Assembly: GCF_004116495.1 (NCBI RefSeq)
Contig: NZ_PDKC01000021.1
Coordinates: forward strand, 1-52,756
Length of the DNA stretch: 52,756 nucleotides
Source of the DNA: Arcobacter sp. CECT 8985
GTDB taxonomy: Bacteria; Campylobacterota; Campylobacteria; Campylobacterales; Arcobacteraceae
Direction of reading: 5' to 3'
Below are positions 1 through 52,756 of the stretch, in pieces. The translations under genes and the position numbers were made by a program. Each line of letters opens with the position of its first letter. Within the stretch, counting starts at the first letter, position 1. The notes under the pieces were generated by a model. It was not told where the DNA came from and ran no database searches. It worked only from the letters and a program-made list of their open reading frames with translations.

Positions 1-98
1 TATATTAATAAAGTAATGAAAAAACATTTCAGATATTTATAAATTATGTAAAATAGCTATAATTTTAATGCTTCTTTAGATTAAGCTTGTATTTAAAG

Positions 99-104
99 TA
101 TAAT
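99..104 (+). promoter_or_regulatory. Candidate -10 box upstream of nfo
   Basis: A perfect TATAAT lies 117 bases before the nfo start codon; no good -35 hexamer is visible, which is common for sigma-70 promoters in Campylobacterota. The first ~100 bases of the window hold no coding sequence that I can support. Seen directly; promoter function is inference. Confidence 0.4.
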
Positions 105-220
105 ATTAAAACTTTAAGTGTAAAACTTTGATAAAATTTATAGATTTTTTCTTTGGTGAAAGTAAATTTACTTTAAAGATGCATTTTTGTATCATCACAA
201 AAATTAAAATAGGAAATAAA

Positions 221-1066
221 ATGAAATATGTTGGAGCTCATGTAAGTGCAAGTGGAGGTGTTTATAATGCCCCAATAAATGCAACACAAATAGGTGCAAA
301 AGCTTTTGCTCTTTTTACAAAAAATCAAAGACAATGGAAAGCAAAAGAGTTAGATTCAAAAACTATTGATAAATGGTTTGAAGAATTAGAAAAAAGTGGT
401 ATTCAAACAAAACATATTTTACCACATGATAGTTACCTTATAAACTTAGGTCATCCAGAAGAAGAGAAAAGACAAAAATCACTAGATGGTTTTATTCATG
501 AATTACAAAGATGTGAGATTCTTAAACTTGATAGATTGAATTTTCATCCAGGAAGTCACCTTAGAAAAATAAGTGAAGAAGAGTGCTTAGATAGAATTGC
601 ACTTTCAATGAATCAAGCAATTGATGCTACAAATGATGTAAAACTTGTAATAGAAAATACAGCAGGTCAAGGAAGTAACCTTGGATATAAATTTGAACAT
701 TTAGCTTATATCATTGATAAAATTGAAGATAAAAGTAGAGTGGGAGTATGTATTGATACATGTCATATGTTCACAGCAGGTTATGACATAAGAACAAAAG
801 AAGCTTATGATAAAACTTGGGGTGAATTTGATGATATAGTTGGAAGACAATATCTTATGGGAATGCATATAAATGATTCAAAACCAGAACTTGGAAGTAG
901 AGTAGATAGACATGATAGTTTAGGTCAAGGTAAAATAGGTTGGGATGCATTTAAATTCATTATGAATGATGAAAGAATGGATGATATTCCACTTGTACTT
1001 GAGACAATCGATGAGACAATTTGGGCTGAAGAGATACAAGCACTTTATGATTTAGTTGAGAAGTAA
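221..1066 (+). CDS. nfo: Endonuclease IV (AP endonuclease)
   Basis: Zinc-dependent apurinic/apyrimidinic endonuclease of base-excision repair, acting on chromosomal DNA in the cytoplasm. The family's metal-ligand motifs appear in order: HVSASGG near the N-terminus, [39 protein letters not shown] and VLETI near the C-terminus. From the ATG at 221 the product is 281 residues, close to E. coli Nfo (about 285). An in-frame TTG at 128 would add 31 residues rich in Phe and Lys that the family lacks, whereas the ATG has an AGGAAA ribosome-binding site 5 bases upstream, so I chose 221. It appears to be a single-gene unit with its own -10 box. Family assignment is firm. Confidence 0.96.
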
Positions 1067-1106
1067 GAATTAGAAAAAGTTCAAAGTATACATTAATAGG
1101 AAAACT

Positions 1107-1349
1107 ATGAAAATAAATGAAAAATATTTAGAAACATTAAAAAGTTTTGATGATTTTGTAACTGTTTCAGAATGGGCAGAAGAAGTTGTTAGAAAATATC
1201 CAGAAATTCTAAAAAAAAGCTGAAAAGAATGTTATTAATCAATTTAAAAGGCCATTGAATTACAAAGTTTAGTAGCTTCACGATTAGATATAGAAATTGA
1301 TAAAGTTATATTAACCTCAATTCTTTCAAGATTAAAAGCAATTTACTAA
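1107..1349 (+). pseudogene. Decayed small gene of about 80 codons, unknown function
   Basis: An ATG at 1107 follows an AATAGG ribosome-binding site and opens 38 codons (containing SFDDFVTVSEWAEEV) before TGA at 1221-1223. The stop comes just after a run of eight A (1211-1218). Reading one base later from that run continues sensibly (AEKNVINQF), and from 1248 the original frame resumes with KAIELQSLVASRLDIEIDKV and ends at TAA 1347-1349. This pattern fits two compensating single-base indels in a gene of about 80 codons. I do not recognise the family. It fills most of the gap between nfo and the ABC-F gene. Sequencing error in the A-run, or programmed slippage, are alternatives, but the second shift makes simple slippage less likely. 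Confidence 0.5.
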
Positions 1350-1437
1350 AATTAAACTTGTAAAAGCACCATTTAGATAGAATACTATTTCTATTGATAA
1401 AAGCAATAAATATAAAAATATGAAAAAGAATATATAG

Positions 1438-3267
1438 ATGATACAACTGTCAAACATAACAAAACATTTTGGAACAAAAGAGCTTTTTTCTGATTTGAGT
1501 TTTAGATTAAATGCTGGGAATAGGGTAGGTTTAGTAGGTAGAAATGGTTCTGGTAAATCTACTTTATTTAAACTTATTTTAGAAGAAGAGTCTTGTGATG
1601 CAGGGGAAATATCAATTCCTAAAGGCTATAAAATTGGTGCATTAAAGCAACATTTAGAATTTAGTGAAAAGACTTTAAGAGATGAAACAGCACTTGCTTT
1701 AAGTGAAGAGGATAAATATAGTATTTATAAGGTTGAAAAGATACTTTTTGGTTTAGGTTTTTCCAAAGAGGATTTAGAAAAAGATCCTTTATCTTTTTCG
1801 GGTGGTTATCAAATTAGAATAAATTTAGCAAAATTATTAATAACTGAACCAAATCTTTTACTTTTAGATGAACCTACTAACTACTTAGATATTTTGTCTT
1901 TAAGATGGTTAAAAAACTTTTTAAAAAACTTTGATGGTGAAGTTATTCTTATTACACATGATAGAGATTTTATGGATGCTATTACTACTCATACTATGGG
2001 TATTATTAGGAAAAGTCTTTTTATATTAGAAGGTAATACCCATAAGTTTTATGAACAATTAGAAGCAAATGATGAACACCATGAAAAGCAAAAAATTGCA
2101 CAAGATAAAAAAAGAAAAGAGTTAGAAGAGTTTATTGCTAAAAATAAAGCAAGAGCTTCAACAGCAGCACAAGCACAATCAAAAGTAAAACTATTAGAAA
2201 AAATGGATGAGATGGATGATATAGTTAATGAAGGAACTATAGATTTTGATTTTAATTTTAAAGACACACCTGCAAAAGTATTATTAGATGTAAAAAACCT
2301 TAGTTTTGGATATACGCAAGATAATATATTATTTAAAGACATCTCTTTTACTTTAAATAAGTCAGAAACATTAGGGATTATAGGAAAAAATGGTAAAGGT
2401 AAATCAACTTTACTAAATACAATTGCACAAGAATTAAAACAATTAGAAGGAACAGTAAATTATCATACTTCTACTTCTTTTGCCCATTTTGGACAAACAA
2501 ATATCTCGCAATTAAACCCTAAAAATACAATAATGGATGAGGTGTATCTTGGGAACTCAAAGTTACCAGAATCTACTGTTAGAAGTATTTGTGGTTCTAT
2601 GCTATTTAGTGGAGATGATGTAAAGAAAAAAATATCATTACTTTCAGGTGGAGAAAAAAGTAGAGTTATGTTAGCTCAAATTTTAGCAAGAGATGTAAAT
2701 CTTCTTTTTTTAGATGAACCAACAAACCACTTAGATATGCAATCAATTGACTCTTTGACAAAAGCAATTAAAAACTTTAAAGGTTCTTGTATTATTGTTA
2801 CACATAGTGAAGAACTATTACGTCAAGTTTGTGATAGATTGATTGTATTTTCTAAAGACCAAGCTACATATTTTGATGGTACATATGATGAGTTCTTGGA
2901 AAAAATTGGCTGGGAAGATGAAGAAGTTGATGAAAAAGTAAAAAAAGCTCCTAAAATAAATAAAAAAGAGAATAAAAAAATAAGAGCAGCGCTTATTCAA
3001 GAAAGAAATAAGCAAACTAATCCTTTGAAAAAAGAAGTTGATAAATATGAGCAAAGAATTATTCAATTAGAAGACTTGATACAAAAAGAACAAGCAGAAC
3101 TTATTCAAGCTTCTAATGTTGCAGATAATAGTAAGATAATTGAACTATCACAAATAATTTCAAAATATGAAAAAGAAGTTGAAGAAAAGTTTGAAAAACT
3201 TGAAGAATCGCAACTAAAACTTGATGAAATAATTCATGAATATGATATAAAACTAGAGGAAATTTAA
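1438..3267 (+). CDS. ABC-F family ATPase (Uup/YbiT type)
   Basis: Soluble duplicated-ABC ATPase of the ABC-F family, whose members act on the ribosome rather than in transport. Domain 1 has Walker A GRNGSGKST at residues 34-42, a signature FSGGYQIR, Walker B LLLLDEPTNYLD and H-loop THD. A linker with the charged helix expected of the P-site tRNA interaction motif follows. Domain 2 has Walker A GKNGKGKST, signature LSGGEKSR, Walker B LLFLDEPTNHLD and H-loop THS. The last ~100 residues are Lys/Glu-rich and predicted coiled coil, like the Uup C-terminal region. There are no membrane segments. No strong Shine-Dalgarno precedes the ATG, but a stop codon immediately upstream excludes extension. Exact subfamily (Uup, YbiT or other) cannot be settled by eye. 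Confidence 0.93.
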   Translation: MIQLSNITKHFGTKELFSDLSFRLNAGNRVGLVGRNGSGKSTLFKLILEEESCDAGEISIPKGYKIGALKQHLEFSEKTLRDETALALSEEDKYSIYKVEKILFGLGFSKEDLEKDPLSFSGGYQIRINLAKLLITEPNLLLLDEPTNYLDILSLRWLKNFLKNFDGEVILITHDRDFMDAITTHTMGIIRKSLFILEGNTHKFYEQLEANDEHHEKQKIAQDKKRKELEEFIAKNKARASTAAQAQSKVKLLEKMDEMDDIVNEGTIDFDFNFKDTPAKVLLDVKNLSFGYTQDNILFKDISFTLNKSETLGIIGKNGKGKSTLLNTIAQELKQLEGTVNYHTSTSFAHFGQTNISQLNPKNTIMDEVYLGNSKLPESTVRSICGSMLFSGDDVKKKISLLSGGEKSRVMLAQILARDVNLLFLDEPTNHLDMQSIDSLTKAIKNFKGSCIIVTHSEELLRQVCDRLIVFSKDQATYFDGTYDEFLEKIGWEDEEVDEKVKKAPKINKKENKKIRAALIQERNKQTNPLKKEVDKYEQRIIQLEDLIQKEQAELIQASNVADNSKIIELSQIISKYEKEVEEKFEKLEESQLKLDEIIHEYDIKLEEI

Positions 3268-3339
3268 CTTTTTTATTTTCTCATAAATTAAATTTTCTTT
3301 ATAAGAATATTGCTTAATTAAAAATAAAAATAAAGGTTG

Positions 3340-3345
3340 TATAAT
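3340..3345 (+). promoter_or_regulatory. Candidate -10 box of the AEC permease gene
   Basis: A perfect TATAAT lies 39 bases before the ATG at 3385. A possible upstream TTG start at 3337 would overlap this box, which argues for the later start. No clear -35 is seen. Confidence 0.4.
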
Positions 3346-3384
3346 CAACTTATATTTTTATTTTTAATTATTTTGGGGAAACAA

Positions 3385-4314
3385 ATGCAGACAATTCTAT
3401 ATGCACTATTACCAATCTCATTTTTGATTTTTTTAGGATATACTTTTAAAAGAATTGAATTTCCAAGTTTAGAGTTTTGGCATCATGCTGATAAGTTTAC
3501 TTATTATGTACTGTTCCCTAGTTTACTTATATATAAGTTATCAACTGCTTCTTTAGATGATATTAATGGTTTTGCTTTTGTTTCTGCTGGTGTTATTACA
3601 CTTCTTATTTTGACTTTATTATCTATGTTTTTATCAAAATTTATATTTTTATTTGAGGGAAAGGCTTTTACTTCTGTTTATCAAGGTGCAATTAGATTTA
3701 ATTCATATGTATTTTTAGCATTAACTGCAACAATTTTAGGTGATAATGGACTTGTTCTTGCTGCTTTATTAATGACTTTTATGATTCCTGTGATAAATAT
3801 TTTATGTATTCTTATTTTTTCAATGTATACATCAAATCAAAAAATTGATATTGTCTCTTTTTTTAAATCAATAATAAAAAATCCATTAATTATTGGATGT
3901 GTAGTTGGTGGTTTTCTTAACTATTTTGGAATTAGACTTTTTTTACCATTAGAAAAAACATTGGGAATTTTAAGTTCAGCAACTCTTCCTCTAGGTCTTT
4001 TATCCGTTGGCGTTGGATTGCATATTAAACATATAAATGAAGTTAAGATGGAACTATTTAGCTCTTTATTTATAAAACTTGCAATTTTCCCAGCATTTAT
4101 ATTTTTTATTGCAAGAGCTTTAAATGTAGAAGGTGATGCTTTAGCTGTATTAGTTATTTTTGGTTCAATGCCTACGGCTTCAAGTGCTTATATTTTAGCA
4201 AAGCAATTAGGAGGAGATACGAAACTAATGTCTGCAATTATTACTACAGAAACATTAGTTTCGATTCTTTCAATTTCAGCTATTTTAATGCTTTTTAATA
4301 GCTATTTTCATTAA
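3385..4314 (+). CDS. AEC-family (auxin efflux carrier-like) permease
   Basis: Predicted inner-membrane transporter of about 309 residues with roughly ten hydrophobic segments in two halves, the size and layout of the AEC family (YfdV/MdcF-like). Such proteins carry organic anions, but the substrate cannot be read from the sequence. Family-like stretches include the N-terminal FLGYTFKR, the central PLIIGCVVGGFLNYFG, and the C-terminal GSMPTASSAYILAKQLGGD followed by TTETLVSI. The ATG at 3385 has GGGGAA 5-10 bases upstream; a TTG 48 bases earlier is less likely. The 3' end overlaps the convergent Sel1 lipoprotein gene by 4 bases. Confidence 0.85.
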   Translation: MQTILYALLPISFLIFLGYTFKRIEFPSLEFWHHADKFTYYVLFPSLLIYKLSTASLDDINGFAFVSAGVITLLILTLLSMFLSKFIFLFEGKAFTSVYQGAIRFNSYVFLALTATILGDNGLVLAALLMTFMIPVINILCILIFSMYTSNQKIDIVSFFKSIIKNPLIIGCVVGGFLNYFGIRLFLPLEKTLGILSSATLPLGLLSVGVGLHIKHINEVKMELFSSLFIKLAIFPAFIFFIARALNVEGDALAVLVIFGSMPTASSAYILAKQLGGDTKLMSAIITTETLVSILSISAILMLFNSYFH

Positions 4315-6629
4315 TTGTTTTCTAGTATTTTTAGTTGTTTTTTTGCTTCTTTTGTTCCAACAACTTTATACCATTGTTTAGCAAGATCTACTCTTTTAGG
4401 TACATTTCCCTTACCATAATGTAAGATTTCAGCTATTTTAAAAGCTGCTTGCTTATCTTTTGCAAGTGAATATGCTTTATCATAAAATTGAACTGCTTGT
4501 AAAACATCTTGTTTTACACCAAGACCATTTTCATATAAATATGCTAATTCAAAGTAACCTTTTCCTGTTTTTCTATTTAAAGACATACTGAAATATTTTG
4601 CTGCTTTTTTATAATCTTTTTTGTCATTAACATAATAATAAGCTACATAAAAAGCAAGATCTTTATTTAAGTATGCAATTTTTTCGTAATAAGAGATTGC
4701 TTTGCTTTTGCTCTTTTGTAAGTTAAGATATCCTTTTAAATAAATATCTCCCATTATCAAATTACAATCATAATTTTTAAGTTTTGCACCTTTTTTGAAG
4801 TATTCTAAGGCTTTTTTATTATCTACTTTAATTTTTACTTTACTATTTTTATAAAATAGCAAACCAAGTTCGTAGTATGCTCTTGGATTGTATAAGTTTG
4901 CAGATTTTTGGAAATATTCTTTTGCTTTATTTAAATCTTTTTTACCTGCTACACCATAATAATAAAATTTTCCTAACTCAAAATAACCTTTTGAAGATCC
5001 TTTTTGTGCTAATAATTCAGCATAATGTTTAGCTTTTTTTAAATCAAATAGATTTTCTTTACAACTTTTACAACTATAAATGTTATATAAGCTATTTAAT
5101 GCACCAATTTCATCTCCTAAATTGATAGCTTTCTCAAAATATTTTATTCCTAGTTCAGGATTTTTCAATTGTTTATATTTATAACTTGGATAATAAAATA
5201 TATCAGCTAGCTTCATTGTTGCTTTAATATTTCCATTATCAGACATTTCTTTAAGAGCTTCTATAGCTTTATTTAAAGTAGCATGTCTTCTTAAATAAAT
5301 TAGATTAATTTGATCAAATTTACTTTTTATATCTCCTGCTTCAATAGCTTTAGTTAGATATTTTTGAGCTAATTTTTTATTTTTAAATTTATAATAATCA
5401 ACTAATTTTCTAAAAATTATTATATTGTTTTGTTCAATATCTTTTTTAAATATTGTTTCTATAAAATTTGGAATAAACTTTTGTGTACTAGATTCAAAGA
5501 ATTTTGCTTTTGCTTTTGTAAAAAGTTCTTTTGAAGGATTATTTATAATGTATTCTTGCCATTTTTTAGCTTCATTGTCTAATTTAGAAGAAAGAAAACC
5601 AAAATTAGATTTTGAAAATGCAAGTTTTACAATTGCATCAGCATCTTTGTTATTTGCAAGATCAATAAATATTTTGTTTGCTTGTTTTACTTTGTATGCT
5701 TTTGCTAATGCATTTGCAAAAAATCTTTTTCCCTCAATAGTTTTAAAATAATTATCTTTTAACTTTTTATACTCTTGTTTATAATCTTTATCTCTTAAAT
5801 ATTCTGAAATCAATCGATATTTAGCTTTTTCATAATCAAGTTTGGCACTTTTCTTTAGATACTCAATTGCTGTATCTTTGTCTTTTTTTAGAATATATTT
5901 ATATGTAGCATACAATTGATAATATATTTCAGCTTGAAGTTTTTTATCTTTAGTTAATGTTTGAGCTTTTTTATAAAACTTAATAGCTTCAGGATTATTT
6001 TGTTCTTTTAATAAATCTGCACTATTTTTTATAACACTAAAATCATTTGAATTATATCTTTCTTCTAGATTAGAATATTCTTTTATATAACCCTTTTTTA
6101 ACATTAATTGTTTTATCTCTTGGGCTTTATATTCATATCTTCCCGCTCTATTTTTATATTTATATATCTCATATTTATTATAAATTTTTTCTAAGTCATT
6201 TTTTGAAGCATTTTTTATAAGGGCATTTCTTGTTCTTACTGCATCATCTATTCTGTAGTTTTTAATATAGTAATCAAATAGCATAAATTTTGCTTGTTTA
6301 TTATCAGCAAATTTTAATAGTTTTTCGTATTTTAAATTACCATTATTATACATATCTTTGTATTTTTTAAACATTTTTGCAAAACTAACAATATCTTCTT
6401 TATTTGAAGTTTTATTAATTGTTTTATACCATTTTTTATAGTAAGTAAGACCTTTTTTTGTTTGTGCAAAGTTGAACTTTTTATCTAAAGTAACCATTGC
6501 TTTAATATTGCCATTATCTGCTTGTTTTATTAGGTCTTGTTTAGATGCTTTATCTAAATTAGGAGTTCCTAAAGTTGTACAACCAGTTAATATTAATATA
6601 ATAGTTAATGTTGAAATTAATAATTTCAT
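4311..6629 (-). CDS. Sel1-repeat (TPR-like) lipoprotein, 772 aa
   Basis: Long solenoid protein predicted to be exported and lipid-anchored: the N-terminus is a hydrophobic signal ending in the lipobox LTGC (Cys about residue 17). The rest is mostly alpha-helical Sel1/TPR-type repeats, clearest in the C-terminal half (YFELGKFYYYGVAGKKDLNKA, YENGLGVKQDVLQAVQFYDKA). One repeat contains a Cys pair, CKSC at residues 520-523. The N-terminal region after the lipobox resembles that of the 805-residue lipoprotein two genes upstream, so the two are paralogues. It is the last gene of a three-gene operon, preceded by GGAG 5 bases before the ATG. Sel1 proteins scaffold protein complexes or envelope machineries; no specific partner is identifiable. 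Confidence 0.8.
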   Translation of the reverse strand: MKLLISTLTIILILTGCTTLGTPNLDKASKQDLIKQADNGNIKAMVTLDKKFNFAQTKKGLTYYKKWYKTINKTSNKEDIVSFAKMFKKYKDMYNNGNLKYEKLLKFADNKQAKFMLFDYYIKNYRIDDAVRTRNALIKNASKNDLEKIYNKYEIYKYKNRAGRYEYKAQEIKQLMLKKGYIKEYSNLEERYNSNDFSVIKNSADLLKEQNNPEAIKFYKKAQTLTKDKKLQAEIYYQLYATYKYILKKDKDTAIEYLKKSAKLDYEKAKYRLISEYLRDKDYKQEYKKLKDNYFKTIEGKRFFANALAKAYKVKQANKIFIDLANNKDADAIVKLAFSKSNFGFLSSKLDNEAKKWQEYIINNPSKELFTKAKAKFFESSTQKFIPNFIETIFKKDIEQNNIIIFRKLVDYYKFKNKKLAQKYLTKAIEAGDIKSKFDQINLIYLRRHATLNKAIEALKEMSDNGNIKATMKLADIFYYPSYKYKQLKNPELGIKYFEKAINLGDEIGALNSLYNIYSCKSCKENLFDLKKAKHYAELLAQKGSSKGYFELGKFYYYGVAGKKDLNKAKEYFQKSANLYNPRAYYELGLLFYKNSKVKIKVDNKKALEYFKKGAKLKNYDCNLIMGDIYLKGYLNLQKSKSKAISYYEKIAYLNKDLAFYVAYYYVNDKKDYKKAAKYFSMSLNRKTGKGYFELAYLYENGLGVKQDVLQAVQFYDKAYSLAKDKQAAFKIAEILHYGKGNVPKRVDLAKQWYKVVGTKEAKKQLKILENN

Positions 6630-6664
6630 TTTTCTCCTTTTTTAATATTAATTTTGTATAAAAT

Positions 6665-6693
6665 AAGTTCTTATGAATTATTCATAAGAACTT
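6665..6693 (-). terminator. Perfect 13-bp hairpin between the 2nd and 3rd Sel1 genes
   Basis: Bases 6665-6677 and 6681-6693 are exact inverted repeats around a 3-base loop. On the minus strand the hairpin lies just after the middle gene's stop codon and about 35 bases before the next start codon; it is followed by a short, interrupted T-rich run (ATTTTAT). It could be a leaky intrinsic terminator, or an RNA-stability element that sets the ratio of the third protein. Confidence 0.5.
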
Positions 6694-6706
6694 TGAATAA
6701 AAAGAA

Positions 6707-8236
6707 TTATTTTATATAATATCGTAATCTTTTCATATATGGATCAGATTTTTTAATACCTATATTTACTTCTTTTTTAATATCTTTGTAAATTGCAAAG
6801 TTAGGTCTATTTTTCAAAATATATCTATAAACTTCATATATTCCTTGTCTTGCTGCAGAAAATCCAAGTTCATTTAATTTTTTTAAATCTTTGATTATTA
6901 CTTTAAACTGATCATTCGTTAGTTTATCTTTATCTCTTGGACTACCAATTTTTCGTAATTTATATCCAATTGCTTCGAAGTTATATTCTTTTGATAACTC
7001 TTTTGCAAGAGGAGCTATTTTATTATCGTATTTATCAAAGTTTTTTCTTTTTAGGTATAGACTTAGTAATAATCTTTTTGCCGGTTTATAATTTTTATTT
7101 GATAATTTTTCAAGAATACTAATAGCTGAATCTAAGTCTCTTCCCTTTGCTTCTGCACGAGCTAAAAGAAAAGATATTTTATTACTATTTAAACTTTTTA
7201 AATACTGTTTTGCTTTATTGGCTCTAGAATTTCCATAAGTAATAAAAGTAAGTAAAGTAGGAATATCTTTGTTTTTATAATAAGCTTCAAGTATAGCTTC
7301 TTGATATCTTCTATATTTATATGGAAGTCGTAATTCTAGAAATTTAGATGATGGATATTTTTTTACAATATTTTGAATTAGTTCATTAAATCCATATTTA
7401 TGCATTTCAATAGAGTTAAGTTTTAGAAAAATACCTATAGGAGTTCCTTCTTTTAGAAGTTTATTTAAAATATACTTTTTATCATTGTATTTTAATAAAG
7501 CATTGTTTTTTTCATAAAATTTTATAAGCTTATCACTTTTTAATTTTTTTACTGTTGAAATTAGTTTATAATCTTTTTTAAAAAGTAAATCTAATGCTTT
7601 AAGATTACCAAGTTTTGCAGCTTTTTTTAGATAGTTTTTTGCTTGCTTACTTGATACATATGAGAAATATTTGTTAGTATATAATGTGTATGCTGCTTTT
7701 GCATTATTATTTTTTGCAGCAATTTTTAGAAGGTTATATGCTTTGTCTTTATCATTATAATATATAAGCTCTGCAAAATCTACATATTTATCATATCTTT
7801 TTGAAGATAATACTTTTTTATAATAATAGTTTAGTTCATCCGTTCCTCTTCTTATTTTATTTTTAATATATTTCATATCAAGAGATTTTGATTTCAAATC
7901 ATTTAAAAGTTCTTTATTCTCTTTACTTAATCCATAAAGATATTTTAATGTGTCAAGTTTATTCTTTTTTTGTAAAATTTTTAGATATTTTTTTACTTTT
8001 TCGTTGTCATCATATCTTGATAAACCCTGAATAAGATCTTCTGCATGAGTAAAATTACCTTCTTTAAACTCTTTTTCGTAACAATATGTTCTAAATGCAG
8101 TAGCCGATTTTAGTGTACAATCCTCTTTTATCTTTATATTTGATATATTTGTAGTTGCAAAAACTGAAGATGTTAATAAAAAAGTAGATAAAACTACTTT
8201 TTTATAAGAAGATACAAAATTACTTTTTATTCTCAT
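6707..8236 (-). CDS. Exported Sel1/TPR-like repeat protein, 509 aa
   Basis: Middle gene of the Sel1 operon. A basic N-terminus and hydrophobic stretch ending SSVFATTN look like a cleavable type I signal peptide rather than a lipobox, so a periplasmic product is predicted. The body is Lys/Tyr/Leu-rich helical repeats (for example NNAKAAYTLYTNKYFS and LGNLKALDLLF) that resemble degenerate Sel1 units. It shares an ATGA start/stop overlap with the upstream gene (stop 8233-8235, ATG 8236), so the two are probably translationally coupled. Length and C-terminus differ from the two flanking lipoproteins. I do not recognise a named family beyond the repeat type. Confidence 0.72.
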   Translation of the reverse strand: MRIKSNFVSSYKKVVLSTFLLTSSVFATTNISNIKIKEDCTLKSATAFRTYCYEKEFKEGNFTHAEDLIQGLSRYDDNEKVKKYLKILQKKNKLDTLKYLYGLSKENKELLNDLKSKSLDMKYIKNKIRRGTDELNYYYKKVLSSKRYDKYVDFAELIYYNDKDKAYNLLKIAAKNNNAKAAYTLYTNKYFSYVSSKQAKNYLKKAAKLGNLKALDLLFKKDYKLISTVKKLKSDKLIKFYEKNNALLKYNDKKYILNKLLKEGTPIGIFLKLNSIEMHKYGFNELIQNIVKKYPSSKFLELRLPYKYRRYQEAILEAYYKNKDIPTLLTFITYGNSRANKAKQYLKSLNSNKISFLLARAEAKGRDLDSAISILEKLSNKNYKPAKRLLLSLYLKRKNFDKYDNKIAPLAKELSKEYNFEAIGYKLRKIGSPRDKDKLTNDQFKVIIKDLKKLNELGFSAARQGIYEVYRYILKNRPNFAIYKDIKKEVNIGIKKSDPYMKRLRYYIK

Positions 8237-10650
8237 TTTTTAGCCTTTTGTAATTTTTTTAAATGCTCTTTTGCTTTTTTATAATTAGATCTTTTATACC
8301 ATTTAATCGCTTTTTTATAGTCTTTTTTATATTCAGCTTTTCCATATTCATATACTAATCCTATGTTGTATGCTGCAACATCTTTATCTTCTGTATCATT
8401 TTTATTTGCATATGCATCTTGATAATATAAAATTGCTTTTTCAACATCTTTTGGTACTCCAAGACCTTTTTCATATAAAATACCTAATTCAATTTGTGAT
8501 GAAGCTTTTCCTTGTTTTGCAGAATATTCAAAATATTTAGCAGCTTTTTTATACATTTTTTTATTTTCATAATATTTAGCTAAATGGTATCCTGCATATT
8601 TTTCATATTTAGCAATAGGTTTAAAATATTGCACTGCTTTTTCCATGTCTTTTTTTACACCAAGACCTTTTTTATAAAAAACACCAAGAAGATTCATACA
8701 TTTTCTACTGTTATGTTTAACCCCTTCTTCTAAATATTTTTTTGCTTCTTTATAATCTAGTCTAATAATTGGATCATTATTGCCTTTTTCTTTATAGTAA
8801 AGCCATGCAAGATTATAATACATACCATAATTACCTAATTCTACTGCTTTTAAATAGTTCTCTTTTGCTTTTTGAAGATCAACTTTCACACCTTTACCAT
8901 AGTGATACATCCAACCAAGATTTGCATAATCATAAGAATCATGTCTTAATTTAATTAATTTTTTAACATATTTATATGCTTTTTTATAATCTACTTTTTC
9001 TTCACTACAAGAACCACAAAGATAAATATCTTTAAGTTTATCTATTGAATTAATATCATCTTGTTTTGCATAATATTCATATATCTTTATTGCTTTTTTT
9101 AAATCTTTTTTATATAGATATGATGGATATCTATAAAGTCTTATTAGTTGTTGACCTGCTTTATAATCTCCTTGTTTCATTAAAGATGATAAAATCTCAA
9201 CTGACTTATCATATTGTTGAAATTCTTTTCTAAGATAAATTTTTGCTAATTTTCTTTTACTATAAACATCTCCATAAGATGCTGCTTTTTCGTAGTATTC
9301 TATAGCTTTTTTAGGATCTCTATAAAGGTTTTTTTCACCCAATTTTCTTAAATCTAAGATATTAATTTCACTTTGATTTTTTTTAGAATTAAGTTGAGAA
9401 TTAAGTTCTTCAATTATTTTTTTATTATTTTTTCTTGAGTAATATCTTTTATTAAACTCTTCTAGTAGTGCTTTTTTTAATTCTATATTATCACTATTTA
9501 GTACATAATCTCGCCATTTTTTTATAATTTTGTACTCTTCTGGGTTAAAATTATAAGATGATACTCTTTTTGATGCAAGTTCAATAATAGCTTCTTTATT
9601 ATCATCTTTTGCAAGTTCATTATAAAGTTTACTTGATTTATCTTTTAAGCCTTTACTTTTATAAAAATTTGCAAGTATTAGTTTACCTTCTTGTGTTTTT
9701 GAAAGTGAGTTCTTTAGCTCTTCATAATCATCAATATAATCAAGTTTTTGTGAGTAGTACTGTAAAAGTTTTTTTGCTGCATCTTTGTTATTTAACTTAG
9801 CTGCTTTTTTAAGATATTTTAAACTTTTCTCTTTGTCTTTATTTATTTTTTGTCTATAATTTCCTCTTTTATATATGTCAGAAATATCATAGTATGCTTC
9901 TGCATTATCTTCTAATTTTATAATTTTATTGTATATATTTAATGCTTCTTTATATTTATATTTATTCTTTAAGAATTGAGCAATCTTAAGCATGTTTTTA
10001 ACATCTTTTGATTCAATAACATCTTGCATAAATTTATCTGCACTATTTTTATTTTCAGTTCTATATGATCTATAATAATCTCTTTTGAATTTATTAAACT
10101 TTATATTAAATGGTTTTTTATATCCAGTTTTTTCTAAAATTTTAAATAGTTTTTCTTTTTGAGAATTACTATATTTTTTATCATAGTAATTGTATAAGCT
10201 AATTACTTGTTCTTTTGATAATTTATTAAGAACTTTATTTAATATTTCATTTGATTTATCTTTATCATACTTATTTGCATAAAATTTAATTAGTTCAATT
10301 GCAGCTTGCGTATCATTTAGTTTATAAGCTTTTTTGTATAAAGCTAAAGCTTTTTTTTCACCATCAATAAACATATCTTTATTTTCATAATATGCATTTG
10401 CAACTTTTACAATTTGTTTTGGCTCATCACTTTTTAATATAGTATCATACCATTTATTGAAAAGGTATAATCCTTCCTTTGTTTGTGGGAAGTTATAATA
10501 TTTTGCAAGGTCAGCCATTGCACCAATGTCTGCATTATTTGCGTTTTCAATAAGGTTTTTCTTTGAGTCTATACTTGCTGTACCTAAGTTTAGATTTGAG
10601 CAACCAGTAAAAAACAAAAATACAATTATAAGGGGAGTTATGAATTTCAT
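8233..10650 (-). CDS. Sel1-repeat (TPR-like) lipoprotein, 805 aa
   Basis: First gene of the minus-strand operon. The signal sequence ends in the lipobox FTGC (Cys about residue 17). Many Sel1/TPR repeats follow; the C-terminal third is most canonical (LGVFYKKGLGVKKDMEKAVQYF, LGILYEKGLGVPKDVEKAILYY). A Cys pair CGSC at residues 545-548 falls in the same kind of repeat as CKSC in the 772-residue paralogue, suggesting a conserved structural disulfide in the periplasm. The N-terminal block after the lipobox (NFPQTKEGLYLFNKWY) matches NFAQTKKGLTYYKKWY in the paralogue. AGGAAA 6 bases before the ATG supports the start. Function unknown; a scaffold for an envelope complex is inferred from the family. 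Confidence 0.8.
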   Translation of the reverse strand: MKFITPLIIVFLFFTGCSNLNLGTASIDSKKNLIENANNADIGAMADLAKYYNFPQTKEGLYLFNKWYDTILKSDEPKQIVKVANAYYENKDMFIDGEKKALALYKKAYKLNDTQAAIELIKFYANKYDKDKSNEILNKVLNKLSKEQVISLYNYYDKKYSNSQKEKLFKILEKTGYKKPFNIKFNKFKRDYYRSYRTENKNSADKFMQDVIESKDVKNMLKIAQFLKNKYKYKEALNIYNKIIKLEDNAEAYYDISDIYKRGNYRQKINKDKEKSLKYLKKAAKLNNKDAAKKLLQYYSQKLDYIDDYEELKNSLSKTQEGKLILANFYKSKGLKDKSSKLYNELAKDDNKEAIIELASKRVSSYNFNPEEYKIIKKWRDYVLNSDNIELKKALLEEFNKRYYSRKNNKKIIEELNSQLNSKKNQSEINILDLRKLGEKNLYRDPKKAIEYYEKAASYGDVYSKRKLAKIYLRKEFQQYDKSVEILSSLMKQGDYKAGQQLIRLYRYPSYLYKKDLKKAIKIYEYYAKQDDINSIDKLKDIYLCGSCSEEKVDYKKAYKYVKKLIKLRHDSYDYANLGWMYHYGKGVKVDLQKAKENYLKAVELGNYGMYYNLAWLYYKEKGNNDPIIRLDYKEAKKYLEEGVKHNSRKCMNLLGVFYKKGLGVKKDMEKAVQYFKPIAKYEKYAGYHLAKYYENKKMYKKAAKYFEYSAKQGKASSQIELGILYEKGLGVPKDVEKAILYYQDAYANKNDTEDKDVAAYNIGLVYEYGKAEYKKDYKKAIKWYKRSNYKKAKEHLKKLQKAKK

Positions 10651-10886
10651 ATATTTTTCCTATGTCTTTTTATTGTTAGAATCTATTGAAACACCAATTG
10701 CTTTTTAATTTTTTTATACTTAGTTCGAATAATAAGAAAATTAATCTTAAATCAAGATATAATTTATTATTTATTGATAAAAATTATTATTTTTTTATAG
10801 ACCAGTAGGAATTTGATAAAAAAAAATAGTTCATTAATAGTTAAGAGTTATTAATGTATTATCCTGTTCAAAGTAAAAGGATTTAA
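10651..10886. promoter_or_regulatory. Divergent intergenic region between Sel1 operon and membrane protein gene
   Basis: This very AT-rich 236-base region must carry both divergent promoters. On the plus strand, TATTAT at 10857-10862 lies 24 bases before the ATG at 10887 and is a plausible -10. On the minus strand, TATTAT (10734-10729) with TTGATT upstream at a short 15-base spacing, and TATAAA (10718-10713), are weak candidates. No operator palindrome was obvious. Confidence 0.35.
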
Positions 10887-11249
10887 ATGATTTTTATTGT
10901 TATCATTTTATTTGTTATTATAGCAATAACAGCGTTAAATTTCTATGATAACTCAAATATTACAAAACTTGAAAACTATATAAAAACTCAAAATTGTATA
11001 GAATCAAATTATTCAAGGGGATATTATAAAGCTATTTGTCCTAAAAAGATTTTAAAATTAGAAAATAGTTTTACAATTAATATACAAAAGAATAAAAAAG
11101 AGATTTTATATGATAATATACGCAGCATAAAACACAAAAATAATATTATATATATAAATAAAGAAAAATTTGAATTCAAAAAAGATGAGAATGCAAAAAG
11201 ATTTTACAAAATATTACAGGATAAGTTAAGCAATGACAGAAATAGTTGA
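10887..11249 (+). CDS. Small N-terminally membrane-anchored protein, unknown
   Basis: This 120-residue protein starts with one strongly hydrophobic helix (IFIVIILFVIIAITALNFY) and continues as a Lys-rich soluble domain with two Cys (in NCIES and AICPKK) and a beta-rich middle (NIIYINKEKFEFKKDENAKRFYKIL). It is probably anchored in the inner membrane; the side of the domain cannot be decided. AAAAGG lies 7 bases before the ATG. Its last 17 bases overlap the AAA+ ATPase gene, so the two form one transcription unit and may act together. No family recognised. Confidence 0.65.
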   Translation: MIFIVIILFVIIAITALNFYDNSNITKLENYIKTQNCIESNYSRGYYKAICPKKILKLENSFTINIQKNKKEILYDNIRSIKHKNNIIYINKEKFEFKKDENAKRFYKILQDKLSNDRNS

Positions 11250-12969
11250 TTTTTTAAAAGCAAAAGATGTAAGTAAAGTTCCTTTTTTTTCACAATTAAA
11301 ATGTACTTTAGAAGAAGCAAAAATTTTACAATTTTTAACAAAAGAGTATATAGTAGGAAGAGATTCTTTGGTTGTTGTTGATGTACTTAGTGAATTTTAT
11401 GATGTTAAAAGTTATGAACATTTATACAAAGTACAAGATATTAAGTCATTACTTGAATTAGGTTGGTTGGCTCACAATAGTTTTGAACATGTGAAAATAA
11501 GTGAAATATCAAGATTAGAGTTATTAAATTCAAGTATTTCTTTATCTACTTCTTTTTTAAAATTATTAGAAGATGGTTCATTAGATTTCGTTCTTCCAGA
11601 GATTAAAAAATATAGCGATCATTTGGAGTATTTACAAGATCAATTTTTTAAAATTGATTTGGCTAAACAGCTAAATATGGTAAAAAGAAATTTTGATGAA
11701 AATTCACCTAATAGAAATAGATTAAAATCAAAACTTTTAATGCTTGAAAATAGAATTAAAGAGAGAGTAAAAGTCACTGAACATGAAATAATGTTAGAAG
11801 ATTTTTTCAAAGAACACTCTTTAACTGAACAAGAACAGATGATATTTCTTGCTTTATTAAAAGAGGAATATTCAGGTGGAGATGGAACAATTAGAGATAT
11901 GAATTATTTAATTGAATTAATTTCTAGTGATGATTATGAAAAGATAAAATTTAGGAGTTTACTAGAAGAGAGTTCAAAACTAGTTTCTAAAAATCTAATA
12001 GATTATGATGAGGTTTTAAGTGGATTTGGTGGAATTAATAGAAACTTCTTTATTCCAGATGATATATTGTATAAAATATCTCATCCTACAAAGAAAAAGA
12101 AAAGAACTCCAAAATTAAAATTAAATTCAGTAATAAAAGAACAAGAGATGTTTGAACTTGTTTCTACTACTAAAAGTTTAGATGATGTAGTTTTAAATGA
12201 TAAAACAAGAGATACATTAAATGCATTATTAAAGCAAGTAGATAAAAATGTTTTAAATAAATTAAAACAGTGGGGAGTTAAGGAGAAAAAAAGAGGAATT
12301 GAAGCAAGAATTATTTTTTATGGTTTCGCAGGAACAGGAAAAACACTTACTGCGCTAGCTTTAGCCAAGTCTTTAAAAAGAGAAGTCCTTAGTTTTGACT
12401 GTAGTAAAATTTTATCTATGTATGTTGGAGAGAGTGAGAAAAATGTTAGAAATATTTTTGATACATATAAAGATTTAGTTCAAAGAACTAAAAGTGAACC
12501 AATTTTATTACTTAATGAAGCAGATCAATTTTTAAGTTCAAGAAGTACAGCTTCTAATAGTGGAAGTGAAAAGATGCATAATCAAATGCAAAATATATTT
12601 TTAGAACAAATAGAGAGATTTGATGGAATTTTGATTGCTACTACAAATCTTTTAGAATCAATAGATACTGCTTTTTCAAGAAGATTCAATTATAAAATTG
12701 AGTTTAATAAACCAAATATAAAACAAAGAAGAGAACTTTGGAAAAAACTTCTTCCTTCAGCACTTCCTTTAAGTGAAGATTTTGACTTAGAAGAGTTATT
12801 AACTTATGAATTAACTGGTGGACAAATTGAATTGATAATTAAAAATACAGCATATAAAGTTGCACTTGATGATGAACCTACTTTTACAGTTAATTCATTT
12901 AAAGATCAAATCGAAAAAGAGTTAAAAGGTAATTTTGACAGTGAAAATAAGATGGGATTTATGAGTTAA
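11233..12969 (+). CDS. AAA+ ATPase with N-terminal helical domain
   Basis: A 578-residue protein with a C-terminal AAA+ module. Walker A is GFAGTGKT at residues 364-371; the Walker B region is ILLLNEAD at 424-431, where the usual Asp before Glu is Asn. A sensor stretch ILIATTN and an arginine-finger segment AFSRRFNYKIEF follow, then a small helical lid. The first ~300 residues are helical, include a likely coiled coil (KRNFDENSPNRNRLKSKLLML) and match no domain I know; they probably recognise substrate. The module resembles chaperone- or protease-like classic AAA domains, but no protease motif is present. It overlaps the preceding membrane protein gene by 17 bases. Cellular role not predicted. 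Confidence 0.85.
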   Translation: MTEIVDFLKAKDVSKVPFFSQLKCTLEEAKILQFLTKEYIVGRDSLVVVDVLSEFYDVKSYEHLYKVQDIKSLLELGWLAHNSFEHVKISEISRLELLNSSISLSTSFLKLLEDGSLDFVLPEIKKYSDHLEYLQDQFFKIDLAKQLNMVKRNFDENSPNRNRLKSKLLMLENRIKERVKVTEHEIMLEDFFKEHSLTEQEQMIFLALLKEEYSGGDGTIRDMNYLIELISSDDYEKIKFRSLLEESSKLVSKNLIDYDEVLSGFGGINRNFFIPDDILYKISHPTKKKKRTPKLKLNSVIKEQEMFELVSTTKSLDDVVLNDKTRDTLNALLKQVDKNVLNKLKQWGVKEKKRGIEARIIFYGFAGTGKTLTALALAKSLKREVLSFDCSKILSMYVGESEKNVRNIFDTYKDLVQRTKSEPILLLNEADQFLSSRSTASNSGSEKMHNQMQNIFLEQIERFDGILIATTNLLESIDTAFSRRFNYKIEFNKPNIKQRRELWKKLLPSALPLSEDFDLEELLTYELTGGQIELIIKNTAYKVALDDEPTFTVNSFKDQIEKELKGNFDSENKMGFMS

Positions 12970-13045
12970 AAGAAAAGTTTTAAATAAATTATAATAAAAT
13001 ATTATAAACTTTTATAACTAATACTTATATTATGTAAAATATATT

Positions 13046-13086
13046 AAAAAAATGGCTACTTAATAATAAAAGTGGTCATTTTTTTT
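13046..13086 (+). terminator. Intrinsic terminator after the AAA+ ATPase gene
   Basis: Bases 13051-13060 pair with 13071-13080 (10 bp, two G-U pairs) around a 10-base loop. The stem is flanked by an A-run on the left and six T on the right (13081-13086), a classic rho-independent structure. It sits 77 bases after the ATPase stop codon. Confidence 0.75.
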
Positions 13087-13193
13087 ATATGAAATTTAGT
13101 AAAAAAAGATGTAAATATTTTTTGCTAAATAGGATAAAAAAAGTCTTATTTAAGTAATTGTTAAATAAAATACGATTTAAAATTATTATAAAC

Positions 13194-13216
13194 AAACCCA
13201 TCAAAAAGGGTTTTTT
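13194..13216 (+). terminator. Second compact terminator-like hairpin
   Basis: AAACCC (13194-13199) pairs with GGGTTT (13208-13213) around an 8-base loop and runs into further T residues. It has the look of a plus-strand intrinsic terminator but has no protein gene directly upstream. It is either a back-up terminator or the end of a short noncoding RNA. Confidence 0.55.
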
Positions 13217-13266
13217 GCTTTAATTAACTAAGGCTTTAATTCTCAAGGCTATTTTTAGAAATTATT

Positions 13267-13293
13267 TTGGAATAGTTCTTGCATAAATATAAT
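13267..13293 (+). promoter_or_regulatory. Candidate nuo operon promoter (TATAAT overlapped by a sigma-54-like motif)
   Basis: A perfect TATAAT occupies 13288-13293. Overlapping its upstream side is TTGGAATAGTTCTTGCAT (13267-13284), with GG at 13269-13270 and GC at 13281-13282 separated by exactly 10 bases, the spacing of -24/-12 sigma-54 promoters. The leader to nuoA would be about 85-95 bases. A sigma-70 promoter is the simpler reading; another -10-like AGATAAT lies nearer the gene. Confidence 0.4.
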
Positions 13294-13388
13294 AAACTAT
13301 GTAAATATGGTGTAAGTATAGCTTTAGTAGATATTAGATAATATTTAATGAAAGTTTAAGCAAAATATTTTGAAATTAAGGATACATA

Positions 13389-13778
13389 ATGACACATATG
13401 GATTTTTCTCATCCGTATTTTGGTGTATTTGTTATGTTTGTTTTGACCTTTGTCGCTTTTATTTTGACAGTAGCTTTAGCAAGGTTTATTAGTCGAAAAA
13501 TTGCTAGATTAAATACAGAGAAATTAAAAGTATCTTTGTACGAATGTGGACCAGAAGCTACAAAACAACCAAATACTATATCAGTGCAGTTTTATTTGAT
13601 GGCATTACTTTTTATTTTATTTGATATTGAAATAATTTTTATGTTTCCATGGGCTGTTGATTTTATTATACTTGGATGGTTCGGTTTTATTGAAATGATT
13701 CTATTTATCGTTCTTTTAACAATCGGATTTATATATGCTTGGAAAAAAGGAGCACTTGAATGGCACAGCATAAAGTAG
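13389..13778 (+). CDS. nuoA: NADH-quinone oxidoreductase-type subunit A
   Basis: Small membrane subunit of respiratory complex I, 129 residues with three transmembrane helices. It has the family loop [17 protein letters not shown] between helices 1 and 2, and the acidic segment [15 protein letters not shown] in helix 2. In the complex it borders the quinone chamber together with NuoH and NuoJ. The ATG follows AAGGAT. It opens a 14-gene operon and its 3' end overlaps nuoB by 19 bases, an unusually long overlap that suggests coupled translation. Confidence 0.95.
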
Positions 13779-14269
13779 ATTATTTCTCAAACGGTGGTGC
13801 ACCAATTGCTTTAACAACTGTAGATAAACTAGTAAATTGGGGACGAAGTAACTCTTTGTGGCCTTTAACTTATGGTTTAGCCTGTTGCGCCATTGAGATG
13901 ATGGCAGCAGGAGCATCAAGATATGACTTTGATAGATTCGGAACAATTTTCAGAGCAAGTCCAAGACAAGCTGATGTTCTTATTATTGCAGGAACTCTAA
14001 CAAAAAAACACGCAGAATTTATGAGAAGACTATATGATCAAATGCCTGATCCTAAATGGGTAATCTCAATGGGTTCATGTGCAAATACAGGTGGAATGTT
14101 TAATACTTATGCAACTGTACAAGGTGCAGATAGAGTTATTCCAGTTGATATTTATCTTCCAGGTTGTGCACCAAGACCTGAAACACTTCAATACGCATTA
14201 ATGATGTTACAAAAGAAAATAAGAAAAGAATCTATTTTTAGATCAATAAAGAAAAAGAGATTAGTATGA
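13760..14269 (+). CDS. nuoB: Complex I subunit B (cluster N2)
   Basis: Peripheral-arm subunit holding the terminal [4Fe-4S] cluster N2 that passes electrons to quinone. The four ligands are present: adjacent Cys42-Cys43 ([10 protein letters not shown]), Cys107 (MGSCANTGG) and Cys136 (LPGCAPRPE). At 169 residues it is of normal length. It overlaps nuoA upstream by 19 bases and nuoC downstream through an ATGA junction. Confidence 0.97.
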
Positions 14270-15072
14270 GAGAATATGTAAATAAACAAGATGTACAGAA
14301 AAAATCATATTTTAGTGATAGATTTTATGTAACTCCTACAATTTCTAGAATTGATGTTAATCAAGATGAAATTTTTGCAAATGATGTAAAATATTTATCT
14401 TCTAAAGTTGATATTTTAGATAAATATATACAAAAAGAACATTTAGTACTATATATAAATCCAAATGATAATTTAAAAGTTATAGAAATATTAAAAAATG
14501 AATTAGAATATGACATGATGATTGATATTTCTGCAATTGATTATTTAGCATCAAAAGATGGCTTTGAGATATTTTATGAATTGTTATCAATGAGTAAAAA
14601 TAAAAGATTAAGACTAAAGTTTTTTATACAAGAGAAAGAATCAATTAATTCTGTTTATGGTCTATTTAAAATGGCTAACTGGGCAGAAAGAGAAATGTAT
14701 GATATGTATGGAGTAAAAATACTTAATCACCCAAATATGAAAAGAATTCTTATGCCTAATGATTGGCAAGGACATCCTTTAAGAAAAACATATCCATTAC
14801 AAGGTGATGAATTTGCAGCATGGTATGAAGTTGATAAAATTTTTGGCAAAGAAGCAAGAGATGTAATTGGGCCAGAAATAAGAGATGCTGCTGCAATTGA
14901 TAGATATGATACAACAAGATTTTCAAGACTTGGTCATGAAGTTGCTTTTGGTGATGAAGTTACAAAAGATAATGAACAAAAAACATCAAAACAGTACTTA
15001 GAAGATGATGGAGTTAAATTTATCAAAAAATTTAAAGAAGAAGACTCTGTTACTTTGAAAGAGAGAAAGTAG
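14266..15072 (+). CDS. nuoC: Complex I subunit C
   Basis: The 30-kDa-type peripheral subunit, here separate from NuoD rather than fused as in E. coli. The conserved core [26 protein letters not shown] and the following [13 protein letters not shown] are clear at about residues 140-185. The first ~50 residues and the Lys/Glu-rich last ~30 residues are extensions typical of Campylobacterota forms. It starts inside the nuoB stop codon (ATGA) and ends 3 bases before nuoD. Confidence 0.94.
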
Positions 15073-15075
15073 ATT

Positions 15076-16308
15076 ATGCAAAGACAAACGCCAAATAGAT
15101 TAAAACCATTTTTTGAAAATATAAATTTTGAAAGAGATGATAATGCAATGGTGGTTAACTTTGGGCCACAACATCCTTCTGCTCATGGACAAATGCGACT
15201 TATATTAGAACTTAAAGGTGAAGAAGTTATAAAAGCAAGACCGGATATTGGATATCTTCATAGAGGTATGGAGAAAATGGCAGAAAATATGATCTATAAT
15301 GAATTTCTACCTACAACAGATAGAATGGATTATATTGCTGCAACTTCAAATAATTATGGATTTGCATTAGCAGTTGAAAAATTGTTAGATATTGAAGTTC
15401 CAAGACGAGCAGAAGTTATTAGAACAATGCTTTTAGAGCTAAATAGAATTGTTTCTCATCTATTTTGGTTAGCTACACATGCACTTGATGTTGGAGCAAT
15501 GAGTGTATTTTTATATACATTTAGAGAAAGAGAATTTGCACTTGATTTAATTGAAGATTATTGTGGCGCAAGACTAACTCACAGTACAATAAGAATCGGA
15601 GGTGTTCCTTTAGATTTACCAAAATCATGGTGTGATGATTTAGAAAAATATTTAAAAATTCTTGAAGTAGAAATAGAAAAATATGAAGGTTTATTGACAG
15701 AAAATAGAATTTGGAAGATGAGACTTGAAAATGTTGGTGTTATTTCACAGGATTTGGCAAAAACATGGGGAGTTACTGGAATCGCACTAAGAGCAACTGG
15801 TATTAAATGGGATCTTAGAAAAGAGATGCCTTATGGATTATATCCTGAGTTGGATTTTGATATTCCAATTGCACAAACGGGTGATGCATATGGAAGATAT
15901 AAGTGTTATTTACAAGAGATGAGAGAATCAATTAAAATGTTAAGACAGCTTACGTCTATGTATGAAGATAGTAAATGTGAATTAATGGCACATGCTCCTG
16001 AATATATATCTGCACCTAAAGAGCAAATTATGACACAAAATTACTCTTTAATGCAACATTTTGTTTTAGTTACACAAGGAATGAGACCACCAAAAGGTGA
16101 AGTTTATGTTGCAACTGAATCACCAAAAGGAGAATTAGGTTTTATGGTTGTAAGTGATGGAACTCCTTATGCATATAAACTTAAAGTAAGAGCTCCAAGT
16201 TTTTTCCATACAGGACTTTTAGAAGATTTACTTCCAGGGCATCAACTTGCCGATGTGGTTACTTTAGTTGGTAACTTAAATTTAGTATTTGGTGAAATAG
16301 ATAGATAA
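15076..16308 (+). CDS. nuoD: Complex I subunit D
   Basis: The 49-kDa-type subunit, related to hydrogenase large subunits, which forms the quinone pocket with NuoB. Family motifs are [17 protein letters not shown] (the quinone-binding loop with its His), [26 protein letters not shown] and the C-terminal [21 protein letters not shown]. Length, 410 residues, is normal for an unfused NuoD. The hydrogenase NiFe cysteines are absent, as expected. Confidence 0.97.
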
Positions 16309-16332
16309 TAATTGTGACATGGAGGTAAAATA

Positions 16333-16590
16333 GTGAAAAGATATGACTTAAGACCCTTAAAAGATAACTTTTATGAACGAATGTTGCAGTTAATAAAAGA
16401 TGATATCAAAGATGGTGAAAATGCGATTTTTTTATTTGAAATAGGAGATTTTTCACCTATACAAAAAAGTGCAGACTTGATATATGAAAATGGCTATACT
16501 TTAATGAATTCTATTAAATTTAATGAAGTAGATTGGACAATAGTTGTAAAAAAAGTAGAACCTGAAAAAAAAGAAATTGAAGATGAATAG
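16333..16590 (+). CDS. Small NuoE-slot protein of Campylobacterota complex I
   Basis: This 85-residue protein occupies the nuoE position, but it lacks the four cysteines that bind the [2Fe-2S] cluster of true NuoE (it has no Cys at all). It starts with GTG at 16333 behind a strong GGAGG and ends in a Lys/Glu-rich tail. By position and size it matches the short protein at this locus in Helicobacter pylori (HP1264) and Campylobacter jejuni (Cj1575c), from memory. It probably helps dock the alternative electron-input module. Alternative electron donors such as flavodoxin have been proposed for these complexes. Confidence 0.8.
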   Translation: MKRYDLRPLKDNFYERMLQLIKDDIKDGENAIFLFEIGDFSPIQKSADLIYENGYTLMNSIKFNEVDWTIVVKKVEPEKKEIEDE

Positions 16591-16597
16591 GAAAAAA

Positions 16598-17395
16598 ATG
16601 AGTAAATTAGAAGTTTTAAAAAATAGTGATTTTATTTTATGTTTTGGTCAATTCTTGGCTAATACTAATGAAAATATAGTTGATTTTATTAATTATGCAA
16701 AAAATACAAATGGTGCACAAGTTGTTTATATGCATGCTGTTGATAGTTTAGCATTAAAAGACTTTTATACTCAGTTTATTAAATATGAAGCAGGTAGTGA
16801 AGAGGGTGTTAGTGCATTACTTTTAGATACTTTAGTTCAAAATCCAAGTGATAAAATTAAAGCATATATTGATGATTTGGATATTGGTTATATCTCTGCT
16901 GAATCAAGTGCTGGTGAAGAAGAGTTTGAAGAAATTTTAGAAAAATCTAAAAATAGTAAATCAAAAGTTTTATTTGTTGGTGATGATATTTTTTCTCATG
17001 GTAGAGTTGAAAATATTAAAAAAATGTTAACAGCAATTGATAAATATAGTGATTTTGAAGTTGTATGTGAATCTGAATTTAGATTAGATAATGAAGAGCT
17101 TGAAGAAGTAGAAGAGTTACTTCCTTATAATGGAACAGTTATTTACTCTTATGTTGATAAACAAAAAGATGAGAGTATAGTTTATGCAAGTGCATCTTTT
17201 ATAAGAATTGCAAAAGTAAATGATAAAGATAAAATTAAATTAATATCTTCTAATGATGAAACTGTTAAAACTATTAAATTAGATGATACTTTACAAAGTA
17301 CAATTGCAATTTGTTCAACAAAAGAAAAAGGTGATGATTTCTTATCATGTGGGTATATTTATAAACCCGTAAAAATAGAAAGGCTAGAAGATTGA
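16598..17395 (+). CDS. NuoF-slot protein related to the C-terminal half of NuoG
   Basis: The protein has 265 residues from the ATG at 16598, which follows AGG by 7 bases; TTG 16577 and ATG 16583 are in frame but poorly placed. It sits where nuoF should be, yet has no NADH- or FMN-binding glycine motifs and no CxxCxxC cluster site, so it cannot be a functional NuoF. Two stretches look like the neighbouring NuoG: SDFILCFGQFL (residues 10-20) against SNFVISVGSFL (374-384), and residues 122-157 (VGDDIFSHG... DKYSDFEVV) against NuoG 537-572 (IGEDLIFHP... EKYTKFDVV). It therefore seems to be a degenerate molybdopterin-oxidoreductase-fold protein. It is the positional counterpart of HP1265/Cj1574c. 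Confidence 0.75.
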   Translation: MSKLEVLKNSDFILCFGQFLANTNENIVDFINYAKNTNGAQVVYMHAVDSLALKDFYTQFIKYEAGSEEGVSALLLDTLVQNPSDKIKAYIDDLDIGYISAESSAGEEEFEEILEKSKNSKSKVLFVGDDIFSHGRVENIKKMLTAIDKYSDFEVVCESEFRLDNEELEEVEELLPYNGTVIYSYVDKQKDESIVYASASFIRIAKVNDKDKIKLISSNDETVKTIKLDDTLQSTIAICSTKEKGDDFLSCGYIYKPVKIERLED

Positions 17396-19872
17396 GTGAT
17401 TTAATATCTTTAAATATTGATGGAAAACTTTGTAAAGCAAAAGAGGGTGAATCTTTATTAAATATAGCAAGAGCAAATGGAATATTTATTCCTGCTGTTT
17501 GTTATTTGACAAGATGTAGTCCAACTTTAGCATGTAGATTGTGTCTTGTAGAAGCTGATGGTAAACAAGTATATGCATGTAATGCAAAAGCTAAAGAGGG
17601 CATGGATATTAAAACTACTACTGAAAATATTGCAAAAGAAAGAAGAGCAATAATGGAAGTATATGACGTAAATCATCCTCTGCAGTGTGGTGTTTGTGAC
17701 CAAAGTGGAGAGTGTGAATTACAAAATTATAGTTTATATATGAAAGTTGATTCTCAAAGTTATTCAATTAAAGATGTTCCAAGACCAGCTCAACATTGGG
17801 GAGTTATGAATTATGACCCAGGGTTATGTATTGTTTGTGAGAAATGTGTAACTGTATGTAAAGATATGATAGGTTCAAATGCTTTAAGTACAGTAAAAAG
17901 AGGTTCAGAAGCAATTGAAAAAACATTTAAAGATAGTATGCCAAAAGATGCTTATTCAATGTGGAATAAGCTTAATAAATCGTTGATTGGATTTGATGAA
18001 AACTCATGTACAGATTGTGGGGAATGTATTTCTGTTTGCCCTGTTGGTGCATTGGTTTCAAATGATTTTCAATATAAATCAAATGCTTGGGAATTAACAA
18101 AAATTCCTGCTTCAAATCCACATTCAAGTGACTGTGCATTAATGTATTATGAAAAAAAACATGAATCAATTGAGAAACATAGTACTCAGAAAATTTATAG
18201 AGTAACAAATGATCATCACTATGTATCTTTAAATGGTGCAGCAAGATTTGCTTATGATTTTGAAAATAAAGTCGAATCAAAAGATAATAAAGCATTTCAA
18301 GAAGCAATAGAAGCATTTAAAAAAGCAAATAGTGTGAAATTTAATTCTTACATTACAAATGAAGAGGCTTTAATTTTACAAAAACTAAAAGAAAAGTTAG
18401 GTTTTAAACTTGTAAATGATGATGCTTTTAAATATCAAAGATTTTTAAAAGAGTATTCAAAAAATACAGGTAAATCTCTTTATAGTGCAGATTTAAAAGA
18501 TATACATGAATCAAACTTTGTAATTTCAGTTGGGTCATTTTTAAAACATGATTTACCAAATGCAAGATATGCATTTAATAATTCAGTTGTTTTAAATAAA
18601 GGAAGTGCTTTATATTTTCATCCTTTAGAAGATACCGCTATGCAAAAAGTTGGTAAAAAAGGGAAAACTACAGATTTTATTTTTCATAAGCCATTAAAAG
18701 AAGAGTCAATCTTATATTTTATTCTTGATGTTTTTGCAAATGAAAACTTACCTGAAAATATTAAACAATATTTAAAATCACTAGAAGAGCAAAGAGTTAA
18801 AGTTGTTCTTGAAAATAAAAAAGAAGAAATAGTTGAAAATATAGTTGATGAAAATTCAGGTGAAAAAAAAGAAGTAAAAAAAATGGTTACTAAAAAAGTT
18901 GAGACAGAGGTGAAATATGTCTACTCAAAACTTCTTGATGAAATAGGAAAAGATGAAACTTTTTATGAATTAATTGATTCAATGTTATTGAAAAAAGATA
19001 AGTTTACATTAATTATTGGTGAGGATTTGATATTTCATCCTAACTGGAAAAACCTTGCAAAATTAACTGCATTAATAGAAAAATATACAAAATTTGATGT
19101 AGTAATTCTTCCTACAAAAACAAATACCTTAGGAGTTAGCTTAATTTGTGAACTTGATGAAAAAGAAGAGGGCTTTACTGTTGGATATAACGAAAAAGCT
19201 CAATTTCAATTAAGTGCTTTAGGTGATGGTGATTTAGATATCCCTGCATTAAATCAGCAAGAAGGAACTTTTGTAAATATAGATAAAAAAGTGGTACCAA
19301 CGAATGCAGCACTTCCTTATAATGGATATGTATTAAACGATATTGCAAATGAATTATTAGATGAACAAAAAGAGTTTACTATTGAATATACAAAACAACT
19401 TCCTATATCAAAAGGGTTTAAGGAAATTGAGTTTGATTCTTTAACTAACTATTTTTCAAATGATAGGCAAGAATATAGAGGTTATGTACTTGATAATTTA
19501 GTATCTGATCAAATAAGTGAATTAAATCATATTTCTGATTTTAAAGATTTTATTGTTGATAATGATGAAATAATTATTTATAGAGCAAATCCAATTAATA
19601 TATTTAATGAATTTGTTGCAATTTCACATGAGTTTAAAAATAAAGCAAAAACTGGAATGTATGTTTCAAAATCACTTCTTGATGAGTTAGGAATTATTGA
19701 AAATAGTAGCGTGATTGTTAGTGCAAAAACTAAAACATTGGAACTCAATGTATATGTAGATAAACAACTTGAAGGAAAAATAGCATATATTTCGACATTT
19801 GACAAATCTATAGATACAAAAGAGTTTTTTGATTCATATAGATATTCAAAAGCTAAGATTGTAAAGGCATAG
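17392..19872 (+). CDS. nuoG: Complex I subunit G
   Basis: Large iron-sulfur subunit, 826 residues. The N-terminal [2Fe-2S] site is Cys37, Cys48, Cys51, Cys63. His95, Cys99, Cys102, Cys108 form the His-ligated [4Fe-4S] site. Two ferredoxin-type clusters follow (CIVCEKCVTVC and CTDCGECISVCPVG, about residues 149-212). No further CxxCxxxC motif follows, so cluster N7 is absent. The C-terminal ~600 residues have a degenerate molybdopterin-oxidoreductase fold without cofactor residues. They carry a Lys/Glu-rich insertion near residues 472-511. The TTG start at 17392 overlaps the previous stop (TTGA). In this organism electrons probably enter NuoG from something other than NuoEF. Confidence 0.93.
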   Translation: MSDLISLNIDGKLCKAKEGESLLNIARANGIFIPAVCYLTRCSPTLACRLCLVEADGKQVYACNAKAKEGMDIKTTTENIAKERRAIMEVYDVNHPLQCGVCDQSGECELQNYSLYMKVDSQSYSIKDVPRPAQHWGVMNYDPGLCIVCEKCVTVCKDMIGSNALSTVKRGSEAIEKTFKDSMPKDAYSMWNKLNKSLIGFDENSCTDCGECISVCPVGALVSNDFQYKSNAWELTKIPASNPHSSDCALMYYEKKHESIEKHSTQKIYRVTNDHHYVSLNGAARFAYDFENKVESKDNKAFQEAIEAFKKANSVKFNSYITNEEALILQKLKEKLGFKLVNDDAFKYQRFLKEYSKNTGKSLYSADLKDIHESNFVISVGSFLKHDLPNARYAFNNSVVLNKGSALYFHPLEDTAMQKVGKKGKTTDFIFHKPLKEESILYFILDVFANENLPENIKQYLKSLEEQRVKVVLENKKEEIVENIVDENSGEKKEVKKMVTKKVETEVKYVYSKLLDEIGKDETFYELIDSMLLKKDKFTLIIGEDLIFHPNWKNLAKLTALIEKYTKFDVVILPTKTNTLGVSLICELDEKEEGFTVGYNEKAQFQLSALGDGDLDIPALNQQEGTFVNIDKKVVPTNAALPYNGYVLNDIANELLDEQKEFTIEYTKQLPISKGFKEIEFDSLTNYFSNDRQEYRGYVLDNLVSDQISELNHISDFKDFIVDNDEIIIYRANPINIFNEFVAISHEFKNKAKTGMYVSKSLLDELGIIENSSVIVSAKTKTLELNVYVDKQLEGKIAYISTFDKSIDTKEFFDSYRYSKAKIVKA

Positions 19873-19873
19873 A

Positions 19874-20866
19874 ATGCAAACAAGTATTATTATTGAAACT
19901 ATTATAAAAGCAATTGTTATATTAGCAGTATTTTCTGCGTTAGCAGGTTTTACTACTTATATCGAAAGAAAAGTTTTAGCTTTTATGCAAAGAAGATTAG
20001 GACCTACAAATGTAGGACCTTATGGTCTTTTACAAATTGTTGCAGATGGTATTAAATTATTTACAAAAGAGGACTTTGTTCCTCAAAATGCAGCACGACC
20101 TGTATTTATGATAGCTCCAATTATTACAGCTGCAACTGCATTTATTGCTATGAGTGCAGTTCCTTTTCTTCCAGAGTTTGAAATGTTTGGATATACAGTA
20201 AGACCAATTTTATCTGATATAAATGTAGGGATTTTATTTGTAATGGGAGTAGCCTCTGTTGGATTATATGGACCTTTATTAGGAGGTATGAGTAGTGCAA
20301 ATAAGTGGTCACTATTAGGGGGAGCAAGAACTGCTATTCAACTTCTATCTTATGAGGTAGTATCTGGTTTAGCTTTACTTGCACCTCTTATGTTGGTGGG
20401 AAGTCTTTCTTTAATCGATATAAATAATTATCAAAGTGGTGGTTTTACTTCATGGCTAGTTTGGACTCAACCTTTAGCATTTATTTTATTTGTTATAGCA
20501 GGTTTTGCAGAAACAAATAGAACACCATTTGATTTATTAGAGCATGAAGCTGAAATTGTTGCAGGTTATGCAACAGAATATTCAGGTCTTAGATGGGGAA
20601 TGTTCTTTATAGGTGAATATGCAAATCTATTTACAATTTGCTTTATAGTTTCATTAGTCTTTCTTGGGGGATTTAATGATTTATGGTTTATTCCTGGAGG
20701 ATTAGCAATCATTTTAAAAGTAATGTTTTTAATCTTCTTTTTCTTGTGGACAAGAGCTTCTTGGCCTCATATTAGACCTGATCAATTGATGTGGCTTTGT
20801 TGGAAAATCTTAATGCCACTTGCAGTAATAAATATTGTTATTACTGGTTTTGTTATGATGTTTTAG
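19874..20866 (+). CDS. nuoH: Complex I subunit H
   Basis: Membrane subunit of 330 residues with about eight helices that joins the quinone cavity to the proton-pumping arm. Signature stretches are YIERKVLAFMQRRLGPTNVGPYG near the N-terminus, FAETNRTPFDLLEHEAEIVAGY in the middle, and FFFLWTRASWPHIRPDQLMWLCWK near the end. The ATG is one base after the nuoG stop and follows AAAGG. Confidence 0.97.
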   Translation: MQTSIIIETIIKAIVILAVFSALAGFTTYIERKVLAFMQRRLGPTNVGPYGLLQIVADGIKLFTKEDFVPQNAARPVFMIAPIITAATAFIAMSAVPFLPEFEMFGYTVRPILSDINVGILFVMGVASVGLYGPLLGGMSSANKWSLLGGARTAIQLLSYEVVSGLALLAPLMLVGSLSLIDINNYQSGGFTSWLVWTQPLAFILFVIAGFAETNRTPFDLLEHEAEIVAGYATEYSGLRWGMFFIGEYANLFTICFIVSLVFLGGFNDLWFIPGGLAIILKVMFLIFFFLWTRASWPHIRPDQLMWLCWKILMPLAVINIVITGFVMMF

Positions 20867-20875
20867 GAGCAAAAA

Positions 20876-21499
20876 ATGCAGATGAAAGATTTTAAAAATA
20901 GAAATGTAGGACAACAAAACTATATAACTGTTCAAGAAGATAATTATCCTAAAACAAATGGTGAAGTTTTTAAACAAGTTGTAAAAAGAAGTTTAAAAGG
21001 TGAACTATTTACAGGATTGAAAATTACTTTTAATATGATGAAAGAAGCACTTTTTAAAGGACAAATGCATACAGTTCAATATCCAGCTGAAAAATTACCT
21101 ATTGGTCCTAGATATAGAGCAGTACATAAATTACTTGCATTACTTGAATCAGGTGAAAATAGATGTATAGGATGTGGACTTTGTGAAAAAATTTGTATTT
21201 CAAATTGTATAAAAATGGATACAAAAATAGATGAAAACTCTAGAAAAGAGGTTTTAGAATACACAATTAATCTTGGAAGGTGCATCTTTTGTGGATACTG
21301 TGCTGAGGTTTGTCCTGAATTGGCAATTGTTCATGGAAGTGAATATGAGAATGCAAGTGAACAAAGAGCTCACTTTGGTTTAAAAGAGGACTTTTTAACA
21401 CCTCTTGATAAATTACATTTACAAAAAGAGTATGAAGGTTTTGGTTCAGTTTCTCCTGATGCTGATGAAAAAATCAAAAAGACTCCATTACAGTACTAG
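20876..21499 (+). CDS. nuoI: Complex I subunit I (two [4Fe-4S] clusters)
   Basis: A 207-residue ferredoxin-like subunit carrying clusters N6a and N6b: CIGCGLCEKICISNC and CIFCGYCAEVCPE are both complete. It links NuoG to NuoB in the electron wire. The N-terminal ~60 residues are a helix-rich extension that contacts the membrane arm. TAGGAG precedes the ATG. The tail after the second cluster site is Asp/Lys-rich. Confidence 0.96.
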   Translation: MQMKDFKNRNVGQQNYITVQEDNYPKTNGEVFKQVVKRSLKGELFTGLKITFNMMKEALFKGQMHTVQYPAEKLPIGPRYRAVHKLLALLESGENRCIGCGLCEKICISNCIKMDTKIDENSRKEVLEYTINLGRCIFCGYCAEVCPELAIVHGSEYENASEQRAHFGLKEDFLTPLDKLHLQKEYEGFGSVSPDADEKIKKTPLQY

Positions 21500-21507
21500 G
21501 AGACAGA

Positions 21508-22068
21508 ATGTTTGAAATAGTTGCTTTTTATCTATTTGCTTTTTTAACTATTGCAATGTTTAGTATTACTGTTTTTACAAATAATGCTTTATATGCATTA
21601 AGTACATTAGCAGCAGGAATGATTTTTATTTCGGCATTTTTCTTTTTACTTGATGCTCAATTTTTAGGAGCAGTACAAATAGTTGTATATACAGGTGCTG
21701 TAATGGCTTTATATGCATTTGGTATGATGTTTTTTGATTCTTTATCTGTTGTTGATGAGCAGATTAAAAATCCTAGATTAGTATTTTTATTAAGTGGGAT
21801 TATTGCATTGATTATTGTTTTGATTTTTATATTTCCTATAATTGGAGAAAATATACAAGCAAATTTACCAATTCATCACGAGTGGGGTAATACGCAAGAT
21901 GTAGGAGTTGTTCTTTTTACTAAGTATTTAGTTCCTTTTGAAGTTGCTGCAATTATGCTACTTGTTGCAATGATTGGTGGGATTATATTAGCAAGTAAGA
22001 AAATGGATATTTCATATTCTGAATTATCAGAAGAGGAAATTGAAAATTTAGAAAAGGAAGAGTTATGA
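21508..22068 (+). CDS. nuoJ: Complex I subunit J
   Basis: Membrane subunit of 186 residues with five predicted helices. The conserved segment FLGAVQIVVYTGAVMALYAFGMMF (helix 3 with its pi-bulge region) is evident, and an acidic C-terminal tail follows. AGGAGA lies 5 bases before the ATG. It overlaps nuoK through ATGA. Confidence 0.94.
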   Translation: MFEIVAFYLFAFLTIAMFSITVFTNNALYALSTLAAGMIFISAFFFLLDAQFLGAVQIVVYTGAVMALYAFGMMFFDSLSVVDEQIKNPRLVFLLSGIIALIIVLIFIFPIIGENIQANLPIHHEWGNTQDVGVVLFTKYLVPFEVAAIMLLVAMIGGIILASKKMDISYSELSEEEIENLEKEEL

Positions 22069-22364
22069 GTTTAAATGCTTATCTAGTTTTATCAACTCTT
22101 ATATTTTGTATCGGGCTTTTTGGAGTTATTAGAAGAAAAAATCTTATAATGCTTTTTTTCTCAACAGAGATAATGCTAAATTCTGTAAATATTGCACTTG
22201 CAGCTATATCAAAATTTCATAATGACTTAACTGGGCAAATGTTTGCATTTTTTATTATAGCTATTGCTGCAAGTGAAGTTGCAATAGGACTTGGATTACT
22301 GATTTTATGGTATAAAAAAACTGGTACCATAAATTTAGATAGCATGCAAAGATTAAAGGGATAA
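22065..22364 (+). CDS. nuoK: Complex I subunit K
   Basis: Mrp-antiporter-related membrane subunit of 99 residues, three helices. The two conserved buried acids are present: Glu in FSTEIMLNSVNIAL and Glu in AASEVAIGLGLLIL. Its ATG overlaps the nuoJ stop and nuoL begins 3 bases after its own stop. Confidence 0.96.
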   Translation: MSLNAYLVLSTLIFCIGLFGVIRRKNLIMLFFSTEIMLNSVNIALAAISKFHNDLTGQMFAFFIIAIAASEVAIGLGLLILWYKKTGTINLDSMQRLKG

Positions 22365-22367
22365 ATC

Positions 22368-24230
22368 ATGGAAAAATATTTATATATAGCATTATTTGCT
22401 CCTTTAGTTGGCTCTATATTTGCTGCACTATTTTCTATGAGTAAAAAAAATATTATTACAGGAGTAGTAACATCATTAATGTTATTTATTTCTATGATAG
22501 CCTCACTTAACTTACTTTATTATATTTATACAACTGATAGTATAGTTCATGTGAGGATGCTTGATTGGATAAAAGTTGGAAATATTGATATTCCTTTTGG
22601 TTTTGTTGTTGATCATATAAGTATTGTAATGATGAGTGTGGTTACTATTGTTTCAACAATGGTTCATATTCATTCAATTGGGTATATGGATCATGACAAA
22701 GGATTTAATAGATATTTTTCATATTTAAGTGGATTTGTTTTTTCTATGATGATTCTAGTAATGTCAGATAACTTTGCTGGATTATTTATTGGTTGGGAAG
22801 GTGTTGGACTTTGCTCATGGTTACTAATTGGATTTTGGTATCATAAAAACTCAGCAGCTTGGGCAGCAAATGAAGCTTTTATTATGAATAGAATTGCTGA
22901 TTTAGGTATGTTAGTTGGAATTTTCTTTATATATTGGAATATTGGAAGTTTACAATATGAAATTGTATTTGCAAATATAGACTCTTTACCAATGTCTTTG
23001 ATTGTTACTATTGCAATCTTTTTATTTATTGGGGCTATGGGAAAATCTGCGCAATTTCCTTTTCATACATGGCTTGCTGATGCAATGGAAGGACCAACGC
23101 CAGTTTCTGCATTAATTCATGCAGCAACAATGGTAACAGCTGGTGTTTATTTACTTGTAAGAACAAATGAAATTTATACAACTGTTCCTCAAGTTGGATA
23201 TGTTATTGCTTGTTTAGGAGCCTTTGTTGCTATTTTTGCAGCTAGTATGGCTTTAGTAAATAATGATATGAAAAAAATCATTGCATATTCAACTTTATCT
23301 CAATTAGGATATATGTTTGTTGCAGCTGGTCTTGGAGCATATTGGGTTGCTCTTTTCCATCTTGCTACTCACGCATTTTTCAAATCGGTATTATTTTTAG
23401 GTGCAGGTAATGTAATGCATGCTATGAATAATGAACTTGATATTAGAAAAATGGGTGGATTGTATAAAAAAATGAAAGCAACAGCAATTATTATGATAAT
23501 TGCATCAATAGCACTTTCAGGTATATTCCCTTTTGCAGGTTTTTTCTCTAAAGACAAGATTTTAGAAGTAGCATTTGATCAAAATGCAATTTTTTTATGG
23601 GGGATTTTACTTATTACTGCAGGCCTTACATCTTTTTATTCATTTAGACTTATAATGAGAGTTTTCTTTATGAAGCCAACTTATGAAGAGTATGGCTATC
23701 ATCCACATGAAACTTATCCATTTGTTATTGCAGCAATGATTCCTCTTGGTATCTTAGCTTCAATTGCAGGTTGGTTTGAACACTATTTTGTAAGATTAGT
23801 AACTTATTTATTACCAAATTGGGAATCAACAACTATTGTTCATTCAACAGAATATATTCTAATTGCATTAACAAGTTTAGTTGCTATTGGTGGAATATTA
23901 CTTGCAGTTTATAAATACAATAAAGGTGGTTTTTCTAAATCATGGGAAGAGACTTTTTCTTATAAAGTATTAACAAATCAATATTTTATTCCATTATTTT
24001 ATGACAAAGTCATTTGTAAAGCATATTTTTTAATTTCAAAATTTGCATTTAAAGTAGTAGATGTAAAAATTATTGATGCTATAGTTGATTTTATTGCTAA
24101 GTTTATTTATAAAACAGGTGAAAATTCTGTTGTTATTCAATCAAGTAATTTATCTCAAAGTCTGAAAATTATGACAGCAGGTGTTTTATTTATTTTAATA
24201 TTAATTGCATCGCTTGCAATTTTTAAATAA
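22368..24230 (+). CDS. nuoL: Complex I subunit L (antiporter-like)
   Basis: Distal proton-pumping subunit, 620 residues, with about 16 helices including the C-terminal lateral helix region. Motifs: FIGWEGVGLCSWLLIGFWY (key Glu), GKSAQFPFHTWLADAMEGPTPVSALIHAATMVTAG, and a second Lys/His-bearing set around MALVNNDMKKIIAYSTLSQLGYM and LFHLATHAFFKSVLFLGAG. AAGGGA lies about 7 bases before the ATG. Confidence 0.97.
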   Translation: MEKYLYIALFAPLVGSIFAALFSMSKKNIITGVVTSLMLFISMIASLNLLYYIYTTDSIVHVRMLDWIKVGNIDIPFGFVVDHISIVMMSVVTIVSTMVHIHSIGYMDHDKGFNRYFSYLSGFVFSMMILVMSDNFAGLFIGWEGVGLCSWLLIGFWYHKNSAAWAANEAFIMNRIADLGMLVGIFFIYWNIGSLQYEIVFANIDSLPMSLIVTIAIFLFIGAMGKSAQFPFHTWLADAMEGPTPVSALIHAATMVTAGVYLLVRTNEIYTTVPQVGYVIACLGAFVAIFAASMALVNNDMKKIIAYSTLSQLGYMFVAAGLGAYWVALFHLATHAFFKSVLFLGAGNVMHAMNNELDIRKMGGLYKKMKATAIIMIIASIALSGIFPFAGFFSKDKILEVAFDQNAIFLWGILLITAGLTSFYSFRLIMRVFFMKPTYEEYGYHPHETYPFVIAAMIPLGILASIAGWFEHYFVRLVTYLLPNWESTTIVHSTEYILIALTSLVAIGGILLAVYKYNKGGFSKSWEETFSYKVLTNQYFIPLFYDKVICKAYFLISKFAFKVVDVKIIDAIVDFIAKFIYKTGENSVVIQSSNLSQSLKIMTAGVLFILILIASLAIFK

Positions 24231-24241
24231 AAGGTTTTTTT

Positions 24242-25768
24242 ATGGATTATATTTTATCGATTTTGATATTTTTTCCTCTTTTTGCAGCATTTATAGGTTT
24301 TATGGTAAATAGTAATTCTATAAGAGTTTATGGAATTATTGTTACTCTTATAGAATTTATTATTAGTATAATTATGTATGTAAATTTTGACGTACAAAAC
24401 CCAAACATGCAATTTACTCAAAATATACCAATTATTCCATCGTATGGGATAAATTATATTGTTGGAATTGATGGGATATCACTATTTTTAATATTGATGA
24501 CAACATTCATGTCGATGATTGCATTAATTGCATTAAGTGAAAAAAGAGCTATAAAAAATCTTATTATTACAATTTTGTTTTTAGAAATGACAATGGTGGG
24601 TGTATTTGTTGTTTTAGATGCAATTATTTTTTACTTATTTTGGGAATTATCACTAATACCTATGCTTTATATTATTGGAGCATGGGGTGGAAACCTTAGA
24701 ATTTATGCTTCAATTAAATTCTTTTTATATACATTTCTGGGATCTTTAATTATGTTAGTTGGTATGCTATATTTAGGTTATGTATATTACCAAACTACTG
24801 GAAATTGGAGTTTTAATATTCAAGATTGGAACATGCTAATTTTGCCATTTGATTTACAAATGTGGTTATTTATTGCATTTTTTATTGGTTTTGCAGTTAA
24901 AGTACCAATGTTCCCATTTCATACATGGTTACCATATGCCCATGGGCAAGCGCCAACAGTTGGTTCAGTTATTCTAGCAGCCGTTCTTTTAAAAATGGGT
25001 ACATATGGATTTGTGAGATTTTCTCTACCACTTTTTCCTGATGCAAGTTCTTTTTTTGTGATACCAGTTGCAATATTATCATTAATTGCAATTATATATA
25101 CTGCAATGGTGGCTTATGCACAAGAAGATATGAAACAAGTAATTGCATATTCTTCTGTTTCACATATGGGTGTTATTATTTTAGGTATTTTTGCTTTAAA
25201 TGTAGAGGGAATTAGTGGTGCAATTTTTCTTATGATCTCACATGGAATTGTATCTGGTGGATTATTCTTACTTGTGGGAGTAATTTATGATAGACGACAT
25301 ACTAAATTAATTTGTGATTTTGGTGGATTAGCAAAAGTGATGCCAAAATATGCAACCATGTTTGCATTTGTAATGATGGGAGCAATTGGACTTCCTTTAA
25401 CTATAGGTTTTGTTGGTGAATTTTTATCTTTATTAGGATTTTTTAGAACTTCGCCAGTCTTAGCATTGGTAGCTGGAATGACAATAATTTTAGGTGCAGT
25501 TTATATGTTAGTAATGTATAAAAAAGTGTTTTTCGGTGAAGTAACGAATGAAGAGAATAAGAAATTATTAGATTTAAATAAAAAAGAGTTAACTGCCTTA
25601 ATTCCTTTAGTTATTTTAATTATTTTCTTAGGGGTTTATCCAAAACCAATATTAGAACCAGCAAATAATTCTGTATCTAAAATGGTTAAGATTATGCATG
25701 CAAAGGTATTAGATAATGATACAGCAGTCAAGCTAGTAAATGTAAATAGCATAGGAGTGCAAAAATGA
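24242..25768 (+). CDS. nuoM: Complex I subunit M (antiporter-like)
   Basis: Proton-pumping subunit of 508 residues and about 14 helices. Family features are FYLFWELSLIPMLYIIGAWGG (key Glu), FAVKVPMFPFHTWLPYAHGQAPT (Lys), and AQEDMKQVIAYSSVSHMGVIILG. It lies 11 bases after nuoL with AAAAGG upstream of the ATG and overlaps nuoN through ATGA. Confidence 0.97.
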   Translation: MDYILSILIFFPLFAAFIGFMVNSNSIRVYGIIVTLIEFIISIIMYVNFDVQNPNMQFTQNIPIIPSYGINYIVGIDGISLFLILMTTFMSMIALIALSEKRAIKNLIITILFLEMTMVGVFVVLDAIIFYLFWELSLIPMLYIIGAWGGNLRIYASIKFFLYTFLGSLIMLVGMLYLGYVYYQTTGNWSFNIQDWNMLILPFDLQMWLFIAFFIGFAVKVPMFPFHTWLPYAHGQAPTVGSVILAAVLLKMGTYGFVRFSLPLFPDASSFFVIPVAILSLIAIIYTAMVAYAQEDMKQVIAYSSVSHMGVIILGIFALNVEGISGAIFLMISHGIVSGGLFLLVGVIYDRRHTKLICDFGGLAKVMPKYATMFAFVMMGAIGLPLTIGFVGEFLSLLGFFRTSPVLALVAGMTIILGAVYMLVMYKKVFFGEVTNEENKKLLDLNKKELTALIPLVILIIFLGVYPKPILEPANNSVSKMVKIMHAKVLDNDTAVKLVNVNSIGVQK

Positions 25769-27246
25769 GTGAAATGCCAAAAATAACAATTGATTTTTTA
25801 AGTTTAAATTTTGCTACAATCTCTCCTATGATTGTAGCTATTATTGCAGGATTATTAATCTTATGTATTGATTTATCAAATAAAAAACTTGATAAATCAC
25901 TTTACATAATGTTAACAGTATTAGCTTTACTTATTGATTTAGGGTTTGTTTTAGGTTTTGATTCTGATACAAGAGGATTTTTTGACTTATTATTATTTGA
26001 TGGAGTTGCAACTTTAGGACAAATTATTATAATTGTAGGTTCAATATTTTTTGTTTTATTATATTTTAATAAGCTTAGATTTCAAGAGTTGAGATATCCC
26101 GAATATTTTGCATTATATTTATTTGTAGTTGCAGGTTTTCAGTTTATGGTAACTTCAGATAGTCTTATTTTGATTTTTGTTTCTCTTGAAACATCTTCAA
26201 TGGCTTTATATACTATGATTGCAATGCATAATAGATTAACTGCAATAGAAGCAGCAATTAAATATTTTACAATGGGTGCTTTAAGTACTGCCTTTTTTGC
26301 ATTTGGTTCAATGGTTTTTTATGCCCAAACGGGAAGTGTAGAATTATCTGAAATTTCACAAGTATTGACTGCAAATAATTTTTCAAACTATTTTATTACT
26401 TTAGTAGGGGCTTGTTTTATTATTGCAGCATTAGGATTTAAGTTATCACTTTTTCCTTTTCATCTTTGGGTTGCAGATGTTTATGAAGGTTCAACTTCAG
26501 CTTTAGCTGGTTTTATTTCAGTTGTTCCAAAAATTGCTGGATTTATAGTTGCATTAAGATTTTTTGAGATTTTTATTATTCATGATGATAAGTTTATTGA
26601 ATTAATTTTATATGTTATTGTAGTTCTTACAATGACAATTCCAAATGTAATTGCACTGTTACAAAATGATATAAAAAGAATGTTAGCTTATTCTTCAGTG
26701 TCAAATGCAGGTTTTGCAATGAGTGCAATACTTATAGGTACAACACAAGCAACTGAGTCACTTTTTTTATATTGGATAATGTTTTTTCTTGCTAATTTAG
26801 GAGCATTTTCAATTCTTTGGTTAAAAAGAACAAAAGATTATAATAATGGAAGTGACCATACTTTAGAAAAATATAAAGGATTAATTAAAACTTCACCATT
26901 AATTGCTTGTTTGATGGGTGTATTTATGATTACTTTAGCTGGACTTCCACCATTTTCTTTATTTTGGGGTAAACTTTATTTAATAGGAAATGCTGTAAAT
27001 GCAGGACATATTATTTTAGCTATTATAATGATTCTAAATTCAGCTATTGCTGCATTTTATTACTTAAAACCAGTGGTGGCAATATTTTTAAAACAACCAG
27101 ATGAAAATACAATTCAATTAGTAAATATGACGCAAATGATAAAATTTGTTGCAATAATAAGTGCAATTTTTACAATTTGTGCTATTTTTATAGTTGAACC
27201 ACTACTTCAAATAATCTCTTTTTATACTCAAATATCGGGGTTTTAA
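25765..27246 (+). CDS. nuoN: Complex I subunit N (antiporter-like)
   Basis: Last subunit of the operon, 493 residues, about 14 helices. Typical motifs are FVSLETSSMALYTMIA (key Glu), LGFKLSLFPFHLWVADVYEGSTSALAGFISVVPK, and LLQNDIKRMLAYSSVSNAGFAM. It begins within the nuoM stop codon. A perfect 15-bp hairpin follows directly after the stop, ending the operon. Confidence 0.97.
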   Translation: MSEMPKITIDFLSLNFATISPMIVAIIAGLLILCIDLSNKKLDKSLYIMLTVLALLIDLGFVLGFDSDTRGFFDLLLFDGVATLGQIIIIVGSIFFVLLYFNKLRFQELRYPEYFALYLFVVAGFQFMVTSDSLILIFVSLETSSMALYTMIAMHNRLTAIEAAIKYFTMGALSTAFFAFGSMVFYAQTGSVELSEISQVLTANNFSNYFITLVGACFIIAALGFKLSLFPFHLWVADVYEGSTSALAGFISVVPKIAGFIVALRFFEIFIIHDDKFIELILYVIVVLTMTIPNVIALLQNDIKRMLAYSSVSNAGFAMSAILIGTTQATESLFLYWIMFFLANLGAFSILWLKRTKDYNNGSDHTLEKYKGLIKTSPLIACLMGVFMITLAGLPPFSLFWGKLYLIGNAVNAGHIILAIIMILNSAIAAFYYLKPVVAIFLKQPDENTIQLVNMTQMIKFVAIISAIFTICAIFIVEPLLQIISFYTQISGF

Positions 27247-27251
27247 TATAA

Positions 27252-27286
27252 AAAATATCAATAAAAATTAGTTTTATTGATATTTT
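27252..27286. terminator. Perfect 15-bp hairpin ending the nuo operon
   Basis: Bases 27252-27266 and 27272-27286 are exact inverted repeats around a 5-base loop. A-rich and T-rich flanks make it a self-contained intrinsic terminator that could work in either direction. It starts 6 bases after the nuoN stop codon. Confidence 0.75.
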
Positions 27287-27319
27287 GATACACTTATATA
27301 AACACATATAGGAAATATT

Positions 27320-28501
27320 ATGAAAAAAAATTACTTAGTTGGTATGAGTATAATTGTACTTTTTTTATTTGGGTATTTTTTTCAACTTCAAAATAAGCAA
27401 ATTAATCAGTTAAAAAAAGAAGTTGTAAAACTAAATAAAAAAATAGAAATACTACAAAAAAGCGAAAATAAACTAAAAATACAATTAGTAAAATATACAA
27501 AGAAAAAACAGGTTCCTGTTTCTGTTAAGAAAAAAAGATTTATTTCTATGATGTTACCTCCATTAAAAGAGGTTTATAATGATTTAAAAACTAGATATTT
27601 GAGAGTTAAAAAATTAATTGATAATAAAGAAACTAGTGATGAAATAAAAAAATTAAAAGAGTATTATGATACTAATTCAGATCAAGAACTTTTATATGCA
27701 TTAAAACCTCACCCAATGTCAATTGCTCTAGCGCAAGGTGCAATGGAGAGTGCTTGGGGTCAGTCAAGATTCTTTAAAGAAGCAAATAATATGTTTGGTG
27801 TGTGGTCATTTAATAAAAATGAGCCTAGAATTGCTGCAAATAGTAAAAGAGGTTCAAAAACAATTTGGCTTAAAAAGTATGCAACTGTAAAAGATGCAAT
27901 AAGAGATTATTATGAAACATTATCAAAAAGTGCTGCATTTGAAGCTTTTAGAAAACAAAACTTTGAAAATCCAAATCCTTATTTATTAGTAAAAAAACTA
28001 AATAGATACTCAGAAAAGAAAGCTTTATATGGTAAAGAGTTGGCTTCTGTAATAAAATATAATGATTTTACAAAATATGATGATAAAGAGTTTGTAACTC
28101 AAAAAGAAGATGTAAAATTGACAAAAGAAGAGCAAAAAGAAGAAGAAGATTTAGAAAAAAAATCTATAGAACAAGCTGGCAATGAAGATATTACTACTTC
28201 TGAAGATATACAAAAAGAAGAGGTTATGCAAAAACAAAAAGAATCTGATGAATCAACTGCAGATGAGAAAAAAGAACAATTAGTAACAAAAGAAGCCAAA
28301 GAAGAAAAAAACTCTACAGAAAAAACTGATACAAAAGAAGTGAAAGAAGAAAAAAACTCTACAGAAAAAACTAATACAAAAGAACAAAAAGACACTGTAG
28401 AAAAAACTAACATAAAAGAAGAAAAAAAGTCTACAATTAAAAAAATAGAACCTAAAGAAAAATTAGATACTAAAAATATTGAAGATAAACAAACAAAGTA
28501 G
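27320..28501 (+). CDS. Membrane-anchored Bax-like glucosaminidase with charged repeat tail
   Basis: A 393-residue protein in three parts. An N-terminal signal-anchor helix (YLVGMSIIVLFLFGYFFQL) is followed by a short coiled coil. A glucosaminidase domain occupies about residues 115-255: SIALAQGAMESAWGQSRF with the expected catalytic Glu143, then NNMFGVWSF and later YATVKDAIRDYYETL. This matches the Bax/FlgJ-type peptidoglycan hydrolase family. The last ~130 residues are an Asp/Glu/Lys/Thr-rich disordered tail with 15-residue repeats (from residue 326). Predicted role: cleavage of cell-wall glycan from the periplasmic face of the inner membrane. The tail is unusual for the family. AGGA lies 6 bases before the ATG. 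Confidence 0.83.
   Translation: MKKNYLVGMSIIVLFLFGYFFQLQNKQINQLKKEVVKLNKKIEILQKSENKLKIQLVKYTKKKQVPVSVKKKRFISMMLPPLKEVYNDLKTRYLRVKKLIDNKETSDEIKKLKEYYDTNSDQELLYALKPHPMSIALAQGAMESAWGQSRFFKEANNMFGVWSFNKNEPRIAANSKRGSKTIWLKKYATVKDAIRDYYETLSKSAAFEAFRKQNFENPNPYLLVKKLNRYSEKKALYGKELASVIKYNDFTKYDDKEFVTQKEDVKLTKEEQKEEEDLEKKSIEQAGNEDITTSEDIQKEEVMQKQKESDESTADEKKEQLVTKEAKEEKNSTEKTDTKEVKEEKNSTEKTNTKEQKDTVEKTNIKEEKKSTIKKIEPKEKLDTKNIEDKQTK
28295..28420 (+). repeat. 45-bp tandem repeat in the glucosaminidase tail
   Basis: Two nearly identical 45-base units (28295-28339 and 28340-28384) encode the 15-residue pattern KEEKNSTEKT(D/N)TKE with one preceding residue. A shortened third copy runs to about 28420. Copy number changes here would keep the reading frame. 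Confidence 0.7.
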
Positions 28502-28518
28502 AAATCTCTACTTTGTTT
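28491..28518 (+). terminator. 12-bp hairpin across the glucosaminidase stop codon
   Basis: Bases 28491-28502 and 28507-28518 are perfect inverted repeats around a 4-base loop. The TAG stop (28499-28501) lies in the left arm. There is no strong T-run after the stem, so it is a terminator-like or RNA-stability hairpin rather than a textbook terminator. Confidence 0.5.
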
Positions 28519-28593
28519 ACAACTAACCTAAAGATAAACCATAACTTGGTAAAATCGTTTTTTGATAAATATACAATAAATTAAGGAAATATT

Positions 28594-29457
28594 TTGAAAA
28601 CAATAAGCGTTGCACACTCACCAGATGCTGATGATATTTTTATGTACTATGCAATTAAATTTGGTTGGGTTACTGCAAAAGATGCAAAATTTGAAAATAT
28701 AGCAGCTGATATTGAAACATTAAATCAAGCTACATTAAAAGGTGAATATGATATTTGTGCTATTTCTTTTGCTTTATATCCATTTGTAAAAGATGATTAT
28801 GCACTATTAAAAACTGCTGTATCTTTTGGTCAAGGGTATGGACCAAAACTAATAAAGAAAAAAGACGCAAAATTAAAGAAAAACTTTAAAGTTGCACTTA
28901 GCGGAGAATACACTACAAATGCACTTCTATTTAAAATAGCATATCCTGATGCAAGAATAACATATATGAATTTTCTTGATATTGAAAAAGCTGTTTTAGA
29001 TGGAACTGTTGATGCTGGGGTATTAATTCATGAATCTATATTAAATTATAGTGAAGAGTTAGAAGTACAAAGAGAAATCTGGGATATTTGGGAAGAACTA
29101 AGTGGAGGGGGACTTCCATTACCTTTAGGTGGAATGTGTATTAGAAGATCACTTCCTTTACATAGTGCTATTGATTATGAAAATACACTAATAAAAGCTG
29201 TTGATGTTGCAAATAAAAATAGAAAAGTATTAGCAACAATGCTTTTAGAAAAAGGTCTTATACGAGTTGATGCTCCTACGCTTGATACATATTTAGATTT
29301 ATATGCAAATGATGAATCTATCAATTTAAGTGAAGTTCAATATGAAGCTTTAGATAAGTTATTTGAACTTGGATATAAACATGGTTTTTACGAAAATTTA
29401 GTAAAAGCAAAAGAGTTTTTAATTCCAAGTGAATATGAGGACTTAAGAAACAAGTGA
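28594..29457 (+). CDS. mqnD: 1,4-dihydroxy-6-naphthoate synthase (menaquinone, futalosine pathway)
   Basis: Converts cyclic de-hypoxanthine futalosine to 1,4-dihydroxy-6-naphthoate in the alternative menaquinone route used by Campylobacterota. The 287-residue protein has the substrate-binding-protein-like fold of MqnA/MqnD. SPDADDIFMYY near the N-terminus and GGGLPLPLGGMCIRRSL near residue 175 match MqnD (SPCPNDTF... GLPIPLGG) rather than MqnA. Start is TTG 28594 behind AAGGAA. It overlaps murB by 4 bases (GTGA). Menaquinone is the likely electron acceptor for the complex I encoded nearby. Confidence 0.87.
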   Translation: MKTISVAHSPDADDIFMYYAIKFGWVTAKDAKFENIAADIETLNQATLKGEYDICAISFALYPFVKDDYALLKTAVSFGQGYGPKLIKKKDAKLKKNFKVALSGEYTTNALLFKIAYPDARITYMNFLDIEKAVLDGTVDAGVLIHESILNYSEELEVQREIWDIWEELSGGGLPLPLGGMCIRRSLPLHSAIDYENTLIKAVDVANKNRKVLATMLLEKGLIRVDAPTLDTYLDLYANDESINLSEVQYEALDKLFELGYKHGFYENLVKAKEFLIPSEYEDLRNK

Positions 29458-30224
29458 TTAAACAAATAGATTTTTCAAGATACTCTTCAATCAAAATTGG
29501 ACCAATTGTTGATGTACAAGTAATCGATGAAATTGGCGATTTTGATGATCATACTATTATTGGCAAAGCAAATAATATTTTAGTCTCTAATAGCGATAAA
29601 AAGTTTGCAATTTTAGGTTCAAATTTTGATTATATAAAACAAGAAGGTAATAAACTTTTTATTGGATGTGCTACAAGTACAGGAAAAGTTTTAAGTTACT
29701 GTAGAAAAAATGATATTGCAAACTTAGAATTTTTAGCAAAGCTTCCAGGAACTATGGGTGGTGTTGCTAAAATGAATGCAGGATTGAAATCTTGGGAGAT
29801 TTTTAATCATATAATTAGTATAAAAACTAAAGATGGGTATATTAAAAAACAGGATATTTCATATTCGTATCGAGATACAAAAATAGATACTATAATATAT
29901 GAAGTAGTATTAGAAATAGAAAGTGGATTTAGTAAAGATAAATTAAAACAGTTTAATAAAATGAGAGATAATCAACCACAAATTCCCAGTGCTGGGAGTT
30001 GTTTTAAAAATCCAAAGGGTGATTTTGCAGGTAGGTTAATTGAAGAAGTTGGATTGAAAGGTTTCGAAAAAGGTGGAATGTCTTTTTCTAATAAACATGC
30101 AAACTTTTTAGTAAATAATCAAAAAGGAACTTTTGAAGATGCTATTTATTTAATAAACTTAGCAAAAAAGAGAGTTAAAGAAAAATTTGGTATAAATTTA
30201 GAAGAAGAGATTGTAATTTATTAA
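29454..30224 (+). CDS. murB: UDP-N-acetylenolpyruvoylglucosamine reductase
   Basis: FAD- and NADPH-dependent reductase of early peptidoglycan synthesis (cytoplasm). Motifs: the FAD-binding segment FLAKLPGTMGGVAKMNAG, SYRDTKID (with the conserved Tyr-Arg), the catalytic loop PSAGSCFKNPKGDFAGRLIE, and a final Glu-rich LEEEIVIY. At 256 residues it is a short form like other Campylobacterota MurB, lacking some insertions of E. coli MurB. GTG start at 29454 overlaps the mqnD stop, so translation is probably coupled. Confidence 0.92.
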   Translation: MIKQIDFSRYSSIKIGPIVDVQVIDEIGDFDDHTIIGKANNILVSNSDKKFAILGSNFDYIKQEGNKLFIGCATSTGKVLSYCRKNDIANLEFLAKLPGTMGGVAKMNAGLKSWEIFNHIISIKTKDGYIKKQDISYSYRDTKIDTIIYEVVLEIESGFSKDKLKQFNKMRDNQPQIPSAGSCFKNPKGDFAGRLIEEVGLKGFEKGGMSFSNKHANFLVNNQKGTFEDAIYLINLAKKRVKEKFGINLEEEIVIY

Positions 30225-30248
30225 GCTTTATTTTTTATTAGAATAATT

Positions 30249-30254
30249 TATGAT
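30249..30254 (+). promoter_or_regulatory. Candidate -10 box for topA
   Basis: TATGAT, one mismatch from consensus, lies 39 bases before the topA TTG start. No clear -35 box was identified. Confidence 0.3.
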
Positions 30255-30293
30255 ACACTTTGCACTTTAAAAAATGGCTAAGGGTTAAAAAAA

Positions 30294-32672
30294 TTGAAGA
30301 ATTTAGTAATAGTGGAGTCACCAGCAAAAGCAAAAACAATATCAAAGTTTTTAGATAAAAGTTATACCGTAATGGCGTCAATGGGGCATGTAAGAGATTT
30401 GCCAAAATCAAAACTTGGTTTTGATCCAGATGATAATTTTAAACCCCAATATTTAGTCTCTACGGATAAAAGAAAAGTAATAGCAGATTTAAAAAAACAA
30501 ATAACAAAAGATACAGTTATTTACCTAGCGGCCGATGAGGATAGGGAAGGAGAAGCTATTGCATGGCATCTAATTCCTGCACTTAAAATAGAGAAAAATC
30601 CTATAAAAAGAATTGTTTTTCATGAAATTACAAAAGATGCAATTTTAAAAGCAATCCAAAACCCAAGAGATGTTGACAAAAACTTAGTTGATGCACAACA
30701 AGCAAGAAGAATTTTAGATAGAGCTGTTGGTTATGAGTTATCACCTTTATTATGGAAAAAAGTAAGATATGGACTTAGTGCTGGTAGAGTTCAATCTGTT
30801 GCAGTTAAAATTATTGTAGATAGAGAAAATGAGATTAGAAAATTTATACCAGAAGAGTTTTGGAAAATAAAAGCTGATTATAAAGACCCTAGCTTTAAAG
30901 CTGAACTTGCAAAACACAATGGCAAAAATATAAAAGTTAAAAATGAACAAGAAGCAAAGGCTATTGAGTCTTCAATTAATCAAGGTAATTTTAAATTAGC
31001 AGATATTGAAGAAAAAGAGTCTTCAAGAAATCCTGCAGCACCATTTACAACTTCAACTTTACAACAAGAAGCAAGTAGAAAAATTGGACTTTCAGTAAAA
31101 CAAACAATGGTAATAGCACAGCAATTATATGAAGGTAATGTTGGCAATATCCCAAATCATACTGGTGGTTTAATTACTTATATGAGAACAGATTCTTTAA
31201 ATCTTTCAACGGTTGCAACAACAGCAGCTAAAAAAGTTATTGAACAAGAATATGGCAAAGAATACTCTTTAAGTAAGCCAAGAGCATATAAGTCTAAAGC
31301 AAAGGGTGCACAAGAAGCCCATGAAGCTATTAGACCTGTTAATTTAGCTTTAAAACCAAGTGATATTAAACCTTATGTTGAAAATGCACAATATAGATTA
31401 TATTCATTAATTTGGAAAAGAACTTTAGCCACACAAATGAGTGCAGCAAAAATTGCAAATACAACTTATAAAATAAGTGCTGGAAAAGATGAAGAGTATG
31501 AGTTTCAATCAAAGGGACAAAGAATTATTTTTGCAGGATTTATGAAAGCATACACAGAAGGTAGTGATAACCCAGAAAATGCTTTAGAAAGTAATGAAAA
31601 AATCTTACCAACAGTTAAAGTTGGAACTATCTTAAATCTTGAAAAATTAGATTTAGAACAAAATTTTACAAAACCACCTGCAAGATATACTGAAGCTAGT
31701 TTAGTAAAAAAATTAGAGAGTGAAGGAATTGGTAGACCTTCAACTTATGCTCCAACTATTTCTACAATTCAACAAAGAGAATATGTTGTAAAAACTGAAG
31801 ATAAAAAATTAGCTCCTACTCCTACAGGAGAAGTTGTAAATAGTTTTTTAAATGACCATTTTTCAGAGATTATTGATCTAGGGTTTACAGCAAAAATAGA
31901 AGAAGATTTTGATGAAATTGCTGAAGGAAAAATTGCATGGGAACAAGTGATGCAAGATTTTTATGGAGATTTCAAAAAAAGAATTAATGATAAAGAAACA
32001 AGTGTAAATAAAGAAGATTATGCCCAAGTAAGAGAAATTGGAACAGATCCAAAATCAGGAAAACCAGTGAGTGCAAGAGTTGGAAGATTTGGTCCTTTTG
32101 TTCAAATAGGAACAAAAGATGATGAAGAGAAACCAAAATTTGTAGCGATTCCAGAACATTTAAATATGGATACAATAACTTTAGATGAAGCATTGTATTT
32201 ATTTAATCTACCAAGAGTTGTAGGACAAGATGAAAATGGTGGAGATGTTGTAGCAAATATAGGAAGATTTGGTCCTTATTTACAAGCAAAAGGTAAATTT
32301 TATTCATTAAAAGATGATGATCCTTATACAATTGAAATACCAAGAGCATTAGAAGTTATTAAAGAGCTTGATGAAGCAAAAGCAAAAGCAACAATAAAAG
32401 AGTTTGAAAAAGAGAAAATACAAGTTTTAAATGGTCGATATGGAGCATATATAAAACAAGGAAGAAAAAATTTCAAAATACCAAAAGGCAAAGTTGCGGA
32501 GGATTTAACACTTGAAGAGTGCCAAGAAATAATTGAAAAAGACCCTAAATCTAAAGGGACTAAAAAAACTGCAGCAAAAAAGACAACAGCTAAGAAAACA
32601 ACAGCAAAAAAAACTACAACAAAAAAAACTACAACAACTAAAAAAAGTACGAGCAGTACTACAAAAAAATAG
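30294..32672 (+). CDS. topA: DNA topoisomerase I (type IA)
   Basis: Relaxes negative supercoils through a 5'-phosphotyrosine intermediate. The Toprim domain begins at the N-terminus (VIVESPAKAKTISKFL; acidic DEDREGEAIAWHL). The active-site Tyr is Tyr296 in ITYMRTDSLNLS. GRPSTYAPTISTIQQR follows near residue 480. After about residue 580 come repeats of the form RVGRFGPFVQIG, NIGRFGPYLQAKG and LNGRYGAYIKQG, which are topoisomerase C-terminal repeats rather than Cys4 zinc fingers; no CxxC is present. The last ~40 residues are a Lys/Thr/Ala tail like histone H1. TTG start at 30294 has AAGGG upstream. It directly abuts the next gene. Confidence 0.96.
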   Translation: MKNLVIVESPAKAKTISKFLDKSYTVMASMGHVRDLPKSKLGFDPDDNFKPQYLVSTDKRKVIADLKKQITKDTVIYLAADEDREGEAIAWHLIPALKIEKNPIKRIVFHEITKDAILKAIQNPRDVDKNLVDAQQARRILDRAVGYELSPLLWKKVRYGLSAGRVQSVAVKIIVDRENEIRKFIPEEFWKIKADYKDPSFKAELAKHNGKNIKVKNEQEAKAIESSINQGNFKLADIEEKESSRNPAAPFTTSTLQQEASRKIGLSVKQTMVIAQQLYEGNVGNIPNHTGGLITYMRTDSLNLSTVATTAAKKVIEQEYGKEYSLSKPRAYKSKAKGAQEAHEAIRPVNLALKPSDIKPYVENAQYRLYSLIWKRTLATQMSAAKIANTTYKISAGKDEEYEFQSKGQRIIFAGFMKAYTEGSDNPENALESNEKILPTVKVGTILNLEKLDLEQNFTKPPARYTEASLVKKLESEGIGRPSTYAPTISTIQQREYVVKTEDKKLAPTPTGEVVNSFLNDHFSEIIDLGFTAKIEEDFDEIAEGKIAWEQVMQDFYGDFKKRINDKETSVNKEDYAQVREIGTDPKSGKPVSARVGRFGPFVQIGTKDDEEKPKFVAIPEHLNMDTITLDEALYLFNLPRVVGQDENGGDVVANIGRFGPYLQAKGKFYSLKDDDPYTIEIPRALEVIKELDEAKAKATIKEFEKEKIQVLNGRYGAYIKQGRKNFKIPKGKVAEDLTLEECQEIIEKDPKSKGTKKTAAKKTTAKKTTAKKTTTKKTTTTKKSTSSTTKK
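32572..32669 (+). repeat. Low-complexity Lys-Thr/Ala repeat at the topA 3' end
   Basis: Imperfect tandem copies of a 15-base unit encode AKKTT-type pentapeptides (AKKTTAKKTTAKKTTTKKTT), ending in a Ser/Thr/Lys-rich stretch. Such tails in bacterial type IA topoisomerases bind DNA nonspecifically. Unit number is likely to vary between strains. Confidence 0.7.
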
Positions 32673-33185
32673 ATGAAAATAGGAATTTTATCAGATAGTC
32701 ACACAAGAAGTGACTATACTGAGCTTGTAATTAATCACTTAAAAGAAAGTGGTGCACAATATTTAATTCATGCAGGTGACTTATGTATTGAAGATAATTT
32801 AAAGTTATTACAAAATTCAAAGTTAGTATATGTTACTGTTTTTGGAAATAATGATAATGCTCTAATTTCATTATCAAGTAAGTATAAAATCAAAAAAGAG
32901 CCATATTACTTTAAAATAAAAGATGTGAAATTTAAATTGATGCATCTTCCATTTTATTTAAATGCAGATAGTGATATTGTAATTTTTGGTCATACACATA
33001 AGTTTGAGTGTAGTTATAATAATGGTACTTTATTTATTAATCCAGGTGAAGTCTGTGCAAGAGAGAAACCTCTAAGTGAGGCTGTATTGCTAGAAATTAA
33101 TGAAAATGAGTATATAATTAACTACTATTATAAAGATATAAATACTAATAATTTTAAGAAAGAAGAGTTTAAATATGAGCGATAA
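32673..33185 (+). CDS. YfcE/MJ0936-type metallophosphoesterase
   Basis: A 170-residue calcineurin-like phosphodiesterase. Metal-binding motifs are complete: Asp8 and His10 (LSDSH), HAGDLC, FGNNDN, an HLPFY His, and FGHTHKFECS near the end, then INPGEV. Proteins of this family hydrolyse phosphodiester or phosphomonoester bonds; the natural substrate is uncertain. The ATG immediately follows the topA stop, and the 3' end overlaps bioB by 11 bases, so it is part of the same transcript. Confidence 0.87.
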   Translation: MKIGILSDSHTRSDYTELVINHLKESGAQYLIHAGDLCIEDNLKLLQNSKLVYVTVFGNNDNALISLSSKYKIKKEPYYFKIKDVKFKLMHLPFYLNADSDIVIFGHTHKFECSYNNGTLFINPGEVCAREKPLSEAVLLEINENEYIINYYYKDINTNNFKKEEFKYER

Positions 33186-34038
33186 TAAGAGTATATTTTT
33201 ATGTGCTATTTGTAATATAGAGAGTGGTACATGTAATGAAGACTGTAAATTTTGTACACAAAGTGTAAAATATAAAGCAGATATTGAAAGATATAAAAGA
33301 AAAGATATTGAACAAATTGTTAAAGAAGCAAAAAAAGCTAGAGAAAATCATGCAAATGGGTTTTGTTTAGTAACTGCTGGAAAAGGTTTAACTCAAAAAA
33401 GATTAGAATTTGTATGTGAAGCTGCACGTGCAGTTAAAAAAGAGAATTTAGGTTTAGTTTTAATTGCATGTAATGGAACTGCTACAATCGAGCAATTACA
33501 GACTTTAAAAGCAGCTGGAATTGATGCTTATAATCATAACCTTGAAACAGCTAGAGATTTTTATCCAACAATTTGTACAACACATACATGGGATGAAAGA
33601 TATGAAACATGTAAAAATGTTAAAGAAGTAGGATTAAGACTTATTTGTGGTGGAATCTTTGGAATGGGTGAGACTCAAGAGCAAAGAGAATCTATGCTAG
33701 AATCAATAGCTTCTTTAGAACCTATGAATGTTCCTTTGAACTTTTTTCATCCTAATGAAGCTTTACCATTAGTTGAAAATACAATTAATAGACAACAAGC
33801 ATTTGAGCTTATTACTTTAGCTAGAAAAATGATTCCTAATGCAAAGAAAATTATGGTTGCAGGTGGAAGAGAACTTATGTTTGGTGAAGAAGAGTATAAA
33901 ATTTTTGAAAAAGGTGCAAATGCATTTGTAATTGGAAATTATCTAACTACACAAGGTAAAACACCAAAAGATGACATTGCTGCACTTGAAAAATTAGGTT
34001 TTTCAATTACTAAAGAATTTGAAACAAAAACTAAATAA
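33175..34038 (+). CDS. bioB: Biotin synthase (radical SAM)
   Basis: Inserts sulfur into dethiobiotin in the last step of biotin synthesis. The radical-SAM cluster motif is Cys20-x3-Cys24-x2-Cys27 (GTCNEDCKFCTQS). BioB hallmarks follow: YNHNLET, TWDERYETC, GGIFGMGET and NFFHPNEALPL. The 287 residues are fewer than E. coli BioB (about 346), in line with the short forms of Campylobacterota. No other biotin gene lies in the window. The second cluster's ligands (Cys in FCLVTAG context, LICGG and a C-terminal basic residue) look present. Confidence 0.92.
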   Translation: MSDNKSIFLCAICNIESGTCNEDCKFCTQSVKYKADIERYKRKDIEQIVKEAKKARENHANGFCLVTAGKGLTQKRLEFVCEAARAVKKENLGLVLIACNGTATIEQLQTLKAAGIDAYNHNLETARDFYPTICTTHTWDERYETCKNVKEVGLRLICGGIFGMGETQEQRESMLESIASLEPMNVPLNFFHPNEALPLVENTINRQQAFELITLARKMIPNAKKIMVAGGRELMFGEEEYKIFEKGANAFVIGNYLTTQGKTPKDDIAALEKLGFSITKEFETKTK

Positions 34039-34052
34039 TATAGGAATTATTA

Positions 34053-35219
34053 ATGGGTGATGAAATTTTAATTATTATATCTTTGTCTGTAATTATTTTT
34101 ACATCGCCTCTTTTATCAAAGGCATTAAAAATACCTACAATTCCCATCGAAATAATGATGGGGTCACTTGCTGTATATTTTTCTTTTATACATGAAAACA
34201 CAATTTTTGAATTAGTCGCGGAACTTGGATTTTTATACTTAATGTTTTTAGCAGGATTAGAAGTTGATTTAAGAAAACTTATTCATGCTCCCCCAAATAT
34301 TTTAAAAAAAGCATTAGTATATAATGTGATACTATTTTCACTTTCAGCTTTAATTACTTTTTATTTTAAATTGGGGAATATATTTATTGTTACATTACCT
34401 TTAATCTCAATAGGTTTACTTGCTGCACTGAAAAAAGAGTATGGAAATACAGATTGGATTAGAATGTCAATAGTTGTTGGGCTTATTGGTGAAATAGTAT
34501 CAATTATTGCCTTGACAACAGTTTCTGCAATTTTAGAGTTTGGCGTTACTTGGCAATTTTATAAAACGATGTTATTATTTACTGGTTTTATGGTATTAAT
34601 GGCAATTATTTATAGACTGTTTAATAATGTGATATGGTGGTACCCAGAAATAAAAACATATTTAATGCCTACACAAGATCATCAAGAACAAGATATTAGA
34701 GTATCTATGGCTATATTCTTTGTTATGATTGCAGTTATGCTTTATTTGCAATTAGAAGTTGCTTTTGGTGCATTTATAGCAGGTACATTTATTACTACTT
34801 TCTTTGAGCATAATAAATTACTTCCACATAAATTGGAACACTTTGGTTTTGGATGGTTAGTGCCAATATTTTTTATATATGTAGGTTCATCTTTTGAATT
34901 ACATGAATTATTCCAAGATGGTTTGATTAAGACTGCATTATTGATTGTATTAGCGATGGTTATTATTAGAGTTGTTGCTTCATTACTATTTATTAAAGAA
35001 ATGGGTTTAAATAGATTTTTTATGTTAGGTTTATCTCATGCTATGCCATTAACACTTTTAATTGCAGTTACAACATTAGCATACCACAATCATGCAATTA
35101 CACAGTTTTATTATTATGCATTTATTTTAGCATCAATATTAGAAGTATTACTTGTAATGATATTTATTAGAGTTTTGGTAAGTGTATTGAAAATAAAAGA
35201 TGAAGTTGTAGCAGATTGA
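34053..35219 (+). CDS. CPA2-family cation:proton antiporter (Kef type)
   Basis: Inner-membrane antiporter of 388 residues with about 12 helices. The N-terminal segment LGFLYLMFLAGLEVDLRKL is diagnostic of the Kef/NapA group, and AFGAFIAGTFITTFFEHNKL contains the later conserved region. No cytoplasmic RCK/TrkA domain is attached, so it is a stand-alone membrane unit. Ion specificity (K+ or Na+) is not determinable. AGGAA lies 7 bases before the ATG. Confidence 0.87.
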   Translation: MGDEILIIISLSVIIFTSPLLSKALKIPTIPIEIMMGSLAVYFSFIHENTIFELVAELGFLYLMFLAGLEVDLRKLIHAPPNILKKALVYNVILFSLSALITFYFKLGNIFIVTLPLISIGLLAALKKEYGNTDWIRMSIVVGLIGEIVSIIALTTVSAILEFGVTWQFYKTMLLFTGFMVLMAIIYRLFNNVIWWYPEIKTYLMPTQDHQEQDIRVSMAIFFVMIAVMLYLQLEVAFGAFIAGTFITTFFEHNKLLPHKLEHFGFGWLVPIFFIYVGSSFELHELFQDGLIKTALLIVLAMVIIRVVASLLFIKEMGLNRFFMLGLSHAMPLTLLIAVTTLAYHNHAITQFYYYAFILASILEVLLVMIFIRVLVSVLKIKDEVVAD

Positions 35220-35221
35220 TA

Positions 35222-35244
35222 AGAGCAAATATTACATTTGCTCT
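35222..35244. terminator. 9-bp hairpin between convergent genes
   Basis: AGAGCAAAT (35222-35230) and ATTTGCTCT (35236-35244) are perfect inverted repeats around a 5-base loop that contains the stop codon of the minus-strand AMIN gene. It lies just after the antiporter stop on the plus strand. T-runs are weak on both sides; a shared terminator is the likely role. Confidence 0.5.
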
Positions 35245-35936
35245 AATCTATAAATTGTAACGTGTCCATCACTATATGTAACTTCATAATTATCAGGAGT
35301 ACTTGTAAGTTCAATTACAACTCTAAAAAATTTGTCTTTTTGATGATTTCCTACTGTAACTTTTGTGAAATTTGTAGAGTTTAAATCTTCTCTTTTTGTA
35401 TAAAAATTCTTTTTAGCATAAAAATCCAAAATGATTTTATTTTGATTTGGAAGTGTAAATTTTTTAAATACTTTATATTTAGAGTATAAATCAAGTTTTT
35501 GATTTGTATATTCAATTTTTACAAAAGGAAGAATTTGTTTTTCCATAGTAACATCTGTTCTTGGTTTAACATAAATAATCTCTTCTTTTTTTTGTTTTTT
35601 TAGTTCTTGAACAATCTTTTTTGTCTCTTTAACAGTTTTTTCTTGTGCTTGAGTGATAAGATTTTTGATTTTATCTTCTGTTAATTCTTTAGCTTTTTTA
35701 GCCTTTTGATTACTTTTAGTATCTTTATTTATACTATCAGCGTTTTTCATTTTGTTTTGAATTTCTTCAATATACTGTTTTTCTTGACCGTCAAATTCAT
35801 CTGGATATGTGTCACTTATTTCATTTAGTCTTGCAACTTCTTCATTGTATGACTGTGTTGCTACAAAGGGATTCTCTCTTGCATAAAGATTTGATGAGAT
35901 AATTAGTAATGTTATAAATAAAGATAGCTTTTTCAT
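35232..35936 (-). CDS. Exported AMIN-domain protein
   Basis: A 234-residue protein with a cleavable signal peptide (KKLSLFITLLIISSNLYA). A Lys/Glu-rich coiled region follows (about residues 55-125). A C-terminal AMIN-like domain has the beta pattern LPNQNKIILDFYAKKNF, FFRVVIELTSTPDNYEVTYSDGHVTIYR. AMIN domains bind peptidoglycan and target proteins to cell-division or envelope complexes. It overlaps the FtsB-like gene by 4 bases and has the same position after recA-eno as Cj1670c of Campylobacter, from memory. No catalytic amidase domain is attached. Confidence 0.72.
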   Translation of the reverse strand: MKKLSLFITLLIISSNLYARENPFVATQSYNEEVARLNEISDTYPDEFDGQEKQYIEEIQNKMKNADSINKDTKSNQKAKKAKELTEDKIKNLITQAQEKTVKETKKIVQELKKQKKEEIIYVKPRTDVTMEKQILPFVKIEYTNQKLDLYSKYKVFKKFTLPNQNKIILDFYAKKNFYTKREDLNSTNFTKVTVGNHQKDKFFRVVIELTSTPDNYEVTYSDGHVTIYRLEQM

Positions 35937-36175
35937 TGTTCTGGCTCCAAGTTTTTTAATTCAAAATACTCTTTTTGTAAATGGGCATTTTCTTCTTGTA
36001 ATCTTTTTATTTCATTGATTAAATATACCCTTTTATCTTTTAAAGAGTTATAAACATCTAATGAATTACTTCCAAACAAAAGTATTGCAACATGATAACT
36101 AAGAAATAGCGTAACAACAATAGAACCTATTGCTATTACACTAAATCTTTTTATTTCATGAATGTTACGCTTCAT
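35933..36175 (-). CDS. FtsB/DivIC-like septum formation initiator
   Basis: An 80-residue bitopic membrane protein: a short cytoplasmic N-terminus, one transmembrane helix (SVIAIGSIVVTLFLSYHVAIL) and a coiled coil (LKDKRVYLINEIKRLQEENAHLQKEYFEL). This is the architecture of FtsB/DivIC, which bridges FtsQ and FtsL at the septum. Its place directly after eno mirrors the eno-ftsB order found in many bacteria. Called from architecture and context rather than strong sequence identity. Confidence 0.75.
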   Translation of the reverse strand: MKRNIHEIKRFSVIAIGSIVVTLFLSYHVAILLFGSNSLDVYNSLKDKRVYLINEIKRLQEENAHLQKEYFELKNLEPEQ

Positions 36176-36180
36176 TTAAA

Positions 36181-37455
36181 TTATTTAGAAAAAGGAGCTT
36201 TTCCTAAATATTCCGCATATGCAACTTCTGCACCAATTTCTAATAATCTATTATATTTTGCATTTCTTTCACCTCTTGAAGTCGCACCAGTTTTGATTTG
36301 ACCACAATTTAAAGCAACTGCAAAATCTGAAATAAATGCATCTTCTGATTCCCCTGATCTATGTGACATTACACAATTATAATTATTTCTTTGTGCTAAT
36401 CTAACAGTTAACATAGTTTCACTAACACTTCCAATTTGATTTGGTTTAATTAGTACAGAGTTTGCAATATTTTTAGAGATACCTTCTGCAACAATAGATG
36501 CATTTGTAACAAATAAATCATCACCAACAAGTTGAATTTTATTGCCTAACTTTTCAGTTAATACTTTCCATCCATCCCAGTCATCTTCACTTAATCCATC
36601 TTCAATAGAAACAATTGGATATTTTGAACAAAGGTTTTCATAGTATGCAACCATCTGTTCAGAAGTTAACTCTTTATTCTCTGATTTAAGTACATATTTA
36701 CCTTCATCATTTACCAGCTCAGATGCAGCCACATCCAATGCAATAGCAATTTGATTTCCAGCTTTATATCCAGCTTTTTCAATTGCTTTTAGTATAACTT
36801 GAATAGGTTCTTCATTTGATTTTAAATTTGGAGCAAATCCACCTTCATCACCAACTGCTGTACTTTCACCCATTTCATTAATGATATTTTTAAGATTGTG
36901 ATAAACTTCACAAGTTGCTCTTAATCCATCATTAAAGTTTTCAAATCCCACAGGCATAATCATATATTCTTGAAAGTCAACAGAGTTATTTGCATGTTCT
37001 CCACCATTTATGATATTAAACATAGGTACAGGCATAGTCATTGCATTTGCTCCACCTAAATATCTATATAATGGAATTTGTAAAGATGCTGCAGCAGCTC
37101 TTGCAGTTGCCATTGATACACCTAGTACTGCATTAGCTCCAAGTTTAGAGTAGTTGCTTGTACCATCAATGTCTTTCATTGTAGCATCAACTTCTGCTTG
37201 ATTATATGGACTTAAACCAATCAATTCATCCGCAATTAATGTATTTACATTTTCAATTGCTTTTAAAACACCTTTCCCTAAAAATCTGCCATCACCATCT
37301 CTTAGTTCTAATGCTTCTCTTTTCCCTGTACTAGCACCACTTGGAACAATTGCAGATTGTTTTGTTCCATCACTTAAGATTACTGTTGCTCTTACTGTTG
37401 GGTTTCCTCTTGAATCTAAAACTTCGTCAGCGTAAACGTTATCAATATATACCAC
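36181..37455 (-). CDS. eno: Enolase
   Basis: Interconverts 2-phosphoglycerate and phosphoenolpyruvate. The 424-residue protein has all signature segments: [99 protein letters not shown] and [15 protein letters not shown]. The start is GTG at 37455 behind AGGAGA. The gene is followed 5 bases later by the FtsB-like gene and preceded by its own -10 box and the recA terminator. Confidence 0.97.
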
Positions 37456-37488
37456 TGTGTCTCCTAATTAAGTTACAAAATTTTAGAT

Positions 37489-37494
37489 ATTATA
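37489..37494 (-). promoter_or_regulatory. Candidate -10 box of the eno promoter
   Basis: A perfect TATAAT on the minus strand lies 33 bases before the eno GTG, downstream of the recA terminator hairpin. It gives eno and the two following genes a promoter separate from recA. Confidence 0.45.
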
Positions 37495-37554
37495 TAAAAA
37501 AGTTAATTGATAATTGCTTTGATAAGTATATTTATAGTTTTTTATTTAGTAAGA

Positions 37555-37586
37555 AATACCAAAAAAGTAGTTACTTTTTTGGTATT
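37555..37586 (-). terminator. Intrinsic terminator after recA
   Basis: Bases 37555-37568 and 37573-37586 pair perfectly (14 bp) around a 4-base loop. The hairpin starts 15 bases after the recA stop, and a short TTTCTT run continues on the minus strand. It separates recA from eno. Confidence 0.7.
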
Positions 37587-37601
37587 GAGATTTTAAAAGT
37601 A

Positions 37602-38630
37602 TTAATCTTCGTTTGATTCTTCTTCAACTTTTTCTTCATCATCTATTCCCATAGCTTGAAGAATTTTTGCTTCAATTTCATTTGCAATTTCTGGATTATC
37701 TTTTAAAAATTGTTTTGAATTCTCTTTTCCTTGACCAATTTTAGAATCACCATAACTAAACCAAGCTCCTGCTTTATCAACTATATCAAGTTTTACACCG
37801 TAGTCGATTAATTCACCCATTTTAGAGATACCTTCTCCAAACATTACATCAAATTCTGCAATTTTGAATGGAGGTGCAACTTTATTTTTTACAACTTTTA
37901 CTTTAACTCTATTTCCAATACTCTCTTCAGCTTGTTTAAGAGTAGCAATTCTTCTAATATCAAGTCTTACAGAAGAGTAGAATTTAAGTGCATTCCCACC
38001 AGTAGTTGTTTCTGGACTTCCATAACCTGTCATTCCAATTTTCATTCTAATTTGGTTAATAAAAATTACAGTTGTTCCCATTTTGTTCATAATACTTGTA
38101 ACTTTTCTAAGAGCTTTACTCATAAGTCTTGCTTGGACACCAACTTGTTGGTCATCCATGTCTCCATCAATTTCTACTTTTGGAGTAAGTGCTGCAACTG
38201 AGTCGATTACTACTAAATCAACAGCACCACTTCTTACTACAGTTTCAAGAATTTCTAATGCTTGTTCACCATAATCTGGTTGAGAAACAAGTAAGTTATC
38301 GATATCAACACCCAAGTTTCTTGCATACATAGTATCTAAAGCATGCTCTGCATCAATAAATGCACAAACTCCACCAGCTTTTTGACACTCTGCAATTGCA
38401 TGTAATGTTAAAGTTGTTTTACCAGAACTTTCAGGTCCATAAATCTCAATCACTCTACCTTGTGGAAGACCACCAACACCTAAAGCTAAATCAAGTCCTA
38501 ATGAACCTGTCGAAATTGCTTCAGTAGGAACAACTTCTTTATCTCCAAGTCTGATAAGAGTACCTTTTCCAAAGGCTTTGTCAATTTGTTTTATTGCTAA
38601 ATCAAGTGATTTTTTTTGATTCTCATCCAT
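37602..38630 (-). CDS. recA: Recombinase RecA
   Basis: ATP-dependent strand-exchange protein for homologous recombination and the SOS response. Walker A is GPESSGKTT at residues 65-73; Walker [13 protein letters not shown], loop L1/L2 regions ([38 protein letters not shown]) and an acidic C-terminal tail ([11 protein letters not shown]) are all present. Length 342 residues is normal. AGGAAA lies 5 bases before the ATG. No LexA-type operator is visible, as expected for Campylobacterota, which lack LexA. Confidence 0.98.
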
Positions 38631-40939
<2,309 letters not shown>

Positions 40940-40942
40940 ATT

Positions 40943-41554
40943 GTGGAATATAAAACAGAACAAGAAAAATTTTGGGCAGAAGAGTTTGGAGATGAGTATT
41001 CTTGTAGAAATACTTCAATTATAAAAAGTAACATAAACTTTTTTTCCAAAGTTTTTAGTAGAGTTGATAATGTAAATTCAGTAATAGAGTTTGGTTCAAA
41101 TATTGGTATGAATTTGCATGCATTAAGCACAATTTCAAATTTAGAAATATCTGCAATAGAGATAAATAAAACAGCAGTTAATGAGCTAAAAAAATTAAAT
41201 TTTCTTAAAAAAGTATATAATGAATCATTACTTGATATAAATTTAGATGAGAAGTTTGATATGACTTTGATAAAAGGTGTATTAATTCATATTAATCCAG
41301 AATATTTAGATGTTGTATATGAGAAACTATATAACTATTCAAATAGATATATTTTAGTTGCAGAATATTATAACCCAACTCCTGTAGAAATACCATATAG
41401 AGGAAATGAAGGTAAACTATTTAAAAGAGATTTTGCAGGTGAGATGCTTGATAAATATAATGATTTAAAACTGGTTGATTATGGTTTTTTATATCATAGA
41501 GATAATAACTTTCCTCAAGATGATATTAGTTGGTTTTTATTGGAAAAAAGATGA
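40943..41554 (+). CDS. Pseudaminic acid cluster-associated SAM methyltransferase
   Basis: A 203-residue class I methyltransferase fold with SAM-binding loop VIEFGSNIGMNLHAL (about residues 45-60) and acidic strand end AIEINKTAV. The N-terminus TEQEKFWAEEFGDEY and KGVLIHINPE match the methylase family that occurs almost only within pseudaminic acid gene sets. Its acceptor is unknown; O-methylation of the sugar or a precursor is the likely job. GTG start at 40943 with AAAGG upstream. Overlaps the next gene by 4 bases. Confidence 0.82.
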   Translation: MEYKTEQEKFWAEEFGDEYSCRNTSIIKSNINFFSKVFSRVDNVNSVIEFGSNIGMNLHALSTISNLEISAIEINKTAVNELKKLNFLKKVYNESLLDINLDEKFDMTLIKGVLIHINPEYLDVVYEKLYNYSNRYILVAEYYNPTPVEIPYRGNEGKLFKRDFAGEMLDKYNDLKLVDYGFLYHRDNNFPQDDISWFLLEKR

Positions 41555-42279
41555 ATACATATATAGTTATTCAAGCAAGAACTACAAGTACAAGACTTCC
41601 TAAAAAAGTTTTATTACCTTTAGGAGATAAAACAGTTTTGGAAACAATGCTTAAAAGACTTGAAGAATTTAAAGATAATATTATTATTGCTACAACAAAT
41701 GATGGAACTCAAGAAGAGATTGTAAATATATGTAAAAAACATAAAATAAAATATTATGAAGGTGATACAAATAATGTACTAAGTAGATATTATGAATCTT
41801 GTCTTAAATATGAGCTAAAAGATGATGATATTGTAATAAGATGTACAAGTGATTGCCCTTTTATTGATGCTAAACTAATCCAAAAAGCCATAAATTTATA
41901 TAAAACTTCAAAAGCTGATTATGTTAGTTTAGGAGTTCATAGTGGATTTCCAAGAGGTTTGGACACTGAAGTTTTTTCTTTTAAATTACTAACACAAGCT
42001 TATAATAATGCAACTACAGATTATGAAAAAGAGCATGTGACTATTTATATGCATACAACAATAAAAGATAAATTGAAAATAGAGTTTTTAAAAAGTTTTG
42101 AAGATAATTCAAAATATAGAATTACTTTAGATGAAATTGCTGATTATGAAGCTATTAAAAAACTATATGAAAAATTTGGAAATAAAGAAGAATTCTCTTA
42201 TGAAAAACTTATTTCAACACTAAAAGATAATCCAGAGATTTTCGAGATAAATAAATTTGTAGAACAAAAGAAAAGATAA
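41551..42279 (+). CDS. SpsF-family cytidylyltransferase, probable CMP-pseudaminate synthase
   Basis: A 242-residue nucleotidyltransferase of the acylneuraminate/SpsF group. The activation loop reads QARTTSTRLPKK (residues 8-19), followed by LPLGDKTVLE. Later motifs are IATTNDGTQEE, GDTNNVLSRY and RCTSDCPFIDAKLI. In this cluster it fills the place of PseF, which attaches CMP to pseudaminic acid; classical PseF instead carries a RGGSKRIPRKN loop. The ATG at 41551 overlaps the upstream stop (ATGA) and is preferred over a TTG at 41530. A second member of the same family lies at 45575. Confidence 0.8.
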   Translation: MNTYIVIQARTTSTRLPKKVLLPLGDKTVLETMLKRLEEFKDNIIIATTNDGTQEEIVNICKKHKIKYYEGDTNNVLSRYYESCLKYELKDDDIVIRCTSDCPFIDAKLIQKAINLYKTSKADYVSLGVHSGFPRGLDTEVFSFKLLTQAYNNATTDYEKEHVTIYMHTTIKDKLKIEFLKSFEDNSKYRITLDEIADYEAIKKLYEKFGNKEEFSYEKLISTLKDNPEIFEINKFVEQKKR

Positions 42280-42281
42280 TT

Positions 42282-43190
42282 ATGAAAAGAGTTCTTATTC
42301 GAGCAGATGCTTCTTTTAGTATAGGTCATGGTCATATAATGAGAACTTTTGTTTTGGCAAAAGAGTATGAGCAAAAAGGTTTTGAAGTAAGTTTTGCAAC
42401 TTTGAACTTAGAAGGTAATCTAAATAAAAAAATTCTTGATAATAAATTTGGTTTATATAATCTAAATACTAAAAATATTCAAGAACTTATTTATTTAATA
42501 AAAAAACAAAATATAGATATTTTAATAATTGATAATTATGAAATTGATTATAAAAGTGAAAAATCAATTAAAGAAAAAACAAATGTGAAAATAGTATGTC
42601 TTGATGATACTTATGAAAAACACTATTGTGATGTTTTAATAAATCATAATATTAGTGCAAATGAAAAAAAATATAAAAACTTAGTTCCTAAAAACTGCAA
42701 ATTGAAGTGTGGATCTAAATATACTCTTTTAAGAGAAGAATTTTACAAATATAAAAATAAAAAAATAAAAAAGAGTGATGAAAAAAAAAGAGTATTTGTA
42801 GCAATTGGAGGAACTGATCATAGTAATATAAATATTGATATATTAAAAGTATTAGAGTTGTTTGAAAATCTAAAAGTTTATATAGTTACTACAAGTGCAA
42901 ATAAAAATTTGAAACAATTAAAAGAATATTGTAAAAATAAAGATTTTATAAATTTATATATAGATACTAAAAAAATTGCGAAACTTATGGCAAAAAGTGA
43001 TTTTGCAGTAGTTAGTGCTAGTGTAATTTTAAATGAAGTCTACTTTATGCAGTTACCTTTTATTGCAATAAAAACTGCAAATAACCAAAAAGAAATATAT
43101 AAATATTTAAATAAGAAAAAATATCTTACAATAAGATCTTTTAATAAAAAAATTTTAAGAGAATATATAGAAGAATTAATAAGAGGTTAA
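42282..43190 (+). CDS. pseG: UDP-2,4-diacetamido-2,4,6-trideoxy-beta-L-altropyranose hydrolase
   Basis: Removes UDP from the pathway's fourth intermediate. The 302-residue GT-B-like (MurG-related) protein starts with IRADASFSIGHGHIMRT, holding the conserved GHxxR (His16/His18, Arg21) where the catalytic His of PseG lies. LIIDNYEID and VAIGGTDHSN are also typical, as is the C-terminal ISASVILNE-like stretch (VVSASVILNEVYF). Its place between the cytidylyltransferase and the formyltransferase fits the pathway. Confidence 0.92.
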   Translation: MKRVLIRADASFSIGHGHIMRTFVLAKEYEQKGFEVSFATLNLEGNLNKKILDNKFGLYNLNTKNIQELIYLIKKQNIDILIIDNYEIDYKSEKSIKEKTNVKIVCLDDTYEKHYCDVLINHNISANEKKYKNLVPKNCKLKCGSKYTLLREEFYKYKNKKIKKSDEKKRVFVAIGGTDHSNINIDILKVLELFENLKVYIVTTSANKNLKQLKEYCKNKDFINLYIDTKKIAKLMAKSDFAVVSASVILNEVYFMQLPFIAIKTANNQKEIYKYLNKKKYLTIRSFNKKILREYIEELIRG

Positions 43191-43193
43191 AAA

Positions 43194-43823
43194 ATGAAAA
43201 TTGCAATATTAACATCTCCTAATCAATGGTTCATTGATTACGCAAAAGAACTAGCAAAAGAGTTAAGTAATTGTGAGTTATTTTTTGATCATAAAAAAAT
43301 GGCAAGTAATTATAAAATAGTATTTATTTTAAGTTATCATAAGATTATAGAAGAAGAATACTTAAAAAAGAATGAACATAATATAGTGGTACATGCAAGT
43401 GCTTTACCTAAAGGTAAAGGTTGGTCTCCTCTTTTTTGGCAAGTTTTAGAGGGTAAAAATGATATACCTTTTACTATGTTTGAAGCTTCTTGTGATGTAG
43501 ATGAGGGGAGTATCTATATGCAAAAGATACTTAATCTTGATGGAACTGAATTGAATCCTTTATTAAGACATAAACAAGCTCAATTGGTAAATAGTATGTG
43601 TAAAGAGTTTGTATCAAATTATGAAAAATATAATGTCTTAACCGAACAAATAGGTAAAGAAAGTTTTTATAAAAAAAGGACACCTTTAAATAGTCAATTA
43701 GATATTAATAAAACAATAAATGAGCAGTTTAATTTATTAAGAGTAGTTGATAATGAAGAATATCCTGCATTCTTTTATAAAAATGATAAAAAATATATTT
43801 TAAAAATTGAACTAAGTGAATAA
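43194..43823 (+). CDS. Formyltransferase-like protein of the pse cluster
   Basis: A 209-residue protein with a formyltransferase N-terminal fold. The core motif is VVHASALPKGKGWSPLFWQVLEG, and CDVDEGSIYMQK carries the conserved Asp (Asp103). In canonical enzymes the triad is Asn-His-Asp; here His67 and Asp103 are kept but the Asn position is Val65. Members with this HASALPKGKGWSP form are common in nonulosonic-acid clusters, as I recall. It probably transfers a one-carbon or acyl group to the 4-amino group, either beside or instead of a PseH-type N-acetyltransferase. Exact substrate unknown. Confidence 0.75.
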   Translation: MKIAILTSPNQWFIDYAKELAKELSNCELFFDHKKMASNYKIVFILSYHKIIEEEYLKKNEHNIVVHASALPKGKGWSPLFWQVLEGKNDIPFTMFEASCDVDEGSIYMQKILNLDGTELNPLLRHKQAQLVNSMCKEFVSNYEKYNVLTEQIGKESFYKKRTPLNSQLDINKTINEQFNLLRVVDNEEYPAFFYKNDKKYILKIELSE

Positions 43824-43829
43824 ATGTAG

Positions 43830-43835
43830 TATAAT
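43830..43835 (+). promoter_or_regulatory. Internal TATAAT in the pse cluster
   Basis: A perfect TATAAT 27 bases before the ATG at 43862 could be an internal promoter driving the decayed methyltransferase and, past it, pseI and the following genes. Confidence 0.35.
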
Positions 43836-43861
43836 AAAATTAATAATATTTTGAGGTATTT

Positions 43862-44213
43862 ATGAAAATAAAAGAAATAAGAGGTTTGAAATATCCAGAT
43901 GAGTATTTTATAAAATACTTTTTTAAAAATAGTTTTCATCAAAAAAAAGGATTGAAATTTTTTGAATTTGGATGTTCTAGTGGAAATAATTTAATGCTTC
44001 CATATCAATATGAATTTGATATTGTAGGAGTAGATATAAATGAAGATGCAATTGAAAATGCTAAATTTAATTTTAGTCACACTAAATCATCTTCTTTATA
44101 TGAATTTCATAAAAGAAATCTCAAAGCTTTTAAACATAAATACTAATTTTAGTTTATCTTCAAATTTAAAAAATATTCAAGGTAATAAAGGTGATTTAAT
44201 CTTAAATATTTAA
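43862..44213 (+). pseudogene. Truncated SAM methyltransferase remnant
   Basis: A good start (GAGG 7 bases before ATG 43862) opens 94 codons with the SAM loop FFEFGCSSGNNLM and strand end IVGVDINEDAIENAKFNF, then stops at 44146. That is far too short for a methyltransferase, and nothing completes the fold. Near 44100 the +1 frame stays open (MNFIKEISKLLNIN...) to TAA 44211-44213, suggesting a frameshift or larger deletion. It looks like a dying paralogue of the sugar methylases found in such clusters. Confidence 0.6.
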
Positions 44214-44224
44214 AAAAATTTAAT

Positions 44225-44389
44225 ATGAAAAATATAGATATAGTTTATCAATATTATAAACATCCTATTTATAATCAAGTAGGAGAAAACTTTATTTATC
44301 AACTTGGAATACTTGATTTATTATTTAATGAAGGATTAGAATCTTCAAAAGAGATAATGTTAAAAGGAAGATATTTTATTGATTGTTGA
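44225..44389 (+). pseudogene. 54-codon fragment of unknown gene before pseI
   Basis: An ATG at 44225 opens MKNIDIVYQYYKHPIYNQ..., ending with TGA at 44389. The composition looks protein-like, but I see no strong ribosome-binding site (only AAAAAAATTT upstream) and no recognisable domain. Together with the truncated methyltransferase it fills 43862-44389 with debris. It could be a real small gene; I think a remnant is more likely. Confidence 0.35.
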
Positions 44390-44440
44390 TACAAAAATTT
44401 ATTTATAAAAATAAGTTAAAAAAGAAAAAGAGAATTTAAT

Positions 44441-45469
44441 ATGAAAATAGGAAAATTTGATTTACAAAAAGATGGAACATTTATAATTGCAGAGTTAAGT
44501 GCAAATCATAATGGCAGTTTACAAAATGCATTAGATACCATAAAAGCCGCAAAAGAGGTTGGGGCAAATGCTATAAAACTTCAAACATATACTGCTGATA
44601 CTTTAACACTAGATTCTAATAAAGAGGATTTTGTTATTAAAGGTGGTACTTTGTGGGATGATAAGACTTTATATAAGTTATATGAAGAGGCTTATACTCC
44701 TTGGCAATGGCATAAAGAGCTATTTGATTATGCAAGAAGTTTAGATTTAGATATTTTTTCATCTCCTTTTGATAAAAGTGCAGTTGATTTTCTTGAACAA
44801 TTTAATCCAAGCGCTTATAAAATTGCATCATTTGAAATAACAGATTATGATTTGGTTGAATATACGGCAAAAAAAGGTAAGCCAATTATAATTTCAACAG
44901 GAATTGCAACATTACAAGAGATTCAAGATATTGTTGATATTTGTAGAAGTGTAGGAAATGAAGATATTATTTTATTAAAATGCACAAGTGCTTATCCTGC
45001 TGCTTTAGAAGATGCAAATTTAAATACAATACCCAATATGGCTGAAACTTTTGGAGTAGAAGTTGGTTTCTCTGATCATACTATAGGTTCAACTGCACCA
45101 ATCATAGCAGTAACTTTAGGTGCAAAAGTTATTGAAAAACATTTTATACTAGATAAAAGTATAGGTGGACCAGATGCACAATTTTCTATGCAAAAAGATG
45201 AGTTTAAAGATATGGTAAAAGCTATAAGAGATAGTGAAAAGCTATTAGGTAAAGTAAGCTATGAGATGACAGAAAAGAAAAGAAAAAATCGAGTATTCTC
45301 AAGAAGTTTATATGTATCAAAAGATATAAAAAAAGGTGAAGAGTTTACTTTAGAAAATATAAGAAGTGTAAGACCTGGGTATGGACTTCATCCAAAATAT
45401 TTAAAACAGATATTAGGTCAAAAATCAAAAAAAGATTATAAATTTGCAGATAGATTAGAGTTTAATTAA
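44441..45469 (+). CDS. pseI: Pseudaminic acid synthase
   Basis: NeuB-family enzyme condensing the PseG product with phosphoenolpyruvate to give pseudaminic acid. The 342-residue protein has an N-terminal TIM-barrel (IAELSANHNGSLQNALDTI, AIKLQTYTADTLT, IFSSPFDKSAVDFL, KIASFEITD, LLKCTSAYPA, VGFSDHTIGS, EKHFILDKSIGGPDAQFSM) and a C-terminal SAF (antifreeze-like) domain from about residue 280 (RSLYVSKDIKKGEEFTLENIRSVRPGYGLHP). AAGAGA lies 8 bases before the ATG. The SELSANHN and LDKSIGGPD forms favour PseI over NeuB or LegI. Confidence 0.93.
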   Translation: MKIGKFDLQKDGTFIIAELSANHNGSLQNALDTIKAAKEVGANAIKLQTYTADTLTLDSNKEDFVIKGGTLWDDKTLYKLYEEAYTPWQWHKELFDYARSLDLDIFSSPFDKSAVDFLEQFNPSAYKIASFEITDYDLVEYTAKKGKPIIISTGIATLQEIQDIVDICRSVGNEDIILLKCTSAYPAALEDANLNTIPNMAETFGVEVGFSDHTIGSTAPIIAVTLGAKVIEKHFILDKSIGGPDAQFSMQKDEFKDMVKAIRDSEKLLGKVSYEMTEKKRKNRVFSRSLYVSKDIKKGEEFTLENIRSVRPGYGLHPKYLKQILGQKSKKDYKFADRLEFN

Positions 45470-45494
45470 ATATAATATTAATATAGGAAGAAGT

Positions 45495-45566
45495 ATGAAA
45501 AAAACTTATCAAAGAAAGACTTGGAAAGCAAATTTTATACAGCTTTTTAAACAAAAGAAAAAATAG
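45495..45566 (+). CDS. Basic 23-residue micro-ORF between pseI and the second cytidylyltransferase
   Basis: ATG 45495 follows AGGAAGAAG, a good ribosome-binding site. It encodes 23 residues, 9 of them Lys or Arg, with aromatic residues (motif YQRKTWKANF), ending at TAG 45564-45566. The following gene's AGGAG overlaps this stop, which suggests translational coupling. It may be a leader peptide, a small RNA-binding or membrane-associated protein, or a chance ORF. No homologue is known to me. Confidence 0.4.
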   Translation: MKKTYQRKTWKANFIQLFKQKKK

Positions 45567-45574
45567 GAGCTTTT

Positions 45575-46300
45575 ATGAAAGTTAGTGTATCAATTGAAGC
45601 TAGAATGACATCTTCAAGGCTTCCTAAAAAAGTCTTAAAACCACTTGGAAATAGTACTGTTTTAGAACTAATGATAAATAGAGTTTTAAAATGTGAGTTA
45701 GTTGATGAAATAATTGTTGCAACTACAATAAATGAAGATGATGATGATATTGTAAAACTTTGTGAAAAAAAAGGTATTAAACATTTTAGAGGAAGTGAAG
45801 ATAATGTTTTTCAAAGGGTTTTACAAGCACATCAGAAGTTTAATACAGATGTAATTGTTGAACTTACAGGAGATTGTCCTTTTATTGATTCTAAATTAAT
45901 AGATGAAGCAATAAAAATATATTTAGACAATGACTATGAATATGTAAGTAATAGTATAAAAAGTACATTTCCTATTGGAATGGCTATTCAAGTTTATTCA
46001 TTAAAATCTTTAGAACGGATTGAAGAGTATGGTTTAGATAATATGGATAAAGAGCATGTAACTCCTCAATTTTATACTACAAATAGATTTAAAACTTTTA
46101 ATATTTATGCTCCTAAGGAATTGGAATTCCCAGAACTGTCAGTGACTTTGGATACAAAAGAAGATTATGAAATGATTACTAAAATAATGAATCATTTTAA
46201 TGATGAGTATTTTTCAATAGAGCAATTAGTTAAATATGTAAGAGAAAACCCTAGCTTACTACAGATTAATGGAAGTATAAAAAGAAAAGGTCTTAGTTAA
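45575..46300 (+). CDS. Second SpsF-family nucleotidyltransferase
   Basis: A 241-residue paralogue of the product encoded at 41551. The loop EARMTSSRLPKK (residues 8-19), KPLGNSTVLE, VATTINEDDDDIV, RGSEDNVFQRV and LTGDCPFIDSKLI run parallel in both. Activation of a second acidic sugar or polyol with CTP is the family's expected role; which of the two makes CMP-pseudaminate is not decidable here. TAGGAG lies 6 bases before the ATG. The stop TAA shares its last base with the next start codon. Confidence 0.83.
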   Translation: MKVSVSIEARMTSSRLPKKVLKPLGNSTVLELMINRVLKCELVDEIIVATTINEDDDDIVKLCEKKGIKHFRGSEDNVFQRVLQAHQKFNTDVIVELTGDCPFIDSKLIDEAIKIYLDNDYEYVSNSIKSTFPIGMAIQVYSLKSLERIEEYGLDNMDKEHVTPQFYTTNRFKTFNIYAPKELEFPELSVTLDTKEDYEMITKIMNHFNDEYFSIEQLVKYVRENPSLLQINGSIKRKGLS

Positions 46301-47274
46301 TGTTAAATGTTGCAGTAATTGGAATAGGAAATATCTCTTTACTTTTTGATTATGATAAAAATACAAATAGTGCAAATTCTCATATAAAAGCTATATATTT
46401 ACATAAAGAGTTTAATTTAAAATATATAGCAGATATTGATGATAGAAATTTATCAAAAGTTCAAAAACTTTTTTCTGATGTGATTTTTTATAATGATTAT
46501 AAAAAACTAATTGATAAAAAAGATATTGATATTTTAGTTATTGCTACTCCAACAAATATGCATTTTGAAGTTTTAAGTAGTTTTAAAAATAGTAATCATA
46601 TTAAAAAGTTTTTAGTTGAAAAGCCACTTTTTTCAACTAAAGATGAGTATGAAAATTTAGACTCTTTTTTTAAAGATAAAATAGTAGTAAATTATATAAG
46701 AAGATTTCAAAAACCAATAAAAAATTTAAAAGAGAATATAGAAAATAAGAGTTTAGAAAATCTACAAAAAATAACACTTAATTATGTAAAGGGTTTGAAA
46801 AATAATGGTTCACATTTTATTGATTTGATTAATTATCTATTTTCTAATCCAAAAATAGAAGATATAAAAATACTTGATGAAACTATTGGTTTTAATGATG
46901 AAGATAAATCTTATGATTTATTTTTTAAAATACAATACAATAACAAATTAATACCTGTATATTTTATTGCTTTAGATCATACTAAATATAATATTATAGA
47001 ACTAAATTTATATTTTGATAATCAAGTAGTAAGTTATATAAATAGTGAACGAACGATTTTTTATAAAGAGATAGTTGAAAAAAAAGAGTTTAAAGGTTAT
47101 AAGTTTATTAATAAAGTATCTACTAAAAAAGATAAGATATCAAATAAATTAATTTATAATGTATATGATGAGATATTTTTACAAATAAATGAAAAAAAAG
47201 ATAACTGTGCCTCTTTTGAAAATGAGTTAAAAAACTTAGAATTTTTAACAAAAATATTAAATAGTAAGGAATAA
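46300..47274 (+). CDS. Gfo/Idh/MocA-family oxidoreductase
   Basis: NAD(P)-dependent sugar dehydrogenase-like protein of 324 residues. The N-terminal Rossmann motif is VIGIGNISLLFD, with ADIDDRN at the end of the second strand. VIATPTNMHFEVL and the dinucleotide-proximal VEKPLF (the conserved EKP) follow. The C-terminal domain has HFIDLINYLFSNP. It sits between a sugar nucleotidyltransferase and an aminotransferase, so oxidation of a sugar hydroxyl to the keto form used by the next enzyme is the natural inference. Confidence 0.82.
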   Translation: MLNVAVIGIGNISLLFDYDKNTNSANSHIKAIYLHKEFNLKYIADIDDRNLSKVQKLFSDVIFYNDYKKLIDKKDIDILVIATPTNMHFEVLSSFKNSNHIKKFLVEKPLFSTKDEYENLDSFFKDKIVVNYIRRFQKPIKNLKENIENKSLENLQKITLNYVKGLKNNGSHFIDLINYLFSNPKIEDIKILDETIGFNDEDKSYDLFFKIQYNNKLIPVYFIALDHTKYNIIELNLYFDNQVVSYINSERTIFYKEIVEKKEFKGYKFINKVSTKKDKISNKLIYNVYDEIFLQINEKKDNCASFENELKNLEFLTKILNSKE

Positions 47275-47276
47275 AA

Positions 47277-48563
47277 ATGCCTAATTTAGCTATTAATGGT
47301 GGGAATAAAGTAAGAAAAGAGTTATTTGGAAGATATAATAATATTGATCAAAAAGAGATAGATGAAGTTGTAAAAGTTATGAAAAAAGGTGTTCTCTCAA
47401 AATATTTAGGTGCATGGCATGAGGATTTTTATGGAGGGGAAAAAGTTCAAGAGTTTGAAAAAGCATGGAGTGATTATTTTGGTGTAAAACACTCAATTTC
47501 TGTAAATTCAAATACTTCTGGTTTAATAACAGCCTTAGGTGCTTGTGGAATTGGTCTTGGTGATGAGGTTATTGTTTCACCTTACTCAATGTCAATTTCT
47601 GCAAGTGCTCCTTTATTTTGGAATGCAACACCAGTTTTTTGTGATTTAGAGCCAAATACTTATGGCTTTTGTATAGATTCATTAAAAAAATCTATAACAA
47701 AAAATACAAAAGCAATAGTAGTTGTTCATATTTTTGGCTGTCCTTCAAATATGAAAGAGATAATGCAAGTAGCAAAAGAGAATAATCTTTATGTTATAGA
47801 AGATTGTGCTCAAGCACCAGGCGCAAAATATGATGATGAATTTGTTGGAACTATAGGTGATATTGGAGTTTTTAGTTTAAACTATCATAAGCATATTCAT
47901 ACAGGTGAGGGTGGAGTTTGTACAACAAATGATGATGCTTTAGCTAATAGAATGCAATTAATTAGAAATCATGCAGAATCAGTAGTTGAAAATAAAGGCG
48001 AAACACAATTTGTAAATATGTTGGGCTTTAATTTTAGACTTACTGAAATTCAAGCAGCTATAGGAATAGAACAGTTAAAAAAACTTGATGAAGAGTTAAA
48101 AGTTAGACAAGAATATGCAAAAATGTATGATGAAGCATTAAGTAAGTACCCTTTTATACGAACAACTAAACTAGAAAATAGAACACACTCTTATTATATA
48201 CAAGCTTTTGAGTTTTTAGAAGATATTGCAAAAGTATCAAGAGATAAATTTATAAGTGCAGTAAAAGAAGAGTTAGTAGCAGTAGAAGGTAGAGAGAATG
48301 AAGGAGTACCAATAGGACAAGGATATGTAAAACCTATTTATATGTTACCTATGTTTCAAAATAAAATTGCATACAATAAACAAAACTTTGCATTTAAAGA
48401 TGAGATTTCTTATGAAAAAGGAACTTGTCCTAATGTAGAAAATTTTCACTACCATACTTTATGGACTCATGATTTTACAAGAAGTCCTTTAAGCAAAGAT
48501 GATGTAAATGATGTGATAAATGCATATATTAAAGTATGTGAAAATTTAGATGAGCTTAGATAA
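47277..48563 (+). CDS. DegT/DnrJ/EryC1-family aminotransferase (second)
   Basis: PLP-dependent sugar aminotransferase of 428 residues, larger than and distinct from PseC. The N-terminus AINGGNKVRKELFGRYNNID resembles the AHBA synthase/StsC-like branch. The PLP lysine is Lys205 in LNYHKHIHTGEGG, preceded by EDCAQAPGAKY. It lies 2 bases after the oxidoreductase, and together they could convert a hydroxyl to an amino group through a ketone. Its product sugar is unknown. The 3' end overlaps the next gene by 14 bases. Confidence 0.87.
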   Translation: MPNLAINGGNKVRKELFGRYNNIDQKEIDEVVKVMKKGVLSKYLGAWHEDFYGGEKVQEFEKAWSDYFGVKHSISVNSNTSGLITALGACGIGLGDEVIVSPYSMSISASAPLFWNATPVFCDLEPNTYGFCIDSLKKSITKNTKAIVVVHIFGCPSNMKEIMQVAKENNLYVIEDCAQAPGAKYDDEFVGTIGDIGVFSLNYHKHIHTGEGGVCTTNDDALANRMQLIRNHAESVVENKGETQFVNMLGFNFRLTEIQAAIGIEQLKKLDEELKVRQEYAKMYDEALSKYPFIRTTKLENRTHSYYIQAFEFLEDIAKVSRDKFISAVKEELVAVEGRENEGVPIGQGYVKPIYMLPMFQNKIAYNKQNFAFKDEISYEKGTCPNVENFHYHTLWTHDFTRSPLSKDDVNDVINAYIKVCENLDELR

Positions 48564-49470
48564 AAAAATAAAACTATTCTCTTATGATGCAGGTGGTGCA
48601 AATTTAGTTATGGCATATGCATATTTTATGCATAAAAAAGGCTTTAACATTCTTTGTTACCCTAAAGGTCCTGCATTAAAAACTTTTCAAAAGCATATTC
48701 CTTATTTAATATGCAAAGAAAAATTAGTTTTAGAAAATAGTGATATTATTGTTATTGGAACATCAGGAATTCACTCTGATTATGAGATTGAAATACTTAT
48801 AGAAGCTAAGAAAAAAGGCTTAGAAGTTAGATGTTTTTTAGATTCTGTGTTAAATCTTGATAAAAGATTTTTTATAAAAAATCAACCTTTAGATAGTAAC
48901 TATTTACCTGATATAATTTATTGTGAAGATATAGAAAAAATAGAAAATGATGATATTAAGAAAAAAGCTATTTTTAAAAAAGATTTATATTTAAAGTATA
49001 TAAAAGAAGTATTTTACCCACAACTAATCACTAAAGATGAATTGATTTTAAAAAATAGAGGTAAATATATTTTATTTTTATCTGAATATATAAAAGAGTT
49101 ATATGGAAATAAATTTGGTTTTGATGAGTATGATGTTTTAAAATTTATTTTATCTTCTATGCAAGAAGAAAATTTTTTAATACCTTTTTTTATAAAACTG
49201 CATCCAGCTGAGGAAAAATCAAAATTTGATGATATAATAAAAGAGTATAAAGATTTAAATATCGTTATTCAAGAGTTTGATATTAATGAAGTGTTATATA
49301 ATTGTAAATGTGTATTTGGTATAAACTCTTCTGTATTTAAAGAATCAACTCTTTTAAATATTGATACTTATAGTATTCAATTATCAAAAAATATTGATGT
49401 TATTGAAGGTGTTGAAGTTATAAGTACTAAAGATAGATTAAAAAAATTATTAAGGAAATTAGATGAATAA
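48550..49470 (+). CDS. GT-B-like protein, possible glycosyltransferase
   Basis: A 306-residue soluble protein I cannot assign to a named family. It begins like a GT-B half (IKLFSYDAGGANLVMAYAYFM). His218-Pro219 in KLHPAEEKSKF and Ser260-Ser261 in FGINSSVFKES resemble the HP and S motifs of bacterial sialyl-/polysialyltransferases and CDP-glycerol-type transferases. Those motifs bind the CMP part of the donor, which would suit the two CMP-sugar synthetases nearby. The identification is tentative. It overlaps both neighbours (14 and 8 bases), so it is firmly part of the operon. Confidence 0.55.
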   Translation: MSLDKKIKLFSYDAGGANLVMAYAYFMHKKGFNILCYPKGPALKTFQKHIPYLICKEKLVLENSDIIVIGTSGIHSDYEIEILIEAKKKGLEVRCFLDSVLNLDKRFFIKNQPLDSNYLPDIIYCEDIEKIENDDIKKKAIFKKDLYLKYIKEVFYPQLITKDELILKNRGKYILFLSEYIKELYGNKFGFDEYDVLKFILSSMQEENFLIPFFIKLHPAEEKSKFDDIIKEYKDLNIVIQEFDINEVLYNCKCVFGINSSVFKESTLLNIDTYSIQLSKNIDVIEGVEVISTKDRLKKLLRKLDE

Positions 49471-49993
49471 ATTTTTGGAATCAAGTAGAATATATTTAAG
49501 ACCTCTTTGTTTAGAAGATGCAAAGTCAAACTATGTAAATTGGCTAAATGATGAGCAAATATGTAAATTCAATGCACACCATAGATTTGTAAATACTATA
49601 GAAAAAACACAAGATTATATTTTAAATGTAAATGCATCTAATAACTGTTTAGTTCTTGCTATTTGTAGTAAAGAAGATGATACTCATATAGGAAATGTAA
49701 GTATTCAAAATATTAATTACATAGATTCAAATGCAGAGTTCGCCATAATTATGGGAGAGAAAGATTATCATGGTAAAGGGTTTGCTTTTGATGCGGCATC
49801 ATTAGTTATAAAACATGCTTTTAATAGTTTAAATCTTCATAGAATTTATTGTGGAACAAGTAGTGAAAATATCTCAATGCAAAAACTTGCATTAAAACTA
49901 GGTATGCAAGAAGAGGGTACTTTAAAACAAGCAATCTTTAAAGATGGGAAATATGTTGATATTAAATTATATGGAATAATAAATCAAAAATAA
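49463..49993 (+). CDS. GNAT acetyltransferase (RimJ/RimL-like)
   Basis: A 176-residue acetyl-CoA-dependent N-acetyltransferase. The N-terminal ESSRIYLRPLCLEDAKSNYVNWLND is typical of sugar-modifying RimJ-like proteins; the acetyl-CoA loop is KDYHGKGFAFDA, followed by LNLHRIYCGTSSENISMQKLALKLGM. In this setting it could be the PseH step (acetylation of the 4-amino group), or it could acetylate the amine made by the second aminotransferase. It is the last gene of the cluster and converges on the Maf gene; its final codons form half of a palindromic hairpin. Confidence 0.8.
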   Translation: MNKFLESSRIYLRPLCLEDAKSNYVNWLNDEQICKFNAHHRFVNTIEKTQDYILNVNASNNCLVLAICSKEDDTHIGNVSIQNINYIDSNAEFAIIMGEKDYHGKGFAFDAASLVIKHAFNSLNLHRIYCGTSSENISMQKLALKLGMQEEGTLKQAIFKDGKYVDIKLYGIINQK

Positions 49994-50014
49994 GATTACT
50001 TTTGATTTATTATT
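49975..50014. terminator. Bidirectional hairpin built from the 3' ends of two convergent genes
   Basis: Bases 49975-49989 and 50000-50014 are perfect 15-bp inverted repeats around a 10-base loop. The left arm encodes the end of the acetyltransferase and the right arm, on the minus strand, the end of the Maf protein; both proteins finish IINQK. The two stop codons lie in the loop (49991-49993 and 49996-49998). A shared intrinsic terminator is the likely function. Confidence 0.65.
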
Positions 50015-51975
50015 CGCTTTAGATTTTTTAATACATAAATTGTTGAATCACACCAATAAGACTTAATTTCCATTAAATTCTTTTTATCATAAAGCCCATT
50101 TTGTCTAAGGTTTAGGAAGAAATTAATATAAATATCAATAAGTTCTATAAATTTTAAAAAGACATTTCCAAATATTTCACTACTCATAATTTTCTTTTGT
50201 TCAAGAATCCAAATCATAATATCAAGCTTTTTAGCCAAAAGGTCATCTTTTGAACTTACTCTAATTTTTTTGAATTTGTTTACTCTTGTAATCATTTTAG
50301 TTAATATTTTTACATCATCTTTAAAGTCTAAATCTTTTACAACACAAGATATATTTTTAAGTATTTCGTTTGCATCAAAATCTTTTTTTGTAAATTTCGA
50401 TATGTTAATATCATCTTTTTTTAAAGGAATTAGACCTTCCATATATGCACCATCTGACAAGTTATATGCTTTAAGAGATTTTTTTACATCTTCTGTTAAT
50501 GCAAATAAATATGACTCATAATCTTTCTTAAATGTTAATAGTGTTCTGTTTGATTTGATTTTATCTTGAAAGTTACCTTTTACTTCAATAATATCATATG
50601 AAGAAACTAAGTTATTGTCTTTTTCCTCATTGTTGTCTTGTAGTGCAAAATCTTTAACCTCATGTGAACTATCTGAAGCATATCTACTTCCTGTTTCTTG
50701 GTTAAATGCAGCATCATTTCCAACTAAGTAAATCTCATTTGCTTTTAAAAATACTGCTATTGCAAATGAAAATGTTCCTACATTTGGCAGTGAGAAAGAG
50801 TATCCTAAATCCATTGATACTGGAAAAACTTGTGAAAAGTAATAATTTAAATCTTTAACTTTTTCTAAAACACTATCTTCTTGTTGAGAAAGAAAAATTA
50901 TTGCACTATCTTTTAAAAAATCCTTATCTTCAGTTGTTAAATATTTTCCACAAAGGTGAGAAGGGTCAATAGATACTACTATATCAGGAATTATAGAATT
51001 TTTTTCTAATTTTCTTAATATTACATCTACACATATAATTATAAATTTATCTTGATTTTGTTTTATCCACTCTAAATTTTTATCAAGAGATGGTCCTGCA
51101 CTAATGATTAATACTTTTTTATCTTTTAATGGAGCATATTTGTCAATTAAATCTTTTTTTAGAAATAACTCTTTATTTCTCATAAATTTAGTTGTTTGTT
51201 CAAGCACATTTAAAACTGCACCAAAAGGGAATGAAGCCGCATCATGTGATCCAAAAAAATCAATTATTTGATCTAATATATATTTATACTCTATAGAAAA
51301 TACATGATGTTTTATATTGTAATTCATATAGTTATGATAGTAACTAAAATCTGCAAGAGTTTGTTCTCTTTGTATCTCATCTTCAGCAATTGAAAAAAAT
51401 AGTTTTTTATTCCCTTGTTCTAGTAGTGAATAATCAGCAGTAAATAAAGATATTCTAAATAATTCTATATCAGGTTCAATAATTAAAGTATTCATTGAAT
51501 CAACTTTTTTATATACTTCGTTTAGATGAACCCCTGAACCAACCCCAATAAATATAAATTTAAAAATTTTAGAAAAAGTTACATTCGAGAAATCTACCTT
51601 GTGATTTATATAATTTACTAATGTAGATATAACTCCTAGTGAACCCATTAATGCTAATTTATTAGTATTTGTATCAATTCTTAGTAAGTTTAATGAACTA
51701 TCCCTTGTGAAGTTAGTTATTTGGGCTCTTTTATCTGCTTCTTGATAGCTATTAAAACCATAAATAAATTTATTTTTTGTATGGTCTAAAACATCAAAAT
51801 ATCCCCCATCTTCTATATATTCAAGAGAGTATCTTTCTTCAATTTTTTTATTATCTAGATCATTTGATAGTTTTTGTACTTTCTCATATATATCAGGATG
51901 ATTATTTTCTAAAAAATTTAAATTTTTTTTATATAAATTAAAAAGTAGTTGAGTTAATTCATCAAGTTCTTGCAT
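49996..51975 (-). CDS. Motility accessory factor (Maf, DUF115) protein
   Basis: A 659-residue Maf-family protein, required in Campylobacter, Helicobacter and Aeromonas for attaching nonulosonic acids to flagellin. The central DUF115 domain (about residues 280-440) shows KKVLIISAGPSLDKNLEWI, IIICVDVILRKL, PDIVVSIDPSHL, FPVSMDLGYSFSLPNVGTFSFAIA and IYLVGNDAAF. The N-terminal domain has the Rossmann-like IFIGVGSGVHLNEVY and TLIIEPDIELF. Its position between the pse genes and a flagellin gene supports a flagellin glycosyltransferase role. AAGG lies 7 bases before the ATG. Confidence 0.88.
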   Translation of the reverse strand: MQELDELTQLLFNLYKKNLNFLENNHPDIYEKVQKLSNDLDNKKIEERYSLEYIEDGGYFDVLDHTKNKFIYGFNSYQEADKRAQITNFTRDSSLNLLRIDTNTNKLALMGSLGVISTLVNYINHKVDFSNVTFSKIFKFIFIGVGSGVHLNEVYKKVDSMNTLIIEPDIELFRISLFTADYSLLEQGNKKLFFSIAEDEIQREQTLADFSYYHNYMNYNIKHHVFSIEYKYILDQIIDFFGSHDAASFPFGAVLNVLEQTTKFMRNKELFLKKDLIDKYAPLKDKKVLIISAGPSLDKNLEWIKQNQDKFIIICVDVILRKLEKNSIIPDIVVSIDPSHLCGKYLTTEDKDFLKDSAIIFLSQQEDSVLEKVKDLNYYFSQVFPVSMDLGYSFSLPNVGTFSFAIAVFLKANEIYLVGNDAAFNQETGSRYASDSSHEVKDFALQDNNEEKDNNLVSSYDIIEVKGNFQDKIKSNRTLLTFKKDYESYLFALTEDVKKSLKAYNLSDGAYMEGLIPLKKDDINISKFTKKDFDANEILKNISCVVKDLDFKDDVKILTKMITRVNKFKKIRVSSKDDLLAKKLDIMIWILEQKKIMSSEIFGNVFLKFIELIDIYINFFLNLRQNGLYDKKNLMEIKSYWCDSTIYVLKNLKRIINQK

Positions 51976-52030
51976 GTAAAACCTTATCTTTAGATATTCT
52001 ATTTTACATAAAAGATTCTTAGGTTTTTAT

Positions 52031-52067
52031 TTTTAAAGGGAACTAGAGTAATTCTAGCCCTTTAAAA
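52031..52067 (-). terminator. Hairpin after the flagellin gene
   Basis: TTTTAAAGGG (52031-52040) and CTAGA (52043-52047) pair with TCTAG (52053-52057) and CCCTTTAAAA (52058-52067), leaving a two-base bulge and a 5-base loop. On the minus strand it starts about 27 bases after the flagellin stop. It is probably the flagellin transcript's terminator. Confidence 0.6.
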
Positions 52068-52094
52068 GTTTAAAAATATTAAAAGGTTCAAAGA

Positions 52095-52756
52095 CTATTG
52101 AAGAAGTCTAAGAACATTTTGTTGAATAGAGTTCGCTTGACTCATAGCATAAGTACCAGCTTGCGAAATAATATTTTGTTTATTAAAATTAGCACTTTCT
52201 TGTGCATAATCAACATCTCTAATTACAGATTCAGCAGATTTAATATTAGTTTGCTGAGTCATTTGGTTTCTGATAGCAGATTCTAATTGATTTTGAGTAG
52301 AACCGAAGTCTGCTCTCCAACCATTTAGTGTGTTAATCGCACTATCTACGTTTTTCATTAAACTTCTAGCACTTCCAGCAGAAGTAAATCCTGCATCAGC
52401 AGAAGCTTTTAATCCACTTAGTGTTAATCCAGCAACATTTGCTTGTACACCTGCTGTTGTTTTAATAGTATCAGCATCAGTTTCACCCATTTGAAATGTT
52501 AATGAACTTGCTGCTGCACCAGCACTAGCACCCTGTAAAAGAGTTGTACCATTATAATTAGTTTGGCTAGCAATGTTATTTAATTGGTCAAGAAGTTTAC
52601 TAACATCTTTACCAATAGCTTCTCTACCCTGATCTGAAGTAGTATCAGTTGCAGCTTGAACTAATTTCGTTTTAATAGTATCCAAAATATTAGATTGCTC
52701 AGACATAGCCTTATCAGCAATTTGAGTTAAAGAAACAGCAGAGTTTCCATTCGAAA
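52095..52756 (-). CDS. Flagellin, C-terminal part (runs off the window)
   Basis: The reading frame is open to the window edge (SNGNSAVSLTQIADKAMSEQSN...), so the Met at 52706 is internal and the real start lies outside. The visible ~220 residues cover the end of the first conserved helix region (LLDQLNNIASQTNYNGTTLLQG), a short variable centre, and the C-terminal D1/D0 coiled region (FGSTQNQLESAIRN, SAESVIRDVDYAQESANF, SQAGTYAMSQANSIQQNVLRLLQ). The surface-exposed centre is short. It is the probable target of the adjacent Maf/pseudaminic acid system. The strain may have more flagellin copies beyond the window. Confidence 0.95.
   Translation of the reverse strand, partial: SNGNSAVSLTQIADKAMSEQSNILDTIKTKLVQAATDTTSDQGREAIGKDVSKLLDQLNNIASQTNYNGTTLLQGASAGAAASSLTFQMGETDADTIKTTAGVQANVAGLTLSGLKASADAGFTSAGSARSLMKNVDSAINTLNGWRADFGSTQNQLESAIRNQMTQQTNIKSAESVIRDVDYAQESANFNKQNIISQAGTYAMSQANSIQQNVLRLLQ

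Follow-up and report, generated by a model that had tools for sequence, protein, structure and literature searches.

A NuoY-type protein of epsilon-type complex I operons, apparently reduced from a second NuoG and kept in many genomes without the complex

The gene in the NuoF position of the epsilon-type complex I operon of Arcobacter sp. CECT 8985 almost certainly arose by reduction of a second NuoG, here called NuoG2, and the function of its product, the slot protein, very probably does not depend on epsilon-type complex I. The best explanation as a whole, to which we give a probability of about three in four, is that of a NuoY-type, NuoG2-derived protein of two domains that docks in complex I and has a second role besides. 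The window, which is the whole stretch of 52,756 nucleotides that was analysed, carries an operon in the order nuoA-D, PF16514 gene, slot ORF of 265 aa, NuoG, nuoH-N. Its relevant features are listed below; slot genes in genomes that lack the complex are called orphans.

11233..12969, + strand: AAA ATPase with winged helix, beside nuoA in the window and directly 5' of the orphan slot gene in Aliarcobacter
13389..16308, + strand: nuoA-D of this operon, with nuoD assigned by PF00346 and the rest by order and look
16333..16590, + strand: small partner gene, PF16514, HP1264 type
16598..17395, + strand: slot protein, 265 aa from ATG; in all likelihood a reduced NuoG2, with two predicted molybdopterin-fold domains and no Fe-S domain
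16598..17080, + strand: first domain of the slot protein (residues 1-161), aligning with NuoG2 from residue 363
16778..16933, + strand: most conserved block of the slot protein (residues 61-112, KYE.GSEE ... LDxGYxSAESSxGEEEF), common to NuoG2 and not to the neighbouring NuoG, with core residues kept in orphans
17093..17392, + strand: second domain of the slot protein (residues 166-265), a C-terminal beta domain that comes after the point where the internal block of NuoG2 is absent
17392..19872, + strand: neighbouring NuoG (NuoG1), 826 aa
19874..27246, + strand: nuoH-N of this operon, likewise lettered by order and look
28594..29457, + strand: mqnD-like gene, whose homologue in locus L042 is PF02621; directly 3' of the orphan slot gene in Aliarcobacter

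An alternative start of the slot ORF, TTG at 16577, lies upstream and would run into the preceding gene. A further complex I of the same host contains fused NuoCD together with apparent NuoE and NuoF, the last two recognised by look and mutual homology. The slot gene lies between the PF16514 gene and NuoG, a position that slot-family homologues also hold in other family codes, and gene order suggests that its product is the Y of nuoXY, the name of two epsilon-specific genes in the part of a review that was available (PMC6682613). The operon form is, as judged from sequence, homologous to the slot proteins of other family codes. From named loci and gene order, we infer that codes f1, f2, f3 and g11 stand for Arcobacteraceae, Helicobacteraceae, Campylobacteraceae and Aliarcobacter. 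The AAA ATPase precedes nuoA in many, not all, short-form loci of f1, f10 and Sulfuricurvum.

The original prediction was that this ORF lacks every NuoF motif and that two of its segments are collinear with the neighbouring NuoG. Both points were borne out. No Pfam family reaches its cut-off in the slot ORF; the FMN/NADH-binding, SLBB and N3 4Fe-4S domains of NuoF were not found there, and no NuoF domain was listed at E<=1 in a scan that drops most matches above about 0.1. The two segments lie inside one BLASTP alignment of slot residues 4-156 with NuoG1 residues 368-571 (21% identity, E 2e-7 in a single comparison). Moreover, the NCBIfam model of epsilon-type NuoG, NF006305, matches the slot ORF with E 2e-23, far below its curated cut-off (82/591 bits), and matches all 33 aligned slot-family members. 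When these 33 homologues were compared with 19 NuoG1 sequences profile to profile, the check proposed with the prediction, the probability was 99.7 and E was 8.2e-27, with 22% identity; since the alignment spans 265 columns, the similarity is of whole length, extends beyond the two segments and is not due to chance. The N-terminal 2Fe-2S and 4Fe-4S domains, present in 20/20 NuoG2, were not listed in the slot protein, which is therefore a NuoG derivative and not a NuoG. Whole-length homology to epsilon-type NuoG links it to the NuoG C-terminal half and the Mo-bisPGD oxidoreductases (formate dehydrogenase, NapA, Nqo3), from which it differs in standing alone, without Fe-S domains and the other fold domains.

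The match to NuoG2 is given by an hhalign comparison of the slot family with 20 NuoG2 sequences, with E 5.2e-76 and 36% identity over 272 columns, interrupted by one large internal gap. The slot family matched 58 of the 61 genomes searched in the taxonomic family, the best match lying inside a frame of 518-794 aa in 20 of these; in the same search, G015 and G052 gave no slot match. The loci read with such long frames carry NuoG2 beside NuoG1, after a flavoprotein of ~670 aa. NuoG2 matches Fer2_4, NADH-G_4Fe-4S_3 and Fer4_Nqo3 in all 20 aligned members at E<=0.01, and the slot ORF corresponds to NuoG2 from residue 363 to the end minus one large internal block of ~130 residues. In operons of the Sulfurimonas/Sulfurovum type, NuoG2 is a direct homologue over the 265 residues of the slot protein, but unlike the latter it keeps the Fe-S domains and travels with the GltD-like flavoprotein. 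The missing pieces were mapped by aligning 20 short forms to one NuoG2 (L034) used as a ruler. All 20 lack most of the block ~520-656 and the loop ~679-691 (L034 numbering), the loop being a weak marker, since L078, L098 and L092, out of four further NuoG2 shown, also lack part of it. The Fe-S half is absent in the 20 short forms as judged by their ORF length of 229-351 aa, the ruler alignment starting at residue 340. The view that the slot protein is a stand-alone duplicated part of NuoG therefore stands as regards a reduced molybdopterin-fold piece, but its source is the second, full-length NuoG2 and not the directly neighbouring NuoG.

The flavoprotein before NuoG2 combines the Fe-S region of NuoF with a GltD-like part, and the domains of one of them (P0005) are PF10589, Fer4_20 and Pyr_redox_2. 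Stn/Nfn-type transhydrogenases have a flavoprotein whose domain make-up appears similar to that in the fuller NuoG2 module. It had been suggested that a NuoG-like domain replaced NuoF. The exchange was not so simple, as relatives in the fuller state (Sulfurimonas, Sulfurovum and some Arcobacteraceae) hold a small PF16514 protein, the GltD-like flavoprotein and NuoG2 at the NuoE/F position of the operon. Gene orders were read in 156 loci (the window and L031-L185), among which some genomes were fetched twice, some loci are cut by contig ends and three hold a canonical operon. The order PF16514-short form-NuoG1 was found in 59 of these and PF16514-flavoprotein-NuoG2-NuoG1 in 51, while the flavoprotein, present in 66/156 loci, occurs together with the short form in none (0/156). 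NuoG2 appears without the flavoprotein in four loci (L044, L144, L153, L162), all of them pieces cut at a contig end. That the flavoprotein and the NuoG2 clusters travel together is as expected if one fed the other. The flavoprotein of L034:6257-8272 and its homologues adjoin NuoG2 wherever both are visible and are likely an electron-input module. One genome, G258, has two slot-type nuo operons (L057 and L058), and their slot proteins are placed apart on the tree. In L080:5681-8051 and L102:3028-5444, NuoG1 is represented by a pair of ORFs that overlap (309+537 and 305+510 aa), either a split gene or a sequencing error.

More than one origin of the short form is apparent on a maximum likelihood tree of 88 hand-picked sequences (52 short forms, 28 NuoG2 and 8 NuoG1 as outgroup) over 262 columns. 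Three short forms of Sulfuricurvum type nest inside the Sulfurimonadaceae NuoG2 (98/86, starred), those of f2 are intermixed with f2 NuoG2, and the remaining 40 form one group with support of only 83/81, not starred. The label of short form or NuoG2 changes five times on this tree, three of the changes being forced by starred branches, and a single clade of short forms was rejected by the AU test (p-AU 0.00097, log-likelihood difference 112), a test that suits groups named beforehand. The tree contains long branches (L089, L094, L096, L099) and sequences of odd composition. In principle, the label changes could be losses after one gain, with regain of the Fe-S half, which is unlikely. Because the same pieces are also missing from short forms that are nested apart, either reduction to the same two-domain unit was repeated or a reduced gene recombined with NuoG2; we lean towards repeated reduction over one origin followed by recombination.

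The AlphaFold model of the slot protein has a pLDDT of 93.3 and a pTM of 0.91. VIA aligned 259 of its 265 residues with residues 454-981 of formate dehydrogenase (Z 20.6, rmsd 3.3) and also matched it to FdhF 159-690 (Z 20.3), so that the match is to two separated parts of molybdopterin oxidoreductases, which we take to be domains III and IV of the usual four in FdhF numbering. NuoG chains were among the Foldseek matches (E 1e-4 to 8e-4) and were not among the best 50 VIA matches listed. The model thus predicts a minimal protein of the molybdopterin-oxidoreductase fold, with two of the usual four domains. No conclusions were drawn from the NuoG2 model, which has a pLDDT of 72.5 and is of low quality in its Fe-S half. 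When solved structures were searched by sequence with the slot profile, seven Rab matches (E 0.23-0.77) and a single chain of NuoG type (E 0.91) came up, all of which we regard as due to chance. Cysteine occurs at no column of the tree alignment in more than 11/52 short forms, and in the lack of a conserved cysteine set the slot protein is taken as redox-inert. E64, D95, E102 and E109 are held by at least 96% of short forms and of NuoG2; in orphans, the first three hold in 13/13 and E109 in 85%. In the model, the conserved residues sit at a strand end and on the loops and helices after it.

The same features could suggest a ligand binder, in which half of a dinucleotide site would bind a pterin, a flavin or another nucleotide, making the slot protein a sensor, a carrier or a molybdenum-cofactor protein. 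In favour of this, enzymes with molybdopterin guanine dinucleotide share the fold, the conserved residues are placed at the strand end and in the following loops and helices, and MoaA was found in all 18 slot-bearing genomes tested, one copy (in G078, its only match) being partial with a stop inside. However, of 20 genomes counted as slot-less, 18 have MoaA as well, so that co-occurrence with the molybdenum cofactor does not discriminate, and we know of no molybdopterin-type cofactor in the relatives of this fold within NuoG. We consider such a function unlikely, although less so than the relic, in-trans completion and NuoF readings discussed below.

The case for a second role comes from genomes without epsilon-type complex I. 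The slot-family profile matches 240 of the 249 genomes of the phylum sample, these matches including NuoG2 and NuoG1. PF16514, used as the marker of epsilon-type complex I, is absent in 47/249 genomes, one of which (G251) has the operon on broken contigs according to a NuoG1 search of all 47. Among the 46 genomes without the epsilon-type complex, the slot family is present in 39, which fall in four family codes (f1, f2, f3, f5), and absent in seven (G106, G107, G119, G122, G124, G127, G179); a slot match is also absent in G262 and G293, both with PF16514. In 24 of the 39, no clear NuoG relative was found (G098 has a marginal match, E 3e-4), and in the other 15 the sole NuoG is a canonical one of short length (frame 460-486 aa). 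Pairing with NuoG, proposed as the way in which the slot protein works, thus finds no support as a general rule. As many relatives without the epsilon-type complex keep the slot gene, its product probably has a second job beyond the complex.

The surroundings of the gene were read for 17 of the 39 orphans, including L104, whose locus is truncated at a contig end. Aliarcobacter and G004, a genome outside the sample of 249, share the order AAA ATPase, slot gene, mqnD, murB, plus topA where the stretch reaches, which is the neighbourhood of the window minus the operon except the slot gene. Orphan sites of this kind occur in records named A. vitoriensis and A. cryaerophilus, and A. vandammei has retained the complete operon at this place. 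At a second site, the slot gene adjoins pflA (assigned by the match of the L081 copy to 9hmf_K) in 7/7 loci examined, from f3 orphans and one f2 orphan, with gaps up to ~0.9 kb; two other f3 orphans read (L090, L095) had no pflA beside the slot gene. G101 has the order ubiA-like, miaA-like, pflA, slot gene and the nuo-bearing G170 the order ubiA-like, miaA-like, pflA, nuoN (names other than pflA by eye); in two other nuo-bearing relatives, pflA lies three genes from nuoN in one and was not found within the stretch in the other. The operon is seen to have been excised around the slot gene at both sites, AAA-slot-mqnD and slot-pflA, and the operon-linked and orphan states change seven times on the tree. 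In the search for a conserved neighbour of the orphans, the genes found were either operon flanks (AAA, mqnD; pflA) or variable (hemN-like, dcuA/aspA-like and MoeA-like, by eye). Since these neighbours flank the operon in some relatives or vary, no partner follows from them.

An obvious objection is that the slot protein is a complex I subunit only and that the orphans are relics on their way out after loss of the operon. Some losses do look recent, as the operon is still present in A. vandammei (L129) and L137, which belong to the orphans' group on the tree. Selection was estimated as dN/dS by the Nei-Gojobori method, with some pairs sharing a sequence and L042-L138 repeating L042-L051 (same genome). 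Four Aliarcobacter orphan pairs gave 0.39, 0.54, 0.39 and 0.23, as compared to 0.33 and 0.32 for operon slot genes within the window's genus and, for the L129-L137 pair, 0.44. Silent sites were saturated in three further orphan pairs, and the 0.13 of L090-L095, at dS 2.8, was set aside. The neighbouring AAA and mqnD genes, with 0.07-0.17, evolve more slowly than the orphan slot genes, which speaks for the relic reading and indicates that constraint is moderate. Even so, the four measurable pairs show moderate purifying selection that is not visibly weaker than in operons. Relics would also fit poorly with the presence of the gene in 39/46 complex-less genomes of four family codes, with the retention of E64, D95 and E102 in all 13 orphans, and with the finding of no other operon gene at the orphan sites read, save a weak NuoB-like match (28 bits) in L091 that resembles a hydrogenase subunit. 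Thus, the relic reading is improbable.

Just as improbable is that the slot protein completes a short canonical NuoG in trans where that NuoG exists. In the one protein scanned, the canonical NuoG of L046 (478 aa), there are Fe-S domains and only PF00384 profile positions 208-329, and a NuoG frame of 460-486 aa is present in 15 of the 39 genomes, but the other 24 have no clear NuoG to complete. This NuoG (L046:11742-13178) seems to be without just the two fold domains that make up the slot protein. In the canonical operon, a citrate synthase gene separates the NuoF-like gene from NuoG in L045:5467-6753, L046:10434-11720 and L047:6778-8061 (PF00285, E 4.5e-129, in L045; L046 and L047 judged by look and place). 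A degenerate NuoF (diaphorase), suggested by the operon position and by the annotation of HP1265 as NuoF in the available part of one study (PMC3561388), is refuted by the absence of any NuoF domain and by whole-length homology and a fold that are NuoG-like.

Gene and complex are separable in both directions, as there are also complexes without a slot gene. In L052 and L053 (f1) and L101 and L102 (f2), the PF16514 gene is followed by NuoG1 with no slot gene between. G276 and G093 have only weak slot matches within longer frames, and a profile search of seven more genomes of their genus code gave only weak matches (E 2.5e-5 to 3.9e-4). According to the four slot-less operon loci and the 7/46 genomes that lack both gene and complex, neither of the roles proposed for the slot protein is universal.

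Returning to a NuoG2-derived protein with two roles, where the operon is present it would sit on the peripheral arm, at the former docking place of the NuoG2 fold, and together with the PF16514 protein may help a low-potential carrier, flavodoxin or ferredoxin, to pass electrons to the NuoG1 clusters, while carrying no electrons itself. The chances of such a redox-inert docking role in complex I seem to us about even. In the accessible parts of several papers, the epsilon-specific gene pair is described as the link between flavodoxin or ferredoxin and the complex (PMC6682613, PMC4178425, PMC4585668), and HP1264, the small partner, is stated to bind FMN (PMC6269979). As for the second role, the conserved acidic residues (E64, D95, E102 and the run E107-E109) may bind another partner or ligand that would be needed even without complex I. 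Flavodoxin (PF00258) is absent in three of the 18 slot-bearing genomes tested, all orphans (G010, G064, G087), so that a different partner or ligand must matter there. Flavodoxin as sole partner is disfavoured by this absence.

It is also possible, although we put it forward only tentatively, that NuoY has a conserved job outside complex I and that NuoG2 was cut repeatedly to the same domain pair, which would bind a ligand or partner needed with or without the complex. Weerakoon and Olson are said to have found in 2008 that Cj1574c is essential in C. jejuni and that the nuo genes are not, which, if right, fits the second role. In the parts of the literature available, complex I is described as essential in C. 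jejuni when no exogenous donor is supplied (PMC4257069), Cj1575c was found essential by TraDIS in C. jejuni and C. coli and not in C. lari (PMC10077673), and HP1265, in a study of 16 H. pylori strains, was intact in every strain and was not positively selected (PMC3561388). Cj1574c and HP1265, compared here by position only, resemble the slot gene in lying after the PF16514 gene and before NuoG (nuoXY, PMC6682613, as far as available). They are described as carrier-docking, and the parts of the accounts covered say nothing on an origin from NuoG2. A literature search on two NuoG, NuoG2, nuoXY, Cj1574 and HP1265 gave, among the matches listed (open-licence papers), no title or abstract that dealt with an origin from NuoG or with the orphans, which is weak evidence that both are new. 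The review cited above states, in the part available, that A. butzleri has nuoEF instead of nuoXY (PMC6682613), a statement on which the orphan nuoY-type genes in records named A. vitoriensis and A. cryaerophilus bear; the only record named A. butzleri here (L146, a MAG whose name is doubted) has a full NuoG2 operon.

With these results, an origin and a fold can be given for a hypothetical protein from a phylum that includes major pathogens. A subunit that, in the accounts as far as covered, has so far been explained only by complex I persists without the complex, and natural orphan strains allow its second role to be studied in that setting. If true, a job of NuoY outside complex I would explain why Cj1574c is reportedly essential and the nuo genes dispensable.
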